Source: Cyanobacteriota bacterium
GTDB lineage: Bacteria > Acidobacteriota > Vicinamibacteria > Vicinamibacterales > UBA2999
Direction of reading: 5' to 3'
Assembly: GCA_019752015.1 (NCBI GenBank)
Contig: JAIEMQ010000013.1
Span: 124,001-188,000, forward strand
Length of the DNA: 64,000 nt
This document shows positions 1-64,000 of this stretch, piece after piece. Both the position numbers and the translations under genes were made by a program. Positions within the stretch are counted from its first letter, which is position 1; every line of letters starts with the position of its first letter. Below the pieces are notes generated by a model. That model did not search any database, was not told where the DNA came from, and worked only from the letters and a program-made list of their open reading frames with translations.

Positions 1-755
1 CGAACAACGACGGCGAGGGCTTCTTCGGTCCGCCGCCGGCGCGCGTCGGCGTCAAGAAGGGCATGAACCGCTTCACGTGGGACATGCGCTACGAAGGCGC
101 GACCGTGTTCCCCGGCATGATCATGTGGGCCGCCAACCCGGCGCGTGGACCATTGGCGCCGCCGGCCGACATCACGGTGCGAGTCACCGCGGCCGGCGAG
201 ACCAGGACGCAGGGTTTCACGATCGGCATCGACAAGCGTCTGCAGGGACAGGTGACCGCGGCCGATCTGCTCGAGCAGTTCAAGCTCGCCACCGACATCC
301 GCAACAAGGTGACGGAAGCCAATGCGGCGGTTATCCAGATTCGCTCGATCCGCGATCAGGTCAACAAGGCGCTCGAGAAGGTGCCCGAGCGCAAAAAGAA
401 GGAAGTGCAGGCGATCGCCGACGGCCTACTGAAGCCGATCGCGGTCGTTGAGGAGGAGGTCTACAACACCAAGCTCCGAAGCGGACAGGACCCGCTGAAC
501 TTCCCGATCCGCTTGAACAACAAGATCGCCGCGCTGCAGGGCGTGGTCGAAAGCTCCGACAACAAGCCGACCGATCAGACCTACGTGGTGTTCAAGGAGC
601 TGTCGGCGAAGCTCGATGCGCAGATCCAGAAACTGCAGCAGTCGCTGAAGACCGAATTGCCGCGATTGAATGCGGCACTGAAGCGCGAGAAGGCGGGCGA
701 GATCGATCCGAACAAGAAGCCGGATCCTCCTGCGGCGACCGCCAAACCGCAATAG
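1..755 (+). CDS. C-terminal part of a VPS10/sortilin-like BNR-repeat protein (partial)
   Basis: The frame is open from the left edge (codons start at base 3) to a TAG at 753-755, so only the last 250 or so residues are visible. It starts with a beta-rich segment containing FTWDMRYEGATVFPGM, followed by a charged helical region (roughly residues 80-220) and a Pro/Ala/Lys-rich tail. This arrangement is typical of the C-terminus of large secreted proteins annotated as glycosyl hydrolase or WD40/YVTN/BNR-like repeat proteins of the VPS10 type, which are abundant in Acidobacteriota. The propeller itself lies outside the window, so the substrate and any enzymatic role cannot be judged. The stop faces a convergent gene cluster on the minus strand. 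Confidence 0.7.
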   Translation, partial: NNDGEGFFGPPPARVGVKKGMNRFTWDMRYEGATVFPGMIMWAANPARGPLAPPADITVRVTAAGETRTQGFTIGIDKRLQGQVTAADLLEQFKLATDIRNKVTEANAAVIQIRSIRDQVNKALEKVPERKKKEVQAIADGLLKPIAVVEEEVYNTKLRSGQDPLNFPIRLNNKIAALQGVVESSDNKPTDQTYVVFKELSAKLDAQIQKLQQSLKTELPRLNAALKREKAGEIDPNKKPDPPAATAKPQ

Positions 756-758
756 CGA

Positions 759-881
759 TCAGAGGAAATCGAGGTCATTGCGCTTGCGCGATGGCCTCCA
801 TCCCGGCGGCGCCGGCCTGGTCACGATTCCCGCAATCAGCCGGATCAGCCTCAGGCAGATTCGCTGAATCGTGCTCGCCAT
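759..881 (-). CDS. Possible 40-residue basic protein overlapping the end of the carbamoyltransferase gene
   Basis: An ATG at 881 opens a 40-codon frame that overlaps the last 31 bases of the carbamoyltransferase gene in another frame. It ends with TGA at 759-761, four bases from the stop of the convergent gene. The product would be basic, with a short hydrophobic stretch (IRLIAGIV) followed by a Pro/Arg-rich tail. It fills the gap between the two convergent genes neatly and has high third-position G+C, but it is short and I recognise no family. Small membrane proteins often follow NodU-type carbamoyltransferases; that is the only contextual support. Confidence 0.3.
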   Translation of the reverse strand: MASTIQRICLRLIRLIAGIVTRPAPPGWRPSRKRNDLDFL

Positions 882-2614
882 GCCAGTTTGTCCTCGAGCG
901 TGGTGTCGTGTGGATTGCGGAAGATGCGGTCCTCGATCACGAGGTCATCGATCAGCGTGTGACGAAAGCACTGCCAGGCATCTGTCGCGGTGCGCACAAT
1001 CGGCTCGCCGCTGACGTTGAAACTGGTGTTGATCAGCAGCGGCACACCGGTGATGTGCTTGAACTCAATCAGCAAGCGATGCAGGTCCGGATGGCGCTCG
1101 CGCCTGACGGTCTGCAGGCGCGATGAGTAATCGACGTGAACGACGCTGGAGAATGCGCAGCGTCGCTGGGCGGGGCGGTCGCGCATGGTTGCGGCGGGCC
1201 CGGTCGGGTAGCGGTGCTGCGGTTTCAGCAACGCCGTGCTCTGCATGTAGTCCGACGGTTCGGTCGAATCGAACCATTCGCCGCACTCCTCGGCCAGAAT
1301 CGCCGGCGCAAACGGGCGAAACGATTCGCGGAACTTGATCTTTTCGTTGAGCGTCGACTGCATGCCGTCCACGCGCGCGTCGGCAAGAATCGATCGGGCG
1401 CCGAGCGCCCGCGCGCCCAGCTCCATTCGGCCGCGGACCCAGCCGACAATGTTACCGTCGGCCAGCAAACGCGCTGTGGCAGTAAAGACGTCACCCGCAT
1501 ACGACACTTCGTGCGTGAACGCCTCGGGCGGCACCGCGCCGGGCAATGAGCCAAGGAATATGCCGGCGACGTCGACCTTGCGGTTCGCTGCGGCCGCCGC
1601 CTTCTGCTGATGCAGCAGAGCGCCGCCGAGCCCGGTTCCCATGTCGCCCGCTGCCGGCGCCGTGAACACGTCGTCGAACACGCCGAGCCGGCGCAGCTTC
1701 CCGGCGGCCACGCAATTCTGCGCGCACCCTCCGCAGAACAGCAGATATCGCTCGCCGGTCACGCGCTTCGCGAACGACGCCATCCGGAAGAGCTGCTCTT
1801 CGAACAGCGCCTGCACGGATGCGGCAATGTCAGCGTGATCGCCGGTGATCGCACCGCCCTTTAACCTGACCGGCAATCCGAGATGCGTCGCCAACGATTT
1901 CAGAATGTCCGGCCAGGCGAGCGACGGCCGCGAGTTGAAGCGAAGCGCGCCATCGCTATCGGAGCTGGCGAACGATTGCAATCGATCGAGGAAGACCGGG
2001 TTGCCGTATGGGGCAAGTCCCATCACCTTGTATTCGGAGCCGCCGGAGAATCCGAGGAAATCCGTGATCAATGCGTACAGGAACCCCAGCCCATACAGAT
2101 AGGGCAGCTCGTATAGGATTTGCGTCTGTCGGCCGTCCGCGATTCCGATCGTCGCGTTGACATCGTCGCCGGCGCCATCCACACACAAGAAGGCCGCGCG
2201 TTCGAAAGGTGAAGTCGCACACGCCATCGCGGCGTGCGCCAGGTGATGCCAGGCGTACCGGATCGTCGCTCGCGGCATCAAGGCGCTCGCTGCGGTGACG
2301 TTTGCGAAACTCCCCGGAGGGACCATCCGTCCGAACTGCCAGGTCAGCCAGTTGGACGGCCGCTCGGACTGACTGGACAACCATTCCTGCAGCGGCTTGT
2401 CCGCGATGACGCACACGTCGACGTCGGACGGTGACAGTTCCGCGAAGGCCAGACAATCGCGAATCGCCCGCTCAGGAAATGCGTCGTCGTACTTTTTCCG
2501 GGTGTAGCGCTCTTCCTGGCTGGCGGCAATGAGCCGGCCGTCAACGAGCAGCGCCGCATTGGCGTCGTGCCCCAGCGTGCCGCCCACACCGATGACGACG
2601 CGGCCGATGGTCAC
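851..2614 (-). CDS. NodU/CmcH-family carbamoyltransferase
   Basis: This 587-residue protein transfers a carbamoyl group from carbamoyl phosphate (through carbamoyl-AMP) to a hydroxyl of a sugar, polyketide or other small acceptor. The N-terminal Kae1-like ATPase domain is visible (GHDANAALLVDG near the start, the metal-binding HHLAHAA near residue 115, then CVDGAGDD). The C-terminal domain has the family signature GRMELGARALGARSIL. The start is a GTG at 2614 overlapping the stop of the upstream permease gene (GTGA), which suggests translational coupling. The acceptor cannot be inferred because no biosynthetic cluster surrounds it. The family assignment is firm, the physiological role open. 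Confidence 0.88.
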   Translation of the reverse strand: MTIGRVVIGVGGTLGHDANAALLVDGRLIAASQEERYTRKKYDDAFPERAIRDCLAFAELSPSDVDVCVIADKPLQEWLSSQSERPSNWLTWQFGRMVPPGSFANVTAASALMPRATIRYAWHHLAHAAMACATSPFERAAFLCVDGAGDDVNATIGIADGRQTQILYELPYLYGLGFLYALITDFLGFSGGSEYKVMGLAPYGNPVFLDRLQSFASSDSDGALRFNSRPSLAWPDILKSLATHLGLPVRLKGGAITGDHADIAASVQALFEEQLFRMASFAKRVTGERYLLFCGGCAQNCVAAGKLRRLGVFDDVFTAPAAGDMGTGLGGALLHQQKAAAAANRKVDVAGIFLGSLPGAVPPEAFTHEVSYAGDVFTATARLLADGNIVGWVRGRMELGARALGARSILADARVDGMQSTLNEKIKFRESFRPFAPAILAEECGEWFDSTEPSDYMQSTALLKPQHRYPTGPAATMRDRPAQRRCAFSSVVHVDYSSRLQTVRRERHPDLHRLLIEFKHITGVPLLINTSFNVSGEPIVRTATDAWQCFRHTLIDDLVIEDRIFRNPHDTTLEDKLAWRARFSESA

Positions 2615-4461
2615 TCTATGAGATGGAACGGCACTGACGTGGTCACCACGCGCGGGCGAAACAGCAGCGCCGCCTTCAGCACCATCGCGCTCTGGTTGTG
2701 CAGCAAGTGATGCCACCAGTGCTTGACAACGAATTCGGGGAGCACGACGGTGATGTAGTCGCCGGGGTGCTCCTTTTCCATGCGATCGATGTAGTCGAGC
2801 AGCGGCTCCGTCATCGAGCGGAACGGTGACTGCAGCACGACCAGCTTGACGTGCGAGCCCCACACCGGCCAGTCCTTCTTCAACTGCACCAGCGAATCCG
2901 GGTTGACGTTCACGTAGACGGCGCGGACATCCTTCGCCAGCGCCGACGCGTAGCGCAGCGCCTCGATGACGGCGCGATGCACGCCGCCGATCGGCACGAT
3001 CACGATGTGACCGTGCGGCGTCGTATCGACTTCGATGCTCGCCAGTGACAGCTGCTCCGCGACGCTCTCGTAATGCGTGCGCGTCAGCTTGAAGATTGTC
3101 ACCAGGATCGGAATCAGCACGATCACGATCCAGGCGCCGTCGAGCGTCTTGGTCAGCGTGACGATGACGAGCACGACGCCGGTGAGGAGCGCGCCGAAGC
3201 CGCTGACCGCGGCGCTGACGGTCCACCCGGGCTCCTTCAACCGCATGGTGCGCATCACCATGCTGGTCTGCGACAACGTGAACGACAGGAACACGCCGAT
3301 CATGTAGAGCGGGATCAAGCGGTGCTGATCGCCGCCGAAAATGATGATCAACGCCGCGGCGCCGAGGCTCAACGCGACAATGCCGTTCGAGAAGGCGAGC
3401 TTGTCGCCGAGGTTCGCGAACTGCCGCGGCATGTAGCGATCGCGCGCCACGATCGACGCCAGCGTCGGGAAGCCGGCGAACGCGGTGTTCGCCGCCAGGA
3501 TCAGGATCAACATCGTCGCCGCCTGGACGCCGTAGTAGAACAGGTTGCGGCCGCCGAACACACCGCGCGCGAGCTGCGACACCACGGTCTCGGTCTCGCT
3601 CGGCACGATCTGATACGCGTGCGCGAGGAACGTCAGCCCCACGAACATCGTCACGCCGAGGCTGGCCATCAGGACGAGCGTGCGCGCGGCAATTTTGGCG
3701 GGCGGGTCCCTGAAGAGCGGCACGCCGTCGGCAACGGCCTCCACGCCGGTCAGCGCCGTGCAGCCATTCGCAAACGCCGTCAACAAGATGAACGCGCCGA
3801 CCGTCCCGGTCTCGAAGGTATGGAGCGGATCGACCGGCGGCACAGGCTCCACCGTTCCCGTCAACGCCCGCACGGTGCCGGTGGCGATCAGCGCCAGCAT
3901 CACCGCGAGGAACGCGTAGACCGGCACCCCGAACACGCGGACCGATTCCTTCAATCCGCGCAGGTTGCCGGTGGTGAGCACGACGAGGAAGGCGAGGCTG
4001 AGCCAGGTCTTGCCGACGTGCAGCGATGGAAATGCGGACGTCACCGCCGACACGCCGGCCGTGATGCTGACCGCGACGGTCAGCGTGTAATCGATCAGCA
4101 ACGACGCCGCCGCCGAGAGCCCGGCGATCGGGCCGAGGTTGTCGCGCGTCACGACGTAGGCGCCGCCGCCGGTCGGGAACGCGAAGATCGTCTGCCTGAA
4201 TGAGAACGCCACCGCGACCAGCAGCACCGCGATCAACATCGAGATCGGCTGCGACGAGCTCATCGCCGCAAGGCCGCCGATCATCAACACGCGCAGCACT
4301 TCTTCGGTGGCGTACGCGACCGACGAGAGCGCGTCCGACGAGAGGACGGCGAGCCCTCCGAAAAGACCGAATTTATGATGGCCAGCTTGGTACGACGCGA
4401 TCGGCCGGCCTACAACCAGCCGCTTCAGCGGGGCGAGCACACACCATGATAAACCGCCCAT
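2611..4461 (-). CDS. KimA-like APC-superfamily permease (probable potassium/proton symporter)
   Basis: A polytopic membrane protein of about 616 residues, close to the length of KimA. The N-terminal two thirds hold about 12 hydrophobic segments with an APC-type first helix (LSSDALSSVAYATEEVL) and FPTGGGAYVVTRDNLG. The last 170 or so residues form a soluble alpha/beta domain (GHIVIVPIGGVHRAVIEAL through VLPEFVVKHWWHHLLHNQ), as in KimA/YdaO high-affinity K+ importers. The first ATG (4461) has a GGAG motif abutting it with no spacer; a GTG at 4440 is an alternative start. Divergent from acyP with only 36 bases between. The gene could instead transport amino acids, but the C-terminal domain favours KimA. 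Confidence 0.8.
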   Translation of the reverse strand: MGGLSWCVLAPLKRLVVGRPIASYQAGHHKFGLFGGLAVLSSDALSSVAYATEEVLRVLMIGGLAAMSSSQPISMLIAVLLVAVAFSFRQTIFAFPTGGGAYVVTRDNLGPIAGLSAAASLLIDYTLTVAVSITAGVSAVTSAFPSLHVGKTWLSLAFLVVLTTGNLRGLKESVRVFGVPVYAFLAVMLALIATGTVRALTGTVEPVPPVDPLHTFETGTVGAFILLTAFANGCTALTGVEAVADGVPLFRDPPAKIAARTLVLMASLGVTMFVGLTFLAHAYQIVPSETETVVSQLARGVFGGRNLFYYGVQAATMLILILAANTAFAGFPTLASIVARDRYMPRQFANLGDKLAFSNGIVALSLGAAALIIIFGGDQHRLIPLYMIGVFLSFTLSQTSMVMRTMRLKEPGWTVSAAVSGFGALLTGVVLVIVTLTKTLDGAWIVIVLIPILVTIFKLTRTHYESVAEQLSLASIEVDTTPHGHIVIVPIGGVHRAVIEALRYASALAKDVRAVYVNVNPDSLVQLKKDWPVWGSHVKLVVLQSPFRSMTEPLLDYIDRMEKEHPGDYITVVLPEFVVKHWWHHLLHNQSAMVLKAALLFRPRVVTTSVPFHLIE

Positions 4462-4497
4462 CTCCAGGAAGATAGGCGGCTGAGATAGAATGTCCTG

Positions 4498-4770
4498 ATG
4501 CGCATTGCTCGAAGATTCATCGTGAGCGGGCGCGTGCAGGGCGTGGGCTTCCGGTATTTCGCGCTGGATGCGGCGCGCCGCGAGGGCGTCAACGGCTACG
4601 TCATGAATCACGACGATGGCAGCGTCGAAGCGGTCGCCGAAGGCGAGTCCGAAGCGATCGAGCGGTTCGAGCGCGCGCTGCGGCGCGGCCCGTCGCGCTC
4701 GCGCGTCGAGCAGGTGATGGTCGACGAGATCGAACCGGCGTTCGGCAACAGCGGCTTCAACATTCGGTAG
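4498..4770 (+). CDS. acyP: Acylphosphatase
   Basis: A 90-residue cytosolic enzyme that hydrolyses carboxyl-phosphate bonds. The active-site loop SGRVQGVGFRYF (catalytic Arg) and the second signature NGYVMNHDDGSVE (catalytic Asn) are both present, and the length is standard. A TAGAAT hexamer at 4486-4491 could be a -10 box giving a nearly leaderless transcript. It is followed 8 bases later by apt and probably co-transcribed with it. Confidence 0.93.
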   Translation: MRIARRFIVSGRVQGVGFRYFALDAARREGVNGYVMNHDDGSVEAVAEGESEAIERFERALRRGPSRSRVEQVMVDEIEPAFGNSGFNIR

Positions 4771-4778
4771 AGAGCGGC

Positions 4779-5294
4779 ATGGATCATCTGAAGGCAAAGA
4801 TTCGCGAGATTCCGGACTTCCCGAAGAAGGGGATTCTCTTTTACGACATCACCACGCTGCTCTGCGACGGCCAGGGATTTCAGGACACGGTCGACGCGCT
4901 GGCCGCGCCGTACATGGGCGAGGACATCGATCAGGTCATCGGCATCGAGAGCCGCGGCTTCATTCTCGGCGCCGCCGTCGCCAACGCGCTCGGTTGCGGT
5001 TTCGTGCCGGTGCGCAAGCCCGGGAAGCTCCCCGGCGCGACGCACAAAGAGGCCTACAGCCTCGAATACGGCGAGAACGCGCTCGAGATTCACCAGGACG
5101 CGTGCGCGAGCCAGAAGCGGATTCTGATCGTGGATGATGTGCTGGCGACCGGCGGCACGGCGAAGGCGACCATCGATTTGGCCCGAAAAGCCGGCGGCAA
5201 GGTGATTGGCATCGCGTTTTTGATTGAGCTGGGCTTCCTGAATGGACGCTCGAAATTGCCCGGCGAGAACGTTTACTCTGTATTGAATTACTAG
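4779..5294 (+). CDS. apt: Adenine phosphoribosyltransferase
   Basis: This 171-residue purine-salvage enzyme converts adenine and PRPP to AMP. The PRPP-binding loop ILIVDDVLATGGTAKA lies near residues 116-131, with the upstream GIESRGFILGAAVA and VRKPGKLPG elements of the Apt group. Length matches the family (about 170-180). It follows acyP closely and its stop codon directly abuts the tRNA-Arg gene, so the tRNA may be processed from a read-through transcript. Confidence 0.95.
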   Translation: MDHLKAKIREIPDFPKKGILFYDITTLLCDGQGFQDTVDALAAPYMGEDIDQVIGIESRGFILGAAVANALGCGFVPVRKPGKLPGATHKEAYSLEYGENALEIHQDACASQKRILIVDDVLATGGTAKATIDLARKAGGKVIGIAFLIELGFLNGRSKLPGENVYSVLNY

Positions 5295-5370
5295 GCGCGT
5301 GTAGCTCAGTGGATAGAGCACCCGCCTCCTAAGCGGGGGGCCGCAGGTTCAACTCCTGCCACGCGCACCA
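5295..5370 (+). tRNA. tRNA-Arg (anticodon CCT)
   Basis: A 76-nt cloverleaf. The acceptor arm GCGCGTG (5295-5301) pairs with CACGCGC (5360-5366), with discriminator A and an encoded CCA (5368-5370). The anticodon stem CCCGC/GCGGG encloses loop CTCCTAA with anticodon CCT at 5328-5330, reading AGG. The T-loop GTTCAACTC is conventional. It starts one base after the apt stop codon. Confidence 0.96.
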
Positions 5371-5430
5371 ACCTTCGCTCACGCGTGGCGGCCGTTGCGT
5401 GAGCTACGGTTGGCAGGCCAGGCGAAGGTT

Positions 5431-5461
5431 GTCCACCGTAGCGCGAAGCGCGAAGGTGGAC
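5431..5461. repeat. Palindromic REP-type element
   Basis: GTCCACC (5431-5437) pairs with GGTGGAC (5455-5461), and an inner GCGC-GAA-GCGC hairpin lies between. It occupies the short gap between the tRNA and the next gene, just upstream of the probable start at 5476. A GAA-loop hairpin is a shared design of several palindromes in this window. Confidence 0.6.
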
Positions 5462-5475
5462 CGAAACGGAAAGTT

Positions 5476-6225
5476 ATGAAGCACACAGAACGTCAGCACC
5501 TCAAGGACAACGAGCTCGCCATTGCGCTGGGACAGGCGCAGTCATGGGCGGGCAGCAACTCGAAGAACCTCACGGCGATCCTGATCGCGATCGTCGTGGT
5601 CGGCGGCGGCGTCCTCGCCTATATGGCGTACCGCAACAACGCCGACAACAACGCGCGCGCGGCGTTGGCGGCCGGCATGGTGATCGAGGAAGCGCGCGTC
5701 ATGCCGCCGGGACCGCCGCCGGGCACGACCAACGATCCCACCGCGGTCGGCGGGCAGGCGCCCGGCACCTATCCGACAGAAAAGGCCAGGCTCGAAGCGG
5801 CGCTGCCGAAGTTCCAGGCGGCCGCCGACGCTTATCCGTCGCACGACGCCGGCATCACGGCGCGGTATCACCAGGCGAAAGCGCTCGTCGCGCTCGGCCG
5901 GTTCGATGAAGCCGTCAAGGCCTATGATCAGGTGATCGCCGGCGGCTCAGGCCTGTTGCAGCGCAGCGCGCGCCTTGGCAAGGCGGAAGCGCAGTTGCGC
6001 GCCGCGCAATACGATCCGGCGATCGCAACGCTGAAGCAGATGGTCGATCAGAAGGATGCATCGTTGCCGGCTGACGCGGTGCTGATGGAGCTGGCACGCG
6101 CGTATCGTCTCGCCGGCAACACCGAGGAAGCGCGCAAGACGCTGACGCAGGTGATCGAGCAGCACGCCGATTCAGTCTACGCCACGGAAGCGAAGACTGA
6201 GATCGAAAAGCTCGGAAAAGCCTAG
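5476..6225 (+). CDS. Membrane-anchored tetratricopeptide protein (YfgM/BamD-like)
   Basis: A 249-residue protein with a short basic N-terminus, one hydrophobic helix near residues 32-50 (AILIAIVVVGGGVLAYMAY), a Pro/Gly-rich linker, and a C-terminal TPR solenoid (roughly residues 100-245) with motifs such as ALGRFDEAVKAYDQVI and YRLAGNTEEARKTLTQVI. This resembles YfgM-like ancillary proteins facing the periplasm; the exact partner is unknown. I chose the ATG at 5476 because the upstream extension is encoded by the palindromic repeat. The gene converges on the next one with overlapping stop codons at 6222-6225. Confidence 0.65.
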   Translation: MKHTERQHLKDNELAIALGQAQSWAGSNSKNLTAILIAIVVVGGGVLAYMAYRNNADNNARAALAAGMVIEEARVMPPGPPPGTTNDPTAVGGQAPGTYPTEKARLEAALPKFQAAADAYPSHDAGITARYHQAKALVALGRFDEAVKAYDQVIAGGSGLLQRSARLGKAEAQLRAAQYDPAIATLKQMVDQKDASLPADAVLMELARAYRLAGNTEEARKTLTQVIEQHADSVYATEAKTEIEKLGKA

Positions 6226-7769
6226 TGCTTGGTGACGTCGCGTAAGAAAGTGAATTCAGCCGAGGGCGTCAGCTTGACGCCCTCGATTTCCGTACGCGAC
6301 ACGGCGACGTTGGTCTTGTACCACAGGCTGATGTACGGCGCGTCTTCAGCCAGCAGCCGCTGAGCATCGCCGTAATATTTCCGGCGCTCGTCGTCAGTCG
6401 CGGCCGCCATCGCCGCATCGATCAAACGATCGACTTCAGGATTCTCGTAGTAGCCGCGATTGAATCCATTCGGCGGCATCTGCTTCGAGTGGAAGACGCG
6501 GCGCAGCATGTCCGGATCCGACACGCCGACCCATTGCAGCGTGAAGAGCTGGAAGTTGCCCTTCAGCACATCCGCGTAGAGCGTCGCGAACTCGTACGAG
6601 CGCACGTCGAGATCGATGCCGACCTGTTTCAGATCCTGTTGAATCACGGCCGCCTGCAGCCGGATGAACTCATTCGTCGATACTTTCAGCGACAGCCGCA
6701 GCCGCGGCTCCGGACCATCGCCGTCAGGATCGCGATAGCCGGCGTCTTCGAGCAGCGCGATCGCTTTCGCCGGATCGTGCGTGAACTGAAACACGGTCTC
6801 ATCGAATGCCCACGACGCCGGCGGCAGGATGCCGATCGCCGGGCGCGCCAGCCCGCGGCGCAAGTACTCGACGATCGCCTGGCGATCGATCGCATAGCCG
6901 AGCGCGTGACGCACGCGCCGATCCTTGAGCACCGGATCGCGCATGTTGATGCCGACGTAGGCGTAGTCGGTGCCGGGCGATTCGGCGATCGTCACCGACT
7001 GTTCCGCCGCCAGCTGGTGGATCACGTCCGGGGACAGATCGTTGACGACCATGTCCACGGTGCCCTTTCGGAGCTCGAGCGCGCGCATGATCTCGTCGGG
7101 CACGACTTTCAGCACGACGCCGTCGTTGGCCGGCTTGCCGCGGAAGTAGTCGGCGTTCGCGGTCAGCGTGACGTTGTCGTCGACCGCAAAGCTCACGAAC
7201 TTGTACGGCCCTGTGCCGATCGGATGATCGCGAAGGTCCGGGCCCGCGCCTTCCGGCACGACCGGCATTACCAGGTTGATTGGAAACGATCCGAAGGGCT
7301 CTTTCAGCACGAAGCGAACGGTGTAGGGGTCGACGGCTTCAACCCGGTCGAGCGATCGATACGCGCCCTTTCGCGGCGAGACGAACTTCGGATCGATAAA
7401 GCTGCCAAACGTGAAGACCACATCGTCCGCCGTCAGCTCGTGACCGTCGTGAAAGCGAACGCCTTCTCGGAGGTGAACGATATACGTCACCGGATCGGTC
7501 TGCTCCCAGCTCGATGCCAGCCCGCCAACGACGCGCAGCTTGTCATCGAGCGCCAGCAGGTAGTCGTAAATCAGCGTGTGAATGCGCTGCGATGTCTCAT
7601 CGCTGCCGATGCGCGGGTCGAGGCTGTTTGGCGAGCTGAGTACCGCGACGGTTACGACACCGTTCCTCGGTGGGGTTTGGCAGCCAACACCATACACAGA
7701 AGCACCGAAGCACAGAACCACGGAACAAACGTATTTAACAAAAGGACTTCTATGCTTCTGTGATTCCAT
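6222..7769 (-). CDS. Extracellular solute-binding protein, family 5 (oligopeptide/nickel type), probable lipoprotein
   Basis: A 515-residue periplasmic binding protein of the DppA/OppA type. Features include LSSPNSLDPRIGSDETSQRIH after the leader, LREGVRFHDGHELTADDVVFTF, HPIGTGPYKFV, and the late VRHALGYAIDRQAIV. The N-terminal leader ends in a weak lipobox with Cys at about residue 30. No permease or ATPase genes accompany it, so it may work with transporters elsewhere. Its leader is encoded inside a word-like repeat (CACAGAA repeats on the other strand), so the start at 7769 is less certain than the body. It follows mutS on the same strand after 23 bases. Confidence 0.82.
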   Translation of the reverse strand: MESQKHRSPFVKYVCSVVLCFGASVYGVGCQTPPRNGVVTVAVLSSPNSLDPRIGSDETSQRIHTLIYDYLLALDDKLRVVGGLASSWEQTDPVTYIVHLREGVRFHDGHELTADDVVFTFGSFIDPKFVSPRKGAYRSLDRVEAVDPYTVRFVLKEPFGSFPINLVMPVVPEGAGPDLRDHPIGTGPYKFVSFAVDDNVTLTANADYFRGKPANDGVVLKVVPDEIMRALELRKGTVDMVVNDLSPDVIHQLAAEQSVTIAESPGTDYAYVGINMRDPVLKDRRVRHALGYAIDRQAIVEYLRRGLARPAIGILPPASWAFDETVFQFTHDPAKAIALLEDAGYRDPDGDGPEPRLRLSLKVSTNEFIRLQAAVIQQDLKQVGIDLDVRSYEFATLYADVLKGNFQLFTLQWVGVSDPDMLRRVFHSKQMPPNGFNRGYYENPEVDRLIDAAMAAATDDERRKYYGDAQRLLAEDAPYISLWYKTNVAVSRTEIEGVKLTPSAEFTFLRDVTKH

Positions 7770-7782
7770 GATTCTGTGTATG
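7691..7782. repeat. Inverted pair of CACAGAA-type word repeats
   Basis: CATACACAGAA at 7691-7701 is repeated in perfect inverted orientation at 7772-7782. The flanking sequence on each side carries further degenerate copies (CACAGAA, CACGGAA, CATAGAA). The pair spans the first 27 or so codons of the solute-binding protein and part of the gap to mutS. Confidence 0.6.
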
Positions 7783-7792
7783 TTTGTCCACT

Positions 7793-10465
7793 TCAGGAAT
7801 CAATTTCTTTCTTGAGTTCCTCGAGAATTCGAAGCGCATCAATCGGCGTCGTGCGATTGATGTCGATCTCGCGAATTCGCTCCTTCAGCTTCTCATCCGC
7901 CGGATTGACCGTCTGAAACAGGCCGAGCTGCTGTTGTGCCGATGACGGAGAGCCGCTGATCGTCGGCTTGCCGCCGCGCGTCAACTCGTCGTGCTCCAGC
8001 GAAGCGAGGATGTCGCGCGCGCGGGCGATCACCGGCGCCGGTAACCCTGCGAGCCGCGCCACCTGGATGCCATAGCTGCGGTCGGATCGCCCGGCGAGGA
8101 TCTTGTGCAGGAAGATGATGTCGTCCTTCCACTCGCGCGCGGCAACGTGGAAGTTGACGACGCCGCCGAACGCGTCGGCGAGATCCGTCAGCTCGTGATA
8201 GTGCGTGGCGAACAGCGTCTTCGGCCGCGAGCGAGGATTGGTCGCCATGTGCTCGGCGACCGCCCACGCGATGCTGAGGCCATCGAACGTCGCCGTGCCG
8301 CGGCCAATCTCATCGAGGACCACCAGACTCTTCGACGAGGCGCCGCTCAGGATCTGCGCGGTCTCCTGCATTTCGACCATGAACGTCGATTGACCGCGCG
8401 CGATGTTGTCCGACGCGCCGACGCGCGCGTACAGCCGATCGATCAGGCCGATCTTCGCTTCTTTCGCCGGCACGAACGATCCCGATTGCGCGAGCAGGCA
8501 GAGCAGCGCGACCTGCCGCAGATACGTCGACTTGCCGCCCATGTTCGGACCCGTCAGGATCACCAGCTGATGCGTGGTCCCGTTCAACTGGATGTCGTTG
8601 GGCACGAACGCGCCGCCGGCCAGGCGCTCGACCACCGGATGCCGCACGTCGACCGCAACGATCTCATCGCCGTCGTGGACGTACGGCTTGGTGTAGTTGC
8701 AGGCGGTCGCCGTTTCGGCCAGCGCACTCAACACGTCGATGCCGGCCACGGCCCGAGCGGTATCGAGCACGCGCGGCGATTCGGCGGCGACGCGCTGCCG
8801 CAGCGATTCGAACACGTCGAGCTCGCGCGCGACGATCCGTTCGTCGGCGCCGAGCACCTTCTCTTCATATTCCTTCAGCGCCGGCGTGATGTAGCGCTCA
8901 CCGCCCGCGACCGTCTGCTTGCGGATGAAATGCGCCGGCACGTTCGGCACGTTCGGCTTCGACACCTCGATGAAGTAGCCGAAAGTGCGGCTGAAGCCGA
9001 CTTTCAGGTTCTTGATGCCGGTGCTGACGCGCTCGGCATCTTCCATTTCGGCGATGACCTGTTTGCCGGATCGGCTGATGCGGCGCAGCTCGTCGACTTC
9101 GCGATCGAAGCCGTCGCGGACGAAGCCGCCGTCGCGCGCCAGCGCCGGCGGTTCATCGGCAATCGCCTGGTCGATCCACTGCCGCAAGTCCAGCAGATCG
9201 TCGAGCTCGCCGATCAGGCTGCGAACGAGCGGCGCCTGGCATTCGCTCATCAACAGCGCGAGCCGGGGCACCGCGGCGAGCGATCGTGACAGCGCCATCA
9301 AGTCTCGCGGGCCCGCCGTCGACAGCGCGATGCGCGCGATCAGCCGCTCGAGATCCTGGATTGACTTCAGCGTCTCCCGCGCCTTGCCGCGCTCGGTCGT
9401 CCTGACCGCGAGCTCTTCGACGGCGTCCAGCCGATCGCGAATCGGTTCGAGCGCAGTCAGCGGGCGCAGCAGCCACGTGCGCAACAGGCGACAGCCCATC
9501 GGCGTGATCGTGCGATCGATCTCGTCCAGCAACGATCCGGCGCGGCCGCCCTCAGTCGATTGCACGACCTCGAGGTGCTTGAGCGTCGTGGGATCGATCT
9601 GCAGCCCTTCATTGAGCTGGCGAAGCCGGATACTGCGAACGTGCGCGAGCTCCGCCTTTTGCGTATCACGAAGATGCCGCACCAGCGCACCGCCGGCGCA
9701 GACTGCTGCTTGCCGCCGCTCGAGGCCAAAGCCTTCCAGACTCTGCACGCGCAATTGATCGAGCAGCGTCTGGCGCGCGGATTCCATTTCGAAGTGCCAG
9801 CCGTCGATCTCCGTGATAGGCACGCTGATCTGCGAGATCTCGGGAATCGCGGCTGCCACGTCGTATCCCGAGGCCACGACAACCTCGCGCGGACGCAGCA
9901 CGGCGATCTCCGTCCGCAGCGCCGCGAGCCCCTCAGGCCCCGCGTATTCCGCGACGTCGAATTCGCCGGTTGAGATATCGACGAGCGCGACACCGAACAT
10001 GTCGTTCGCGTTCGTCGCGATGATCGACATCAGAAAGGCCGGTTCTCGCGCGTCGAGATAATTGCTGTCGGTGAGCGTGCCCGGCGAGACGACGCGAACG
10101 ACGTCGCGCTTGACGACGCCCTTCGCGTTTTTCGGATTCTCAATCTGCTCGCAGATCGCGACGCGATAGCCCTTTTTCACCAGCCGCGCAATGTAGCCGT
10201 CCGCGGCGTGAAAGGGCACGCCGCACATCGGCACCGCGGTGCCCGACGCGTCCTTCGATCGCGAGGTCAGCGTCAGATCGAGCGCGCGCGACGCGACCAG
10301 CGCGTCTTCGTAGAACATTTCGTAGAAATCGCCCATCCGGAAGAACAGCAGCGCATGGCGATACTGGCGCTTCGCGTCGAAGTACTGACGCATGGCCGGC
10401 GTGAGGTTGGCCGGCGGCGCTGTTGATGTGGATGGCGACTGCGACACAGGTCTGAAAAACTGCAA
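7793..10465 (-). CDS. mutS: DNA mismatch repair ATPase MutS
   Basis: An 890-residue protein recognising base mismatches and small loops. The N-terminal mismatch-binding motif FFRMGDFYEMF (Phe and Glu that probe the mismatch) is close to the start. The C-terminal ABC-type ATPase has Walker A GPNMGGKSTYLRQ (Lys about residue 645), then LVVLDEIGRGTATFDG and the dimerisation helix-turn-helix region. The frame opens with a TTG at 10465; a GTG at 10447 or an ATG close to the MRQYFDAKR segment are alternatives, none with a clear ribosome site. Divergent from tsaB with 20 bases between. No mutL is in the window. Confidence 0.95.
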   Translation of the reverse strand: MQFFRPVSQSPSTSTAPPANLTPAMRQYFDAKRQYRHALLFFRMGDFYEMFYEDALVASRALDLTLTSRSKDASGTAVPMCGVPFHAADGYIARLVKKGYRVAICEQIENPKNAKGVVKRDVVRVVSPGTLTDSNYLDAREPAFLMSIIATNANDMFGVALVDISTGEFDVAEYAGPEGLAALRTEIAVLRPREVVVASGYDVAAAIPEISQISVPITEIDGWHFEMESARQTLLDQLRVQSLEGFGLERRQAAVCAGGALVRHLRDTQKAELAHVRSIRLRQLNEGLQIDPTTLKHLEVVQSTEGGRAGSLLDEIDRTITPMGCRLLRTWLLRPLTALEPIRDRLDAVEELAVRTTERGKARETLKSIQDLERLIARIALSTAGPRDLMALSRSLAAVPRLALLMSECQAPLVRSLIGELDDLLDLRQWIDQAIADEPPALARDGGFVRDGFDREVDELRRISRSGKQVIAEMEDAERVSTGIKNLKVGFSRTFGYFIEVSKPNVPNVPAHFIRKQTVAGGERYITPALKEYEEKVLGADERIVARELDVFESLRQRVAAESPRVLDTARAVAGIDVLSALAETATACNYTKPYVHDGDEIVAVDVRHPVVERLAGGAFVPNDIQLNGTTHQLVILTGPNMGGKSTYLRQVALLCLLAQSGSFVPAKEAKIGLIDRLYARVGASDNIARGQSTFMVEMQETAQILSGASSKSLVVLDEIGRGTATFDGLSIAWAVAEHMATNPRSRPKTLFATHYHELTDLADAFGGVVNFHVAAREWKDDIIFLHKILAGRSDRSYGIQVARLAGLPAPVIARARDILASLEHDELTRGGKPTISGSPSSAQQQLGLFQTVNPADEKLKERIREIDINRTTPIDALRILEELKKEIDS

Positions 10466-10485
10466 TGAGTATGACAGACTCTTAA

Positions 10486-11232
10486 GTGCCTGTGATCATT
10501 TTGGCGCTGGACACAACAACGCGAGGCGGCAGCGTCGCCGTGGCGGACGGCGATCGCATGCTCGCGGTCGTTTCGGGCGACGAATCACGCACGCACGGCG
10601 AGCGTTTGCCGGGCGAGCTGGCGCGGGCACTCGACCGCGCGGGAGTGGCGCGCGACCAGATCGATCTGCTCGCGGTCGCAACAGGACCGGGCGCGTTCAC
10701 CGGACTCCGCATCGGCCTGGCGGCGATGCAGGGCCTGGCGATGACGTTGCACAAGCCGGTCGTCGGCGTGTCGGCACTGGACGCACTCGCCGCACAAGTG
10801 ACCAACGCGGACGTCGACGTGATTCTGCCGTGGATGGACGCGCAGCGCGGCGATGTGTTCGCGACGTTGATCGATCGGCAGTCCGGCGCCACGCTGGCAA
10901 CACCGGCCGCCGCGAATCCGAAAGCGCTGATCGATTCGTGGCACCAGCATCTGGCCAATCGCCGCGCGATCTTCATCGGCGATGCGGCGAGTCGCGACGC
11001 GTCGCTCATCGATCACGCCGGCAACGGGAAGTGGGAGATTCAACAACCGGCGCCGCTGGCTCCGCAGATTGCGGCGATCGGACGGCGTCGCGCGCAACAG
11101 GGCCATGCCGGACCACCGCACGCACTCGAGCCGATTTATGTCAGGCGCCCCGACGCCGAGATCGAGCGCGACCGCCGGCCAAAGGCCGGCGGCCCTGAGC
11201 GAAACGTCGCCTCCGAAGGAGGCGAGCATTGA
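10486..11232 (+). CDS. tsaB: tRNA threonylcarbamoyladenosine synthesis protein TsaB
   Basis: This 248-residue Kae1-like paralogue partners with TsaD and TsaE to make the t6A37 modification of ANN-decoding tRNAs. The N-terminal ILALDTTTRGGSVAV and the conserved ATGPGAFTGLRIGL segment are clear. The GTG start at 10486 precedes the PVIILALD strand. The last 20 or so residues (Arg/Lys/Gly/Glu-rich) are encoded by a palindromic repeat, so the native C-terminus may have been extended. The stop overlaps the start of rimI, the usual tsaB-rimI pairing. Confidence 0.93.
   Translation: MPVIILALDTTTRGGSVAVADGDRMLAVVSGDESRTHGERLPGELARALDRAGVARDQIDLLAVATGPGAFTGLRIGLAAMQGLAMTLHKPVVGVSALDALAAQVTNADVDVILPWMDAQRGDVFATLIDRQSGATLATPAAANPKALIDSWHQHLANRRAIFIGDAASRDASLIDHAGNGKWEIQQPAPLAPQIAAIGRRRAQQGHAGPPHALEPIYVRRPDAEIERDRRPKAGGPERNVASEGGEH
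11172..11224. repeat. Double-hairpin REP element inside the tsaB 3' end
   Basis: CCGCCGGCC/GGCCGGCGG (11172-11180 with 11184-11192, loop AAA) is followed by CGCCTCC-GAA-GGAGGCG (11208-11224). The sequence between and after (CTGAGCGAAACG, then TTGAGTCGAAGGG) resembles the dispersed palindromes common in this type of genome. It is translated as the TsaB tail and runs up to the rimI start codon. Confidence 0.75.
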
Positions 11233-11681
11233 GTCGAAGGGTCGAGCGGTTGGCCGGCCCCGACGATCTCGACGCGGTCCTGGCCATCGAGGAAGCCTCC
11301 TTCAACAACCCGACCACGCGGGAATGGTACGAAGGGGAGTTGAAGCGGCCGGACGTCTGCTTTATCTACGTGATGCGGACCGCCGAGCACCCGGTGGCGG
11401 GCTTCTGCGCCTTCTGGCTGGTGGTCGATCAGGCCCACATCAACAATTTGGCCATTCGACCTGAGCTACGCGGCCGAGGTCTCGGGTCCCATCTATTGGA
11501 GTCCATCGTCGCCGAGACCCGACATCTGGGTGCGACCAGCCTCACGCTCGAGGTTCGCCGCTCGAATGTGGCCGCGCAGCGTTTGTATGCCAAGGCCGGC
11601 TTCTACGAGCACAGCGTGCGCAAAAACTATTACACCCAGCCCGTCGAAGACGCGATCATCCTGCTGAGAAAAATCCCGTAG
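11229..11681 (+). CDS. rimI: Ribosomal-protein-alanine N-acetyltransferase (RimI)
   Basis: A 150-residue GNAT acetyltransferase. Acetyl-CoA binding is shown by INNLAIRPELRGRGLGSHLL (Q/RxxGxG/A-type loop), followed by LEVRRSNVAAQRLYAKAGF, the RimI signature that distinguishes it from other GNATs. The TTG at 11229 overlaps the tsaB TGA. It probably acetylates the N-terminus of ribosomal protein S18 or related proteins. Confidence 0.88.
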   Translation: MSRRVERLAGPDDLDAVLAIEEASFNNPTTREWYEGELKRPDVCFIYVMRTAEHPVAGFCAFWLVVDQAHINNLAIRPELRGRGLGSHLLESIVAETRHLGATSLTLEVRRSNVAAQRLYAKAGFYEHSVRKNYYTQPVEDAIILLRKIP

Positions 11682-11772
11682 ACACACGAGACACATCGCC
11701 GGCGAATTATGTTATCTTCCGCGCATAGGGACGGCGGCATAACGCACCGGTCCTGGAAGGGAGGCGGAAACG

Positions 11773-12012
11773 ATGGCTGAGGACTTGAAACACCTCCTCA
11801 TCGAGACCAACGAGGAATTTCGCCAGTTGGCCTCCAAGCACCACACTCTGGACGATCGCCTGCACGAGCTCGAAGCCAAGCATTACCTGTCGGACGCCGA
11901 GCAATTCGAAGAAGTCAGCATCAAGAAACGCAAACTCCAGGTCAAAGATCAGATGGAATTGATCCTGCGGAACTACCGCTCAGGTAGTTCAACGCCCGGT
12001 TTGTCCGCGTAA
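11773..12012 (+). CDS. YdcH-family (DUF465) small coiled-coil protein
   Basis: A 79-residue acidic/basic helical protein of the DUF465 family: EEFRQLASKHHTLDDRLHELE then EQFEEVSIKKRKLQVKDQMELIL. A strong ribosome site (AGGGAGG) lies just upstream of the ATG. Function is unknown. It is followed by a perfect 9-bp hairpin that probably ends the transcript. Confidence 0.85.
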   Translation: MAEDLKHLLIETNEEFRQLASKHHTLDDRLHELEAKHYLSDAEQFEEVSIKKRKLQVKDQMELILRNYRSGSSTPGLSA

Positions 12013-12023
12013 CACTTTCTATG

Positions 12024-12045
12024 GGGCATCCCGCGTGGGATGCCC
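12024..12045 (+). terminator. Hairpin terminator after the DUF465 gene
   Basis: GGGCATCCC (12024-12032), loop GCGT, GGGATGCCC (12037-12045), followed by TATTACCTT. The stem is perfect but the U-tract is poor, so termination may be partial or the hairpin may protect the 3' end. Confidence 0.6.
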
Positions 12046-12059
12046 TATTACCTTCTCGC

Positions 12060-12082
12060 AAGACCTCAAGACCTCAAGACCG
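12060..12082. repeat. 10-nt word repeat (AGACCTCAAG units)
   Basis: Two and a half copies of AGACCTCAAG sit 14 bases before the psd start codon. The same 22 bases recur exactly at 51255-51276, just before miaB. Confidence 0.8.
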
Positions 12083-12095
12083 CTATTATCAGTAG

Positions 12096-12725
12096 ATGCT
12101 CATCGATCGGGCTGGATGGCCCTTTGTCGTCGGGGCCCTGATCGTGGCCGTTGGCGTCGGATACTTTTTCGGCCGCGCCTGGTCGGTTCCGTTCCTGGTC
12201 CTCGGCGCGTTCTTCCTGTTCTTCTTTCGCGATCCCGATCGTCATCCGCCCACAGGCGCGAACCTCGTGTTGTCGCCCGCCGACGCGCGGGTGATGACCG
12301 CCGGTGAACTGCCGTGGCCCGGCGCGCCGCCGGGCGAGTGGAAGATCGTCAGCATGTTCCTGTCCCCGATGGACGTCCACGTCAACCGGATCCCGGTTGC
12401 GGGGCGGGTGACCAAGGTGGAGTATCATCCCGGCAAATTCCTGCCCGCGTATAAGAAGGAGGCCGGCGAGCTGAACGAATGGACGGAAGTCTGGTTCGAT
12501 CGCCCGGGCGGCCCCGTCGTCGTCAGGCAGATTGTCGGCATTCTCGCGCGGCGGATTGTGTGCAGGCTCGAGCAAGGACAGCAAGTGTCGGCCGGCGATC
12601 GCTTCGGCGTGATGAAATTCGGGTCGCGGATTGACCTGTTCGTTCCGCGCACGGCGACGATACATGTAAAGGTGGGCGACAAGGTGGTCGGCGGCGAAAC
12701 GACGATCGCAACGCTCGCGCCATAA
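12096..12725 (+). CDS. psd: Phosphatidylserine decarboxylase proenzyme
   Basis: This 209-residue inner-membrane enzyme makes phosphatidylethanolamine from phosphatidylserine. Two hydrophobic helices at the N-terminus are followed by FFFRDPDRHPP, SPADARV and SPMDVHVNR. Autocleavage to alpha and beta chains is expected at the Gly-Ser of MKFGSRID (Ser about 177, becoming the pyruvoyl group). The short length and FGSR site are those of the type common outside enterobacteria. Next to pssA, the preceding step of the pathway. A TATTAT at about 12084 may be a -10 element. Confidence 0.94.
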   Translation: MLIDRAGWPFVVGALIVAVGVGYFFGRAWSVPFLVLGAFFLFFFRDPDRHPPTGANLVLSPADARVMTAGELPWPGAPPGEWKIVSMFLSPMDVHVNRIPVAGRVTKVEYHPGKFLPAYKKEAGELNEWTEVWFDRPGGPVVVRQIVGILARRIVCRLEQGQQVSAGDRFGVMKFGSRIDLFVPRTATIHVKVGDKVVGGETTIATLAP

Positions 12726-12743
12726 CCCTCGTCGAAGAGACTC

Positions 12744-13553
12744 ATGAGCCAGAAGGGCGGACCGCAGCACTTCAAGTTGCACGCCGTGAAGCACGGGCAC
12801 GATCGCCGCGGCCTCCGGCGCGGCGTGTCGCTGCTGCCCAGCCTGTTTACGCTCGCGAATCTGTTCTGTGGCTGGGCGTGCGTCGTGCACGCCATGCGCG
12901 GCGAGATTGCCACGGCGGCGCCCTTCATCGGCTTCGCGGTCGTGCTCGACATGCTCGACGGCCGCATTGCGCGCATGACCGGGACCACCAGCGACTTCGG
13001 CGTGCAGCTCGATTCACTTGCCGATCTGATCTCGTTCGGCATGGCGCCGGCGGTGCTCGCGTTTCAGTGGGGACTGCTGCCCCTCGGCCGCATCGGCTGG
13101 GCGGTCGGGTTCATGTACCTGACAGCGGCGGCGCTGCGCCTGGCGCGTTTCAACATCCAGGGCAACACCGACAAGCGCTATTTCATCGGCCTGCCGAGTC
13201 CCGCGGCCGCGGGTCTCGTCGCGGCGACGGTGTTTTATTTCCCTGAAGGACTGCAGACCAAGCCGATCGCGTGGCTGGGCGTGCTGATGCTGATCGTGCC
13301 GGCGCTGTTGATGGTCAGCACGATTCGTTTCCAGAGCTTCAAGACGTTCGACCTGCGCATGCGCCGCGGCTGGCGCGGCCTCTTCCTGGTCGCCGCGTTC
13401 ATCGCCTTGCTCGTGTCGCAGCCGCACGAAGTGCTGATCGCGATGGCCTACGCCTATTTCGTGTCGGGATTCATCGGCGAGATTCTCGCGCGCCGCCGGC
13501 ACGAGCCGCCGATTGAAGAAGAGGTCGAAAAGCGGGCCAAAGACGCCAGCTGA
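12744..13553 (+). CDS. pssA: CDP-diacylglycerol-serine O-phosphatidyltransferase
   Basis: A 269-residue integral membrane enzyme that condenses CDP-diacylglycerol with serine. The CDP-alcohol phosphotransferase motif (D-G-x2-A-R-x8-G-x3-D-x3-D) is complete in DMLDGRIARMTGTTSDFGVQ and the following LDSLAD, near residues 70-95. About eight hydrophobic helices; basic N-terminus. Start 18 bases after psd, so the two steps to phosphatidylethanolamine form one unit. The stop codon is followed five bases later by a dispersed repeat. Confidence 0.94.
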   Translation: MSQKGGPQHFKLHAVKHGHDRRGLRRGVSLLPSLFTLANLFCGWACVVHAMRGEIATAAPFIGFAVVLDMLDGRIARMTGTTSDFGVQLDSLADLISFGMAPAVLAFQWGLLPLGRIGWAVGFMYLTAAALRLARFNIQGNTDKRYFIGLPSPAAAGLVAATVFYFPEGLQTKPIAWLGVLMLIVPALLMVSTIRFQSFKTFDLRMRRGWRGLFLVAAFIALLVSQPHEVLIAMAYAYFVSGFIGEILARRRHEPPIEEEVEKRAKDAS

Positions 13554-13557
13554 TCAG

Positions 13558-13948
13558 ACCAGGGCCACAGAAGGCACAGACTTTCCGATCTTGAGAAACA
13601 GGCGCGGACTATTTCACACCGATCCAGGAAAGCACCAGCGATTCAACGACCGTCACCATTTTCGCGTTCGGGTCACTGCTAGTGTTTCCTGGTCGCGATC
13701 TTAAGCCAGGACTACCTGGCCTCTACTTTCAGGACGCTGAGTCCTATTTTGCACGGGAGCGAGCGCCCGAAGGTTTGTGGAAGTCCGGACTGGAGGATCG
13801 TGTGAGTGCCGATGGCGACAGTTGGAAGGCCGACCACAGGCTGTTCGATTGGGGCAAGTGGGACGGCATTGTCCGGCCGGTTGTATCGCGAGACGCACCT
13901 GAGTGATTGGCACCGGTCTGAGCCAGCTGTGCCATCTGTGGCCCTGGT
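13558..13948. repeat. 391-bp segment bounded by inverted ACCAGGGCCACAGA-type repeats
   Basis: The left repeat (13558-13580) begins ACCAGGGCCACAGAAGG; the right end (13927-13948) is the same sequence inverted, with one mismatch over 22 bases. The same inverted repeat brackets the second GxxExxY gene. Between the repeats I find no confident gene. A 74-codon frame (13682-13906, GTG start) contains a compositionally ordinary stretch with DWGKWDGIVRPVV but has no recognisable homology and no ribosome site. This fills the 440-base gap between pssA and the sensor kinase. Confidence 0.6.
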
Positions 13949-13996
13949 GAACTAGAGTCTTGAAGGGCTGGAATCCTGACCGAATGAGTCAAGTTT

Positions 13997-16900
13997 TTAG
14001 ATCTGCGGCAGCGTCATCGTGACGCTCGTGCCGTGGCCTTTCTGTGACGTCACCGCGATCGTGCCGCGATTCGCTTCCACGTTCCGCTTCGCAATCGTCA
14101 ATCCGAGGCCGGTGCCGATCGCCTTCGTCGAGAAATACGGCTCGAAGATCTTCGCGATCGCCAAATCATCCATGCCGATGCCGGTATCGGTGACGCGCAG
14201 CTGCACCATGTGATCGGGGGCGAGCGCGGCATCAATTGTCAGCGTGCCGCCGTTCGGCATCGCGTGCAGCGCGTTCTCGATGATGTTCGTCAGCGCCCGG
14301 CCAATCAGCGTGCGATCGATGCTGACGCCGGGCAATGATGCGGGCACATGCGTGTCGATCGTCACGCGGTCGGCGAGTCCGGAACGATACGGCTCGACGA
14401 CTTCCTCGACCAGCTCGCCGAGGTTCGTATCGACCGGCCTCGGCTCGGGCGATGTCGCGAAGCTCGAGAACTCAGAAGAGATCTGGCGTAACAGCCGGAC
14501 CTGGCCGAGGATGTTGCCGACGCACTCGTCGATGACGTTGCCCATCGGCTTGCCGCGATCCAGGTGCACGCGGCGCAGGTGTTCGGCGTTGAGCTGGATC
14601 GGCGTCAGCGGGTTCTTGATGTCGTGGGCCACCTGCCGCGCCATATCGGCCCATGCCGCGAGACGATTCGTGCGTTCCAGCTCGCCACGCTGCCGCTGCA
14701 GGTCGTCCGCCATCTGGTTGAACGCATCGACCAGCCGCCGCAATTCATCCGACGAGGTCGCCAGCACCCGGGCATCAAGATCGCCGCGCGCAATCCGGCG
14801 CGTGGCGCGCATCAGCCGGTTGACCGGATCGGCGATGCGCTCGGCCATGTAATAGCCGATCCCGGCGCCGAGCATGATGAAGAGCACCGCCGCCAGCAGC
14901 ACGCGGCGATCGAGCTCTTCGATCTGCGCCTGCATCTCCTGCTGCCGCGACGCCAGCGGAATGGTCAGCACCGCTTCGCGCCCCTGGATCTGCACCGGCG
15001 TCGCGGCGATCAGGTATTCGAGCCCGCCGGCGCGTTCGCGGCCGACGAACGATGGCCGGCCCTCGATGAAGATCGCGCGATACACCTCGCCTGGTGTGCG
15101 GCTCGGCAGCAGCCCGGACGCAAACAGGTTGCGTTCGCTCGATGCCAGCAGGGTCGGACCGTCGAAGATGTTGACGTCCTGCGCGACGACACGGCTCAGC
15201 CAGACGATCAGGTCGTCGGCCACCGCCGCCTGGCCGACGAACCCGCGCAGATCCTCGAAGACGCGGCTGGCGACCGTGGCGAGTCGCGTCGCTTCGCTCT
15301 CGATGTCCGCCAGCATCACGTTGGCCGTGTACTGACGCGAGACCAGCGCGAGCGCGAGCACCGGCACGATCGCCGCCGCGACGAACGCCAGAAACAATTT
15401 GCGATAGAAGCTCGCACGCACTTCGGCGAACAGGGCACGGCCCGACGCCGGTGCGCGGCCGGCCAGCAGGTTGAACGTCATGTTGCCGATGACGGCCGCG
15501 ACAAAGACCAGAAATGCCAGCGCCAGCAGCTCGGCTTCGGCGACGAGGTGCCCGAAGGCATTTTGCCGCTCGCTCGTCAGCACGTAGATCGCGCCGCGAT
15601 CGCTCAGGAAGAACGCATCGCGCGAATCCGCGCCGCGCCTGATCGTCGTCCAGAACGGCGTGCGCGATTGATAGGCACGGCGGAACGCTCCTTCAGGCAG
15701 CGGCGGCGCGTCCTGAACCGACGTGTACAGCACGCGCCGGCTCCAGCCGTACACATAGAACTCGACCTCGGCACGCGGCCGCGGTTGTGCGCGCGACTGC
15801 GATCGGGCCAGCGCCTCGTACGGGTTTTGCGCCGAGACGAACGAGAGGTTGCCGTAGTCCAGCATCGAATGGACGACCACCGAGCCGGCCCGTCTGCCGC
15901 CGACGCACAGCGCCTTGCCGGCATGCAGCAGCCGCCGCTCTTCGGAAAACAGCGGCGACACTTCTTCGAGCTCTTCCCACTTGCACGATTGCTCGCTCCA
16001 CGGCTGCGGCTGCGTGAAGTCGGGAAGATTCATCGCGAACCGGCTGACCATCGCGCCGGACGAGTTGTGCAGCTCGACGCTCGACGTCAGCCGCTCGGTC
16101 GCCAGGCTCGTTTGCGACCAGATCAGGAACGCCGCGTCGGCAGGAGGTGGGCCGGACAGCGGTGCGTCGCTGGCTCGCGCCAGATCGTCCAGCGCAACGA
16201 TGCGATCGATCTCGGCGAGCGCCTTCTGAATCTTGGCGCGCAGCTCCTGACGCTGATGGCTGACTTCTGGCGCATAGCGCGTCTCGATCAGTTGCCGGCG
16301 CGCGCGCTCGGCGGCATCGACGAGCGACGGATACAGGACGATCGACGGCAACGCGACGGCGAGAAACGACATCAGCAGCTTCAGCGCCTGTGAGCCGTGC
16401 CGGCCGACGAAACGATAGCGATCCAGCAGCCACGCCGCGGCGGCCGCACTGATCACGATCAGGACCGAGGGCCACTGCGGCGCGCGGTCGTCGGCGGCGA
16501 GCACGCCAAACGCGACGATGCCGGGCAGCATCCACGCCATCAACGCGCGCGATCGCCACAGCAGCTGCCGGCCGGGAAACACCCATGGCGACCACGCCAG
16601 GCGGCACAGCAAGATGGCAACGCCGACCACGGCGGCGTTGAGCGCGATCAAGCCGACGATGACGGGGAGGCGGATCGGATCGAGCCGATCCAGCGAAAAC
16701 CGCACGATGTCGACAGGCGTCTGCGACACGTGCGTGCGCAGCAACCACGCGTAAAGCATGACCAGTGCGGTGATCGCGAAGCCCGCGGCCAGCTGCACGG
16801 CCCAGAACAGGAAACTGCGCGACACCCGATCGACCACGACGACGCCGAGACCCGGGCGGTGCGCCCCGCGCCACATCGTGAAGCTCGTGACCGCGAGGAC

Positions 16901-17920
16901 CACGAGGGCCGCGATCACCAGCGCGTTCAGCAGGAAGTCGATCGGCGACGCGAACATCACGTGGGCGAATCGCGTCCACGGCGCTTCGGGCAGCAGCGAG
17001 AACTCGGCGAGGCCGCCCTTGCGAACGGCGATCCAGGCCATCGCGCGAGCGGCGATCACATCGAGCGCAATCGCGATCGTCAGAATCGTGGCCGCGCCGG
17101 TGGAGCGGGTCAGCCGCCGCCAGTCGAGCAGCGGCCCGGCCAGCAGCAGGACCAGCAGCGACGCCAGTCCGAGCTCGGCCGCGTAGGCACGCTGACGGAT
17201 GCGCTCGCGCGCCGCGCGCAGATCCGCATCCGACACGAGCACGGCGGCGAGCGGCTCCTTCGTCGGCGACTGGACCACGAACGCATCGGCACCCGCGTCG
17301 GCCGCGCCTTCGAACTGCCGGCGAAGCGCCACCGGGACAATGCTCGTTTCGAGCGAGAACTCCGATCCCGGCAGGGCGTCGCCGGTGCGGGGCAGTTGCG
17401 CTTCCGCAACGACGGCGCCGATATGGCGCGTGGGTTCCGCCGGATCGGCGATCGGCTGTACCCGGACGAGCTGCAGGCCCTGGCTGCTCTGCGCAAGGAA
17501 AGTCGCCGCCGGTCCGGACAGCCGCTCGGGAGGCACCTCCTCGGAGCGGCCCAGCCACGCCACGGGCTCGTTGTTCGCGCCGTAAATCGTGATCGGGACG
17601 CCGGTCTGGGTCACCCCGGAGCCGACCGCGTCGAAGAGCACCCGCGTGGCCGCGGCATCGCCGCGCTCGGCTCGGCGCAGCGTTTCTACATCCACGGTGA
17701 CGGCGCGCATGGCCTGATCCAGCCGTGACGACAGGACCGCGAATTCCCCCTCGACCTCGGCCCTCAGCCGCGCGCGCGACGCGGCGAGATCGCTGCCAAG
17801 CGCCGTCCGCTCGATCACCAGCGCCGCCACCGCGATCGCCGCGGCCGCCACGGCGCCGCCAAGCGCGATCCGCATCGCCGCGCGCGTGACAAAGGATGGA
17901 AAGGTCATCCGCACCGTCAT
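13997..17920 (-). CDS. Very large membrane sensor histidine kinase, NtrY-like
   Basis: A protein of about 1307 residues. The N-terminus has one membrane helix, an extracytoplasmic region to about residue 225, then a cluster of about eight membrane helices (to about 550), a second extracytoplasmic region, another helix pair, a periplasmic sensing loop (about 890-1000), and a final helix. HAMP follows (ERIADPVNRLMRATRRIARG), then HisKA with the phospho-accepting His about 1099 in RQVAHDIKNPLTP, and HATPase with N box NIIENALHAM, G1 DTGIGM and G2 KAIGTGLGL. The H box and C-terminus are NtrY/atoS-like. No response regulator gene is adjacent, which is unusual. The ATG at 17920 is chosen; an ATG at 17908 is possible. 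Confidence 0.85.
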   Translation of the reverse strand: MTVRMTFPSFVTRAAMRIALGGAVAAAAIAVAALVIERTALGSDLAASRARLRAEVEGEFAVLSSRLDQAMRAVTVDVETLRRAERGDAAATRVLFDAVGSGVTQTGVPITIYGANNEPVAWLGRSEEVPPERLSGPAATFLAQSSQGLQLVRVQPIADPAEPTRHIGAVVAEAQLPRTGDALPGSEFSLETSIVPVALRRQFEGAADAGADAFVVQSPTKEPLAAVLVSDADLRAARERIRQRAYAAELGLASLLVLLLAGPLLDWRRLTRSTGAATILTIAIALDVIAARAMAWIAVRKGGLAEFSLLPEAPWTRFAHVMFASPIDFLLNALVIAALVVLAVTSFTMWRGAHRPGLGVVVVDRVSRSFLFWAVQLAAGFAITALVMLYAWLLRTHVSQTPVDIVRFSLDRLDPIRLPVIVGLIALNAAVVGVAILLCRLAWSPWVFPGRQLLWRSRALMAWMLPGIVAFGVLAADDRAPQWPSVLIVISAAAAAWLLDRYRFVGRHGSQALKLLMSFLAVALPSIVLYPSLVDAAERARRQLIETRYAPEVSHQRQELRAKIQKALAEIDRIVALDDLARASDAPLSGPPPADAAFLIWSQTSLATERLTSSVELHNSSGAMVSRFAMNLPDFTQPQPWSEQSCKWEELEEVSPLFSEERRLLHAGKALCVGGRRAGSVVVHSMLDYGNLSFVSAQNPYEALARSQSRAQPRPRAEVEFYVYGWSRRVLYTSVQDAPPLPEGAFRRAYQSRTPFWTTIRRGADSRDAFFLSDRGAIYVLTSERQNAFGHLVAEAELLALAFLVFVAAVIGNMTFNLLAGRAPASGRALFAEVRASFYRKLFLAFVAAAIVPVLALALVSRQYTANVMLADIESEATRLATVASRVFEDLRGFVGQAAVADDLIVWLSRVVAQDVNIFDGPTLLASSERNLFASGLLPSRTPGEVYRAIFIEGRPSFVGRERAGGLEYLIAATPVQIQGREAVLTIPLASRQQEMQAQIEELDRRVLLAAVLFIMLGAGIGYYMAERIADPVNRLMRATRRIARGDLDARVLATSSDELRRLVDAFNQMADDLQRQRGELERTNRLAAWADMARQVAHDIKNPLTPIQLNAEHLRRVHLDRGKPMGNVIDECVGNILGQVRLLRQISSEFSSFATSPEPRPVDTNLGELVEEVVEPYRSGLADRVTIDTHVPASLPGVSIDRTLIGRALTNIIENALHAMPNGGTLTIDAALAPDHMVQLRVTDTGIGMDDLAIAKIFEPYFSTKAIGTGLGLTIAKRNVEANRGTIAVTSQKGHGTSVTMTLPQI

Positions 17921-17992
17921 TGTAGAATGTGAGCTCTGCTGAAGCTCTCCCTCAAACGCGGTGCCCTCGTCACGGCCGCGAATTGGCAGGTC

Positions 17993-18925
17993 GTGCTCGT
18001 CCAATTCGTCGCCGATACGCTCTTCAAGACCCTCGTCGCGGTGCCGGTCGTCGGCGGCCTGGTTCTGGTCGCGCTCGTCGCCGGCGGCGACCCGCTGGAC
18101 CTGCTGCGCATCAATGATCTGACGCAGACCATCTCCACCATGGTCGGCGTGCTGCTGGCCCAACCGCTGGCCCTGGCCGCCTTTGCCGCCGCCCTCGGCA
18201 TCATTGTCGCCGGCGGATCGATGATGCTGTTCGCGGTCAAAGCGGGTACCGTTTCCGTCCTGATCGCGGGCGATCGCGCGGCCGGCGCCCTCGAAGTGCC
18301 GCCGCTGCGCATGTCGGCCCTGCGTGCCGCGAGCCAGACGTCAATCGAGCGATTCGTCGGCGGCGCGCGCCTGCTGTTCTATCGCTACCTGCGCCTCGGA
18401 ATGCTTCTGACGGTCGTGTACTTGCTGATCGGCGCGGCCTATGTCGCGCTCGTCTTCGGCCCGTCGGTCCCCGACACCCTGGAGAACCCTTTGCTCGTGA
18501 CGCTGGCGTCGTTCGCCTTGCTGATCGGCATCACCCTCATCAACTTCCTCTACCTGCTCACGCAAATCGTGATGGCCGCGGAGAATTGCGGCGTGCTCGA
18601 TGCATTTCCTCTCGTCGCGCGGCTGGTGCGGCGGCGCGCGAAGGACTTGGGCCAGGTGCTCGCCGCGATCCTGGCGCTGATGCTGATGGCGACGGGCGCA
18701 TCCATTCTCGCGACCACACAGCTTGGCCTGATCGGGTTCGTGCCGTTCATCGGCCTGGCCGCGGTGCCGCTGCAGGTGTTCGCGTGGCTGGTGCGCGGCG
18801 TCGTGTTCCAGTTCGTCGGCCTGACCGGCGTCGCGACCTACCTGCGCATGCACTACGCGCTGCAGTCGACCATGGTCGAAGTGCACACGCCGGGTGATGG
18901 CCTGCACCAGGTCACCCGCGCATGA
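17993..18925 (+). CDS. Hypothetical multi-pass membrane protein
   Basis: A protein of about 310 residues with six or so hydrophobic segments, for example LVALVAGG, LALAAFAAALGIIVAGG, LLTVVYLLIGAAYVALVF and LLIGITLINFLYLLTQIVM. I do not recognise a named family. The first conventional start is a GTG at 17993, but the frame is open back to the TGA at 17930-17932 and the upstream codons (KLSLKRGALVTAANWQVV) look coding, so a CTG start at 17936 or 17939 is plausible. Divergent from the sensor kinase; the stop overlaps the start of the aminotransferase (ATGA). Confidence 0.7.
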   Translation: MLVQFVADTLFKTLVAVPVVGGLVLVALVAGGDPLDLLRINDLTQTISTMVGVLLAQPLALAAFAAALGIIVAGGSMMLFAVKAGTVSVLIAGDRAAGALEVPPLRMSALRAASQTSIERFVGGARLLFYRYLRLGMLLTVVYLLIGAAYVALVFGPSVPDTLENPLLVTLASFALLIGITLINFLYLLTQIVMAAENCGVLDAFPLVARLVRRRAKDLGQVLAAILALMLMATGASILATTQLGLIGFVPFIGLAAVPLQVFAWLVRGVVFQFVGLTGVATYLRMHYALQSTMVEVHTPGDGLHQVTRA

Positions 18926-20118
18926 GCCTGTCGAAGGCGGCGCAACACTTCCAGGAATCGGCAATCCGCCGCGTCGGCGCGCTCGGCGGATCGATGCCCG
19001 GCTTGATCTCGCTGGCCGCCGGTTATCCCTCGCCCGAGGTGTTCCCCTGGGATGATCTGCAGGCGATCACGGCGCAGATTCTTGCGCGGCGCGACGGCAA
19101 CACGCTGCAATACGGCGCCACGCGCGGGTATCGGCCGCTGATCGAGCACCTGCTGGCGAACACGCTCACCGCGCGCGGCATCAGCTCGCGATTTGACGAT
19201 GTGATCATCACCAGCGGATCGCAGCAGGGTCTCGATCTCGTTGGGCGCGTGCTGATCGATCCAGGCGATCCGGTGATCGTCGAGCTGCCCGCCTACAGCG
19301 GGGCGATCGCGGCGTTTCACAACCTGCAGGCCAGTCTCGTTGGCGTGCCGCAGGACCACGAGGGCATTGCGATCGCGGCCGTCGATCGCGTGGCTGCGGA
19401 GGTCGCGAAACAGGGCAGGCCGGCGAAGTTCGTCTACGTCACGCCCAACTTCCAGAATCCGGCCGGCCTGCTGATGAGCGCGCGCCGGCGCCGCGAGCTG
19501 CTCGAGGCGGCGCGGCGCAACAATCTCGTGATCCTCGAGGACGATCCATACGGATCGATCTACTTCGATGACGTCACCACGTTCGACGACACCCGGCCGA
19601 TGAAGGCGGACGATCGTGACGGGCGCGTGATTTATCTGGGCAGTTTCTCGAAGATCCTCGTGCCGGGGTTGCGCGTGGCGTGGATGGTCGCGCCCCCCGC
19701 GATCGCGCGGAAAGTGGAGCTGTGCAAGCAGGCCGCCGATATTTCGAGCGGTGTCTTCGATCAGCGCATGGTCCACGGCGCGCTCGCCGGCGGCGTGATT
19801 GATCGCATTGCGCCCGGCCTGCGAGCGCACTACCAGGCGAAGCGCACGGTGATGGAGAAGGCGCTCAACGCGAACCTGAAGGACCGCGTCAAATGGACGT
19901 CGCCGCGCGGCGGCTTTTTCCTCTGGATCGAAATGCCGGGCGTTGATGATCGCGAGTTATTCGATCGCGCGATCGAGCAAAAGGTCAGCTTTGTGCCCGG
20001 CAGTGCGTTCTTCGTGAACGGCCAGGGCCACGAATTCGCGCGGCTGTCCTTCTCGGGAATCACGCCTGACCAGATCGAGCAGGGCATCTCCCGGCTCGCG
20101 GCCGCCTTCGGTAGTTAG
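18922..20118 (+). CDS. PLP-dependent aminotransferase, class I/II (2-aminoadipate aminotransferase-like)
   Basis: A 398-residue cytosolic fold-type I enzyme. LISLAAGYPSPEVFPWDDL near the start, GSQQGLDLVGRVLIDPGDPV, VTPNFQNPAG, and the Schiff-base lysine in LGSFSKILVPGLRVAW are typical of the LysN/MocR-like subgroup, which transaminates 2-aminoadipate, aromatic or branched-chain amino acids. The substrate is not determinable here. Its ATG overlaps the stop of the upstream membrane protein gene, which suggests coupled translation. Confidence 0.88.
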   Translation: MSLSKAAQHFQESAIRRVGALGGSMPGLISLAAGYPSPEVFPWDDLQAITAQILARRDGNTLQYGATRGYRPLIEHLLANTLTARGISSRFDDVIITSGSQQGLDLVGRVLIDPGDPVIVELPAYSGAIAAFHNLQASLVGVPQDHEGIAIAAVDRVAAEVAKQGRPAKFVYVTPNFQNPAGLLMSARRRRELLEAARRNNLVILEDDPYGSIYFDDVTTFDDTRPMKADDRDGRVIYLGSFSKILVPGLRVAWMVAPPAIARKVELCKQAADISSGVFDQRMVHGALAGGVIDRIAPGLRAHYQAKRTVMEKALNANLKDRVKWTSPRGGFFLWIEMPGVDDRELFDRAIEQKVSFVPGSAFFVNGQGHEFARLSFSGITPDQIEQGISRLAAAFGS

Positions 20119-20122
20119 CCTC

Positions 20123-20575
20123 TCATCGCCCCTCGATCCATCGCTGGAGCGCGTCAAACTTCGGCGCCTCGCTGCGTGGCTGGTTGATGTATTCGAGCGA
20201 TCCGAAGCGTCCGAACAGCCCGTAGCCGTTGCAGTTGGTGTAGTGCATGAAGAGGCCGCCGCCGGCGTCCTGCCAGTTCTGCAGATAGCGGGTATAGAGC
20301 GGACCGAAACGCGGATCGCGATTCACCGCATCGAACAGCCGTTCGAGCGTCGCGTCGCCTTGCAGCGCCCCGGAGTTCCACGTCACCAGGTGCTGCCCGC
20401 CCTCGTAGGCGATGATCGGCAATTGTTGCTGCCGCCCAATCGTCACGTGCTGCCGCACCTGCGCCATCACGGCCGGCACCGCCGCGGCTTCGAGATCGCG
20501 CAACAATTCATCGACCGACATGTTGCGGACCCGGCCGAGGTCGTTGGGCTGAATCCTGCCGCGCACGAGGCCGAT
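20123..20575 (-). pseudogene. C-terminal stump of a secreted glycoside-hydrolase-like protein
   Basis: Reading leftward, about 145 residues encode a recognisable C-terminal region (VDELLRDLEAAAVPAVMAQ, then LPIIAYEGGQHLV, later GLFMHYTNCNGYGLFGRFG and a final APKFDALQRWIEG). This resembles the end of secreted carbohydrate-active proteins with a TIM-barrel-like core. Everything upstream is missing: at about 20575 the sequence switches to the stump of a different gene on the other strand. No start codon or ribosome site is evident, so I treat it as a truncated remnant. Confidence 0.6.
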
Positions 20576-21505
20576 GAGCGAGGGCGATTCTTCTGGAACA
20601 AGCGCACCGCCGATGGACTGCGGCGGGGCCTGGAGTATTTCGGACAGGCCGTGGCGCTCGAGCCCGCCTTCGCGCGCGCCCATTCGGGCATCGCGAACAC
20701 CTACGTGCTGATGAATTTCTACGGCGGCAGTCCTGATGGCAACGTCTGGCCGCGCGCCAAGGCTGCCGCCGAGCGCGCGCTCGCGCTCGATTCGGGATTG
20801 GCCGAAGCCCATGCCGCCCTCGCGCACGTCAAGTACAGCTACGAGTGGGACTGGGCCGGCGCCGAGACCGAATTCAAGCGCGCGCTCGAGCTCGACGGCA
20901 ACGACGCCACCGCTCACCAGTGGTATGCGGAGTACCTGTCGCTCCTCGGCCGCACGCCGGAAGCCGTACGCGAGATCGAACGGGCACTCGCACTCGATCC
21001 GCAATCACTGATCATCAACGCCGAGCAGGGCGTGCCTTACGCCCAGGCGCGCCAGTGCGCGCGCGCCGAGGAGCTGTTTCTCAAGGCGCTCGAAATGGAG
21101 CCGGCGTTTCCAGCTACGCAGTACTACCTCGCGCGCTGCTACCAGCAGGATCGCCGCGACAACGAAGCGATCGCGCTCTATCAGACGCTCGAGAGCAAGT
21201 TTGGCCAAAGCCCGACCTTCACCGGGTCGCTGGCGCATGCCTACGCGGTGTCCGCCAAGCCCGGCGAGAGCCGTCGGCTGCTTGCCAATATGGAGACCGC
21301 CTCGCAATCACATGCGGGGTGGCACTACATGATCGCGACGGTCTACGCGGGACTGGGCGAGAAGGATCGCGCGTTCGAATGGCTCGATCGCGCGTTGTCG
21401 GCCCGCGACGATCAACTGGTGTTGCTCAAGACCGACACGCACCTCGATCCGCTGCGCGGCGACCGGCGCTTCGCGGTGGTGCTTGCCCGGGTCGGCATCC
21501 CGTAA
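20576..21505 (+). pseudogene. C-terminal stump of a winged-helix/TPR regulator-like protein
   Basis: From about 20576 the frame encodes RGRFFWNKRTADGLRRGLEYF followed by six or so TPR units (for example FARAHSGIANTYVLMNFYGG, ALELDGNDATAHQWYAEYL, FPATQYYLARCYQQD) and ends at 21505. That first motif normally follows a DNA-binding winged helix and a long linker in CadC-like TPR proteins; those parts are absent. Codons before 20576 belong to the opposite-strand stump. An internal start could still give a bare TPR protein, but loss of the N-terminus makes a remnant more likely. Confidence 0.6.
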
Positions 21506-21512
21506 GCGCCGC

Positions 21513-21541
21513 TTGACTTCTCAACAACTACATTGTAGTAA
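21513..21541 (+). promoter_or_regulatory. padR promoter with PadR-type operator palindrome
   Basis: ACTACATTGTAGT (21527-21539) is a perfect 6+1+6 palindrome of the PadR operator type. A TTGACT (21513-21518) upstream can act as -35, and the palindrome overlaps the spacer and -10 region, as expected for autorepression of the padR gene starting ten bases downstream. Confidence 0.65.
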
Positions 21542-21548
21542 TTAGCGC

Positions 21549-21872
21549 GTGCTTGGCGTGTTCGAACAGGCGGTGCTGCTGGCCGTGGTCCGTCTCGGCG
21601 AAGAAGCGTACGGCCGGTCGATTCTGAACGAGGTCAAAGAGCGCCTGGAGCGCGACGTGTCCGCGGGCGCGATTCAAGCAACGCTGGCTCGTCTCGAGCA
21701 AAAGGGATTGCTCGATTCGCGCCTCGGTCCTGGCACCGAGATCCGCGCCGGGCGGCCGCGGCGTTTCTACCGGATCGGGCCGGCGGGAGCCCGCGCGTTG
21801 AACGACGCGCACGATGCGGTGACGTCGTTATGGCGCGGCTTCGAGCCGCGCCGGCGGAAAGGATACGCATGA
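21549..21872 (+). CDS. PadR-family transcriptional regulator
   Basis: A 107-residue winged-helix repressor: EQAVLLAVVRLGEEAYGRSIL, then VSAGAIQATLARLEQKGLL (recognition helix) and RPRRFYRIGPAGARAL (wing). The GTG start lies ten bases after the operator palindrome, so the transcript is probably almost leaderless. The stop overlaps the start of the next gene (ATGA). PadR proteins of this acidobacterial type usually control an adjacent permease or stress gene. Confidence 0.88.
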   Translation: MLGVFEQAVLLAVVRLGEEAYGRSILNEVKERLERDVSAGAIQATLARLEQKGLLDSRLGPGTEIRAGRPRRFYRIGPAGARALNDAHDAVTSLWRGFEPRRRKGYA

Positions 21873-22462
21873 TGGCTCCCGCACCTCCGGTCTGGGCCGA
21901 CACGTGGCTTCGCCTGTTACTGCCCGCGCGCGATCGCGAAACGGTCTCCGGCGATTTGATGGAGGAGTATCGCGAGAACATCCGGCCGCAGAAATCGCAG
22001 CTGGCTGCCGATGCGTGGTACATCGGACAAGTCGCTCGCTTCGCCTGGCGGCAAGGATTATCGGCGCTCGCGCTCGCCGCGATTTATGAGAGCCGGCTGT
22101 TGCTCGATTGGTTCGTCCCCACAACGAACTTCGCACCACGCTCTGAGGTCACGACGCTGCTGATGATCAGCACGCTGCTCGTCATCGGCGCTGCCTCCAC
22201 AATGAGAGCGCGTTCGTTCACGGCGGGCGTGGCAAGCACCGCCGCTGCGGTGATTGGGTCGGCCATCATCTGCACGGTTGCCACGGGGTTCATCTATGCG
22301 AATTGGCGAAGTGCCGAGGTATTGGCCGCCATCAACGGAAGCGGCGGGCTACGTGAAGCGTTCACGCTGCCCATCATGCTGATCGTGCCCGGCACGATCA
22401 TCGGCGCTCTTGGTGCCCTCGTCGCGTCGCTCAGCCACAGCCAGAATCGATCCACAGATTAA
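21869..22462 (+). CDS. Permease-prefix-domain membrane protein
   Basis: A 197-residue protein. The N-terminus (WADTWLRLLLPARDRETVSGDLMEEY) is the permease prefix domain usually found in front of MacB/FtsX-type permeases next to padR. Here it is followed only by three or four hydrophobic segments (TTLLMISTLLVIGAAS, VASTAAAVIGSAIICTVATG, LPIMLIVPGTIIGALGALVA), so no full permease is present. Translationally coupled to padR. Its stop codon lies inside the left terminal repeat of the insertion described below, so the last few residues (NRSTD) are repeat-encoded. Confidence 0.7.
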   Translation: MMAPAPPVWADTWLRLLLPARDRETVSGDLMEEYRENIRPQKSQLAADAWYIGQVARFAWRQGLSALALAAIYESRLLLDWFVPTTNFAPRSEVTTLLMISTLLVIGAASTMRARSFTAGVASTAAAVIGSAIICTVATGFIYANWRSAEVLAAINGSGGLREAFTLPIMLIVPGTIIGALGALVASLSHSQNRSTD

Positions 22463-22476
22463 TCACAGATTGGGAG

Positions 22477-22615
22477 GCGACCCACGCCGGCCTTCGGCCG
22501 GCGCCGACGAGCAAGAGGTTCCCAAAATCGAGAGACCACCAGCGCAGAAGCGTCTCTCGATTTGGGAACCTCTTGTTCGTCGGCAGCGCGGGGCGAAGCC
22601 CCGCGCGCGGGTCGC
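22477..22615. repeat. Cloverleaf-like compound palindrome
   Basis: An outer stem GCGACCC/GGGTCGC (22477-22483 with 22609-22615) encloses three hairpins. These are a left GCCGGCC hairpin (22486-22502), a central stem of about 30 bp (22505-22535 with 22551-22581, one G-T wobble and one bulged A) and a right GCGCGGGGC hairpin with GAA loop (22586-22606). It fills the gap between the permease-prefix gene and the GxxExxY gene. Confidence 0.85.
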
Positions 22616-22755
22616 TCGCAATAATTTCGATCGAGCCTTGAGCTCCGTGTCGCAACATCTGCGCTTGTGGGCGTCGTCTCGAAGTGCGATTTGAGCATTA
22701 TCGAAGGAAATCGCCGCCAGTTCGCGCGGCCCGCGCGTTGCAGCTTGATCCGGCC

Positions 22756-23130
22756 ATGCAGGACCAACCACGGGACAATCAAACGTTTGAAATCATCGGC
22801 GCAGCGATGGAAGTACATCGCAAGCTGCACCGGGGGCTATTCGAAGACTTCTACTGCGAGGCACTCGCCATCGAATTGTCGCTTCGCGGCATCCCGCATC
22901 AACCGCAATGCGCCATTCAGCTCGAATACAAAGGTCGTCCTCTGAAACGGCCGCATCATCTCGACTTCATCTGTTTCGGAGACGTCGTTGTCGAGGTGAA
23001 GGCCGTGTCCGCGCTAACGCCGGCGGACGAGGCGCAACTTCTAAACTACCTGGCAATGACCAAGATCAAACGAGGCTTGCTCGTGAACTTCGGGAGCAAG
23101 TCCCTCGAGTACAAGAGAATGGTTTTGTAA
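22756..23130 (+). CDS. GxxExxY protein (PD-(D/E)XK nuclease-like), copy 1
   Basis: A 124-residue protein with the family signature GLFEDFY (G-x2-E-x2-Y) after FEIIGAAMEVHRKLH, and a nuclease-like core LDFICFGDVVVEVKA (D, then E-x-K). It ends LLVNFGSKSLEYKRMVL, typical of the family. The PD-(D/E)XK relationship is established for the family; its biological function is not known. The ATG at 22756 matches the family's start, because upstream codons lack similarity. The stop codon lies within the first unit of a 24-bp tandem array. A second, divergent copy is at 34344-34739; both are bracketed by inverted repeats. Confidence 0.85.
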   Translation: MQDQPRDNQTFEIIGAAMEVHRKLHRGLFEDFYCEALAIELSLRGIPHQPQCAIQLEYKGRPLKRPHHLDFICFGDVVVEVKAVSALTPADEAQLLNYLAMTKIKRGLLVNFGSKSLEYKRMVL

Positions 23131-23220
23131 TCTGTGGATCCGAACGACTTGTAATCTGTGGATCCGATCAATTTGTAATCTGTGGATCCGATCAATTTGT
23201 AATCTGTGGATCGGACCAAT
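23125..23220. repeat. Four 24-bp tandem repeats
   Basis: Units start at 23125, 23149, 23173 and 23197, each opening TTGTAATCTGTGGATC; units 2 and 3 are identical. A truncated unit continues to 23240. The spacing is constant with no variable spacers, so it is not a CRISPR array. Confidence 0.95.
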
Positions 23221-23238
23221 CTGTGTTTAATCTGTGGA

Positions 23239-24324
23239 TCAAGGTGTGGCCGCGGCGCCAGGTAACTCACCGAGCGCCTGTGGCACCGGCTCGAATCGGC
23301 GGCCGAAGCCTTGGAGCTGCCCCTCACGGCTGACCGTGATCAACTGCGTTTGCGTCTGCCGCACATCTCGCCGCACATACGGCTGGAGTCCGATCTCGCC
23401 GGCGGCAGCGGCGGTGACGCTTGGCTTGCCGCTCATCGGATCAAAACCAAGGATCTGATTCGACACCAGCGGCATCAACAGCGCGTCGCCGAGGCGCAAC
23501 GGTCCACCCGCGGGACGCGATGAGAGATTCGCTTTCCACCGCAGGTTGCCGGACTTGCGATCGACGGCGCGCAGGATGTTGTCGCGCGACGCGAAGTAAA
23601 TCCGCTTGTCGTCGGCGGTGGGGATGCCGGCAATGTCGCCGCCGATGTCCCACGTCCAGCGTTCGCGCCCGCGCGTGAGATCAACGCTCACGACCTTTTT
23701 GTCTCCGGTCCCGAACACCAGCTGATCGTCGAGCGCAAGAAGCGCTGTCACCGGCGCCGACAGCGTCTTCTCCCACACCGTCTCGCCGTTCGACAGTTGC
23801 AGCGCGACCAGGCGGGTGTCGGCGAGCGGCAGGAACAGTCGATCGAGCGCGGGGCCCGGCGCGCCCGCGAGCGGCGCACCGAGTTGACGACGCCACACCA
23901 ACACGCCGTCGTTCGCGCGAAACGCCGCGAGATCGCCGGCCGTGGTGGAGGCGAGCAGCCACCCCGTATCCCAGTACAACGGAACAGCCGCGCCTCCCGG
24001 CAGCGGCGTCTGCCATTTCATCGTGCCCGTCGCGGCCTCGCGCGCTTCGATCACCTGATCGGTCACGGTGAACACGAGGCCTTCGCCGGTCGCTGGAGTA
24101 AACGGTGTCTGCAGATCGAGCTGCCAGCGAATCGTGCCGCGGTTCAGATCCACCGCCACGAGCTTGCCGCCGTTGAGAGGCACGTACGCGGTCGTGGCAT
24201 CAAAGCCTGGTGCGGCCGACGCCGGCGTTTCGAACGCGGTGACCCAGCGCGCGTCGAACGACGCGGGTGCGGGCGTTGCCGGCGCCTGAAACAGCGCGAG
24301 CAGCAGCGCGAAGAAGAGCGCCAT
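23239..24324 (-). CDS. PQQ-binding-like beta-propeller protein (BamB-like)
   Basis: A 361-residue protein with an N-terminal signal peptide (MALFFALLLALFQAPATPAP) followed by a seven- or eight-bladed propeller of PQQ-type repeats, for example GGKLVAVDLNRGTIRWQLDL, ANDGVLVWRRQLGAPLAGAP, KKVVSVDLTRGRERWTWDIG and DNILRAVDRKSGNLRWKANL. No catalytic residues of quinoprotein dehydrogenases are seen, so a structural or assembly role like BamB is more likely. The ATG at 24324 is preceded by an in-frame GTG. The TGA stop sits at the border of the right terminal repeat of the neighbouring element. Divergent from guaA. Confidence 0.75.
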   Translation of the reverse strand: MALFFALLLALFQAPATPAPASFDARWVTAFETPASAAPGFDATTAYVPLNGGKLVAVDLNRGTIRWQLDLQTPFTPATGEGLVFTVTDQVIEAREAATGTMKWQTPLPGGAAVPLYWDTGWLLASTTAGDLAAFRANDGVLVWRRQLGAPLAGAPGPALDRLFLPLADTRLVALQLSNGETVWEKTLSAPVTALLALDDQLVFGTGDKKVVSVDLTRGRERWTWDIGGDIAGIPTADDKRIYFASRDNILRAVDRKSGNLRWKANLSSRPAGGPLRLGDALLMPLVSNQILGFDPMSGKPSVTAAAAGEIGLQPYVRRDVRQTQTQLITVSREGQLQGFGRRFEPVPQALGELPGAAATP

Positions 24325-24331
24325 CACAGGC

Positions 24332-24337
24332 TATAAT
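24332..24337 (+). promoter_or_regulatory. -10 element upstream of guaA
   Basis: A perfect TATAAT lies 25 bases before the guaA start codon; no convincing -35 is visible. The complementary strand reads ATTATA, so the same AT-rich spot may serve the divergent propeller gene. Confidence 0.5.
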
Positions 24338-24362
24338 AGCAACCCTACCTCCAAGGGATTCC

Positions 24363-25904
24363 GTGAGTCATCAAACTGTACTGGTTCTCGATTTCGGGTC
24401 GCAGTTTACCCAGCTGATTGCCCGACGCCTGCGCGAGCTCTCCGTCTACTGCGAGATCCTGCCGTTCAACACCCCGATCGCCGCGATCAAGGCGAAGCAC
24501 CCGATCGGCATCATCCTGTCCGGCGGGCCGAGCAGCGTGGATGAAGAAGGCGCGCCGCACATCGATCGCGCCGTGCTCGACCTCGGTGTGCCGACGCTCG
24601 GCGTTTGCTACGGTATGCAGCTGATGACCCACATGCTCGGCGGCACGCTGGCGCGGTCGGGTCATCGTGAGTTCGGACACGCGCTCGTGCGCCGCGATCC
24701 GTCAATCGCCTCGCGGATGTGGAAGGGCATGCCCGACCAGCTCAAGGTCTGGGCAAGCCATGGCGACTTCGTCGCCGCCGCGCCGCCCGGATTCGCCGTC
24801 GCCGCGAGCAGCGATAACGCGCCGGTCGCCGTCATGGAAGCGCCGGAGCGCGGCTATTACGCGCTGCTGTTTCATCCGGAGGTCGCGCATACCGATCGCG
24901 GCAAGGAGCTGCTGCGCAATTTCGCGTTCGACGTCTGCGGCTGCACCGGCGACTGGACGATTGCATCGTTTATCGACGAAGCGACGTCGCGGATCAAGGC
25001 GCAGGTCGGCAACGGCCGCGTCGTGTGCGGACTGTCGGGCGGTGTCGATTCAACCGTTGCGGCCTCGATCATTCACCGCGCGATCGGCGATCGCCTGCAG
25101 TGCATCTTCGTGGACAACGGTCTGCTGCGATTGAACGAAGCACAGCAGGTCGTCGAGCGTTACAAGAAGCTGAAGCTGCCGGTGCATCACGTCGATGCGA
25201 GCGCGACGTTCCTCGATCGCCTCGCCGGCGTCACCGATCCGGAGAAGAAGCGCAAGATCATCGGCAAGACCTTCATCGATGTCTTCAACGACAAGGCGAA
25301 GGAGCTCGGCGACTTTGATTTCCTCGCCCAGGGCACGCTGTATCCCGACGTGATCGAATCGGTGTCGGTCCGCGGCCCCTCAGCCACTATCAAGAGTCAT
25401 CACAACGTTGGCGGGTTGCCCGAGGGCATGAAGTTCAAGCTGGTCGAGCCGCTGCGCGAGCTCTTCAAGGATGAGGTGCGCGCGGTCGGCCGCGATCTCG
25501 GCATCGACAAGGAATTCCTCGTGCGGCAGCCGTTCCCGGGTCCGGGCCTCGCGGTCCGCATGCTCGGCGACATCACGCGCGACAAGATCGCGCTGCTGCA
25601 GAAGGCGGATGCGATCGTCGCCGATGAAGTGCGCAAGGCCGGCTGGTACGAGCGCATCTGGCAAAGCTTCGCGGTCCTGCTGCCGGTGCAGAGCGTCGGC
25701 GTGATGGGCGACGCACGCACCTACGAGTTCACGGTGGCCGTGCGCGCGGTGGAAAGCCTCGACGGCATGACCGCCGACTGGGCGCGGTTGCCGCACGATC
25801 TGCTCGCCAGCATTTCGTCGCGCATCGTCAACGAAGTGCGCGGCATCAATCGCGTGGTCTACGACATCAGCTCGAAGCCCCCCTCAACCATCGAGTGGGA
25901 ATAA
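24363..25904 (+). CDS. guaA: GMP synthase (glutamine-hydrolysing)
   Basis: A 513-residue enzyme converting XMP to GMP with glutamine and ATP. The N-terminal class I amidotransferase has the nucleophile Cys about 82 in LGVCYGMQ and the His/Glu pair in LFHPEVAHTD. The ATP pyrophosphatase P-loop is SGGVDSTV near residue 224, and the C-terminal dimerisation domain ends in the conserved SSKPPSTIEWE. I chose the GTG at 24363, where homology (SHQTVLVLDFGSQ) begins, with AAGG eight bases upstream. The stop TAA overlaps the dnaE start by one base (TAATG). Confidence 0.97.
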   Translation: MSHQTVLVLDFGSQFTQLIARRLRELSVYCEILPFNTPIAAIKAKHPIGIILSGGPSSVDEEGAPHIDRAVLDLGVPTLGVCYGMQLMTHMLGGTLARSGHREFGHALVRRDPSIASRMWKGMPDQLKVWASHGDFVAAAPPGFAVAASSDNAPVAVMEAPERGYYALLFHPEVAHTDRGKELLRNFAFDVCGCTGDWTIASFIDEATSRIKAQVGNGRVVCGLSGGVDSTVAASIIHRAIGDRLQCIFVDNGLLRLNEAQQVVERYKKLKLPVHHVDASATFLDRLAGVTDPEKKRKIIGKTFIDVFNDKAKELGDFDFLAQGTLYPDVIESVSVRGPSATIKSHHNVGGLPEGMKFKLVEPLRELFKDEVRAVGRDLGIDKEFLVRQPFPGPGLAVRMLGDITRDKIALLQKADAIVADEVRKAGWYERIWQSFAVLLPVQSVGVMGDARTYEFTVAVRAVESLDGMTADWARLPHDLLASISSRIVNEVRGINRVVYDISSKPPSTIEWE

Positions 25905-28900
25905 TGAAGGAGTTCGTCCACCTTCATCTGCATACTGAGTTCTCGCTGCTCGACGGCGCGTGCCGCATCGACGAGCTGCTCGACGAAGCGCAGCGGCTCA
26001 ACATGCCGGCGCTCGCCGTCACCGAGCACGGCAACATGTTCTCGGCCGTCGTTTTTCATGACGCGGCGAGGAAGCGCGGCATCAATCCCATTCTCGGCTG
26101 CGAGGTCTATGTTGCTCCCGGCGATCGCCGCGACAAGAGCGGTACGCCTGGCGAGACGGCGAATCACCTCGTGCTGCTCGCGGAGAACGAGAAGGGGTTC
26201 AAGAACCTCATCAAGCTCGTCTCGGCCGGCTACACCGAAGGCTTCTATTACAAGCCCCGCATCGACAAGCAGCTGCTCGCGCAGCATGCGGAAGGTTTGA
26301 TCGGCCTCAGCAGCTGCCTCAAGGGTGAGGTTGCGTCCGAAATCCGCGGTGAGCAGGCGAAGCGGGCGATCGCCGCCGCATCGACGTATCAGGACATTCT
26401 CGGCAAGGGCAACTTTTTCCTCGAGATGCAGTACCAGGGCATCGACGAGCAGCGCATTGTCAACAACGGCCTGTTGCCGATCGCCAAAGACCTCAGCATG
26501 CCGCTCGTCGTCACCAACGACGTGCACTACCTGCGGCATGGCGACAACAAACCCCACGACATTCTGCTGTGCATCGGCACCGGCAAGTCGGTGAACGACT
26601 CGAACCGCCTGAAGTATCACGGCGATCAGTTCTTCCTGAAGACCGGCGAGCAGATGGCGGAGGTGTTCGGCGACTATCCCGAGGCAATGAAGAACACGTT
26701 GGTGATCGCCGAGCGATGCAACGTGGTGATTCCGTCGGGCGAGAACCACCTGCCGAAATTCGCGGTGCCGGACGGCTTCACGCTCGACGATTACTTCGAG
26801 CACGTCGTTCGGCAGGGTTACGCGCAGCGCCTGGAGCGATTGCGCCAGCTCGACGCGGAAGGGAAGCTGCGCCTGCCGCTGAGCTCATACGACGAACGGC
26901 TGTCGTACGAGATCGCGATGATCAAGAAGATGGGGTATCCCGGCTACTTCCTGATCGTCTGGGACTTCATCCGCTATGCGCGCGAGCACGGCATCCCGGT
27001 TGGTCCAGGCCGTGGTTCCGCGGCCGGTAGCCTTGCCGCCTGGGCGCTACGGATCACCGACGTCGATCCGCTGCATTACGATCTGATTTTCGAGCGCTTC
27101 CTCAACCCCGAGCGCGTGTCGCTGCCGGATATCGACGTCGACTTCTGCGAGCGCCGCCGCGGCGAAGTGATCGCCTACGTCACCGAGAAGTACGGCCGCG
27201 ACAACGTCTCGCAGATCATCACGTTCGGCACCATGAAGGCCAAGGCCGTCATCCGCGACGTTGGCCGGGTCATGGACATGCCGTACGCCGATGTCGATCG
27301 CATTGCCAAGCAGATCCCGCCGGCGCTCGACATGACGCTCGAGAAGGCGCTCGCCGAGAATCCGGTCCTTCGGGAGATGGCGAAGACCGATCCGCGTGTC
27401 AACGACGTCCTCGAAATGGGCAAGCGCCTCGAGGGCGTCTCGCGCAATGCCGGCGTCCATGCCGCCGGCGTCGTCATCGCGCCCGGGCCGATCAGCGACT
27501 ACGCGCCGCTCTTCAAGAGCAACCGCGACGAAATCACGACGCAGTGGGCGATGAAAGAGGTCGAGCGCGTCGGCCTCCTGAAGATGGACTTCCTCGGCCT
27601 CAGCACGCTGACGCTGATCCAGGACGCCCTCGCCGAGATCAGGCGCACCGAAGGCTTCGACCTCGACATCGACAACGTCCCGCTCGACGACGCGAAGACG
27701 TATCAACTGTTCGTGGACGGTCAGACCTACGGCATCTTCCAGTTCGAAAGCTCGGGCATGCGCGAAATCCTGCGGCGCGCCAAGCCGCAGCGGCTCGAAG
27801 ATCTGATCGCCATGAACGCGCTCTACCGGCCCGGCCCGCTCAAGGGCGGCATGGTGGACGACTACATCAACCGCAAGGCCGGCAGAAGCGAAGTGAAGTA
27901 CGAGCTCGCATCGCTCGAGCCGATCCTCGCGGACACCTACGGCGTCATCGCATATCAGGAACAGGTCATGCGCATGGCGTCGGTGCTCGCCGGCTTCACG
28001 ATGGGCCAGTCCGACGTGCTGCGCAAGGCCATGGGCAAGAAGGATCCCAAGGTCATGGCCAAGCAGCGCGAGGCGTTCATGTCGGGCGCGCTGGCCAACG
28101 GCATCAGCGAGAAGAAGGCCAGCAAGATCTTCGAGCTGATGGAGTACTTCGCGGGCTACGGCTTCAACAAGTCGCACTCGACCGCGTATGCCTTCCTCGC
28201 GTATCAGACCGCCTATCTCAAGGCGAACTACCCGCGGCATTTCGCGGCGGCGCTGCTGACGATCGAAGCGGCCAACACCGACAAGCTCGCCGTCTACATT
28301 GCCGAATCCCGCGAGCGCGGCATTGCGGTGCTGCCGCCCGACATCAACCAGAGCCAGCTGCACTTCACGGTCGTGCCCGAAGGCGTGCGCTTCGGTCTGA
28401 CGGCGATCAAGGGACTCGGCGAAGGCGCGATCCGCGCGATCATCGAAGTCCGCGACCGGGCCGGGCAAATCACCTCGATTCACCAGCTTTGCGAAGAGCT
28501 CGATCTCCGCATCGTCAACAAGAAGGTGCTCGAAGCGCTGGTGAAGTCCGGCGCCTGCGACAGCCTGGTGCCGAAAGGCGCCGGCCTGCCGGCCGGCCGC
28601 GCGAAGTTTTTTGGCTGCGTCGACAGCGCGATCGAGCACGGCAACCGCACGCAGCGCGATCGTGAGCTCGGTCAGTCGGATCTGTTCGGCGGCGGGGAAG
28701 ACAACAACCTCTCGATCATCCGCTTGCCGGATTCGACGCCGTGGACCGAGATGGAGCTGTTGTCGCACGAGAAGGATGCGCTCGGCCTCTACCTGAGCGG
28801 ACACCCGATCGATCGGCACGCCGAAGCGCTCCGCGCCTTCGGCGCGAAGACCGTCGGCGATCTGACGATGACGGAGATTCCGCAGAGCACGGATGGCTCG

Positions 28901-29425
28901 CCGGGCCGGCTGATCATCGAAGAGGTGTATGTGGGTGGTATCGTGTCCGGCTTCCGCGGGTTGAAGACCAAGAAGGGCGATCCGATGTGCGTGTTTACGC
29001 TCGAGGATCACCAGGGCGCCGTCGAGGTCGTCGTCTTCCCGGAAATGTTCGGCCGCCACCGCGCGCTGATCGAGAACGGCGCGCTGCTGCTGGTGCGCGG
29101 CAAGTTCGAGCGCGACGAAGAGAACTCACGCTTCCAGTGTTCCGATATCCTGCCGCTCGCGGCCTTGAAGGAACGCCTGTCGCGCGGCGTGCGGATCCGG
29201 TTGAACGCCACCTGCCCGCGTGAGACCATCGAGGCGCTCTGGGAAGTGATGACGAAGCATCGCGGCGATCGTCCGGTGGCGGTCGAAGTCGAGATGAACG
29301 GCGGCTCGCGCCACGTCATTGTCCGCGCCGAGGTGACGCATTCCATTCGCGTGCGGACCTCGGAGGAGTTTGTGAGCGATGTCGAGCGGTTGTGCGGCAT
29401 CGGCTCGGTCACGATTCATTCGTGA
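25904..29425 (+). CDS. dnaE: DNA polymerase III alpha subunit
   Basis: This 1173-residue replicative polymerase is of the DnaE1 type. The N-terminal PHP domain starts FVHLHLHTEFSLLDGA. The polymerase catalytic aspartates are in LPDIDVDFCERRR (about residue 410) with GPGRGSAAGSL just before; then the fingers, helix-hairpin-helix, and a C-terminal OB fold (GGIVSGFRGLKTKKGDPMC). The ATG at 25904 overlaps the guaA stop. Length matches the usual 1150-1180. No other polymerase III subunits are in the window. Confidence 0.97.
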   Translation: MKEFVHLHLHTEFSLLDGACRIDELLDEAQRLNMPALAVTEHGNMFSAVVFHDAARKRGINPILGCEVYVAPGDRRDKSGTPGETANHLVLLAENEKGFKNLIKLVSAGYTEGFYYKPRIDKQLLAQHAEGLIGLSSCLKGEVASEIRGEQAKRAIAAASTYQDILGKGNFFLEMQYQGIDEQRIVNNGLLPIAKDLSMPLVVTNDVHYLRHGDNKPHDILLCIGTGKSVNDSNRLKYHGDQFFLKTGEQMAEVFGDYPEAMKNTLVIAERCNVVIPSGENHLPKFAVPDGFTLDDYFEHVVRQGYAQRLERLRQLDAEGKLRLPLSSYDERLSYEIAMIKKMGYPGYFLIVWDFIRYAREHGIPVGPGRGSAAGSLAAWALRITDVDPLHYDLIFERFLNPERVSLPDIDVDFCERRRGEVIAYVTEKYGRDNVSQIITFGTMKAKAVIRDVGRVMDMPYADVDRIAKQIPPALDMTLEKALAENPVLREMAKTDPRVNDVLEMGKRLEGVSRNAGVHAAGVVIAPGPISDYAPLFKSNRDEITTQWAMKEVERVGLLKMDFLGLSTLTLIQDALAEIRRTEGFDLDIDNVPLDDAKTYQLFVDGQTYGIFQFESSGMREILRRAKPQRLEDLIAMNALYRPGPLKGGMVDDYINRKAGRSEVKYELASLEPILADTYGVIAYQEQVMRMASVLAGFTMGQSDVLRKAMGKKDPKVMAKQREAFMSGALANGISEKKASKIFELMEYFAGYGFNKSHSTAYAFLAYQTAYLKANYPRHFAAALLTIEAANTDKLAVYIAESRERGIAVLPPDINQSQLHFTVVPEGVRFGLTAIKGLGEGAIRAIIEVRDRAGQITSIHQLCEELDLRIVNKKVLEALVKSGACDSLVPKGAGLPAGRAKFFGCVDSAIEHGNRTQRDRELGQSDLFGGGEDNNLSIIRLPDSTPWTEMELLSHEKDALGLYLSGHPIDRHAEALRAFGAKTVGDLTMTEIPQSTDGSPGRLIIEEVYVGGIVSGFRGLKTKKGDPMCVFTLEDHQGAVEVVVFPEMFGRHRALIENGALLLVRGKFERDEENSRFQCSDILPLAALKERLSRGVRIRLNATCPRETIEALWEVMTKHRGDRPVAVEVEMNGGSRHVIVRAEVTHSIRVRTSEEFVSDVERLCGIGSVTIHS

Positions 29426-29433
29426 CGCCGTAG

Positions 29434-29455
29434 AGGCGGGACTTTAGTCCCGCCT
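29434..29455. repeat. Palindrome between dnaE and accA
   Basis: AGGCGGGACT/AGTCCCGCCT forms a 10-bp stem with a two-base loop, in the 48-base gap. It could act as a terminator-like or REP element; no U-tract follows. Confidence 0.6.
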
Positions 29456-29473
29456 GTGCCGGCGTCTGTGCTT

Positions 29474-30430
29474 ATGCCTGACCTACTTGAGTTTGAAGAA
29501 CCCATCGGGGAACTACTGAAAGAGATCGAGGCTCTGTCCACGCTCGCGCCAAGCCCCGAGCGCGATCAGGAGATCGCGCGCCTCGAAGGCCGCGTCAACG
29601 TAATGCGCGGCGATCTCTATCGCAACCTGACGCCGTGGCAGCGCGTCCAGGTCGCGCGGCACCCGTCGCGCCCGACCACGCTCGATTACGTCGAGCGACT
29701 GTTCACCGACTTCGTCGAGCTCCACGGCGATCGCCGTTTCGCGGACGATCACGCCATCGTCACCGGCACCGCGCTGTACAAGGGCGCGCCGATCCTGGTG
29801 GTCGGCCATCAGAAGGGCGGCGACACCAAGCAGAAGATCTATCGCAACTTCGGCTACGCGCGGCCGGACGGCTACCGCAAGGCCATGCGGACGATGGAGA
29901 TGGCGCAGAAGTTCAAGCGTCCGATCATCTGTTTCGTCGACACGCCGGCGGCCTACCCCGGCATCGAGTCCGAAGAACGGGGCGTCGCCGAAGCGATCGC
30001 CCTCAACCTGCGCGAGATGGCGATGCTCGAAGTGCCGGTGATCGTCCTCGTCCACGGTGAAGGCGGCAGCGGCGGCGCGCTCGGCATTGCCGTCGGCGAC
30101 CGCATCCTGATGCACGAGTTCGCGATCTACAGCGTCATTCCACCGGAAGGCTGCGCCGCGATCCTGTGGCGCGACGCCAACAAGAAGGTCGAAGCGTCGG
30201 CGGCCCTCAAGATCACGGCGCCGGACTTGCTGGGCCTCGGCATCATCGACGAGATCGTCAACGAGCCGGTGGGCGGCGCGCATACCGATCCCGCGCAGGC
30301 GACCGCGCTGGTCGATATCGCGCTCTCGAGGGCGCTCGCTGAAGTGGGCGCGATGTCGGTCGACGATCGCCTCAACGCGCGCTACGACAAGTTCCGCACA
30401 ATGGGCTCGGTCGGAATCATTGAGTCCTGA
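29474..30430 (+). CDS. accA: Acetyl-CoA carboxylase carboxyltransferase subunit alpha
   Basis: A 318-residue subunit that, with AccD, transfers CO2 from carboxybiotin to acetyl-CoA for fatty acid synthesis. Visible are VQVARHPSRPTTLDYV, GDRRFADDHAIVTG, VVGHQKGGDTKQKIYRNFG, and the oxyanion/CoA-binding GEGGSGGALGIAVGD. The ATG at 29474 gives the standard N-terminus (LEFEEPIGELLKEIEAL). The stop overlaps the recJ start (TGATG). The accD partner is not in the window. Confidence 0.96.
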   Translation: MPDLLEFEEPIGELLKEIEALSTLAPSPERDQEIARLEGRVNVMRGDLYRNLTPWQRVQVARHPSRPTTLDYVERLFTDFVELHGDRRFADDHAIVTGTALYKGAPILVVGHQKGGDTKQKIYRNFGYARPDGYRKAMRTMEMAQKFKRPIICFVDTPAAYPGIESEERGVAEAIALNLREMAMLEVPVIVLVHGEGGSGGALGIAVGDRILMHEFAIYSVIPPEGCAAILWRDANKKVEASAALKITAPDLLGLGIIDEIVNEPVGGAHTDPAQATALVDIALSRALAEVGAMSVDDRLNARYDKFRTMGSVGIIES

Positions 30431-32139
30431 TGGCAGTTCCCCCTGTCTGGAACACGCGCCCGCATGATGAAGCCGCCGCGACGACTCTCGCCAACGAGCT
30501 GAAGCTGTCGGCGATCACCGCGCGCCTGCTGGCGATTCGCGGCCTGACCGATCCCGATGAAGCGTCGCGCTTCATGAATCCGACGCTCGACCAGCTCTAC
30601 GATCCCTACCGGCTGGCCGGCCTCGAATGCGCCGCCGATCGGCTGTTGCAGGCGATCACCAATCGCGAGCGCATTGCGATCCACGGCGACTACGACGTCG
30701 ACGGCATCACGTCGACGGTGATCCTGCGCCGCGCGCTCGAGCTGCTCGGCGCCGATGTCGGTCACTTCATTCCCGAGCGCCTCACCGACGGCTATGGCCT
30801 GCAGCCCGGCACGATTGATCGCCTGCACGCCGAAGGCGTCAAGCTGATCGTGTCGGTTGATTGCGGCATCCGCGCGCCGGAAGCGGCGCGGCGCGCCCGT
30901 CAGCTCGGCGTCGACCTGATCATCACCGACCATCACGAACCGGACGACGAATTGCCGGATGCGTGCGCGATCGTCAATCCCAAGCGGCACGACTGCAGCT
31001 ATCCCGACAAGAACCTCGCCGGCGTCGGCGTCGCGCTCAAGCTGGTGCAGGCGCTGTGCGCGCGGGCGGGGAAGTCGGCATGGCTGCCGGCGTTCGTGAA
31101 GATCGCATCGATTGGCACCCTCGCCGACGTCGTCCCGCTGATTGGCGAAAATCGCATTATCGCGAAGCTCGGCTTGCAGATGCTGACCAAGGGCCCGCAC
31201 AAGGTCGGGCTGCGCGCGCTCTTCGAAGCGGCGGGCCTCAGCGGCAAGACGATAGACAGCTATCACATCGGCTTCATGGTCGCGCCTCGCATCAATGCCG
31301 CCGGGCGCATGAGCACGCCGGACATCGCGACGCGGCTGCTGCTCGCATCGGATGAGGGGATGGCCGAGGAGGCGAAGGCCCTGGCCGCACAGCTCGAAGC
31401 GGAGAACACGCGGCGCCGCCAGGAGGACCAGGACATCCTCGCGAAGGCGAAGAAGATCGTCGAGACCGATCCCGAGATCGGCTCGCGCAGCGTGCTGGTC
31501 GTCGCCGGAGAAGGCTGGCACCGCGGCGTGATCGGCATCGTCGCCTCGAAGCTGGTGGACGCGTTCTATCGCCCGGCGATCGTGCTGTCGATCGACGGCG
31601 AGATCGCCCACGGATCGTGCCGCAGCATCATGGGCTTCGACATGCTCGCGGCACTCGAATCGTGCGCGCCGCTGATGAAGCGCTTCGGCGGCCACAAGGC
31701 CGCGGCCGGACTGCAGCTCGAGACCTCGCGCATCAGGGAATTCCGGCAGGCCGTGAACGAACACGCCGACGCGATCCTCGGCCCGGATGATCTGCGTCCT
31801 TCGCTGTGGCTCGACGGCCCGCTCGCGCTTCACGACATCAACGAGCGGGTGATGGCGGAGTTCGCCGCGCTGGCGCCGTTTGGCCCCGGCAATCCGCGGC
31901 CGAAGTTCCATACCAACGGCGTGGCAATCGTCGACGGCCCCCGATTATTGAAGGACCGCCACCTGAAGATGAGCCTCAAGCAGAACGGCCGGGTCCTGCG
32001 CGCCATTCAGTGGAACGCCGCCGAGCGCGAACCGAATCTCACCGCCAAGAAAGACGCCGTCGAGATCGCCTACACGATCGAAGAAAACGAATTTCAAGGC
32101 ACGAAGTACGTAGAGCTGCGACTCGAGGACTTCAGGTAG
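30430..32139 (+). CDS. recJ: Single-stranded-DNA-specific exonuclease RecJ
   Basis: A 569-residue 5'-3' exonuclease of recombination and mismatch repair. DHH-family motifs are present: IHGDYDVDGITST, SVDCGIRA, ITDHHEPDD (DHH), APRINAAGRM, and in the DHHA1 domain GWHRGVIGIVASKL and KRFGGHKAAAG. The C-terminal OB-like domain includes FGPGNPRPKF. Its start overlaps the accA stop. It may cooperate with MutS and RecN encoded elsewhere in the window. Confidence 0.96.
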   Translation: MAVPPVWNTRPHDEAAATTLANELKLSAITARLLAIRGLTDPDEASRFMNPTLDQLYDPYRLAGLECAADRLLQAITNRERIAIHGDYDVDGITSTVILRRALELLGADVGHFIPERLTDGYGLQPGTIDRLHAEGVKLIVSVDCGIRAPEAARRARQLGVDLIITDHHEPDDELPDACAIVNPKRHDCSYPDKNLAGVGVALKLVQALCARAGKSAWLPAFVKIASIGTLADVVPLIGENRIIAKLGLQMLTKGPHKVGLRALFEAAGLSGKTIDSYHIGFMVAPRINAAGRMSTPDIATRLLLASDEGMAEEAKALAAQLEAENTRRRQEDQDILAKAKKIVETDPEIGSRSVLVVAGEGWHRGVIGIVASKLVDAFYRPAIVLSIDGEIAHGSCRSIMGFDMLAALESCAPLMKRFGGHKAAAGLQLETSRIREFRQAVNEHADAILGPDDLRPSLWLDGPLALHDINERVMAEFAALAPFGPGNPRPKFHTNGVAIVDGPRLLKDRHLKMSLKQNGRVLRAIQWNAAEREPNLTAKKDAVEIAYTIEENEFQGTKYVELRLEDFR

Positions 32140-32155
32140 CGCAGAATGTGCCTGG

Positions 32156-32326
32156 GTGCTGACCAAGGCGGTCCGCTTGATCATCGGCCGTCCGGATTAG
32201 GGCGGACTGCTCGGCCGTTTCGCGCTGCACGTGACGGCATGGCTGTTCCTGGTGATCCCGGTCGGCGCGATTCGGCGGTTCAGCACCGAATTGACGGAGG
32301 CTCGCTCCAGAGATGTGACGGCCTGA
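32156..32326 (+). pseudogene. Small membrane-protein gene with an internal TAG
   Basis: A GTG at 32156 opens a frame reading LTKAVRLIIGRPD, then TAG at 32198-32200, then in the same frame GGLLGRFALHVTAWLFLVIP and on to TGA at 32324-32326. The text on both sides looks coding, with a hydrophobic helix in the second half, so a nonsense mutation (for example TGG to TAG) is the simplest reading. No family recognised. Confidence 0.45.
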
Positions 32327-32358
32327 GCTGATTTCCGCAGAGATGTCACACTGGCCAT

Positions 32359-32526
32359 GTGCCATCATTGGCCGCGAGTATCATCGCGTCTCTGGCCGGC
32401 TACGTCGTGGACGCGATGATCCAGCCGTTCCTCGGCCTCGTTCCGAGGATCTTCATCGGCATTGTGGTCACCATCTACGTCTATGTGTATGCGCGCAACT
32501 GGCTCGCGGATTTGCAGGGCCGCTGA
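32359..32526 (+). CDS. Small hydrophobic membrane protein (55 residues)
   Basis: A GTG at 32359 (the ATG two bases upstream is in another frame) opens a frame of 55 codons: SLAASIIASLAGYVVDAMIQ, then FLGLVPRIFIGIVVTIYVYVYA and a short polar tail. One or two transmembrane helices are predicted by eye. No family recognised; it lies in a zone of decayed genes, but its own frame is intact. Confidence 0.5.
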   Translation: MPSLAASIIASLAGYVVDAMIQPFLGLVPRIFIGIVVTIYVYVYARNWLADLQGR

Positions 32527-32905
32527 ATGGTGAAATGGGTGCTGGCAACGATCGCCTTGCTCTTCGGTTTGGCCGGGAGCGCGGTCCTCATTTCAATGTC
32601 GAGCCGACAGGTATTGGCAACCCAGGGAAGCGGCGGTATTGGTGCGGTCAGCGCCGGATCGCTGAAGCGGTCTTCGAGCTCGGCCCATTCATCAGCGCGC
32701 AGGCGGCGTTGCGAATGGCGGCGTGGAGACGCGCTGTGCCCCGCGGGCGCCGCGATGGCACCTCGTCACGTCGGTGCTTTTGATCGTGCTGGTCATCGCA
32801 ATGCCGCCGGTGATCGCGCTGTCTGTGATCGTCCTTCAGGTCGGCATCACGATCGGTGCTCTCGTGCTGCTGGTGGTCCGCGGGCGCGCGGCTGACAAAG
32901 CGTGA
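32527..32905 (+). pseudogene. Frameshifted small membrane protein
   Basis: The ATG at 32527 starts a clear signal/anchor helix (VKWVLATIALLFGLAGSAVL), but after about 45 codons the coding signal shifts frame (IAEAVFELGPFISAQAALRM), and shifts again into a second membrane segment (HLVTSVLLIVLVIAMPPVIA, then ITIGALVLLVVRGRAADKA) that ends at 32905. Read together, these look like one two-helix protein broken by at least two frameshifts. No family recognised. Confidence 0.45.
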
Positions 32906-33243
32906 CATCGGAAGTCGCTGTTCGCATCGTGTTGCAGGATCCGCCTGCCGGTGTCCTGTACGGCATTCAGCGTGGCAAGGGCTCGAATTACCGCGTCGAC
33001 TTCGCGCAAACGCCGAAGCGTGGCGACGTGACGTTCGACTTCGCCATCGGGGTATCGGTCAAGAACGGCAAGCCAGATTTCAGCGGCGAGTACGTGCAGG
33101 GCACGCCGGCGCGGCGATTCATCTACATCGATGTCGGGACCTACGCCGGGCAGAAGGACACGCCATGGTCGCGAAGGATGATCGTGTCAACACCGCGCTC
33201 GTTGAAACCGCTGAGCGTGTCCGCTTTCCGCATGACATGCTGA
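32902..33243 (+). pseudogene. Truncated DUF5990 family gene
   Basis: From the GTG at 32902 the product matches the DUF5990 pattern (SEVAVRIVLQDPPAGVLYGI, later FSGEYVQGTPARRFIYIDVG and TYAGQKDTPWSRR). Just after WSRR (about 33180) homology stops, and the frame runs on through a piece of the lipoprotein-family sequence in a foreign frame to a stop at 33241-33243. The normal DUF5990 C-terminus is missing, so the gene appears cut by a fusion with the next fragment. Function of the family is unknown. Confidence 0.6.
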
Positions 33244-33463
33244 CCGGCTCGAGCAAGGACGGCACGCTTGCCGAGGGCGACTCGACTGCCGCGGCTGGAA
33301 AAGTACCGTCGGCTATGCCGTGCTCGGCCACAGTGACAAACTCGGCACGATCGGCCGCGACGGCAACCCCTGGAACTCCGCCCACCTGTCCGATGGATGC
33401 ACGGCCGGAGCATTCCGCCAGACCGGCGGCAACGGCCTCTTCTACTGCTTCGCGATCGACTAG
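33184..33463 (+). pseudogene. Partial, frameshifted copy of the lectin-like lipoprotein gene
   Basis: Two frames together give RFPHDMLTGSSKDGTLAEGD and then (after a one-base shift near 33280) CRGWKSTVGYAVLGHSDKLG and NPWNSAHLSDGCTAGAFRQ, ending FYCFAID at 33463. This mirrors the C-terminal half of the intact gene at 33552-34169. The N-terminal half is missing and replaced by the DUF5990 stump. A dispersed repeat follows 15 bases after the stop, exactly as for the intact copy, so the duplication included the trailing repeat. Confidence 0.65.
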
Positions 33464-33478
33464 AAAGCGCAGATTTAC

Positions 33479-33501
33479 ACCAGGGCCACAGAAGGCACAG
33501 A
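33479..33501 (+). repeat. ACCAGGGCCACAGA-type dispersed repeat
   Basis: One plus-oriented copy of the 23-base repeat also found at 13558-13580 and 34185-34207. The preceding bases (CAGATTTAC) are shared with the 34185 copy. The 50 bases up to the lipoprotein start hold nothing else recognisable. Confidence 0.85.
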
Positions 33502-33551
33502 AAGCTCCGAACATTTTTTCAGGTTCGGTGTCCAAACTCCTTCGGACCCAC

Positions 33552-34169
33552 ATGCGACTCATGTCTCCGGGTTTCATTTTGGCGTCGGTAATTCTCGGCG
33601 GGTGCAGCAGGCACGCCCCCGACAAGATGTCGTTCTTCGTCACCGGCGTCGCGACCAAAGAGGGCGGCAACCTCGGCGGCCTAGCCGGCGCGGATGCGCA
33701 TTGCCAGAGACTGGCTGACGCCGCGGGATCACCGAAGCGTCAGTGGCGCGCCTATCTGAGCGCAGCCGCCGATGGGAATCAGCCCGCAATTAATGCGCGC
33801 GATCGAATCGGCAAGGGGCCGTGGTTCAACTCACGCGGCGTCCAGATCGCGTCGAGCCTGGAGGACCTGCACGGCGCGCACAACGCGATCAGCCGGGCAA
33901 CCTCGCTACCAGAGACCGGCAATCGGCTGGCGTTCCCGCATGACATCCTCACGGGATCGAATGAGGATGGGACGCTGGCGAGCGGGGATGCGACCTGCCG
34001 CAATTGGACCTCCACCACCGGACACGCGGTGATCGGCCACAGCGACAAGCAAGGCCAACTAGGCACCGGCAATTCCTGGAATTCGGCACATCTTACCGAC
34101 GGTTGTTCCGTTGAGCTCCTCCAGGTGCGCGGCGGATCGGCGCGGTTCTATTGCTTCGCGGTCGATTAG
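33552..34169 (+). CDS. Lipoprotein with a C-type-lectin/DUF1554-like domain
   Basis: A 205-residue protein with a lipoprotein signal (lipobox LGGC, Cys18). The mature part reads MSFFVTGVATKEGGNLGGLA, GADAHCQRLADAA, WRAYLSAAADG, GKGPWFNSRGV, FPHDILTGSNEDG, CRNWTS, SWNSAHLTDGCS and FYCFAVD. Conserved cysteines and the Gly/Trp pattern resemble a lectin or endostatin-like fold (DUF1554 group); this is a tentative match. It is probably outer-membrane anchored and surface exposed. A decayed partial copy lies directly upstream. The stop is followed 15 bases later by the left repeat of the second GxxExxY element. Confidence 0.65.
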   Translation: MRLMSPGFILASVILGGCSRHAPDKMSFFVTGVATKEGGNLGGLAGADAHCQRLADAAGSPKRQWRAYLSAAADGNQPAINARDRIGKGPWFNSRGVQIASSLEDLHGAHNAISRATSLPETGNRLAFPHDILTGSNEDGTLASGDATCRNWTSTTGHAVIGHSDKQGQLGTGNSWNSAHLTDGCSVELLQVRGGSARFYCFAVD

Positions 34170-34184
34170 AACGCTCAGATTTAC

Positions 34185-34781
34185 ACCAGGGCCGCAGAAG
34201 GCGCAGATGGCTCAGATCAAAAAACGCCATATCGCGCTTGAAGTCATATCGCAAGATTTGCGACACGGTTCGCACGCATTTTCTCAGTCACGCCCGATTT
34301 CGGAGATTTCGCCGGGGCACACCGCTTGCGTCTGAAGAGCGGCATGTTCAACATCCCACCATCGTCACAAGACGCACGAACCTTCGCAATCATCGGTGCC
34401 GCGTACGAAGTTCACCGCGTTCTCGGCGCCGGCTACCTCGAAGTCTTCTACAAGGACGCACTCGAGATCGAATTCACCGAACGGCAGATCCAATTCCGGC
34501 GTGAGTTGCCGTGCTCAGTGCAATACAAGGGTCGGGACCTTCGTCGCGACTATCACGTCGATTTCATTTGCTTCGACGAAGTCGTCCTCGAAATCAAAGC
34601 ACGCTCCGTGACCGGACCAGCGGACCACGCTCAGGTGATCAGCTACCTCGCATCCACGCGGAAGCGTCACGGCCTGCTCTTGAACTTTGGAACCTCGAAA
34701 CTCGAACACAAGCGATTCATCTGGGAACCACGAACCTGACTGAGGTAAGTCTGTGCTTTCTGCGCCTTCTGTGGCCCTGGT
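34185..34781. mobile_element. Inferred 597-bp repeat-bounded element with second GxxExxY gene
   Basis: The 23-base repeat at 34185-34207 (ACCAGGGCC, then GCAGAAGGCGCAGA) recurs inverted at 34759-34781 with one mismatch. Between them lie about 135 bases without a gene and the GxxExxY gene at 34344-34739. The same inverted repeats bracket the gene-less segment 13558-13948. Mobility is inferred from the parallel with the element at 22449-23240; no transposase or target duplication is visible. Confidence 0.45.
34344..34739 (+). CDS. GxxExxY protein (PD-(D/E)XK nuclease-like), copy 2
   Basis: A 131-residue protein with signature GYLEVFY preceded by FAIIGAAYEVHRVLGA, and nuclease-like core YHVDFICFDEVVLEIKA (D, then E-x-K). 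The C-terminus HGLLLNFGTSKLEHKRFIW is typical. It is clearly related to copy 1 but far from identical, so the two are not a recent duplication. The ATG at 34344 is the first that gives the family N-terminus. Function unknown; the family fold implies possible DNA cleavage. Confidence 0.87.
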   Translation: MFNIPPSSQDARTFAIIGAAYEVHRVLGAGYLEVFYKDALEIEFTERQIQFRRELPCSVQYKGRDLRRDYHVDFICFDEVVLEIKARSVTGPADHAQVISYLASTRKRHGLLLNFGTSKLEHKRFIWEPRT

Positions 34782-34790
34782 GACTTACTC

Positions 34791-34835
34791 TGAGCTTTCT
34801 GAGCTTTCTGAGCTTTCTGAGCTTTCTGAGCTTTC
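34791..34835. repeat. Five 9-nt tandem repeats (TGAGCTTTC)
   Basis: Five exact copies of TGAGCTTTC lie between the right repeat of the GxxExxY element and the lptC start. If translated they would give (Ser-Glu-Leu)n upstream of LptC, but the true start is probably downstream. Confidence 0.97.
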
Positions 34836-34854
34836 TGTGGCTACAATCGGAGGC

Positions 34855-36951
34855 GTGACGTCCTGGCAGAAACGCGCACGGCTCGTGATGGCCGCCGTGG
34901 CTATTGGCGTCATCGCTGTCGTCGCCTACACCATGCGGCCGCGCGAAGTCGTCGCGCCGCCCGAGCGGACGGAGCGGCTGCCCGCTGACACCAAGATCAA
35001 GACCATCGGCGGCGACGCCATCCAGTGGAAGGGTGAGAAGAAGGACGTCCGCATCGAGTTCGAGAGTCAGACCACCAACCAGCAGAACGAGACCAGGCTG
35101 CACGGCGTGAAGATCTTGGTCGACAATCGCGAGGGCCGCAGCTACACCGTCACCGGCAAAGAGGCCTTCCTCGGCCAGCAGAACAGCTCCTACGACGTCC
35201 GCGGCGACGTCAAGCTCGAGACGAGCGACGGCCTTACCGCCGCGGGCCAGCAGGCCACTTACGTCGACGCCGAAAAAATCGTCCGCGTCCCCGGTGCGGT
35301 CACGTTCAAGCGCGGCCGCATGAGCGGCTCGGGCATTGGCTTCAGCTACGACGAGCAGCGCGACACGATGTGGATCCTCGATCAAGCCGACGTGAAGTTT
35401 GCGGCCGAAGGTCATGCCGGCGCGATGGCTTTCACCGCCGGCGCGTTCGGCTTCGCGCGGCGCGATCGCTACATGCGGCTCGAAAAGACGCTGCACATCG
35501 ATCGCGAAGGCCAGCAGATCGACGCCACCGAATCCACGATCCGGTTGTTCCCCGATCGCGACGAGCCTGACTATCTCGAGCTGCGCGGCGGCTCGAGGAT
35601 CACCGGCGGGCCCAACGACAAGGCGCTGAAGGCCATGGCGGCAACCGACATCAACATCGATTACGCCGACGACGGGCGCACGATGAAGAATGCGACGCTG
35701 GCCGGCAATGCCGTGATCGACTTGAGGCCGCAGCAGGGGACGGCCGGCCAGAAGTTGAGCGGTAACTTCATGGATCTCGGGCTCGAGCCGGACGGCAGCC
35801 TCCGCAGCCTCTCGACTCGCGACAATGTGACCGCCGTGCTGCCGGCGACGAAAGACGCCCCGACCCGCACCATTCGATCGACGGCGCTCACCGCCGCCGG
35901 AAATACGCACGGTCTCCATCAGATGTCCTTCACGGAAGCCGTCGAGTACCGTGAAGCCGCAACGAAGACACAGGGCGCGAGAGTCGTCAAGGCCAGGACG
36001 CTCGAGGCGAGGCTGAATCCCGAGGCGGGCACGCTGCAGGTCGCGCGATTCATCGGCAACTTCGACTTCACCGACGGACCGATGCGCGCCATCAGCAACG
36101 ACGCGACCTACGACGTCGCCGCCGGCACGATGGCGATGACGGGCAAAGACATCACGCCGGAGATCAGGGACGAGTCGCTGACGCTGCTCGCGGAAACAAT
36201 CGATCTGACGCTCGATCCGCGCAAGATGATCGCCAAAGGCAACGTCCGCAGCACGCTGTTGCCGCCGAAGAAACCGGCCGGTAACGCGCCGGCGACGAAG
36301 CGCCCGGCGCTGCTCGGCGACAAGGAGCCCGTCAGCATCCTGAGCGCGTCGTTGACCTACGACGAGACCAACAAGAACGCGGAATATACGGGCCAGGTGC
36401 GTTTGTTCCAGGGCGCGACCTCGATCAATGCCGACAAGATGACGCTCGATGAAGCGAAGGGCGACCTGGCCGCGACCGGCAAGGTGGTCACCAATCTCGA
36501 GATCAAGAACAAGCAGGCGGAAGCGGGATCAAAACCCAGGCCGACGATCGGCCGGGCCGAGAGCTTCACCTATAGCGACGATACGCGCAAGGCGATCTAC
36601 ACGAAGAACGCGCAGTTCGACGGCGACCAGGGTCACTTGAGCGCGGGGACCTTGGAGTTGCAGCTCGCGAAGGGCGAGAACTCGCTCGACCGCATGGAGG
36701 CCACCGGTGCGGTCAACGCAGTGGTCGATAAGCGCACCGTCACGGGCACGACGTTGACCTACTCGCCAGCAGACGACAAGTACGTCGTCTTCGGCGCGCC
36801 GGTGAAGATGGTCGACGCCGAATGCCAGGAAACGAGCGGCAAGACGTTGACGTTCTGGAAAACGTCCGATAGAGTCCTCGTCGACGGCAATAACGAAGTC
36901 CGCACGCTGACCAAGGGCGGCGGCAAGTGCCAGGCGACGCCCCCGCAGTGA
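34855..36951 (+). CDS. LptC-LptA fusion: LPS transport bridge protein
   Basis: A protein of about 698 residues. One N-terminal membrane helix ([18 protein letters not shown]) anchors a long periplasmic beta-jellyroll chain. The first part is LptC-like ([20 protein letters not shown], through GVKILVDN and GKEAFLGQQ). The last 220 or so residues are OstA/LptA-like ([40 protein letters not shown], then [20 protein letters not shown]). It would span from the LptBFG extractor to LptD as one polypeptide. The GTG at 34855 follows GGAGG by one base; an in-frame GTG at 34837 is possible. First gene of the lpt-rpoN-PTS run. Confidence 0.8.
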
Positions 36952-36956
36952 CGTTG

Positions 36957-36975
36957 GCCCCGTCTCCGGCGGGGC
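36957..36975. repeat. Short hairpin before lptB
   Basis: GCCCCG/CGGGGC (36957-36962 with 36970-36975) in the 31-base gap between the lptCA and lptB genes. It could act as a mild attenuator or RNA-processing point within the operon. Confidence 0.5.
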
Positions 36976-36982
36976 ATTAGAC

Positions 36983-37711
36983 ATGTCCTCGACCCTCCGC
37001 ACACACGCACTCACCAAGTCCTACAGTGGCCGCACCGTCGTCAAAGGCGTCAGCCTCGAGGTCAATGCGGGTGAGGTCGTCGGGCTGCTGGGCCCGAACG
37101 GCGCGGGCAAGACCACCACGTTCTACATGACCGTCGGCCTGACCGCGGCGGACTCCGGCCGCGTCACCCTGGACGCCGCCGATTTGACCGACGATCCGAT
37201 GTACGTGCGCGCGCGGAAGGGGATTGGCTACCTGCCGCAGGAGCCGTCGATCTTTCGCGGCCTGACGGTCGAGCAGAACATCATGGCGATCCTCGAGACG
37301 CTCGATCTCAGCGCGACCGAACGGCGCGCCAAGCTGCGCGAGCTGCTCGCCGAGTTGGGGTTGACGCCGCTCGCGTCGGCGGCGGCCTACACGCTGTCAG
37401 GCGGCGAGCGCCGCCGCGCCGAGATCACGCGCGCGCTCGTGATGGATCCGCGGTTCATGCTGCTCGACGAGCCGTTCGCGGGCATCGATCCGATCGCCGT
37501 GTCGGAGATTCAGAAGATTATTTTTCACCTGAAGGATCGCGGCATAGGGATTCTCATCACTGACCACAACGTCCTCCAAACCCTCAAGATTACCGACCGT
37601 GCATATATCGTCACGGACGGGGCGATCTTTCGCAGCGGCACCCCGGCCGAGCTGGCCGCCGATGAAGAAGTCCGGCGGATTTACCTCGGGAGCGATTTCC
37701 GGCTGGACTAA
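36983..37711 (+). CDS. lptB: LPS export ABC transporter ATP-binding protein LptB
   Basis: A 242-residue cytosolic ATPase that drives LPS extraction. Walker [11 protein letters not shown]-loop [14 protein letters not shown], signature [11 protein letters not shown], Walker [15 protein letters not shown]-loop ITDHN. The FAGIDP and [15 protein letters not shown] segments mark LptB among ABC ATPases. Its membrane partners (LptF-LptG fusion) are encoded at 57146-59503. Confidence 0.96.
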
Positions 37712-37726
37712 TATTGGAAGAGGCAG

Positions 37727-39157
37727 ATGGCGATCCAGCAGAAGCTTCAAACGAAGCTTGCGCAAAAACTGATTCTTACTCCGTCGCTCCAGCAGGCGAT
37801 CAAACTCCTGCCCATGTCGACGCTGGAGCTGGCCGACCTTCTGAACCAGGAAGTCGTCGAGAATCCGCTGCTCGAAGAAGTCCCGACCGAGGAGCTCGCG
37901 GCGCAGGAACAGACGCCGGCTGAGAAAGAGGGCGGCGAAGACACGACCAAGGACAAGAGCGATCCGTGGGACGACGCGGATTACGAGTATTTCTTTGGCG
38001 ATTATCTGAACGACGGCTATCGCCCGCGCGCGCCGCAGGAAGTCAAGGAGCTGCCGCCGATCGAGAACACGCTCTCGACCAGCTCATCGCTGACCGATCA
38101 TCTCGAATGGCAGCTCTCGCTGCAGACCACCGAGGACACCATTCGCGAAATCGGCGACGCGATCATCGGCAACCTCGACGACGACGGCTACCTGGTCGCG
38201 TCGGTTGATGAGATCGCGTCCATGGGCCCCTGGCCCGTGGGCAAAGTTGAAGAAGGGTTGCGCCTCATCCAGAGCTTCGATCCCATCGGCGTGGCGGCGC
38301 GCGATCTCCAGGAATGCCTCAGCCTGCAGATCAAGCACCTGCACCTCGAAGGCACGCCGACAGAAAAGATTGTCAGCGAGCACCTGCGGCTGCTGCACAA
38401 CCACCAGATGCCGGAGCTGGCCCGCAAGCTCGGCCTGACGATCGAAGAGCTCAAGAGCCACGTCGAGATCATCCAGCATCTCGATCCGAAACCCGGCAGC
38501 CGCTTCAACCCGCAGCCGTCGCAGTACGTCATTCCCGACGTCTACATCATCAAGGTCGAGGATCAATACGTCGCGGTGCTGAACGAGGACGGCCTGCCGC
38601 AGCTGCGCATCAGCCCGACCTACCGCCGGCTGCTCGACAAGGGCGCCGCGGAAAACAGCGACGAGACCCGCGCCTACGTGAAGGACAAGTTCCGCTCGGC
38701 GCTGTGGCTGATCAAGTCGGTGGAGCAGCGGCAGAAGACGATTCACAAGGTCGCGACCAGCATCTGCAATTTCCAGCGCGACTTCCTCGATCACGGCATC
38801 GAGCATCTGCGTCCGCTGGTGCTGCGCGACGTCGCCAACGACATCGGCATGCACGAATCCACGGTCAGCCGCGTCGTCACCAACAAGTACATGCACACGC
38901 CGCAGGGCGTGTTCGAGATGAAGTACTTCTTCCACAGCGGCATCAGCAGCTCGTACGGCGACGCCGTGTCGTCGGTGACGATCAAGAACCGCATCAAGAA
39001 GATCATCGAGGGCGAGGATCCGAAGAAGCCGCTCAGCGACTCGAAGATCGTCAACATCCTGCAGCGGGAAGGCCTGATGCTGGCGCGGCGCACGATTGCG
39101 AAGTACCGGGAAGAGTTGAAGATCCCGACTTCTAACCAGAGAAAAGTTCTATTCTAG
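37727..39157 (+). CDS. rpoN: RNA polymerase sigma-54 factor
   Basis: A 476-residue alternative sigma factor. Region I has the Gln/Leu-rich QKLQTKLAQKLILTPSLQQA, followed by an acidic linker, the core-binding region (about 110-300), and the C-terminal DNA-binding part with helix-turn-helix and the RpoN box ARRTIAKYREELKI. Its place between lptB and hprK is the widespread lptB-rpoN-hprK-rapZ order. It would work with enhancer-binding activators such as partners of the NtrY-like kinase; no activator is in the window. Confidence 0.97.
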   Translation: MAIQQKLQTKLAQKLILTPSLQQAIKLLPMSTLELADLLNQEVVENPLLEEVPTEELAAQEQTPAEKEGGEDTTKDKSDPWDDADYEYFFGDYLNDGYRPRAPQEVKELPPIENTLSTSSSLTDHLEWQLSLQTTEDTIREIGDAIIGNLDDDGYLVASVDEIASMGPWPVGKVEEGLRLIQSFDPIGVAARDLQECLSLQIKHLHLEGTPTEKIVSEHLRLLHNHQMPELARKLGLTIEELKSHVEIIQHLDPKPGSRFNPQPSQYVIPDVYIIKVEDQYVAVLNEDGLPQLRISPTYRRLLDKGAAENSDETRAYVKDKFRSALWLIKSVEQRQKTIHKVATSICNFQRDFLDHGIEHLRPLVLRDVANDIGMHESTVSRVVTNKYMHTPQGVFEMKYFFHSGISSSYGDAVSSVTIKNRIKKIIEGEDPKKPLSDSKIVNILQREGLMLARRTIAKYREELKIPTSNQRKVLF

Positions 39158-39161
39158 GAAC

Positions 39162-40184
39162 ATGACTCCGGCCGTCACCGTTCGCGGGCTGCTCGATGCG
39201 AGACCCGAGTCGGTCGGCCTGTCCATCGAGCTGCTTGCGGGCGCCGGCGGACTCCATCGCCAGATTACCAGCCCTTACATTCAGAAGACCGGCCTCGCCC
39301 TCGCCGGGTTCCATGAGTACCTGCAGGCGGGCCGCATCCTGCTGTTCGGCGAGAGCGAAGTGCGTTTTCTCGAAAGCCTGGACGCGGCGTCTCGACGCGA
39401 GGCGCTCGCCAAGTGCTTCACCGCCGACTTGCCATGTCTACTCGTGACTGGCGGCGCCGAGATCGTTCCCGAGGTACTGGTCGAAGGGGAACGCGCGAAC
39501 GTGCCGATCCTGCGGACACCGGTGCCGACCGCCGCGGCGATCGGCAAGCTCACCGCGGTACTCGAAGACCGTCTCGCGCACCGCGAAATCATCCACGGCG
39601 TGCTGATCGACATCCTTGGCCTGGGCGTGCTGATCGTCGGGGAGAGCGGCATCGGCAAGAGCGAGTGCGCGCTCGATCTCGTCGTGCGCGGCCATCGCCT
39701 CGTGGCCGACGACACCGTGGAAGTGCGGCGGCGCTCGGAGTCGATCGTCATCGGCGCCTGCCCCGAGCTGACGCGCCATCACATGGAAGTGCGCGGCCTC
39801 GGCCTGATCAACATCCGCGATCTGTTCGGCGTCGCCTCAACGCGATCGTCGAAGCGGATCGAGCTGGTCGTGCAGCTGGATCGATGGGACGCGGGCCGCG
39901 AGTACGATCGGCTCGGCCTCGATGAAGCGTCGTACGACCTGATGGGACTGAAGGTCCCGCTGATCCGCATGCCGGTCGCGACCGGCCGCAACCTTGCGAT
40001 CCTCGTCGAAGTCGCCGCGCGCAATCAGCTGCTGCGCATGCGCGGCAGCAACGCCGCGCGCGAGCTGGTGGCGCGCCTCGACGCGAGCCTCGCACCCGCC
40101 GCACCTGATGCACGCGATGCACTCGATGCACCTGACGCACGCGACGCGCATGATGCGCCCGCCGAGGACGAGGAACTGGCGTGA
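39162..40184 (+). CDS. hprK: HPr kinase/phosphorylase
   Basis: A 340-residue bifunctional enzyme that phosphorylates and dephosphorylates Ser46 of HPr. P-loop GESGIGKSECALDLV (about 159-172), followed by HRLVADDTVEV and the signature MEVRGLGLINIRDLFG. The N-terminal DRTGG-like domain covers residues 1-130. The last 20 or so residues are a degenerate Asp-Ala-Arg/Pro repeat encoded by GATGCAC/GACGCAC-type units, absent from typical HprK. The stop overlaps the rapZ start (GTGA). Confidence 0.95.
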   Translation: MTPAVTVRGLLDARPESVGLSIELLAGAGGLHRQITSPYIQKTGLALAGFHEYLQAGRILLFGESEVRFLESLDAASRREALAKCFTADLPCLLVTGGAEIVPEVLVEGERANVPILRTPVPTAAAIGKLTAVLEDRLAHREIIHGVLIDILGLGVLIVGESGIGKSECALDLVVRGHRLVADDTVEVRRRSESIVIGACPELTRHHMEVRGLGLINIRDLFGVASTRSSKRIELVVQLDRWDAGREYDRLGLDEASYDLMGLKVPLIRMPVATGRNLAILVEVAARNQLLRMRGSNAARELVARLDASLAPAAPDARDALDAPDARDAHDAPAEDEELA

Positions 40185-41074
40185 GCAAAGCACGCAGGGA
40201 CACGAGCTGGGCACGCTTCATCGTCCTCACGGGGTTATCGGGTTCCGGCAAGTCGCAGGCGATTCGCGCGCTCGAGGATCTCGGCTATTACTGCGTGGAC
40301 AACCTGCCGGTCTCGCTGTTGCCGGTGATGGCGGAGCTGGCCGAGCGGCAGAACGAGCACAACCGCGTCGCGGTCGTGATGGACATCCGCGAGCCTCGCC
40401 TGGTGAAGGACTTCCCGCGCGCGTATCGCCGCTTGAAGGCGAACAAGCACCTGGCGACGAAGTTGATCTTCCTCGAAGCCGGTCATGCCGAGCTGGTCAG
40501 GCGATTCAGCGAAACACGCCGCCCGCATCCGCTCGCGCCCGATCGGCCGATCACCGAAGGCCTCGCCGAAGAGCGCACCTCGCTGCGGCAGATTCGCACC
40601 ATGGCCGACAGCGTGATCGACACGTCGAAGCTGAACGTGCACGAGCTGCGCCAGCGCCTGCGCGAGCTGGTCAGCGGCCACACGCAAACGTCGAAACTGG
40701 TATTGACGCTTCTCAGCTTCGGGTTCCAGAATGGCCCGCCGGCCGAGGCCGACCTGATGTTCGACGTGCGGTTCCTGAAGAACCCGCACTGGGTCCCGAC
40801 GCTGCGGCCGAAGACCGGCAAGGATCCGGCGGTCGCGGCCTACATCCGCCGCCAGCCGACGGCGCGGACGGCGATGAAGAAACTGACCTCGCTGCTGCGG
40901 TGGATGGTGCCGCTCTACGTTCAGGAAGGGAAGAGCTACCTGACGATCGCGATCGGCTGCACCGGCGGCCGGCATCGATCGGTCTACGTGGCCGAAGCGT
41001 TGAAAAGAGAACTGTCGGATCTCAAGGGCGTGACCGCGAAGGTCGTGCATCGCGATCTGGTGAAGCCGCGATGA
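40181..41074 (+). CDS. rapZ: RNase adapter protein RapZ (YvcJ family P-loop protein)
   Basis: A 297-residue nucleotide-binding protein: P-loop LTGLSGSGKSQAIRALED near the start, YCVDNLPVSLLP, and C-terminal signature YLTIAIGCTGGRHRSVYVAE. In enterobacteria it delivers GlmZ sRNA to RNase E and senses glucosamine-6-phosphate; in other phyla the role is less clear. The GTG start overlaps the hprK stop. The presence of murQ and nagB near the end of the window fits amino-sugar control but is not evidence of it. Confidence 0.95.
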   Translation: MSKARRDTSWARFIVLTGLSGSGKSQAIRALEDLGYYCVDNLPVSLLPVMAELAERQNEHNRVAVVMDIREPRLVKDFPRAYRRLKANKHLATKLIFLEAGHAELVRRFSETRRPHPLAPDRPITEGLAEERTSLRQIRTMADSVIDTSKLNVHELRQRLRELVSGHTQTSKLVLTLLSFGFQNGPPAEADLMFDVRFLKNPHWVPTLRPKTGKDPAVAAYIRRQPTARTAMKKLTSLLRWMVPLYVQEGKSYLTIAIGCTGGRHRSVYVAEALKRELSDLKGVTAKVVHRDLVKPR

Positions 41075-41505
41075 TCGGCATTGTCGTCGTCACGCACGGG
41101 CAGCTCGCGACCGAGCTGGTCAACGCCGCCGAAACCATCGTCGGCGATCTGCCGAATTTCATCGCCGTGTCGATCGGCTGGCACGAGGACGTGCAGGACG
41201 CGCGCGATGAAATCACCGCGGCCATCGAAAAGGTGAAACAGCCGGGCGGCGTGCTGATCGCCACCGACATGTTCGGCGGCACGCCGTCGAATCTCGGCAT
41301 CACGTTTCTCGAACCGGACAAGATCGAAGTGGTCACCGGCGTGAACCTGCCGATGTTGATCAAGGCGGCGAGCTTGAAGGAGTCGGCCTCCCTGATCGAC
41401 GTCGCGCGCACGCTCCGCGAACACGGCCGCAACGCGATCTGGGTTGCCTCAGACCTGCTGAGCGGCACGCCCGATGCGCCCGATGCACCTGTGAAGAAGG
41501 CATGA
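41071..41505 (+). CDS. PTS EIIA component, mannose family
   Basis: A 144-residue phosphocarrier. The phosphorylated His is His9 in MIGIVVVTHGQLA; ATDMFGGTPSNLG and VVTGVNLPMLIKA are typical of the EIIA-Man family. No EIIB, EIIC or EIID genes are adjacent, so the protein probably has a regulatory role, as in other PTS systems lacking permeases. The stop overlaps the ptsH start; the ATG overlaps the rapZ stop. Confidence 0.93.
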   Translation: MIGIVVVTHGQLATELVNAAETIVGDLPNFIAVSIGWHEDVQDARDEITAAIEKVKQPGGVLIATDMFGGTPSNLGITFLEPDKIEVVTGVNLPMLIKAASLKESASLIDVARTLREHGRNAIWVASDLLSGTPDAPDAPVKKA

Positions 41506-41780
41506 TGACGCGCGAATGCGTGATCCGGAACCGGCTCGGGCTGCACGCCCGCGCCGCCGCCAAGTTCGTCCACACCGCGACGCGCTTCACCTCGCACATC
41601 CGCGTCAGCCGCGACGGCCGGACGATGGACGGCAAGAGCATCATGGGGATCCTGCTGCTTGCCGCCGCGGCCGGCAGCTCGGTGATCATCACCGCCGACG
41701 GCGCCGACGAATCGGATGCCCTCGACGCGCTGTGCCGCCTGATCGAGGGCGGCTTCGGAGAAGAGTTATGGACCGCCTGA
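41502..41780 (+). CDS. ptsH: Phosphocarrier protein HPr
   Basis: A 92-residue PTS carrier. His15 lies in NRLGLHARAA and the regulatory serine is Ser46 in DGKSIMGI, so it can be targeted both by EI (His) and by the HprK encoded upstream (Ser). Overlaps the upstream EIIA stop and, by 13 bases, the downstream ptsI start. Confidence 0.96.
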   Translation: MMTRECVIRNRLGLHARAAAKFVHTATRFTSHIRVSRDGRTMDGKSIMGILLLAAAAGSSVIITADGADESDALDALCRLIEGGFGEELWTA

Positions 41781-43510
41781 CCGGCATCGGCGTGTCATCG
41801 GGCATCGCCGTCGGGCGCGCGGTGATCCTCACGCAGCGCACCGAAGTGATGCGCTTCCCGATCCCGCCCGATCGGATCGAACGGGAAGTGCAGGCGCTGC
41901 ACTCGGCGCGCGATCTGTCGCGGCAGCAGCTGCGCGACATCAGCGCGCGCATCGCGCAGGGGCCGGCCAGCGAGCTGGCGGCGTTGTTCGACGCGCAAAT
42001 CCTGATGCTCGACGACGAGATGCTGATCGGCCAGGCCGAGAAGATCGTCCGCGAGGAGCGTGTCAACGCGGCGTGGGCGGTGCATCGCGCCTATGAGGGC
42101 CTGTTCGAGTTGTTCTCGAAGATGGAGGACCCGTATCTGCGGGAGCGCGAGAACGACGTCGCCGACGTCGCGGGGCGCTTGCGCATGAACCTGCGCCACG
42201 GGGCGCGCGGGCCCAAGGAGCTCCTCAGCCAGATCGACGGACCGTCGATCCTGATCGCCGACGAGCTGACCGCATCGGTGGCCGCGCAGCTCGACTGGTC
42301 GCGCGTGCAGGGCTTCGCGACCGACGCCGGCAGCCGCACGTATCACACCGCGATCCTGGCGCGATCGCTGAAGGTACCGGCGATCGTTGGTCTGCACGAC
42401 GCCTCGCTGCGAATCGTCGCCGGCACGCCGCTCGTCCTCGACGGCACCACCGGCGAGCTCGTGGTGTCGCCGTCGCCCGAGGCGATCGACGAGGCGCAGC
42501 GCCGCGCCGCCTGGCCGCGCCGCAAGGGAACGGGCGCGGGGGAGGCCGGGCCGATCGTGACGACCGACGGCGTCCGCGTCAGGCTCGAAGCCAACATCGA
42601 GCTGCTCGAAGATCTCGAATACCTCAACGAGTACGGCGCCGAAGGCGTCGGCCTGTATCGCTCGGAGTTCATGCTGTCGGGCCGCGCGCTCGAGAGCGTC
42701 ACCGAGGACGAGCAGTACGCGATGTATCGCAGCCTGATCGAGCAGGTCGCGCCGCGGCCGGTGACGATCCGCACGTTCGATCTCGACGAGCGGCAGGTCA
42801 GCCGCGATCAGCTGCGCCCCGAGCGGCGCCGCACGCGTCCGGGTCTGCGCGGCCTCCGTCTTGGGCTCGCGAATCCCGACCTGTTGCGCACACAACTGCG
42901 TGCCCTCGTCAGGGCGTCCGCCCACGGGCCGCTGCGGATCATGTTTCCGTTCGTGACCGGCGTCGAAGAAGTCCGCCAGGCGCGCGCCATGCTGACAGCG
43001 GAGGCATCCGCTTTTGGCCGCATTGCCCCCGGTCAAATCCAGGTCGGCGCGATGATCGAAGTGCCGTCGGCGGCGCTCGCCGCGGATCTGCTCGCGCCCG
43101 ACGTCGACTTCTTCACAATCGGCACCAACGATCTGATCCAATACTCGCTCGCCGTCGATCGCACCGACGATCGCGTATCGGATCTGTACGAGCCGCTGCA
43201 TCCGGCGGTGCTGCGGTTGATCCGCGTCGTGCGCCGCGCCGCCGCGCGCCACCGCATTCCCGTCTCACTATGCGGCGAGATGGCATCGGATCCCGCGCTG
43301 GTCGGGCTGCTCGTCGGCCTCGGCCTCACCGAGTTCAGCATGACGCCGGGCGCCATCCCGATCGTCCGGCAGGTCGTGCAGGAGCTGAGCGCGCAGGATG
43401 CGCGCCGCCTGGCCGGCCACGCGCTGCGGCTCGCCACCGCCGCCGAAATCGAGGAGTACCTCTTCGACGCGCTCGCCGCGTCCGCCATTCAAAGGAGTCC
43501 GTCGTCTTGA
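41768..43510 (+). CDS. ptsI: Phosphoenolpyruvate-protein phosphotransferase (enzyme I)
   Basis: This 580-residue enzyme moves phosphate from PEP to HPr. N-terminal GIGVSSGIAVGRAV, phosphohistidine motif ATDAGSRTYHTAILARSLKV, PEP-binding YLNEYGAEGVGLYRSEFML, and C-terminal DFFTIGTNDLIQYSLAVDR plus SLCGEMASDP (catalytic Cys) are present. The usual RTxDxGGDK segment reads RTFDLDERQVSRDQ, so the GGDK part is replaced. The ATG at 41768 gives the standard N-terminus and overlaps ptsH by 13 bases. Confidence 0.95.
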   Translation: MDRLTGIGVSSGIAVGRAVILTQRTEVMRFPIPPDRIEREVQALHSARDLSRQQLRDISARIAQGPASELAALFDAQILMLDDEMLIGQAEKIVREERVNAAWAVHRAYEGLFELFSKMEDPYLRERENDVADVAGRLRMNLRHGARGPKELLSQIDGPSILIADELTASVAAQLDWSRVQGFATDAGSRTYHTAILARSLKVPAIVGLHDASLRIVAGTPLVLDGTTGELVVSPSPEAIDEAQRRAAWPRRKGTGAGEAGPIVTTDGVRVRLEANIELLEDLEYLNEYGAEGVGLYRSEFMLSGRALESVTEDEQYAMYRSLIEQVAPRPVTIRTFDLDERQVSRDQLRPERRRTRPGLRGLRLGLANPDLLRTQLRALVRASAHGPLRIMFPFVTGVEEVRQARAMLTAEASAFGRIAPGQIQVGAMIEVPSAALAADLLAPDVDFFTIGTNDLIQYSLAVDRTDDRVSDLYEPLHPAVLRLIRVVRRAAARHRIPVSLCGEMASDPALVGLLVGLGLTEFSMTPGAIPIVRQVVQELSAQDARRLAGHALRLATAAEIEEYLFDALAASAIQRSPSS

Positions 43511-43875
43511 ATATCGATTCGAAGCAGCCGCTCCACCGCGTGGAAAAGCCGTGGGGCTACGAAGTGTGGTGGGCGAAGACCGGCCGGTACGTCGGCAAGC
43601 AGATCCACATCAACAAGGGCCACGCGCTCAGCCTGCAGTACCACAACGTCAAGGACGAAACGATCTTCGTCTGGTCGGGCAAGATGCTGTTCGAGCGCGA
43701 GATCGACGGGAAACTGGTCGGCGTGGAAATGACGCCTGGCGATGCGGTGCACGTGACGCCGCCGACGGTGCATCGGATGACCGCGATCGAAGATACCGAT
43801 GTCTTTGAAGTATCGACCCCTGAGACGGACGATGTCGTCCGCCTCAAGGATAACTATGGTCGTGAAGGAACGTAG
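43507..43875 (+). CDS. Cupin-domain protein, mannose-6-phosphate isomerase type II-like
   Basis: A 122-residue single cupin: KPWGYEVWWAKTGRYVGKQI, KGHALSLQYHNVKDETIFVW (metal-binding His/Glu set) and PGDAVHVTPPTVHRM (second His). It matches the C-terminal cupin of GMP/type II phosphomannose isomerases, so a sugar-phosphate isomerase or sugar-binding role is likely. The TTG start at 43507 overlaps the ptsI stop (TTGA) and is supported by AAAGGAG seven or eight bases upstream. Confidence 0.8.
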   Translation: MNIDSKQPLHRVEKPWGYEVWWAKTGRYVGKQIHINKGHALSLQYHNVKDETIFVWSGKMLFEREIDGKLVGVEMTPGDAVHVTPPTVHRMTAIEDTDVFEVSTPETDDVVRLKDNYGREGT

Positions 43876-43878
43876 CGC

Positions 43879-44310
43879 TCAGAACGGAATGTCGTCGTCG
43901 GTGACGGGGGCGGCACTGGCCATCGGGTCCTGATAGCCGCCGCTGTCACCACGATCCTCGGTGCGCGCGCCGCCGCGGCCGCCGCCGCCGCCGAGCAGCA
44001 CGATCTTGTCGGCCTTCACTTCCGTCGTGTAGTGCTTCTGGCCTTCTTTCTCCCACTGGCGCGTCTGTAACCGGCCTTCGAGATAGATCTGCTTGCCCTT
44101 GACGAGATAGGGCTGCAGCGAATCGGCCGCCTTGCCCCACAACACGATGCGGTGCCACTCCGTCTGTTCCTTCTTCTCGCCCTCGCGCGACGTCCAGTTT
44201 TCGGTCGTCGCAATGCTGAAGCTGGCCACCGACTGGCCGCCCGGGGTCACACGTACTTCGGCATCCTTACCCAGGTTGCCGACCAGGATTACTTTGTTCA
44301 CGCTGCCCAT
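43879..44310 (-). CDS. ssb: Single-stranded DNA-binding protein
   Basis: A 143-residue OB-fold protein: VNKVILVGNLGKDAEVRVTP, then SIATTENWTSREGEKKEQTE and WHRIVLWGKAAD. A Gly/Arg-rich linker leads to the acidic tip DDDIPF, the docking site for partner proteins such as RecJ. A strong GGAGAGG ribosome site precedes the ATG. Convergent with the cupin gene with three bases between. Confidence 0.97.
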   Translation of the reverse strand: MGSVNKVILVGNLGKDAEVRVTPGGQSVASFSIATTENWTSREGEKKEQTEWHRIVLWGKAADSLQPYLVKGKQIYLEGRLQTRQWEKEGQKHYTTEVKADKIVLLGGGGGRGGARTEDRGDSGGYQDPMASAAPVTDDDIPF

Positions 44311-44327
44311 GTCACGCCTCTCCTCGC

Positions 44328-44356
44328 CACGTATTCAAGTTGTTGTGCACGTATTC
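44328..44356 (-). promoter_or_regulatory. Direct repeat upstream of ssb
   Basis: CACGTATTC occurs at 44328-44336 and 44348-44356 (on the coding strand GAATACGTG twice), exactly 20 bases apart, between the ssb start and its likely promoter. Two helical turns is a common spacing for regulator half-sites; no regulator is identified. Confidence 0.3.
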
Positions 44357-44410
44357 GATCGCTCTGATGGTGGATATCAAAGCATCTTACTTCAGCGTGA
44401 CAGGGGAGGT

Positions 44411-44439
44411 CCCGCCTTCGCGCAAGGCGCTACGGCGGG
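44411..44439. repeat. GCCTTCGC-type palindrome
   Basis: CCCGCC (44411-44416) pairs with GGCGGG (44434-44439), with an inner GCGC-AAG-GCGC hairpin. It lies just downstream of ybgF and may serve as its transcript end. Related sequences are at 49471-49495 and 62366-62397. Confidence 0.6.
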
Positions 44440-44445
44440 CAGGCG

Positions 44446-45351
44446 CTACCCGCGCGGCTTGCCGCGATTGAGGCGATCCAGCTGCTGCTTCGCCAATCGG
44501 GCGGTCTCGTGGTCGGGATAGTTCTTCATGAGCGTCTCGAACGATTCGCGTGCCCGATCGACCTGGCCCATGGCGCTCAGCGCGACGCCGCGCTTGTAGT
44601 ACGCGTCCGGCACGCGGTCGCCCTTCGGATAGGAGTTGATCACCCGGTTATACGCATCAATCGCCTGGGAAAACTTGCCGTCCTGCTGGTAGCACTCGCC
44701 GACATACCACTGGGCGTCGTCGGCCAGCTCGGTGCGGCTGAAGTTGCGAAGATACGAGTTGAACCCCTCGATGCAGAGCGCCCATTGGCCCATCGTGAAG
44801 TCGGACAGCGACGTGTTGTAGAGACGCTGCGGCGTCATGCCGGGCGCGAGTGCAACCGCCGGAGCCGATGCTGTCGGTGGCGCGGCCGGGGAGTCCGGCG
44901 TCCCCGGTGCCACTGCGGCAGCCGACGGATCGACGGGCGCCGACGGTGCCGCCTGGTATTGCGGAATCGCGAGACGCAGCGCTTCCACTTCCTGGGCGAG
45001 GCTGGTGATGCGAACGGTGTTCTCGTCGATGCGCTCGCGAACAATGCGCAGGTCGCCGCCGAACTGATCGACCGCCAGCTTCTGATCGGCGAACGATTTG
45101 CGCGTCATGGCGTTCTGATCGTCAATCCGCGAGTTGATCGTCTTCAGCGTCGTCGCGAGCTGCTCGATCGCCGCGGTCAATTGCTGCTGCAGCAGCTGCG
45201 TCTGCTCCTGGAGCATGCGCAGGTCCGCCATCATCTGCCGTTCACGCTGCGACTGTGCGGCGGCCGGGCTGGCGGTGAGAAGCAGAACCGCAAGCCCCAA
45301 GCCCAAGGTGCCAAGCCCCAGGCCCCAGGTCCCAAGCCCCTTCATGCTCAT
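44446..45351 (-). CDS. ybgF: Tol-Pal system protein YbgF/CpoB
   Basis: A 301-residue periplasmic protein. A signal peptide is followed by a coiled coil (about residues 40-120, ADLRMLQEQTQLLQQQL), a Pro/Ala-rich linker and a C-terminal TPR domain (YNTSLSDFTMGQWALCIEGF, ELADDAQWYVGECYQQDG). It links outer-membrane constriction to peptidoglycan synthesis. The signal peptide's hydrophobic core (LGTWGLGLGTLGLGLAVLLL) is encoded by a degenerate GGGGCTTGGG repeat. Last gene of the tolQ-to-ybgF cluster. Confidence 0.9.
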   Translation of the reverse strand: MSMKGLGTWGLGLGTLGLGLAVLLLTASPAAAQSQRERQMMADLRMLQEQTQLLQQQLTAAIEQLATTLKTINSRIDDQNAMTRKSFADQKLAVDQFGGDLRIVRERIDENTVRITSLAQEVEALRLAIPQYQAAPSAPVDPSAAAVAPGTPDSPAAPPTASAPAVALAPGMTPQRLYNTSLSDFTMGQWALCIEGFNSYLRNFSRTELADDAQWYVGECYQQDGKFSQAIDAYNRVINSYPKGDRVPDAYYKRGVALSAMGQVDRARESFETLMKNYPDHETARLAKQQLDRLNRGKPRG

Positions 45352-45360
45352 AGCCCCATC

Positions 45361-45939
45361 TTACTTTGCCGTGATCACGAAATGCGCGCGCCGGTTCTGC
45401 TTCCAGGCCGCGTCATCGTGACCGGCATCGAACGGGAACTCCTTGCCGTAGCTCACGGTCTTGACCTTGTCCGCTGAAATCCCCAGCGAGACGAGGTAAG
45501 TCTTGGCCGCCAGCGCGCGGCGCTCTCCAAGCGCGAGGTTGTATTCGGCGGTGCCGCGCTCGTCGCAGTGGCCCTCAATCGTGACCTGCATGCCCGGGTA
45601 CTTCTTGAGCACGGCGGCGTTGGCCTGCAACACCTGCTGCCCCTCGGCGCTGACGTCCGAGCTGTCGAGCTCGAAATAGAGCGGGCGGAGCGGCGAGTCG
45701 CGGTTCAGATCGTCCAGCGTCTTCGATCCAATCGTGTCCTCGGCCGGCATCGGCGGCACGATCACCGGCTCCATCACCGGCTTCGGCGGCGGAGGCGGAC
45801 CACCGGTCGACGTGCCGGCCGGGTCGACGGCGGGTGGCGGCATCGGCCGCGCCACCGGCGGCTTGTTGCCCTTGTTGCAGGCCGCGATCACCACGGCCAA
45901 CAGGACGATCAGGATTACCAGTGACTGTGTCTTTTTCAT
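45361..45939 (-). CDS. pal: Peptidoglycan-associated lipoprotein Pal
   Basis: A 192-residue outer-membrane lipoprotein with signal and lipobox (VVIAAC, Cys21), a Pro-rich linker (PVARPMPPPAVDP, GGPPPPPKPV), and a C-terminal OmpA domain binding peptidoglycan: PLYFELDSSDVSAEGQQVL, VTIEGHCDERGTAEYNLALG and LGERRALAAKTYLVSLGI. The ATG at 45939 starts the signal; 9-nt repeats lie upstream. Part of the Tol-Pal complex that keeps the outer membrane attached during division. Confidence 0.96.
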   Translation of the reverse strand: MKKTQSLVILIVLLAVVIAACNKGNKPPVARPMPPPAVDPAGTSTGGPPPPPKPVMEPVIVPPMPAEDTIGSKTLDDLNRDSPLRPLYFELDSSDVSAEGQQVLQANAAVLKKYPGMQVTIEGHCDERGTAEYNLALGERRALAAKTYLVSLGISADKVKTVSYGKEFPFDAGHDDAAWKQNRRAHFVITAK

Positions 45940-45963
45940 ACTGAACCTAACCCTTGAACTTCT

Positions 45964-46017
45964 GGAACAACTGGAACCCTTGGAACCCCTGGAACCCCTG
46001 GAACCCCTGGAACCCTT
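45964..46017. repeat. Six 9-nt tandem repeats between tolB and pal
   Basis: Six 9-base units of the type GGAACCCCT (three exact, three with substitutions) fill most of the 80-base gap. On the tol strand the units read AGGGGTTCC and offer several purine-rich stretches before pal. Confidence 0.95.
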
Positions 46018-46019
46018 GT

Positions 46020-47393
46020 TTATTGCGACCAGTTCGGAGTCTGGTTGTTGCCTTCTCTCGTAATCTGCCGGAGGTTGCGGCCGTCGCGATCCACCGTGAA
46101 GATCTGGCTGCGGCCCGCGCGCGTCGACATGAAGGCGAGGTGACGGCCGTTCGGCGACCACGCCGGGCTTTCGTTGGTGCCTTCACCAAACGTGATCTGC
46201 CGCGTTTCGCCGGTGGCAATGGTCAGGATCTTGATGTCGAAACCCGGCCCGGTGCGGGCACTGAACGCGATCTCGTTGTACGGCGCCGGCGACCACGTCG
46301 GCCGATCCGCGTATGACTCCTGTGAAATGCGGCGGATGCCCGCGCCGTCGACGCCGATTACGTAGATCTGCGGCGTGCCGGACCGACCCGATGCAAATGC
46401 GATCTGCGTGCCCGACGGCGACCACGTCGGCGTCGAATCGATTTCAGGATTGTTGGTGAGCCGGCGGACGTCGGAGCCGTCGCGGTCCATCACATAGATT
46501 TCGGGGTTGCCGTCGCGATTCGACGTGAACGCGATCTTCGTCCCATCCGGCGAGAACACCGGCAGCCAGTTCTGCCCGCTGCCTTTCGACGGCGTCTCCA
46601 TGGTCCCCGCGTAGATGTTGGAGATCAGGATGTCAGGCGCGCCGGTGCGATACGACGTGTACACGATCGAGCGGCCGTCTGGTGACCAGTTCGGGAACAC
46701 GTTCAACGCGCGGTTGATGGTGATGCGGCGAGGATTCGCGCCGTCATAGTCCGCGACGTAGACCTCCTTGACCTCACGCTTTTCAACCGTGCCGAGCACG
46801 GCTTCGCGGTTGCGATCCGAGGAGAACGTCAACTTGGTGCGCGCGACACCGCGCATGCTGCGCTGCGATTCGTGCAACTCGTCGGACATGGTGTGGGCGT
46901 AGAGTCGAGGGTTCGCGGCAGCGCCCGTGTATTCGCGTCCGTAGATCGATTGTTGCGCCTTGACGTTATAGAGACGGAGCTCGACCTTGATGCCGGTCGC
47001 GACCTTTTGCACCGTGCCGATCACCACGCCATCGGCGCCGAGCTCCCGCCATCGCTCGTAGGGCACCGTGCCGATGCTCGCCGCGGGCGGGATGCTCTTA
47101 TAGGTGTCGCGCGGGATCATGTAGAACTCGCGCTCGTAATGCAGATCGTCCCACAGCACCTGGCCGATGGTGCGTGCGGCCTCGACGGTTTCGCGGTCGG
47201 CCGATAGCGCCAGCAGATCGGGTACCGCCAGGCGAACTTGCGCACCGGCCGAATCCGAAATGATGACGCCGACCGACGTCTGCGTCTGCGGCTGCGCCGG
47301 TGGCTGGGGCGCGGGCTGTTGCGCCGCGACCATCGCGGATGCCGCGACGATCACCGCGCCCACAACCTTCGTTCGGAATGAGTAGTTAGGCAT
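46020..47393 (-). CDS. tolB: Tol-Pal system beta-propeller protein TolB
   Basis: A 457-residue periplasmic protein with signal peptide (to about residue 24), an N-terminal alpha/beta domain (VRLAVPDLLALSADRETVEA, VIGTVQKVATGIKVELRLYN), and a six-bladed propeller of TolB repeats: FPNWSPDGRSIVYTSYRTGA, LPVFSPDGTKIAFTSNRDGN, STPTWSPSGTQIAFASGRSG, ESPAWSPNGRHLAFMSTRAG. It binds Pal and TolA. Confidence 0.96.
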   Translation of the reverse strand: MPNYSFRTKVVGAVIVAASAMVAAQQPAPQPPAQPQTQTSVGVIISDSAGAQVRLAVPDLLALSADRETVEAARTIGQVLWDDLHYEREFYMIPRDTYKSIPPAASIGTVPYERWRELGADGVVIGTVQKVATGIKVELRLYNVKAQQSIYGREYTGAAANPRLYAHTMSDELHESQRSMRGVARTKLTFSSDRNREAVLGTVEKREVKEVYVADYDGANPRRITINRALNVFPNWSPDGRSIVYTSYRTGAPDILISNIYAGTMETPSKGSGQNWLPVFSPDGTKIAFTSNRDGNPEIYVMDRDGSDVRRLTNNPEIDSTPTWSPSGTQIAFASGRSGTPQIYVIGVDGAGIRRISQESYADRPTWSPAPYNEIAFSARTGPGFDIKILTIATGETRQITFGEGTNESPAWSPNGRHLAFMSTRAGRSQIFTVDRDGRNLRQITREGNNQTPNWSQ

Positions 47394-47402
47394 CTCGTTG
47401 TC

Positions 47403-48176
47403 TCAACGCGTGTAATCAAAATACAAATGCACGGCCAGCGCCGGTTCACTGTAGCCCTCGGGCAGTGGCGGCAGCTTGGTCAGGAGCAGCGCACGACGCG
47501 CGAATGAGTCCATCGTTTCCACACCGCTGGACTGCTCGACGGTGATGTCGGTAACGCGGCCATCTCTCTGGATCACGAAGCGCAAGTGCGTCCGGCCAAC
47601 GGCGCCGACCTGGCTGTTCCAGTTCCTCCGGATCAGCGTCGACATCGTCGTGAGGTATTCCGGGCAGCAGAAGTCAGTGACTTCGAGGCTCCCGCCTGCG
47701 CCGCCCCCACCCGACGACAGGCCGAAGCCCATGCCCTTGGCGGGATTCTTCGCGATCGAGGAGCCTTCCTGAACTTCCTTGCCGACCGTGGGCTTCGCGC
47801 TCTTCGGATCTTTCGCGTCGACTTTGTTGGGCGTCACCTTCTTCGGCGGCGCCTTGGTCGGCTCGACCATGTCCGGGGTCTTCGCCGCGGGTGGGCGCAC
47901 CGGCTCGATTGCCTTCTTGGTTTCGACCGTCAATTCCTTTTGAATCGTGTTCCGGCCTTGCACCTCGGTACCGCCCGTGTCCGGACCGATTGGTCCGCCA
48001 AGACTAATCTGCATGATCGTCTCAGGCACTTCGTTCTTCGCGCCGAACCACCATGACGGCAGGAACACAAACGCGACCAGGACCGTGACGTGCGCAATCC
48101 CCGACGCGCCGAGCATCGCGCTCAGGCCGTCTGTCTTCGGGGTGCGTGCGGCGAGGACTTCGGAAACCGCATCCAT
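47403..48176 (-). CDS. TonB/TolA-like energy-transducing protein
   Basis: A 257-residue protein in the tolA position. One N-terminal membrane helix (ASGIAHVTVLVAFVFLPSWW), a Pro/Lys/Thr-rich periplasmic spacer (KPKAPPKKVTPNK-type composition), a Gly-rich hinge, and a C-terminal TonB-like domain (STLIRRNWNSQVGAVGRTHL, VIQRDGRVTDITVEQSSGVE, PLPEGYSEPALAVHLYFDY). It would couple the TolQR motor to TolB-Pal. The C-terminal domain is TonB-type rather than classical TolA, common outside Proteobacteria. Confidence 0.85.
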   Translation of the reverse strand: MDAVSEVLAARTPKTDGLSAMLGASGIAHVTVLVAFVFLPSWWFGAKNEVPETIMQISLGGPIGPDTGGTEVQGRNTIQKELTVETKKAIEPVRPPAAKTPDMVEPTKAPPKKVTPNKVDAKDPKSAKPTVGKEVQEGSSIAKNPAKGMGFGLSSGGGGAGGSLEVTDFCCPEYLTTMSTLIRRNWNSQVGAVGRTHLRFVIQRDGRVTDITVEQSSGVETMDSFARRALLLTKLPPLPEGYSEPALAVHLYFDYTR

Positions 48177-48179
48177 GAT

Positions 48180-48641
48180 CTATTGATTGCGCCGCTCTTG
48201 CGCGACGACGCCGATCTTTTCGACGCCGGCTTCCTTCAATCGGCCGAACACATCCATTAATTCCTGCAATTGCACTTCGCCGTCGCCGCGCAGGAACACC
48301 TGCTTGTCGCTGCGGCCCTGCAGCGACTGGCGCATCCGCTCGCCGAGTAAATCAATCGGCACGCTGTCCTGGTTGATGAACACCCGACGATCTTGTCGGT
48401 ACGAGGTCGGAACCGACACGTAGAGCGGATCGGTATTGGTCAATTTGTCGGCGCGTCTCGTGACCGGCAGGTTCACCTCGACGCCCTTCTGCATCATCGG
48501 TGCCGCCACCATGAAGATGATCAGCAACACGAGCATCACGTCGACCAGCGGGATGACGTTGATTTCCGACAGGGATGTCGTCACGCGCCGCCCGCGGCGC
48601 CGCCCCGTAATCGCGTCGGCCTGCGCCGCCACCTTCGGCAT
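48180..48641 (-). CDS. tolR: ExbD/TolR-family biopolymer transport protein
   Basis: A 153-residue protein: short basic N-terminus, one membrane helix with the proton-translocating Asp (EINVIPLVDVMLVLLIIFMV), then a periplasmic domain (KQVFLRGDGEVQLQELMDVF, GVEKIGVVAQ). The ATG at 48641 overlaps the tolQ stop (TAATG). Motor stator of the Tol complex. Confidence 0.94.
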   Translation of the reverse strand: MPKVAAQADAITGRRRGRRVTTSLSEINVIPLVDVMLVLLIIFMVAAPMMQKGVEVNLPVTRRADKLTNTDPLYVSVPTSYRQDRRVFINQDSVPIDLLGERMRQSLQGRSDKQVFLRGDGEVQLQELMDVFGRLKEAGVEKIGVVAQERRNQ

Positions 48642-49351
48642 TACGTGAAGTTCCTCTCCGAGATGTTCAGGAACTCGAGCGCGAAGTCGTCCATTTCGGA
48701 CGCGTAGCCTTTCACCTTCGAGGTGAAGTGGTTGTAAAAGTAAACGGCTGGGATCGCGGCAAACAGGCCGAGCGCCGTCGCGATCAACGCCTCGGCGATC
48801 GGCGTGCTGACCACCGCGAGATCGGTGGAGCCCTGCTGTCCGATGTTCATGAACGCGGTCATGATTCCCCACACCGTTCCAAACAATCCGATGAAGGGCG
48901 TGATGCTCGCGGTCGTCGCCAGGAACCCCACGCGCTTCTCGAGCTTGTTCACTTCGATCGACGAGGCGCGCAGCAGCGCGCGGTCGACCGCCGTGATGCT
49001 CTTAAGGGTTGGACGCGGGGCAGGGGTGCCGGGACTGGCCGACGGCGGCTGCGCCTGGCGCAGCTGGGCCGTCAGCTCGGCGTAGCCCGCCTGGAACATG
49101 CCGACGAGCGGGCTCGACGCGAGCGACGGACAGACCGCCTGCACCTCGGAGAACTTGGCGCTCTTGCGGAACACGTCGATGAATGTCGAGGAATCTTTCT
49201 CGATGCCGCGGAAGGTCCACCACTTGTAAAAGGTGATTCCCCACGAGATCACGGAGAAGAGCAGCAGCAACATCATCACGAACTGGACGATGGGGCTGGC
49301 GGCGAAAATCAGTTCGGCGAAATCCTGGGCAGTTCCTCGAGCAGGCGGCAT
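48641..49351 (-). CDS. tolQ: MotA/TolQ/ExbB proton channel protein
   Basis: A 236-residue inner-membrane protein with three helices: VQFVMMLLLLFSVISWGIT, LATTASITPFIGLFGTVWGI (channel helix with conserved Thr/Pro) and IAEALIATALGLFAAIPAVY. A cytoplasmic loop with a Pro-rich insert (PPSASPGTPAPRP) lies between helices 1 and 2. First gene of the tolQ-tolR-tolA-tolB-pal-ybgF cluster. Confidence 0.95.
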   Translation of the reverse strand: MPPARGTAQDFAELIFAASPIVQFVMMLLLLFSVISWGITFYKWWTFRGIEKDSSTFIDVFRKSAKFSEVQAVCPSLASSPLVGMFQAGYAELTAQLRQAQPPSASPGTPAPRPTLKSITAVDRALLRASSIEVNKLEKRVGFLATTASITPFIGLFGTVWGIMTAFMNIGQQGSTDLAVVSTPIAEALIATALGLFAAIPAVYFYNHFTSKVKGYASEMDDFALEFLNISERNFT

Positions 49352-49470
49352 CCCGTCAAAGCCTCCGTTAAGTTTCCCTGGGGATGCGCTGCTGGGAGAG
49401 CGCGGTATTCGTGCAACCGTAGCACGCCACGGGAAATTCTGTCAAAGCAATGATACGATGAGAGTTCCCC

Positions 49471-49495
49471 GCCTTCGCCAGGGCGTCGGCGAGGC
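49471..49495. repeat. GCCTTCGC-type palindrome upstream of recN
   Basis: GCCTTCGCC (49471-49479) pairs with GGCGAGGC (49488-49495), one base bulged. It lies 25 bases before the recN start codon and belongs to the same sequence group as 44411-44439 and 62366-62397. No LexA-type operator is visible nearby. Confidence 0.6.
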
Positions 49496-49519
49496 AGGCC
49501 GCCTCTCAGGGCATTCCCC

Positions 49520-51247
49520 ATGATTCGGTACCTGGCCATCCGCAACCTCGCGGTGATCGAGTCGGTCGCCGTCGATTTTGAACAATCGTTCAACATCCTG
49601 ACGGGCGAGACCGGCGCCGGAAAATCCATCCTTGTCGAAGCCGTCGGCCTCCTCCTCGGCGGACGCGCCACGCAAGACCTCATTCGCACCGGCGAAGACA
49701 TCGCCACCGTTGAAGCGATCTTCGAGACCGACGACGGCAGCGAGCTGATCGTGCGCAGGGAAATCACGTCGCAGGGCCGCAGCCGCGCCTTCATCAACGG
49801 CGCGCTGGCCACTGCGGCCGCACTCAAAGATCTTTCGAATCGGCTCGTCGAGTTACACGGCCAGCACGAACACCAGCAGCTGCTCGATCCGGCGCAGCAT
49901 CTGGCGATGCTCGACGCGTGGGCGGGTCACGACAGCCTGCGCGCGGACGTCGCCGCCGCGTTCGCCACCGTGCGCGGCCTGCGCGACGAGCTCGATCGGC
50001 TTCGCATGGACGATCGTGAGCGGGCGGCGCGTCTCGATCTCGTGGAGTTCCAACTCGGCGAGCTGCAGAAGGCAAACCTGCAAGCGGGCGAGGACGAGAC
50101 GCTCGGCAACGAGCGGCAGTTGCTGCGCAGCGCCGACACGATCCAGCGGTTGTGCGGCGAAAGCTATGCGGAGTTGTACGACGGGGAGACCGCGGCGCTC
50201 GTCCAGCTCGGTCACATCTGGAAGCGCGTCGGCGAGCTGGCCGCAATCGATCCGCGGTTCGCGCCGTACCTCGATGCGCGTGACGCCATCAAGGCCCAGC
50301 TCGAGGACCTCGCCTTTACGCTCCGCGTTTTCGTGGACGGCGTTGATGCCTCGCCCGCGCGGTTGCAGCACGTCGAGGATCGGCTGGCGCTGATCGAGCG
50401 GTTGAAGCGCAAGCACGGCGGAACGCTCGAGGACGCGATCGCGCATCGCGATCGGCTTGCCGCGGAACACCGGGCGCTGACTGGCGGGCAGTCGACGGTC
50501 GCCGAGATTGAGCAGCAACTCGCCGACGCGGGCCGCAAGTTCCTCGCAGTCGCGATGAAGCTTTCAGCCAGCCGGCGCGACGCCGCGCCGAAGTTCGCGC
50601 GCCGGATCGAAGCGGAGCTCGGCGAGCTCGCGATGGAGCGGACCAGGTTCGAGGTCCGGTTGACGACCGCCGAGTCCGAAGGGCAGTGGGCCGACGCCGG
50701 CATCGACGCCGGCGAGCTGTTCCTGTCGCCGAACGTCGGCGAGGATCTCCGGCCGCTGGCGAAGATCGTTTCCGGCGGCGAGCTGTCGCGTGTCATGCTG
50801 GCGTTGAAGACGCTGGCGGCCGCGGATGCGGGGCCCGCGAAGACCCTGATCTTCGACGAGGTCGATGCCGGCATCGGCGGGCGCGTGGCGACGGTGGTGG
50901 GGCAGAAGCTCGCATCGCTCGGCGATCGATTCCAGGTCCTCTGCATCACGCACCTTCCGCAGATCGCGGCGTGCGGGCGGAGTCATTTCCTGATCGAGAA
51001 GAAGGTCGTGGGTCGGCGCACCGTGACCAGCGTGGACCGACTCGAGGACGAGGATCGGGTCACCGAGATCGCCCGGATGATGGGCGGTTCGGCGGCGGGG
51101 GAGAAGGCGCTGGAGAGCGCCCGCGAACTGCTCGATACGACGAAGGCGAAAGGCGAAAGCGAAAGGCGAAAGCCACAGAAACCAGGGCCACAGAAACCAG
51201 GGCCACAGAAAGCACAGAAGGCTCAGAGCAAGACCTCAAGACCTTAA
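49520..51247 (+). CDS. recN: DNA repair protein RecN
   Basis: A 575-residue SMC-like ATPase of double-strand-break repair. N-terminal Walker A LTGETGAGKSILVEAVGLLL, long coiled coils (about 150-350), and C-terminal signature KIVSGGELSRVMLALKTL with Walker B TLIFDEVDAGIGG. The last 25 or so residues (KPQKPGPQKPGPQKAQKAQ) are encoded by the dispersed CCAGGGCCACAGAA repeat in tandem, so the tail is repeat-derived. The stop TAA lies within the next repeat array. Confidence 0.96.
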   Translation: MIRYLAIRNLAVIESVAVDFEQSFNILTGETGAGKSILVEAVGLLLGGRATQDLIRTGEDIATVEAIFETDDGSELIVRREITSQGRSRAFINGALATAAALKDLSNRLVELHGQHEHQQLLDPAQHLAMLDAWAGHDSLRADVAAAFATVRGLRDELDRLRMDDRERAARLDLVEFQLGELQKANLQAGEDETLGNERQLLRSADTIQRLCGESYAELYDGETAALVQLGHIWKRVGELAAIDPRFAPYLDARDAIKAQLEDLAFTLRVFVDGVDASPARLQHVEDRLALIERLKRKHGGTLEDAIAHRDRLAAEHRALTGGQSTVAEIEQQLADAGRKFLAVAMKLSASRRDAAPKFARRIEAELGELAMERTRFEVRLTTAESEGQWADAGIDAGELFLSPNVGEDLRPLAKIVSGGELSRVMLALKTLAAADAGPAKTLIFDEVDAGIGGRVATVVGQKLASLGDRFQVLCITHLPQIAACGRSHFLIEKKVVGRRTVTSVDRLEDEDRVTEIARMMGGSAAGEKALESARELLDTTKAKGESERRKPQKPGPQKPGPQKAQKAQSKTSRP

Positions 51248-51276
51248 GACCTCGAGACCTCAAGACCTCAAGACCG
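51172..51276. repeat. Two repeat families spanning the recN end
   Basis: Two adjacent exact copies of ACCAGGGCCACAGAA (51181-51195 and 51196-51210) are followed by degenerate CACAGAA words, and then by AGACCTCAAG-type 10-nt units from 51230 to 51276. The recN stop TAA (51245-51247) is a variant inside one unit, and miaB starts two bases after the array. Confidence 0.9.
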
Positions 51277-51277
51277 A

Positions 51278-52693
51278 ATGAAATATTTCATCGAAACCTA
51301 CGGCTGTCAGATGAACGTCCACGACTCGGAGCGCATGGCGGGGCTCCTCGAGGCGGCGGGGTACGACCGTACGGACGTCGACAGCGATGCGGATCTCGTG
51401 GTCATCAACACGTGCTCGGTACGCGAGCGCGCCGAAGACAAGCTCTACACGCGGCTCGGCGAGATCAAGGAAATGGGACGCGAGATCGGCCGCGATCCGA
51501 TCGTCGCGGTGACCGGTTGTGTGGCGCAGCAGGAAGGCGACAAGCTGATCGCGCGATCGGCCGGGGTGGTCGATGTGGTGATCGGTACGCAGCAAGTAAA
51601 GATGCTGCCGGTGCTCGCAACGCAGAAACTGCAACAGCAGCGCGAGGCCAACGGCCGGCCCTGGCGCATGCCGCAGGCCGCCGTCGCGATCGACAACCCG
51701 TACGAAGACCCATCGTTTCCGCTCGGCATCGTCCGCCGCGGGGATCCCGTCCGCGCCTACGTCACCATCATCGAGGGCTGCAACGACTTCTGCGCGTTCT
51801 GCGTCGTCCCGTACACGCGCGGCCACGAGCGCATGCGGTCGAAGGCGGAGATCCTCGCGGACGTGCGCGACGCCGCGGACAGCGGCCGCCGCGAGGTGCA
51901 GCTGCTCGGGCAGATCGTCAATCACTACCAGGCGCCCGACGATCCGTCGTGCGATTTCCCGGCATTGCTCGAAGAAGTGCAAAAAATTTCCGGCATCGAT
52001 CGGATCCGGTTCGCGAGCCCGCATCCGCGGCACACCAGCGACCGCCTGATCGCGGCGGTGCGCGACCTGCCGAAGGTCTGTAAACATCTGCATCTCCCCG
52101 TGCAATCCGGATCGTCGCGCGTGCTCGGACTGATGAGGCGGCGGCACACGCGCGAGCAGTATCTGGACCTCGTTGCACGGATTCGCGAGGCTATCCCGAA
52201 GGTGCAGCTATCGACCGATATGATCGTTGGCTTCCCAGGGGAATCGGAGGCCGATTTCGACGAGACGCTGTCGCTCACCGAGGCGGTCCGGTATCACAGC
52301 ATGTTCTCGTTCAAGTACTCGGAGCGGCCGAACACGCTGGCGTCGAAGCGGATGCCGGACGACGTGACGGACGCGGACAAGACGCGGCGCATCGTGGCGC
52401 TGCAGGCGCTCCAACGGTCGATCCAGTCGGACCTCTTCCAGCGGTCGATTGGATCGACGCACCAGGTGCTGGTCGACGCGACCAGCCGCCGGCGCGAGTG
52501 GGAGCTGACGGGCCGCACCGGCGGCAACACGGTGGTCAATTTCCCAGGGCCGCCGGAGTGGCTCGGCGCGCTCGTCGACGTGACGATCAGGCGGGCGGGT
52601 CCTAATAGCGTGTGGGGCGAGCCCGTGTCATGTTCGACCTTGGCGGGACGATCGGAGAACGGCGGGGCATTTGATGATCGAAATGAACATTAA
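51278..52693 (+). CDS. miaB: tRNA-2-methylthio-N6-dimethylallyladenosine synthase MiaB
   Basis: A 471-residue radical-SAM methylthiotransferase acting on A37 of UNN-decoding tRNAs. N-terminal UPF0004 domain with three Cys (ETYGCQMN, NTCSVRERAEDK, VTGCVAQQ), radical-SAM cluster EGCNDFCAFCVVPYTRG, HLHLPVQSGSSRVL, and a C-terminal TRAM domain. Its end overlaps the start of the next gene by 20 bases. Confidence 0.95.
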   Translation: MKYFIETYGCQMNVHDSERMAGLLEAAGYDRTDVDSDADLVVINTCSVRERAEDKLYTRLGEIKEMGREIGRDPIVAVTGCVAQQEGDKLIARSAGVVDVVIGTQQVKMLPVLATQKLQQQREANGRPWRMPQAAVAIDNPYEDPSFPLGIVRRGDPVRAYVTIIEGCNDFCAFCVVPYTRGHERMRSKAEILADVRDAADSGRREVQLLGQIVNHYQAPDDPSCDFPALLEEVQKISGIDRIRFASPHPRHTSDRLIAAVRDLPKVCKHLHLPVQSGSSRVLGLMRRRHTREQYLDLVARIREAIPKVQLSTDMIVGFPGESEADFDETLSLTEAVRYHSMFSFKYSERPNTLASKRMPDDVTDADKTRRIVALQALQRSIQSDLFQRSIGSTHQVLVDATSRRREWELTGRTGGNTVVNFPGPPEWLGALVDVTIRRAGPNSVWGEPVSCSTLAGRSENGGAFDDRNEH

Positions 52694-53156
52694 GGGCCTG
52701 ATGGTGGATCCCATCACCAACATGCCCATCATCATCCTTCGCGACAGCGAGGGCCAGAAGGTGCTGCCGATCTGGGTCGGCGTCTTCGAGGCCAACGCCA
52801 TCGCGCTGCAGATCGAAAACATCCAGACGCCGCGGCCGATGACGCACGACCTGCTGCGCAACATCATCCAGGACCTGCAGGCGACGGTCGACAAGATCGT
52901 GGTGTGCGACCTGAAGGAGAACACCTTCTACGCGCTGATCCATCTGCGCACGCCGGCCGGCCCGGTCGCGATCGACGCGCGTCCGAGCGATGCCATCGCG
53001 CTGGCGCTGCGCACGCGCGCGCCGATCCTCGTCGACGAGAAGGTGATCGATCACGCCAAGACCGTCGACCTGTCGAACGAGAAGCAGGACAGCGACCGCC
53101 TGCAGCAGTGGCTCGAGCAGCTCGACCCCGACGATATGGGCAAATACAAAATGTAA
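52674..53156 (+). CDS. Bifunctional nuclease family protein (DUF151)
   Basis: A 160-residue protein with the DUF151 pattern: PIIILRDSEGQKVLPIWVGV, FEANAIALQIENIQTPRPMT, HDLLRNIIQDL, and IDARPSDAIALALRTRAPIL. The family is linked to RNase/DNase activity in plants and to metal-dependent functions; the physiological substrate in bacteria is unclear. The ATG at 52674 follows an in-frame TTG. Translationally coupled to miaB. Confidence 0.9.
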   Translation: MIEMNIKGLMVDPITNMPIIILRDSEGQKVLPIWVGVFEANAIALQIENIQTPRPMTHDLLRNIIQDLQATVDKIVVCDLKENTFYALIHLRTPAGPVAIDARPSDAIALALRTRAPILVDEKVIDHAKTVDLSNEKQDSDRLQQWLEQLDPDDMGKYKM

Positions 53157-53175
53157 AAAGTCAAAAGGAATAAGG

Positions 53176-53208
53176 AAAAAGGAAAGACTGTTTTCCATTT
53201 TCCTTTTT
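53176..53208 (+). terminator. A/T-rich hairpin after the miaB operon
   Basis: AAAAAGGAAA (53176-53185) pairs with TTTCCTTTTT (53199-53208). The surrounding 75 bases are a purine-rich stretch followed by its pyrimidine-rich counterpart, very unlike the rest of the window. Plausible bidirectional terminator. Confidence 0.4.
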
Positions 53209-53293
53209 CGTTTCCTTCTTCTTTGTCGGCCGGCCGACATTGCCGCTAAGTGCCTTCCATGGCTCGATTTAGGCTGAGCCAATATTTCACAGT

Positions 53294-53322
53294 TTGACTC
53301 GGCCGGCATCGGCCCGCATAAT
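53294..53322 (+). promoter_or_regulatory. Sigma-70 promoter of parAB
   Basis: TTGACT (53294-53299), a 17-base spacer, and CATAAT (53317-53322) match the consensus at five of six positions each. Transcription would start near 53329, which excludes the upstream ATG at 53321 as the parA start. Confidence 0.75.
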
Positions 53323-53350
53323 GCGGAAGCCCTCGCGTTTCCACGCACAG

Positions 53351-54106
53351 ATGATTATCTCGATCGCCAACCAGAAAGGCGGCGTCGGCAAGACCACGAC
53401 CGCCATCAACCTTGCCGCGGCGCTGGCCATGCGCGGCAAGAAGACGCTGCTGATCGATCTCGATCCGCAGGGCAACAGCAGCATGTCCTACATCGACGTG
53501 CGCGCCGCCGGGAAGAGCATGTACGACGTGTTCACCGACACCGCCACCACGCTCGCCGACGTCATCGTCGCATCGAGCCAGGCCAACCTCTCGATCGCGC
53601 CGGCGCGCATCGCGCTGGCCAAGCTCGAATCGCGGCTGGTCGGGGAGCTCGACGCGCCGTTCCGGTTGAAGGACGAGCTCGGCGCGCTGAACGGGCAGTT
53701 CCAGCACGTCGTCATCGACTGCCCGCCGGCGCTCGGCCTGCTGACCGTCAACGCGCTGGTGGCGTCGACGCACCTGCTGATCCCGATCCAGTCGTCGTAC
53801 TTCGCGCTCGAAGGCACCGACGACCTGCTCGAGACGATCGAAAAGGTCCGGCAGCGTCCGAACCCCGAGCTGCAGATCCTCGGCGTCGTCATCACCATGC
53901 ACGACAAGCGCACCGCGCTGGCGCGCGACATCCAGGAGCAGATCCGCAAGGTGTTCGGCGACAAGGTGTTCCGCACCGTGATCAGCAAAAGCGTGCGCCT
54001 CGAGGAGAGCCCGGCGTACCGCGAGTCGATTTTCACGTTCGCGCCGGACTCGACCGGCGCGGCCGAGTATTACAGCCTGTGTGAGGAGGTCATCGATCGT
54101 GCCTAA
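53351..54106 (+). CDS. parA: ParA-family chromosome partitioning ATPase
   Basis: A 251-residue deviant Walker-type ATPase: IISIANQKGGVGKTTTAINL at the very N-terminus, LLIDLDPQGNSSMS, and VVIDCPPALGLLTVNAL. The ATG at 53351 is preferred because an upstream ATG at 53321 lies inside the -10 box. A soj-like, short-N-terminus form. parB follows with an eight-base overlap. Confidence 0.95.
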   Translation: MIISIANQKGGVGKTTTAINLAAALAMRGKKTLLIDLDPQGNSSMSYIDVRAAGKSMYDVFTDTATTLADVIVASSQANLSIAPARIALAKLESRLVGELDAPFRLKDELGALNGQFQHVVIDCPPALGLLTVNALVASTHLLIPIQSSYFALEGTDDLLETIEKVRQRPNPELQILGVVITMHDKRTALARDIQEQIRKVFGDKVFRTVISKSVRLEESPAYRESIFTFAPDSTGAAEYYSLCEEVIDRA

Positions 54107-54917
54107 ACGCGGATTGCCGGACACGCTCCGCATGCGCCACGACGCGCACTACGTCGAGACGCTGGCGGCGCCGGGCGGGACCCCGGTCGGCCGCATGGTG
54201 CCGATCGAGCACATCGATCCCAACCCGGATCAGCCGCGGCAGGCGATGGGAGACCTGGCGGAGCTGATCGCCTCGGTCAGGGAAAAAGGCATCATCGAGC
54301 CGCTGATCGTGCGCCAGCGCGGCGCGCGCTACCAGATCATCGCCGGCGAGCGCCGCTACCACGCCGGCTCGCAGGCCGGCCTCCGCGAGCTGCCCGTCGT
54401 GATCCGCGACGTCGACGACGGCGAGATGCTGGAGCTGGCGCTGATCGAGAACATCCAGCGCAAGGACCTGACGCCGTTCGAAGAATCGGACGCAATGCAG
54501 GGCCTGGCGTCGAAGTTCGCCTACACGCACGAAGACCTGGCCAAGCGGCTGGGGAAGTCGCGCACCACGATCACCGAGGCGCTGTCGCTCAACCAGATCC
54601 CGCCCGAGGTCCGCAAGGTCTGCCGGCTGGCGGGCATCACGAATCGGTCGCTGTTGCTGCAGATCGTGCGTCAGGGCGACACACAGAAGATGCTGCAGAT
54701 GGTCGAGAAGATCACCAGCCAGGGCGCGACGCGCGAGCAGCTGCGCAAGGAGGCCGAGAAACCGAAGGCCGGCCGGCCGAAGTCGTTCGTGTTCGCGTTC
54801 CGGCCGCAGACCAAGGCCTTCAACCTGCGCCTGCAGTTCAACAAGCGCAACGCCAGCAAGGACGAGGTCATCTCCGCGCTCGAAGAGATCATTCGGGAGT
54901 TGAAGAAGGACAGGTAG
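54099..54917 (+). CDS. parB: ParB/Spo0J-family partition protein
   Basis: A 272-residue DNA-binding CTPase. EHIDPNPDQPRQAM and ELIASVREKGIIEPLIVRQR, CTP-binding GERRYHAGSQAG, LIENIQRKDLTPFEES, and helix-turn-helix LAKRLGKSRTTITEALSL are visible; the C-terminal dimerisation part is Lys/Arg-rich. The GTG at 54099 is supported by GAGGAGG eight bases upstream. No perfect parS site was seen in the window. Confidence 0.95.
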   Translation: MPKRGLPDTLRMRHDAHYVETLAAPGGTPVGRMVPIEHIDPNPDQPRQAMGDLAELIASVREKGIIEPLIVRQRGARYQIIAGERRYHAGSQAGLRELPVVIRDVDDGEMLELALIENIQRKDLTPFEESDAMQGLASKFAYTHEDLAKRLGKSRTTITEALSLNQIPPEVRKVCRLAGITNRSLLLQIVRQGDTQKMLQMVEKITSQGATREQLRKEAEKPKAGRPKSFVFAFRPQTKAFNLRLQFNKRNASKDEVISALEEIIRELKKDR

Positions 54918-54966
54918 GACAGGCAGTCAGGTCGTCAGGCAGGCAGTCAGACCGTCCGCGTGTTTA

Positions 54967-54994
54967 AGTTAACATAAGATGTATTATCGGACTC
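54967..54994 (-). other. Candidate dif site (XerCD recombination site)
   Basis: On the minus strand a 28-base stretch reads as an 11-base XerC-like arm (GAGTCCGATAA), a 6-base centre (TACATC) and an XerD-like arm (TTATGTTAACT). The XerD arm matches the E. coli and B. subtilis arms at 10 of 11 positions each; the XerC arm matches at about 6 of 11. It stands out as an AT-rich island. The rest of the 150-base gap holds a short AGGCAGTCAG-type repeat (54925-54955). Confidence 0.4.
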
Positions 54995-55066
54995 AAGGCA
55001 TATTCAAAAGGAAAGGTGCCTGTTGAAGGTTTGCGGAGTCTGATAAGGAATTCGCGGGCGGATGCC

Positions 55067-57127
55067 CTACGCTTGCCAGTCTGCGTCGATGGATGCGGAC
55101 TTGGGCGCCGCGATGGTCCAAAGCCGGCCGTGCGGCACGGTCTCGAGCACGGCGTCGGATCGATCGCGAACCTGGATTGCGAACTGAATCTCGTCGTCGT
55201 GTATCCCAATCCGGTCGAACGGAATGACTGCTTCGATCAGCGTGCCGACCGCGACCCACGGCTTTTCAATCGGCAGGACTCGGACCTGGGATCCGCTGAT
55301 GACCAGCGCGAGGTTCGTCGAGCCGGCGGCCAGCCCCGAAATCAACGCCGACCCGCGAAGCCTCAGACATAACGCGTCCAACGACCGGCCCACCAGAACC
55401 TCGGCGACCAATGACGAGACGGCGACCTCGTGCATGGCGCCGCCGGGACGCGTCAGTGCCGGCGCCGCCGCACCCATCCACTCCAGGTAACTCGTATCGT
55501 GGCCGTCGAGCGTGATCGAGAGCAGGCCCTTGGGCTCGAGCCGATCCGGGCCGGCACCGGTGCTGATGTTGGTGGCGAACAATTCTTCGGGAATCGGCGC
55601 GTCGAGAGACGCATACGCGTTGCGCAGGTGGCGCCGGAACAGGTCGTCGAAGTCGGCGTCGTGATCGGACGAATGATCGTCGCCGTACCACCAGAACCAG
55701 TCGCTGCCTTCGGCGATGAGCAGCTCTTCGAGCGCCCGATCGCGGGCCTCCGGCGCCACGGCGCCGGCGCGCTGATCGAAGGCGGCTCGCGCCTCCGACA
55801 GCTGATCCCACGCGCGGTGATCGTCGCGATGGCCGATCCAGATATAGAAGTCGCCGTTGATCCATGAACCCGGAAAGATCGACGGCAGCGCCCGTGCCGG
55901 TCCGGCTGCGGCCTCCGACATGGTGACGGTCTGGATATCCGGGGCCTCGGAGAGGGCGCGGTAAAGCGCGCGAAGAAAAGGACGCCCGCCGCCGTCGTAA
56001 TACTCCCACGCGTTTTCGCCGTCGAGGATCACCGGGACAGTCGCGACTTCCCCGCCGCCGGCGTCGACAAATCGCTGGCCGGCCGCGCGCACGTGCGCGA
56101 CAAAGTCCGCGGCCGCCGCGCCCGCATCCCACGACTGGTAATGAAAGCCGATGCGATCCGACATGGCGTGATCGCGGAACAACGCGACCGGGCCGCGATC
56201 GCCGATCCGATAGGGTCGATACAACAGGTCGGGCCGCACCGGCGTCCTGAGTGAACGCGCCAGGATGTCCTCGTCGGTCGCGATCCAGTTCAAACCGGCG
56301 TCGGCAATCAACGCCACCGATTCATCCGACACCGATCCCTCCGAGGGCCACATGCCTGACGGGCGGCTGCCGAACGTCGCCTCGTGAAACGCGATCGCGC
56401 GGTCGATCTGCAGCCGCGCATCCTCGGGGCGGCGAAACCGCTGCCGCGGCTTCGCCGCGCCCGGCTGCGCATGTTGATGCGCGTCGGAGTCACACAGCAG
56501 CGGCAGGATCGGGTGATAGAACGGCGACGTCGAGAGCTCCACCCGCCCGCGCGCGCTCGCGTCACGATACGCGGGGACGACGCGCGCCAACAGCTCGAGC
56601 TCGAGTTGTCTCAGCAGCACCTTGTCGTCCTCGGTGAAACCGCGATCCTTTTGGATCAGCGATGCGAGGCGCGGATCGGCGATCAGCAGATCGGGATCCA
56701 TCCACGCCAGCTTGTGCCACACCTGGAGGTCGCGAATGTCGTCCACGGTAAACGGCTTGCGCTCCAGGCGGCACGCGTGCAGCTCGGCGTAGCGTGGATA
56801 CGGTCCGATCATGCGGCCGTACGGCGCATGAAAGCCGTTCGCCACCATCCATCGCGCTTCCTCAGGGGTCAGCTCCGCCGCCGGCTTGAGTCCGATCTCG
56901 AGGTGGCGATCCTTCGCGCGATCGCCGGCGAAGGCCTGAATCTGCCGAATCAGCGAGGGCACCAGGTTGAACGTGACACGAATCTTCGGAAACTCCTCGA
57001 GCACGGCGGCCATGCCCCAGTAGTCCTTGATGGCGTGCAGACGCACCCACGGCAGGATGTGCTCGCCGGTCGCCAGATCTTCATAGTCAGGCTGGTGCAT
57101 GTGCCAGAGAAGGGCCAGCTTCAGCAT
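55067..57127 (-). CDS. Glycoside hydrolase family 57 protein
   Basis: A 686-residue protein with GH57 motifs in order: LLWHMHQPDY near the N-terminus, HPILPLLCDSDAH, the probable nucleophile segment GMWPSEGSVSDE, GLNWIATDEDIL, and the acid segment VILDGENAWEYYDGGG. No signal peptide, so cytosolic; family members are alpha-amylases, 4-alpha-glucanotransferases or branching enzymes. A C-terminal beta domain follows. The ATG at 57127 leads directly into homology. Divergent from lptFG with 18 bases between. Confidence 0.88.
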   Translation of the reverse strand: MLKLALLWHMHQPDYEDLATGEHILPWVRLHAIKDYWGMAAVLEEFPKIRVTFNLVPSLIRQIQAFAGDRAKDRHLEIGLKPAAELTPEEARWMVANGFHAPYGRMIGPYPRYAELHACRLERKPFTVDDIRDLQVWHKLAWMDPDLLIADPRLASLIQKDRGFTEDDKVLLRQLELELLARVVPAYRDASARGRVELSTSPFYHPILPLLCDSDAHQHAQPGAAKPRQRFRRPEDARLQIDRAIAFHEATFGSRPSGMWPSEGSVSDESVALIADAGLNWIATDEDILARSLRTPVRPDLLYRPYRIGDRGPVALFRDHAMSDRIGFHYQSWDAGAAAADFVAHVRAAGQRFVDAGGGEVATVPVILDGENAWEYYDGGGRPFLRALYRALSEAPDIQTVTMSEAAAGPARALPSIFPGSWINGDFYIWIGHRDDHRAWDQLSEARAAFDQRAGAVAPEARDRALEELLIAEGSDWFWWYGDDHSSDHDADFDDLFRRHLRNAYASLDAPIPEELFATNISTGAGPDRLEPKGLLSITLDGHDTSYLEWMGAAAPALTRPGGAMHEVAVSSLVAEVLVGRSLDALCLRLRGSALISGLAAGSTNLALVISGSQVRVLPIEKPWVAVGTLIEAVIPFDRIGIHDDEIQFAIQVRDRSDAVLETVPHGRLWTIAAPKSASIDADWQA

Positions 57128-57145
57128 GGGTGATAATGGAATGAC

Positions 57146-59503
57146 ATGCCGCGCATCATCGATCGGTACGTGATTCGGGAGGTCATCCCGCCGTTCCTGC
57201 TCGCGCTGCTGGTGTTCACGTTCATCCTGATTATCCCTTTCATCATCGACCTCGCGGAGCAGATGATTGCGAAGGGCGTTCCGGCCGGCACGATCCTCCA
57301 GCTCACCGTCACGCTGCTGCCGCAGGCGCTCGCCCTGACCATCCCGATGGCGCTGTTGATCGGGTTGCTCGTCGGCCTCGGCCGCCTCTCCGCGGATCGC
57401 GAATTCGTGGTGATGATGGCGTGCGGCATCAGCCCGTATCGCCTGCTCCACCCGATCCTGGTGTTCTCGGTGGTCTGCTGGGGCCTGACGTCCTGGGTGA
57501 TGTTGAAGGCCATGCCCGACAGCAACCAGCGCTTCCGCGAGATCAGCACCGAGATCGCCATGAACCGCGCCGAAGGCGAGGTGCGGCCGCGCGTCTTCTT
57601 CGAGGACTTCCCCAACGTCGTGCTGTACGTGCAGGAGGTGCCGAAGAACGGCCAGGGCTGGCTCGGCGTGCTTGCCGCCGACACGTCGAATCCCTCGACG
57701 CCCGTCATCTTCCTCGCGAAGCGTGGACGGATGGTCGTCGATCGCCAGGCGCGGACCATCGAGATGGTGCTCGAGGAAGGCACGCGCCACCGCACCAAGC
57801 TGGAAGATCCGTCGGCCTATGAGCTGTTGAAGTTCGATCGCACGATCCTGTCCTTGAATCCTGAGAGCGTCTTCCCGCGCACCGGACCGGCGCGCGGCGA
57901 CCGCGAGCTGCGCATCGAGGAATTACAGGCGCGCGCCGCCGAGCTGCAGATCCAGGGCATCTCGCCGCACCGGCCGATCATGGAGATTCACAAGAAGTTC
58001 TCCGTGCCGGTCGCCTGCTTCGTGTTCGCGCTCCTCGGCCTCGCGCTCGGCGCCAGCAATCGCAAGGACGGCAAGCTCGCGGCGTTCGTGCTCGGCATCG
58101 CCGTGATCTTCGCCTACTACGTGATCATGTTCACCGCGGAAGCGCTGACCAAGGGCTTCTGGATTCCGGCGTGGCTGTCGATGTGGCTGCCGAACCTGAT
58201 CCTCGGCGCCGCCGGCGTGTTTCTGCTGATCAACCGCGCGCGCTCCGCCGATCAACCGATTCGCGTCTCGTTGCCGCAGTGGGCCACGCGGTGGCGCCGC
58301 GACAAGGATGACGATGGTGCGCAAACCGGCGAGGGACGGCCGGTGAAGAAAGCGCGGCCGATTGTCGTCATTCGAGTGCCCCACTTCGAGATGCCGCGGC
58401 CGACGCTGCTCGATGCCTACATTGCGAAGCAATACCTGCGGATCCTGGCCATGACGACCGTCGGCATGCTCGGCCTGTTCTACATCTCGACGTTCATCGA
58501 CATGTCGGACAAGGTTTTCAAGGGCCAGGCCTCGCTCGGCATGGTCATCGAATTCCTGTTCTGGGCGACGCCGGAATACCTGTCCTACGTGCTCGCGCTC
58601 TCGGTGCTGCTGTCGGCGCTGGTGACAGTCGGACTGCTGACGAAGAACAGCGAGCTGATCGTGATGCGCGCGTGCGGCATCAGCATCTATCGCACCGCGC
58701 TGCCGATGGTCGCCTTCGCGCTCGGCGCCAGCGTGTTCCTGTTCGCCATGGAAGAGCGCGTCATGGCCACGTCCAACCAGCGCGCCGATCGCCTCAGCCA
58801 CGTCATTCGCACCGGCTCGCCGCAAACGTTCGACGTCCTCAACCGGAAGTGGATCGTCGGCAACGACGGCACGGTCTATCACTATCAGTATTACGACCCG
58901 AACCGCCGCGAGCTGCACAGCCTGATGGTGTTTGATTTCGATCAGCAGAGCCACGCGCTGAAGTCGCGCATGTTCGTGCAGAAGGCCACCTACGACCCGG
59001 ATCGCGAGCCGCAGGGCGAAGTGCCGAAATGGATGATGAGCTCGGGCTGGAAGCGCGAGTTCGATCCCCAGACGATGGCCAGCAACTTCCAGCCGTTCAC
59101 CAGCACCGGCGCGAGGTTCGAGGCCGCCGATTACTTCGTGACCGAAGCTCGCGAGCCGGAGCTGATGAATTTCGGCCAGCTGCGCAGCTACATCGCCGAG
59201 TTGAAGTCGAGCGGCTACAACGTGCTCGATCACGAGGTCGGGCTGCACCGCAAGATCGCCTTTCCGTTCGTGACGCTGGTGATGACGCTGATCGCCGTCC
59301 CCTTTGCCGTCACCACCGGCCGCCGCGGCGCCATGTACGGCATCGGCGTCGGCATTGTCCTCGCGCTCGTCTACTGGACGATGATCAGCATCTTCGCCGC
59401 GTTCGGCCAGGGCGGACTGATCGATCCGATGCTGGCGGCGTGGGCGCCCAATCTGATTTTCGGCGCGGCCGCCGTCTACTTGCTCCTCACCGTTCGGACA
59501 TGA
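57146..59503 (+). CDS. LptF-LptG fusion: LPS export permease
   Basis: A 785-residue protein containing two full YjgP/YjgQ permeases in tandem. The first (residues 1-370) has IDRYVIREVIPPFLLALLVF, FVVMMACGISPYRLL and MEIHKKFSVPVACFVFALLG. The second (about 415-785) has DAYIAKQYLRILAMTTVGML, LIVMRACGISIYRTALPM and VGLHRKIAFPFVTLVMTLIA. A charged linker joins them. Partner of LptB (36983-37711). A genuine fusion rather than a read-through: no stop or start between the halves. Confidence 0.93.
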   Translation: MPRIIDRYVIREVIPPFLLALLVFTFILIIPFIIDLAEQMIAKGVPAGTILQLTVTLLPQALALTIPMALLIGLLVGLGRLSADREFVVMMACGISPYRLLHPILVFSVVCWGLTSWVMLKAMPDSNQRFREISTEIAMNRAEGEVRPRVFFEDFPNVVLYVQEVPKNGQGWLGVLAADTSNPSTPVIFLAKRGRMVVDRQARTIEMVLEEGTRHRTKLEDPSAYELLKFDRTILSLNPESVFPRTGPARGDRELRIEELQARAAELQIQGISPHRPIMEIHKKFSVPVACFVFALLGLALGASNRKDGKLAAFVLGIAVIFAYYVIMFTAEALTKGFWIPAWLSMWLPNLILGAAGVFLLINRARSADQPIRVSLPQWATRWRRDKDDDGAQTGEGRPVKKARPIVVIRVPHFEMPRPTLLDAYIAKQYLRILAMTTVGMLGLFYISTFIDMSDKVFKGQASLGMVIEFLFWATPEYLSYVLALSVLLSALVTVGLLTKNSELIVMRACGISIYRTALPMVAFALGASVFLFAMEERVMATSNQRADRLSHVIRTGSPQTFDVLNRKWIVGNDGTVYHYQYYDPNRRELHSLMVFDFDQQSHALKSRMFVQKATYDPDREPQGEVPKWMMSSGWKREFDPQTMASNFQPFTSTGARFEAADYFVTEAREPELMNFGQLRSYIAELKSSGYNVLDHEVGLHRKIAFPFVTLVMTLIAVPFAVTTGRRGAMYGIGVGIVLALVYWTMISIFAAFGQGGLIDPMLAAWAPNLIFGAAAVYLLLTVRT

Positions 59504-59748
59504 CAGCGACCGGGCCGCAGCGAGGCTCGCCGGCGCGATATGTCGGCGGCATGGTCTGTTTGATCGGCGCGATGGTCACGATCCCCGCGGGATTCGTGCA
59601 GATGATCCGCGCCCTCGAGCGCGGCGGCTACGGTACGACGGCAAACACCGTCGCGCTGGCATGGATCGCGGTGGGCGGCGGTCTCCTCGGGCTCGGGATT
59701 GCGTTGCTGATCTGGGAGCTCAGTGTCAGACATAACGTCCGGCACTAG
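59500..59748 (+). CDS. Small two-helix membrane protein
   Basis: An 82-residue protein whose ATG overlaps the lptFG stop (ATGA). Two hydrophobic helices: GGMVCLIGAMVTIPAGFVQM and ALAWIAVGGGLLGLGIALLI, with basic ends. No family recognised. The tight coupling suggests a small accessory of the LPS permease, but this is inference only. Confidence 0.6.
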   Translation: MTATGPQRGSPARYVGGMVCLIGAMVTIPAGFVQMIRALERGGYGTTANTVALAWIAVGGGLLGLGIALLIWELSVRHNVRH

Positions 59749-59761
59749 TCCACGCGACTGC

Positions 59762-61461
59762 TCACTTCACAAATCCAACTTCTGAAATCGTCATGCTGCC
59801 GCCCTTGCCCGGCAGCGTGTTCATCGTATCGACCACGAACAGCAGATGGCTGACGCGATCGAGCGGCGCCCGCGGGCTCGACGTCACGCCAATCGCGGCA
59901 AAGCTCGCGAACGCGACGTCGACAATGCGTGATTCGGTGTCGAGGTAAAAGGTCTTCCCCCACCGCTCGGTATTGCCGACCGGCGCGCGCAGCTGCACCC
60001 AGGCGCGCATCGGCGCCGACCCGATGACGCGGAACCGCACACGATCGAACGAGTCGAGCCCGGGCGAAACCGGGATCGCCACCGCCGCGAATTGTCGGAC
60101 TGGCGTACCGGGCGACAGCGCGAAGGTCCAATGGACGGCGGGATCGCCGGCAAAGGTGCGGGCGCGCGGCTCGCTGATCGGCGCCGCTTCGACCGTGCTC
60201 GTATCGCGCGGTCCTTTTTCGGCCGCCGCTTCGCCGGTGCGCGCGGGAATGCGTGACCGCGGCGCCGGAATCGGTGGCGGCGGAGGCGGCGGCGTGAAGC
60301 CGGCATAGATCGGATTGGAAACGATCCACGGAATCGCCGGCCCCCCGTGCGCGTTCGACGTGTAGGCCTCGATGCGATACACGCCCGGCTCCTTGCCGCC
60401 GTTGGTTTCCAGCGGTCCATCTGTCACTTCGTGAAGGCGTTGACCGTCGCGCAGCAGGACGAGCGTCGTTCCCGACGGCGCACTGGCGACGGCGTGCAGC
60501 AGCACGTCGCTGGTAATCGCCAGGCTGTCGCCGATTCGAGCGGTCTCCGATCCGCTGGTGGCGGTGAACGTCAGGCTGCCGGGTGTGGCCAGCGCGTCGA
60601 TCACCGAATACACGCGGCCGGCGCGTATCGCGGCGAGCACACCGGCCGCGTCCGCGGCGGCATCGCCGGACAGCCGGTCATCGAGCGCGACATGATTCGA
60701 GAACGTGCGGAACGACGATTCATAGCCCGGTAACCGGACATGAAACGAGGAGGTGTCCGGATCGCCGCCCTGGCGGGAGCCCAGGCGCGCGTGCGCATCG
60801 GCGCCGGCGAGGCCGACGATTTTTCTCGTCTTCGCCAGGTCATCCCATCGCTGCAGCACGCTCACCGGCCGGTCGAGCAGCATCGCCATGGATTGCGGCG
60901 CGCGAACCAGATACGTGAACAGCGCTCGCGTAATCGGCAGTCGTGGCTCGTCGCGCCATTCGCTGTCGGCGTTGAGCCACTCGAGTCCGTCGATCGGCGC
61001 GACCCAGTCCTGCCAGCTGAGGGACGGCCGCGGCGATCCCGGATGCGCGGCAACACCAAACCCGCCCAACCGATGCACATCCTCGATGACGTCGTCCGGC
61101 GTACCGGCGATCGGGTACGGTGACGCGGGCAGACCGGACGCGGCGAAGTGGCCGCCGGTCGTATTCAACTCAACGCCGTCAATCGTCAGCACGCCGCTGC
61201 GATACGCGGGAGCATCGGGCACGCGCGTGCCGTCGCCGTGGTCCGTCAGGATGATGAACTGCAGGCCGGCGCGCGCCGCTGCGGCGGCGATGGCCTCCAC
61301 CGAGCCGCTGCCGTCCGATCGATTGGAGTGAATATGAAATGCACCGCGCACGGTCGACGCCGGCGGCGGGCCGGTCTGCTGCGTTCGCGGCGGCAGCAGC
61401 GCGAACAGGATCAGCGCCGCAACGGCCAGCACGATCGCCGGAACTCTGAGTCGACGCCGCA

Positions 61462-61462
<1 letters not shown>
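59762..61462 (-). CDS. PHP-domain metallohydrolase (CehA/McbA family)
   Basis: A 566-residue protein with a membrane anchor or signal (IVLAVAALILFALLP) and a PHP domain: GAFHIHSNRSDGSGSVEAIA (first metal His pair), FIILTDHGDG, FGVAAHPGSPRP, and IVGLAGADAHARLG. A Pro-rich linker (TPPPPPPPIPAPRS) leads to a C-terminal beta-sandwich. The substrate is unknown; CehA homologues cleave carbamate or phosphoester bonds. Its start overlaps the xerD stop (ATGA). Confidence 0.82.
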
Positions 61463-62349
<887 letters not shown>

Positions 62350-62365
62350 GTGCCTCAAAGTCTAA

Positions 62366-62397
62366 CCCGCCTTCGCTCTCGCTTCGGCGAGGCCGGC
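62366..62397. repeat. GCCTTCGC-type palindrome
   Basis: CCCGCCTTCGC is opposed by GGCGAGGCCGG across a short variable loop. It sits between divergent xerD and murQ. Confidence 0.5.
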
Positions 62398-62473
62398 TCA
62401 GACAATTGACAGCGACCGTGGCGAGGACTAGCATCAGGGTTTCCGGTAGCGCTGAAGAAAGAGACCGACGAGA

Positions 62474-63424
62474 GTGGCCGCAACGAAATCGAGATGGCAA
62501 GCGCTTCCCACTGAAGCCATCAATCCCGCTTCGCTCAACATCGACAAGCTCGACGCCGGCGGCATCGTGGACCTCATGCTCAACGAGGACCGCCGCATGC
62601 TGGCCGCGGTGCAGAAGGAGCGCGATCGCATTGCCCTTGGCGCCGACATCTGCGCCAAGGCGCTGCGCAAGGGCGGCCGGATCGTCTTCGTCGGCGCCGG
62701 CACGAGCGGCCGCCTCGGCATCGTGGAGTCGGCGGAGATGCCGCCGACGTTCGGAACCAGCCCCAAGCTCGTTCAAGGCATCATGGCCGGCGGCCAGAAC
62801 GCGATCATTCGCGCCAAGGAAGGCGCGGAAGACAACTACGAAGAAGGCGCCCGCGCCATCACGCGTCTCGATCCGACCAAGAAAGATGTCGTCGTCGGCG
62901 TCTCGGCCAGCGGCATGACGCCGTTCGTGCGCGGCGCGCTGACCAGCGCGCGCAAGGCCGGCTCGCGCGTCGTGTTCGTGACGTGCGACCCCCGCAACGA
63001 GCTGCAGGCGTTTGTCGATCTGACGATCGCGCCGGCGGTCGGGCCCGAGATCATCGCCGGCTCGACACGGCTCAAGGCCGGCACCGCCACCAAGATCGTC
63101 CTCAACATGCTGACGACGTCGGCGATGATCCTGATCGGCAAGACCTACGGCAACCTGATGGTCGACGTCAACGCGCTCGGTTCGGAAAAGCTGCGCGATC
63201 GCGCGCGCCGCATCGTGCACATCGTCACCGACCTCGACTACGAGGATGCCGACAAGCTGCTCAAGTCCGCGAAGTGGAACGTCAAGATCGCGATCGTGAT
63301 GCAGAAGAGCGGGCTCACCTACACGAAAGCCATCGCCCGCCTGAAGAAATCGGACGACCTGATTCGCGAGGCAATCGGCGAGGACATCGAGCCGACGCTG
63401 CGCAAGCTGATCGAAGGCACGTAG
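62474..63424 (+). CDS. murQ: N-acetylmuramic acid 6-phosphate etherase
   Basis: This 316-residue cytosolic SIS-domain enzyme cleaves the lactyl ether of MurNAc-6P to GlcNAc-6P. N-terminal TEAINPASLNIDKLDAGGIV, SIS loop FVGAGTSGRLGIVESAEMPP, GVSASGMTPFV, and C-terminal GLTYTKAIARLKKS. The GTG at 62474 is the first start; a purine-rich AAGAAAGAG lies upstream. Convergent with nagB, the next enzyme but one of the same recycling route. Confidence 0.95.
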   Translation: MAATKSRWQALPTEAINPASLNIDKLDAGGIVDLMLNEDRRMLAAVQKERDRIALGADICAKALRKGGRIVFVGAGTSGRLGIVESAEMPPTFGTSPKLVQGIMAGGQNAIIRAKEGAEDNYEEGARAITRLDPTKKDVVVGVSASGMTPFVRGALTSARKAGSRVVFVTCDPRNELQAFVDLTIAPAVGPEIIAGSTRLKAGTATKIVLNMLTTSAMILIGKTYGNLMVDVNALGSEKLRDRARRIVHIVTDLDYEDADKLLKSAKWNVKIAIVMQKSGLTYTKAIARLKKSDDLIREAIGEDIEPTLRKLIEGT

Positions 63425-63433
63425 CGTCGGGTT

Positions 63434-64000
63434 TCAGCCGGACAGCCGCTGACTGGCTCCACGATCCACCATCACCGTCACACGAGGATGCACCTGCAGG
63501 ATCGACGCCGGCAATCGCGTTGAAATCAATCCTTCGATCATGCCGTGTACGGCGTCGGCCTTTTCGGCGCCGGTGGCAATCAGAATGATCTTGCGCGCAT
63601 TGAGGATGGTCGCCATCCCCATCGACAGGGCGCGCTCCGGCACGTTTCTCCAGTCACCGCCAAACCACTGCGCGTTCGCTTCCCTGCTTTCGGTCTCGAG
63701 CTCCGCTACATGAGTGTGCGAGCACAGACCATCGGCCGGTTCGTTGAAGCCGATGTGCCCGTTGGCGCCGATGCCGAGGATCTGAAGATCGATGCCGCCG
63801 GCTTGATCGATCGCGTCTTCGTAGCGCCGGCACTCCGTTTTCAGATCCGGCGCCGAGCCGTTCAGAAATCCGATGTTCGCCGGATCGATCGACACGTGAT
63901 CGAACAGCTCTGCCTGCATGAACGCGCGATAGCGGTTGGGGCTCGCCGGATCGAGGCCGGCGAACTCGTCGAGATTGAACGTCCGGACCTGCGACCAGTC
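63434..64000 (-). CDS. nagB: Glucosamine-6-phosphate deaminase (partial, runs off the window)
   Basis: The frame is open from base 64000 leftward (VRTFNLDEFAGLDPASPNRY, then the internal FMQAELFDHV) to a TGA at 63434-63436. It converts GlcN-6P to Fru-6P and ammonia. The signature LQILGIGANGHIGFNEPAD is complete, and the SMGMATILNARKIILIATGA segment follows. The N-terminus lies beyond the right edge. Pairs with murQ for cell-wall amino-sugar recycling. Confidence 0.95.
   Translation of the reverse strand, partial: DWSQVRTFNLDEFAGLDPASPNRYRAFMQAELFDHVSIDPANIGFLNGSAPDLKTECRRYEDAIDQAGGIDLQILGIGANGHIGFNEPADGLCSHTHVAELETESREANAQWFGGDWRNVPERALSMGMATILNARKIILIATGAEKADAVHGMIEGLISTRLPASILQVHPRVTVMVDRGASQRLSG

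Follow-up and report, generated by a model that had tools for sequence, protein, structure and literature searches.

Introduction

The closest described counterpart of the element reported here is the RAYT-REP or REPIN system (TnpA_REP; PMC2817692, PMC3116915, PMC8266576), in which the gene of a small DNA-cutting enzyme lies within inverted repeats, gene-less doublets are dispersed between genes and the type of repeat is matched to the enzyme lineage. The RAYT enzyme belongs to the HUH group and the ends of its elements are single hairpins of 20-40 nt. In transposons of the Tn7 and Mu type, each end holds several direct repeats, which are the enzyme-binding sites and are inverted between the two ends, and 23S rRNA intervening sequences carry S23 or four-helix-bundle proteins. 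Homing enzymes with a PD-(D/E)XK fold exist as well. Among the small PD-(D/E)XK enzymes, the Rpn or YhgA-like nucleases (PF04754) are credited in the abstract of their description (PMC5350276) with RecA-independent DNA joining and a template-switch model, RpnA being without sequence specificity.

The present work concerns a 64,000-nt stretch of genomic DNA (the window), in which a compact element at 22449-23240 encloses a gene of the GxxExxY family between inverted ends. The element works like a RAYT-REPIN system and is not a member of it. Its enzyme is of the predicted PD-(D/E)XK fold instead of the HUH type, its ends are tandem arrays with a core of 6-7 bases in place of single hairpins, and genomes hold several gene copies with differing words; both kinds of element coexist in the genus with different repeats. 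The several direct repeats per end recall Tn7 and Mu, from which the element differs in having neither a DDE transposase nor an ATPase and in being smaller than 1 kb. GxxExxY also belongs to a Pfam family separate from that of the Rpn nucleases, whose abstract (PMC5350276) describes no bracketing arrays or MITE derivatives of the kind found here.

Architecture of the window elements

The ends of the element (left, 22449-22473, + strand; right, 23216-23240, - strand) are 25 nt long, inverted and complementary at 24 of 25 positions. The left end contains two CACAGATT words and its motif recurs at about ten cloverleaf loci of the host; the right end is extended by an array of four tandem 24-bp units (23124-23219, + strand), each with the TAATCTGTGGATC core of that end. 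With at most one mismatch allowed, AATCTGTGGAT occurs at six sites in the window, all six within the element, against a mean of 0.5 by chance. The neighbours of the GxxExxY gene are a padR operon and propeller genes; the left neighbour's stop codon (TAA, 22460-22462) is supplied by the left end itself, and the convergent propeller gene has its stop at the edge of the right end. The initial annotation had described the inverted ends, the four units sharing their core and the stop codons of both convergent neighbours in or beside the ends, and all of these were recovered at the positions given here. No second gene was found inside the element, where PDDEXK_3 is the sole Pfam match above the cut-off and neither a DDE nor a Y1 (HUH) transposase is present.

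In two congeners, other inverted arrays composed of AATAACCAA and GATTGG words lie between aminotransferase and propeller genes (L091, ~1390-1450; L092, ~1330-1470), at the place taken up in the host by the padR operon and the window element.

The window contains a second GxxExxY gene (match over 34362-34721, + strand; NCBIfam GxxExxY E=7.5e-37), which lies between a left end with a differing word, CACCAGGGCCGCAGAAGGCGCAGATGGCTCAGA (34184-34216, + strand), and a right end which is its inverted copy (34750-34782, - strand). The ends of this second element (34184-34782) read CACCAGGGCCRCAGAAGGCGCAGA, unlike those of the first, and a CTTTCTGAG array is located behind it.

The cloverleaf palindrome

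The three-hairpin palindrome previously proposed for the interior of the element is real: the stretch 22478-22614 folds into a cloverleaf with a closing stem, two short hairpin arms and a central stem of 33 pairs with an AGAGA..TCTCT apex, at a minimum free energy (MFE) of -110 kcal/mol compared with -57 (s.d. 4.4) in shuffles. The geometry is kept in other copies with differing stem sequences, the central stem having 29-36 pairs in nearly all of 14 cloverleaf copies. Since MAFFT alignment of whole cloverleaves was poor, the central stems were compared by apex anchoring. At the 26 loop-proximal pairs, Watson-Crick pairing amounted to 88% within a copy's own stem versus 39% when arms were combined across copies, and at least two pair types were seen at all 26 positions, which is to be read as covariation and not as an unbiased estimate because the copies were picked as foldable. 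High own-copy pairing despite sequence change indicates that the palindrome is maintained while its sequence drifts, and this upkeep could come either from selection for structure or from a copying mechanism which itself produces perfect palindromes. The stem mismatches (20 G-T, 14 A-C) revealed no strand preference.

One cloverleaf copy (C4) sits in an element with ends of another word, CACGAAG, and the cloverleaf can thus be seen as a module common to several word families. It is an optional part, most gene-bearing copies being without it. An Rfam search of the palindrome returned sub-threshold miRNA-like matches only, which were set aside as chance hairpin similarity.

The GxxExxY protein

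The open frame of the gene runs from 22684 to 23130 on the + strand, with a likely start at ATG 22756, giving a protein of 124 aa (22756-23130). It matches Pfam PDDEXK_3 (PF13366; E=2.3e-34) and NCBIfam GxxExxY (TIGR04256; E=2e-38), and scores of 118.7 bits (cut-off 22) and 131.2 bits (cut-off 35) pass the curated cut-offs. The residues G-LF-E-DF-Y, D (D70), E-x-K (E80-x-K82) and QxxxY (Q94xxxY98) are all present; in an alignment of 80 sequences D70, K82 and Q94 show no variation and E80 and Y98 next to none. Profiles and residues therefore agree with the initial annotation of an intact gene bearing GxxExxY and D/ExK motifs.

A PDB sequence search with the protein gave no match. Its predicted model (pLDDT 93.6, pTM 0.86) has as best solved structural match SSO0001 (PDB 4ic1; Foldseek E 1.5e-4; VIA-align Z 10.3 over 99 residues, rmsd 3.3), an established Cas4 protein of Sulfolobus, and restriction enzymes, AddAB, lambda exonuclease and Holliday resolvase follow at lower Z. 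The core fold and the motif order D, ExK, QxxxY are common to GxxExxY and the Cas4 or RecB type, but GxxExxY has 124 residues against ~200 in Cas4. None of the cysteines is invariant or nearly invariant in the 80 sequences, so the iron-sulphur part of Cas4 is missing from GxxExxY. Cas4 proper was ruled out on account of the absent conserved 4Fe-4S cysteines and of the genomic context, which consists of the padR operon and propeller genes with no adjoining CRISPR genes. With high confidence we predict GxxExxY to be a minimal Cas4/RecB-like PD-(D/E)XK nuclease, and its modelled fold and D...ExK...QxxxY motif place it in the Cas4/RecB branch of that superfamily; the fold group named at the outset is upheld by the predicted fold and the motif conservation.

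At another locus (L217, 3001-3348) a GxxExxY gene has an in-frame stop exactly at the ExK lysine and bracketing arrays were not detected around it; it is probably a decayed copy.

Dispersal through the host genome

Whether the repeats are unique to the window spot had been posed as a check, and they proved to be dispersed through the host genome (5.9 Mb), in which TAATCTGTGGATC has 12 sites versus 0 for the reversed pattern and tandem AATCTGTG pairs have 55 matches versus 2 for the reversed control. Three kinds of copy were distinguished, namely gene-bearing copies, gene-less copies and one-ended arrays. The gene-bearing copies are the window element, C13:70828-71677, with a cloverleaf on either side of the gene, and C1:432284-432983. 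The gene-less copies, of ~200 bp, consist of a cloverleaf between inverted CACAGATT arrays (C2, C6, C10, C11, C12, C27, C28, C51, C61 and C64), so that ends and cloverleaf occur at about ten loci without an intact gene. Being short, gene-less, present at many sites and furnished with inverted ends common to a gene-bearing element, they are MITE-like by definition. Another genome, G107, has gene-less inverted pairs of ~75 bp (TTCACCACAGAG...CTCTGTGGTGAA) with differing loops at unrelated sites.

Association of arrays with GxxExxY genes

All seven GxxExxY genes of the host lie within inverted short arrays whose word differs from lineage to lineage (CACAGATT, CACAGAAGG, CACGAAGAA, CACGGAGA, CACAGAAA), and 21 of the 29 loci in the genus score above the 95% level of a null built from swapped flanks. 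A search for related loci with the seven host proteins found no sufficiently conserved stretch. A cross-phylum scan, with one genome per species, covered 80 GxxExxY loci from many phyla, two archaea included, and 77 were scored by the gapless inverted match between the two 400-bp flanks. A score of at least 15 was reached by 57 of the 77 (74%), compared with 2 of 241 control positions shifted along the same contigs (1%) and 23 of 228 swapped flanks, the last figure being elevated by words common to unrelated loci. Arrays were undetected at about a quarter of the cross-phylum genes, mostly Bacteroidota-type sequences. A Bacteroides finegoldii record exhibits a minimal element of 450 bp between radA and the next gene. 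The bracketing of other GxxExxY genes, which the initial annotation had put forward as a check, is hence widespread.

The generic word is CAC[A/G][G/A]A plus 2-4 bases and varies by GxxExxY lineage. Across 119 genomes of the phylum, triplet arrays of CACAGAG were found in 23 of 45 genomes with GxxExxY versus 4 of 74 without (Fisher p=1.2e-8, optimistic since the genomes are related), with 246 versus 15 matches. Three of the four array-positive genomes without the gene have one or two matches; G169 is incomplete and a congener has the gene. The scanned word was absent in 22 of the 45 GxxExxY genomes, as would be expected if words differ, which is not proven. On the protein tree, whose deep forks are poorly resolved, word class changes 27 times against a shuffled mean of 38.5, with none of 200 shuffles as low. 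The suggestion that the nuclease acts on and propagates the CACAGA/TCTGTG repeats is supported, with two amendments: the word varies by lineage and the cloverleaf is optional. Viral contigs scanned with the CACAGATT clade gave no match, phages gave two records of one halovirus and plasmids seven weak records; these nearly empty scans imply that the element is chromosomal and not phage- or plasmid-borne.

Such an association could also arise if the arrays had some other mover and GxxExxY were a passenger or accessory, for instance a gene retained between the ends for defence, toxicity or maintenance. The common occurrence of gene-less copies would accord with this, as would the four-helix-bundle protein TIGR02436, which holds the same place between inverted arrays, and the lack of any other enzyme gene inside the element was counted in its favour too. 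The correlation of array word with enzyme lineage, the rarity of arrays in genomes without GxxExxY and the conserved catalytic residues argue against it, and we consider the passenger role possible though rather improbable.

RAYT (HUH, Y1) transposases themselves deserve consideration as movers, with arrays and cloverleaves as REP- or BIME-type repeats and GxxExxY as a bystander, given that RAYT genes are found in 9 of 9 genus genomes, with 13 matches in the host, and that REPs are hairpins scattered between genes (PMC2817692, PMC3116915). However, 26 of 30 RAYT genes of the genus (L369-L398) are bracketed by unrelated REP-like inverted repeats, GGTGTCAGACACC, GGGGTCTGGCACC and CGGGGACTGACCCC, a result which also served as positive control for the flank test. 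Array words near RAYT genes number 0-1, and the arrays bracket GxxExxY genes instead. Because the RAYT genes are bracketed by other repeats they do not appear to be the movers of the arrays, and a bystander role of GxxExxY beside them is very improbable.

Occupied and empty sites

Occupied and empty sites at the same junction, also named beforehand as a check, were found among nine congeneric genomes, which are too distant to place the exact insertion base. Between thrB and thrC the host (G000) has a 235-bp gene-less copy, whereas the two genes abut or overlap in 7 of 8 congeners; G001 has a different element there with a 12-bp-period repeat. Before metB, the gap of the host is filled by CACAGATT with a cloverleaf. 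Among the congeners it holds inverted pairs of CACAGAG in G005, in G007 and, as CACCGAG, in G006, a decayed inverted pair in G008, the left end only in G003, an AGTAGCC element in G004 and a ACCCGAGC array in G001, and is empty in G002. The contents differ by species, meaning that one gap took different word families, and the solitary left end in G003 illustrates the origin of one-ended arrays through decay. In a ribosomal operon of the host a one-ended array (C18:88376-88398; L011 / L231) fills the gap between the rpsE stop and the rpmD start. The same junction in congeners presents the picture seen at thrB-thrC and metB: the gap is either empty or filled by different words or a different palindrome. 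There is good support for mobility of the repeat family. By eye, no target duplication was recognised at ~12 host copies and five G107 MITEs.

Fixed intergenic gaps of conserved operons would be natural targets of a homing-type endonuclease which cuts its cognate empty site and leaves host recombination to copy the element in, a role known for other PD-(D/E)XK enzymes. The copies, however, lie at unrelated sites with no common flank and the same gap has different word families by species, which makes homing most unlikely.

Of the one-ended arrays, such as GCCACAGATTAGACACAGATT, 14 of 18 begin 1-9 nt past the stop of the preceding gene and in constant polarity, a position that would suit host regulatory or mRNA 3'-end sequences arisen in place and not mobile DNA. 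Precise occupied and empty differences at thrB-thrC and before metB, together with the existence of MITE-like inverted pairs, speak against an origin in place, and the one-ended arrays are explained as decayed left ends like that of G003; we attach hardly any probability to it. Across phyla, neighbouring stop codons fall within -15 to +7 of the element border in the majority of 42 cases, but gene calling in GC-rich DNA lacks the precision that a claim of targeting based on these distances would require.

Genome G150 (L299-L322, L339-L368) has ~40 copies of an IS5-like insertion sequence in which a truncated GxxExxY element follows immediately on the stop of the transposase gene. The apparent burst of 20 or more identical truncated copies was accordingly rejected as a burst of the GxxExxY element, and three gene-less IS copies were rejected as empty sites, being deletion scars at GATCCT microhomology.

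Elements with four-helix-bundle proteins

TIGR02436 (four-helix-bundle or S23-type) has many matches in 9 of 9 genus genomes, and inverted short arrays enclose its genes (L269-L298) in 20 of 29 cases, versus 2 of 56 controls. The bracketing is the same as that of GxxExxY, yet the protein is not a nuclease and its very diverse words (AGTAGCC, ATCAGGG, GACGGGGCGGCACTTCTT, CACGGGGGTTCAAC) are unrelated to CACAGA. This points to a broader class of elements that have inverted arrays in common but differ in their proteins, and the shared architecture raises the point that nuclease activity may not be the essential step.

Proposed mechanism and significance

Overall, the family is dispersed through the host in gene-bearing, gene-less and one-ended forms, its sites are occupied or empty between congeners, commonly right behind a stop codon, and its words are linked to the enzyme lineage. 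We favour, with reasonable though far from complete confidence, the reading that the window element is an autonomous member of a family of miniature mobile elements with GxxExxY as their mover. The association supports the original proposal of a nuclease propagating its repeats in the manner of RAYT-REP with another enzyme; from it we infer the link between enzyme and movement, cleavage and transposition by GxxExxY included.

As a working model, GxxExxY, without the iron-sulphur part of Cas4, would bind the tandem words, several sites per end as in Tn7- and Mu-type ends, and would cut the ends, the DNA close to them or the extruded cloverleaf. Joining of the element to a new site could then fall to host repair or to template switching, as the abstract on the unrelated Rpn nucleases proposes (PMC5350276), and gene-less copies with the matching word would be mobilised in trans. 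Words and enzyme would co-evolve, allowing several non-interfering families in one genome. Insertions would pile up behind stop codons mainly because they are harmless there, and this position may be only what selection leaves.

A search of full-text literature by family names and array words found no describing paper, its coverage excluding most subscription journals and bioRxiv so that priority cannot be claimed. We see an even balance of probability for the broader proposition that GxxExxY proteins are the enzymes of an unrecognised class of mobile DNA, in which a Cas4/RecB-type nuclease reads tandem-word ends; the class would extend over many bacterial phyla and some archaea, would be the source of the abundant CACAGAG, CACGGAG and CACGAAG arrays and would form a superfamily with the four-helix-bundle (S23) elements. 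The reading is directly testable with one enzyme, one word and one marked element. Enzyme chemistry is the basis on which mobile elements are classed, and a Cas4/RecB-like mover with tandem-word ends, if true, would constitute a class of its own, of the rank of RAYT/REPIN or casposons. It would also provide a first likely job for the nameless GxxExxY family, present in 45 of the 119 phylum genomes and in many other phyla, and an origin for widely present intergenic repeats described in no paper found.

Follow-up and report, generated by a model that had tools for sequence, protein, structure and literature searches.

GxxExxY genes with inverted word-array repeats: a probable new and widespread type of mobile element

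GxxExxY genes, small and so far uncharacterised nuclease genes of many bacterial phyla, are linked to inverted arrays of a short repeated word, and units that carry the gene, together with gene-less hairpins built from the same kind of array, are present in some related genomes and absent from the same sites in others. The gene-plus-repeats unit looks like a widespread and previously undescribed kind of mobile element. Our main reading, to which we assign a probability of about 0.6, is a mobile system that resembles RAYT/REP and is built on an unrelated nuclease of the Cas4/RecB fold, with the catalytic role falling to the GxxExxY protein. Three other readings are weighed below, alongside the measurements that bear on them.

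The focal unit and its relatives in one genome

The window, the whole 64,000-nt stretch of DNA that we analyzed, contains two GxxExxY units, and the one spanning 34184–34782 is the focal unit (Table 1). The earlier note on this DNA had described a 23-nt inverted repeat around the focal gene, and it is exactly as reported: positions 34185–34207 (ACCAGGGCCGCAGAAGGCGCAGA) and the reverse complement of 34759–34781 (ACCAGGGCCACAGAAGGCGCAGA) are identical at 22 of 23 positions. The word spacings claimed there are likewise accurate, at 9 nt in the focal unit (CGCAGAAGG followed by CGCAGA) and 11 nt in the other element (CACAGATTAAT followed by CACAGA). In an inverted-repeat search of the window, the focal arms measure 33 nt and are 88% complementary. 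The local inverted-repeat score at the focal gene is 56, compared to a maximum of 28 in 200 shuffles of its flanks, and the repeat is therefore not due to chance. When the whole window was scanned at 1256 sliding positions, the two GxxExxY genes took the top two places.

A profile search matched the focal gene to TIGR04256 (125.6 bits, curated cut-off 35) and to PF13366 (116.8 bits, cut-off 22). These are the only profile matches of its protein, with none to a Y1 (HUH) tyrosine transposase.

Table 1. Positions of GxxExxY units and related repeats in the window
Feature	Position	Strand	Remarks
Focal unit, left arm	34184-34216	+	word array CACCAGGGC CGCAGAAGG CGCAGATGG CTCAGA
Focal unit, GxxExxY gene	34326-34739	+	TTG start; in-frame ATG at 34344; PD-(D/E)XK nuclease family
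Focal unit, right arm (inverted)	34750-34782	-	minus-strand reading CACCAGGGCCACAGAAGGCGCAGAAAGCACAGA
Expanded 9-bp tandem array	34789-34839	-	six words (TCTGAGCTT); adjoins right arm of focal unit
Other unit, left arm	22449-22473	+	word type CACAGATT
Other unit, GxxExxY gene	22783-23124	+	profile match; G000:C5:146783-147124
Other unit, right arm	23216-23240	-	closes 24-bp tandem array 23124-23240
Extra copy of focal left arm	33479-33511	+	behind upstream copy of duplicated DUF1554 gene; no GxxExxY gene directly after
Inverted pair of focal arm type	13557-13949		no GxxExxY gene
Gene-less inverted pair	7694-7783		short loop; REPIN-like; word type of locus L007
Single array of focal arm type	51172-51227	+	read through as recN C-terminal tail (QKPGPQKPGPQKAQKAQ)

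This genome has seven GxxExxY genes. A comparison of the flanks of all such loci, as the earlier note had proposed, found inverted arms of short words at every one of them. One word type is common to both arms of each locus, and across the seven loci the type varies between protein types: CACGGAG (L001), CACGAAG (L002), CACAGAT (L003–L005), CRCAGA (L006, the focal unit) and CACAGAA (L007). In a sliding scan of 464 kb of the genome, three GxxExxY loci were among the top four inverted-repeat positions, and the fourth was an inverted stretch without CACAGA-type words or a word array.

The focal arm type is also dispersed through the genome in about 75 copies, while its reversed pattern has none. 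Most copies are single, and several lie near gene starts or ends. Two further inverted pairs of this arm type have no intact gene, one within the window (Table 1) and one at C16:64589–64799. In the latter, both arms remain together with the final 14 codons of a GxxExxY gene, 12 of 14 identical to those of the focal gene; judged from these remnants, it is an internally deleted derivative of the focal unit at another locus. The association of gene and repeat put forward in the earlier note stands but needs a qualification. Both single arrays and inverted pairs that lack the gene are also found elsewhere than at GxxExxY loci, in keeping with a dispersed family of repeats of which the gene-bearing unit is one form. 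Immediately upstream of the focal unit, positions 32856–34169 hold a tandem pair of DUF1554-like copies with the same arm after each, and the upstream copy is apparently frame-broken.

Breadth, polarity and word types of the arms

Each arm is built of repeats of a 7-nt word (C-R-C-N-R-A-G/T/A, CACAGAG-like) that points towards the gene. Individual arms are not palindromic; they are T-poor word arrays such as CCACAGAGACACAGAG, so self-pairing is impossible and the hairpin is formed by the two arms together.

We scored 79 loci from many phyla, archaea included, that were picked by closeness to one clade, so that the proportion of loci with a score of at least 36 (52 of 79, 66%) is not a family-wide rate. 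The same score was reached by 0.45% of positions shifted inside these loci, which were mostly coding (the sliding scans are the intergenic control), and by 7% of left and right arms paired from different loci. At 52 usable loci from genomes of the same taxonomic order, scores of at least 36 were obtained for 36 in inverted orientation, compared to 8 in direct orientation. A set of 177 loci from many phyla showed at least two words in both arms at 133, and at least three inward-pointing words in both arms at 88, compared to 8 loci with outward-pointing words and 0 of 286 control positions. Recognisable arms are missing from roughly a quarter to a third of loci. The earlier note had argued that the link between the gene family and this kind of repeat is more than an effect of duplication, and the recurrence of the link across phyla, in protein clades that use different words and at a frequency far from that of shifted positions (52/79 versus 0.45%), bears this out. 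CACAGA-type inverted repeats are not equally common around random regions, as determined by the window and 464-kb scans and by the 286 controls.

Arms are also present at a Bacteroides and a Sphingomonas copy. The unit of Sphingomonas parapaucimobilis (L187) lies between fabD and fabG of the fatty-acid operon, and independent GxxExxY units lie between trpE and trpG in Ramlibacter and Deefgea (L136 and L149).

Word type and protein lineage go together. In a tree built from 114 armed proteins, the six word classes require 20 changes compared to 43.8 after shuffling, and none of 200 shuffles was as low; the class ending in GAT, which occupies 16 rows of the protein tree, requires only 3. Paralogues within one genome bear the word of their own protein clade. 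In the global set, the nearest protein had the same word class at a frequency of 0.79 compared to 0.64 by chance (p = 0.004). Below 65% protein identity, finer word similarity alone stays significant (p = 0.0012), and the word–protein signal therefore fades with distance. Joint inheritance of the unit without recognition would explain why words track the protein tree, and recognition of the words by the protein would also explain it; the pairing renders recognition directly testable.

Presence and absence of units and gene-less hairpins in related genomes

At the site of the focal unit, three outgroup genera have recJ followed by lptC with no arrays between them, while other genomes of the focal genus have arrays or remnants there, in states and word types that vary by species. 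For a cleaner test, we took a genus with many genomes, searched 15 of these for the flanks of four units and aligned the sites. At three of the four sites, some genomes had contiguous flanks over the whole query, and the picture at the fourth site (L293) is less clear, several genomes having short inserts there that are not arrays. Arms are absent from the empty sites. Full inserts with the gene measure about 425–550 bp, and the short inserts of about 90–145 bp at the L301 and L292 sites are gene-less inverted word pairs. At one site the word differs by species (CACCAAG, CGCCAAG, CGCGAAA, CGCAGAG and CACGAAG), and both arms match each time. Such re-use of a site could be either repeated insertion or in-place replacement. 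One genome (G180) has an identical, distinctive hairpin at two of the four sites, which suggests recent spread in that lineage.

Gene-less inverted pairs 40–120 bp apart are common in other genomes, and gene-less arrays and hairpins are far more numerous than gene-bearing units. Two gene-less pairs fold as strong single-strand hairpins (z-scores of −8.1 and −9.1), and the short-looped pair in the window folds with a z-score of −4.9. A search for target-site duplications found a clear one (about 17–26 nt, score of at least 22) at 3 of 51 loci, compared to 0.4% expected, with no fixed length. The clearest is a 25-nt near-duplicate of the trpG start on either side of the Ramlibacter unit between trpE and trpG.

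These site comparisons bear on the proposal that the repeats serve the chromosome as binding or structural sites, which a domesticated nuclease processes or protects, with little present mobility. Such a role would agree with a gene almost confined to chromosomes (8 of 72,556 plasmid records, none on phages), with units that are orthologous between species (the sites of L294, L302 and L306) and with insertions that lie between genes. However, closely related sites are found both empty and filled, the empty state is without arms, and the word type at one site switches between species, yet both arms still match. We consider a domesticated role unlikely.

Another proposal, which we regard as highly improbable, is that the gene behaves like a homing endonuclease and spreads by cleaving the empty form of its site, the repeats being incidental. 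The nuclease fold and the independent trpE–trpG insertions would be expected of such a gene; however, arms are present at most loci with a fixed polarity, gene-less hairpins occur at the same sites, and the sites examined are diverse, intergenic and non-coding, with no conserved coding site. Insertion into a simple array would also yield direct flanks, not inverted ones.

In one genome (G119; L232–L261 and L262–L291), about 40 copies of a GxxExxY unit sit behind the transposase of an element that we take to be IS5-family by its ends and transposase. Most of these copies have graded deletions within the GxxExxY gene and retain both arms; in three, most of the unit has been deleted at a GATCCT micro-repeat. 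We considered the deleted copies as self-moving units and rejected this, as the unit sits within an amplified host element. Since the amplification is by the IS5-family element, these copies are left out as evidence of the unit's own mobility.

The GxxExxY protein, its possible role and comparable systems

In an alignment of 74 sequences, D79 and K91 are invariant, E39 and E89 are conserved in at least 90%, and the Q103-x3-Y107 pair is near-invariant. On this alignment, the conserved residues are identified as the PD-(D/E)XK core D...E-x-K, and the Q-x3-Y pair matches a feature of Cas4/RecB nucleases. The predicted structure is confident (pLDDT 92.5) and has the alpha-beta-beta-beta-alpha-beta fold of PD-(D/E)XK enzymes. 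A fold search returned a single match above Z 10, SSO0001 (Z 10.5), which we take to be a Cas4 protein, followed by a broad tail at Z 6–8 that includes many PD-(D/E)XK nucleases; the Z-scores of matches beyond Cas4 (Hjc, lambda-type exonucleases and MGME1) are too close to rank. GxxExxY shares with the Cas4, RecB and lambda exonuclease nucleases, its best fold matches, the conserved D, ExK and Q-x3-Y pair. Unlike them, it is a stand-alone protein of about 115–140 aa that lies within inverted repeats and not in a CRISPR or repair operon. A search by sequence found no solved relative. There was no convincing match among the PADLOC models of anti-phage defence (weakly AbiEii, E = 0.031) or in PHROGs, and Rfam gave only sub-threshold matches to microRNA hairpin models, which we took as chance.

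On the main reading, the GxxExxY gene and its two inward word arrays together form one mobile unit of roughly 430–800 bp, part of a larger dispersed repeat population whose members are mostly gene-less hairpins or single arrays. Within the arms, the GxxExxY protein would recognise the word type of its own unit, probably folded into a hairpin where the DNA is single-stranded or extruded, and would cut there. Host repair or replication could then copy the unit into a new intergenic site, and a gene-less hairpin could be copied likewise in trans. The relation of gene-bearing units to gene-less hairpins and arrays would then be like that of RAYT genes to REPs and REPINs.

The main rival holds that something else, for example RAYT (Y1_Tnp) or host replication and repair, moves a hairpin element whose ends are the arms, with GxxExxY as a passenger or selfish cargo. 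The excess of gene-less arrays and hairpins over gene-bearing units would be expected of such an element, and arms of the same kind can hold a different gene: at L348, L350 (the orthologous site of L293) and also L353, they bracket an HNH endonuclease gene with a partial SAD/SRA match. The HNH case is, however, a single orthologous site, shared by three genomes of one genus, and a more distant relative of the HNH gene has no arms.

Genome-level associations bear on the two candidate movers. Of the 149 genomes sampled from this phylum, 59 have the GxxExxY gene, which also occurs in many other lineages. Among genomes with at least five period-8 arrays, 20 of 21 have the gene, compared to 39 of 128 others (Fisher P = 1.3e-8, genome kinship ignored). 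The association of Y1_Tnp is weaker, with 19 of 21 array-rich genomes compared to 81 of 128 others (P = 0.0095, again ignoring kinship), and Y1_Tnp is common in any case (100 of 149 genomes). One array-rich genome is an exception in favor of the rival: G150 has 27 period-8 arrays, two Y1_Tnp genes and no detectable GxxExxY. By contrast, no Y1_Tnp was detected in G134 (86 arrays) or G155 (61 arrays), which disfavors RAYT as the sole mover. The word class also tracks the GxxExxY lineage inside single genomes, which counts against the rival. On balance, we find a passenger role doubtful, though the strongest of the alternatives.

The preferred reading, a mobile system driven by GxxExxY, has its closest parallel in RAYT/REP, where the gene is flanked by inverted repeats with which it coevolves and repeat abundance correlates with gene presence (Nunvar 2010, PMC2817692), and in REPINs, gene-less inverted doublets that form hairpins (Bertels and Rainey 2011, PMC3116915). 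In both systems, a nuclease gene lies between two inverted copies of a dispersed, intergenic, chromosomal repeat, the repeat type tracks the protein lineage, genomes with the gene tend to be those rich in repeats, and gene-less doublets occur as hairpins. Like REPINs and MITEs, the gene-less inverted pairs are present or absent at orthologous sites. However, GxxExxY is a PD-(D/E)XK nuclease and the RAYT enzyme a Y1 HUH tyrosine transposase, and the GxxExxY arm is a 7-nt word array and REP a palindrome; since enzyme and repeat both differ, the GxxExxY system is not a member of RAYT/REP. Unlike RAYT, the GxxExxY–arm association spans archaea and many bacterial phyla.

MITEs and their parent insertion sequences are comparable in having short inverted-repeat units and internally deleted derivatives of a gene-bearing parent. 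They differ in that no DDE transposase or consistent target duplication was seen here, and the ends of GxxExxY units are word arrays that vary by lineage. In the available part of a report on Thiomargarita, another PD-(D/E)XK family, of Rpn/YhgA type (PDDEXK_2), is suspected to be linked to miniature inverted-repeat elements (MITEs); that family belongs to PF12784 and GxxExxY to PF13366, and the same part describes no word-array ends for Rpn/YhgA (PMC4853749). Among 5.4 million papers searched, two name the GxxExxY family, one of them in passing, and no description of its repeats was found.

If GxxExxY drives its flanking repeats, this would account both for a nuclease family now without a role and for intergenic repeats of a common class, and the RAYT/REPIN way of life would have arisen anew with unrelated chemistry. 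We propose more tentatively, at somewhat less than even odds, that these units are pan-phylum mobile DNA in which a Cas4/RecB-fold nuclease recognises lineage-specific 7-nt word arrays as hairpin ends, and that they are the source of the CACAGAG- and CACGAAG-type intergenic repeats of environmental genomes.

Two minor observations concern the contents and surroundings of the units. A large hairpin lies between arm and gene in the other unit of the window (22480–22615, core CGAGAGAC...GTCTCTCG), and comparable large hairpins are found inside the units L003, L002, L020 and L033, with one on either side in L003. Arrays can also lengthen annotated proteins by low-complexity tails, as at recN in the window (Table 1).
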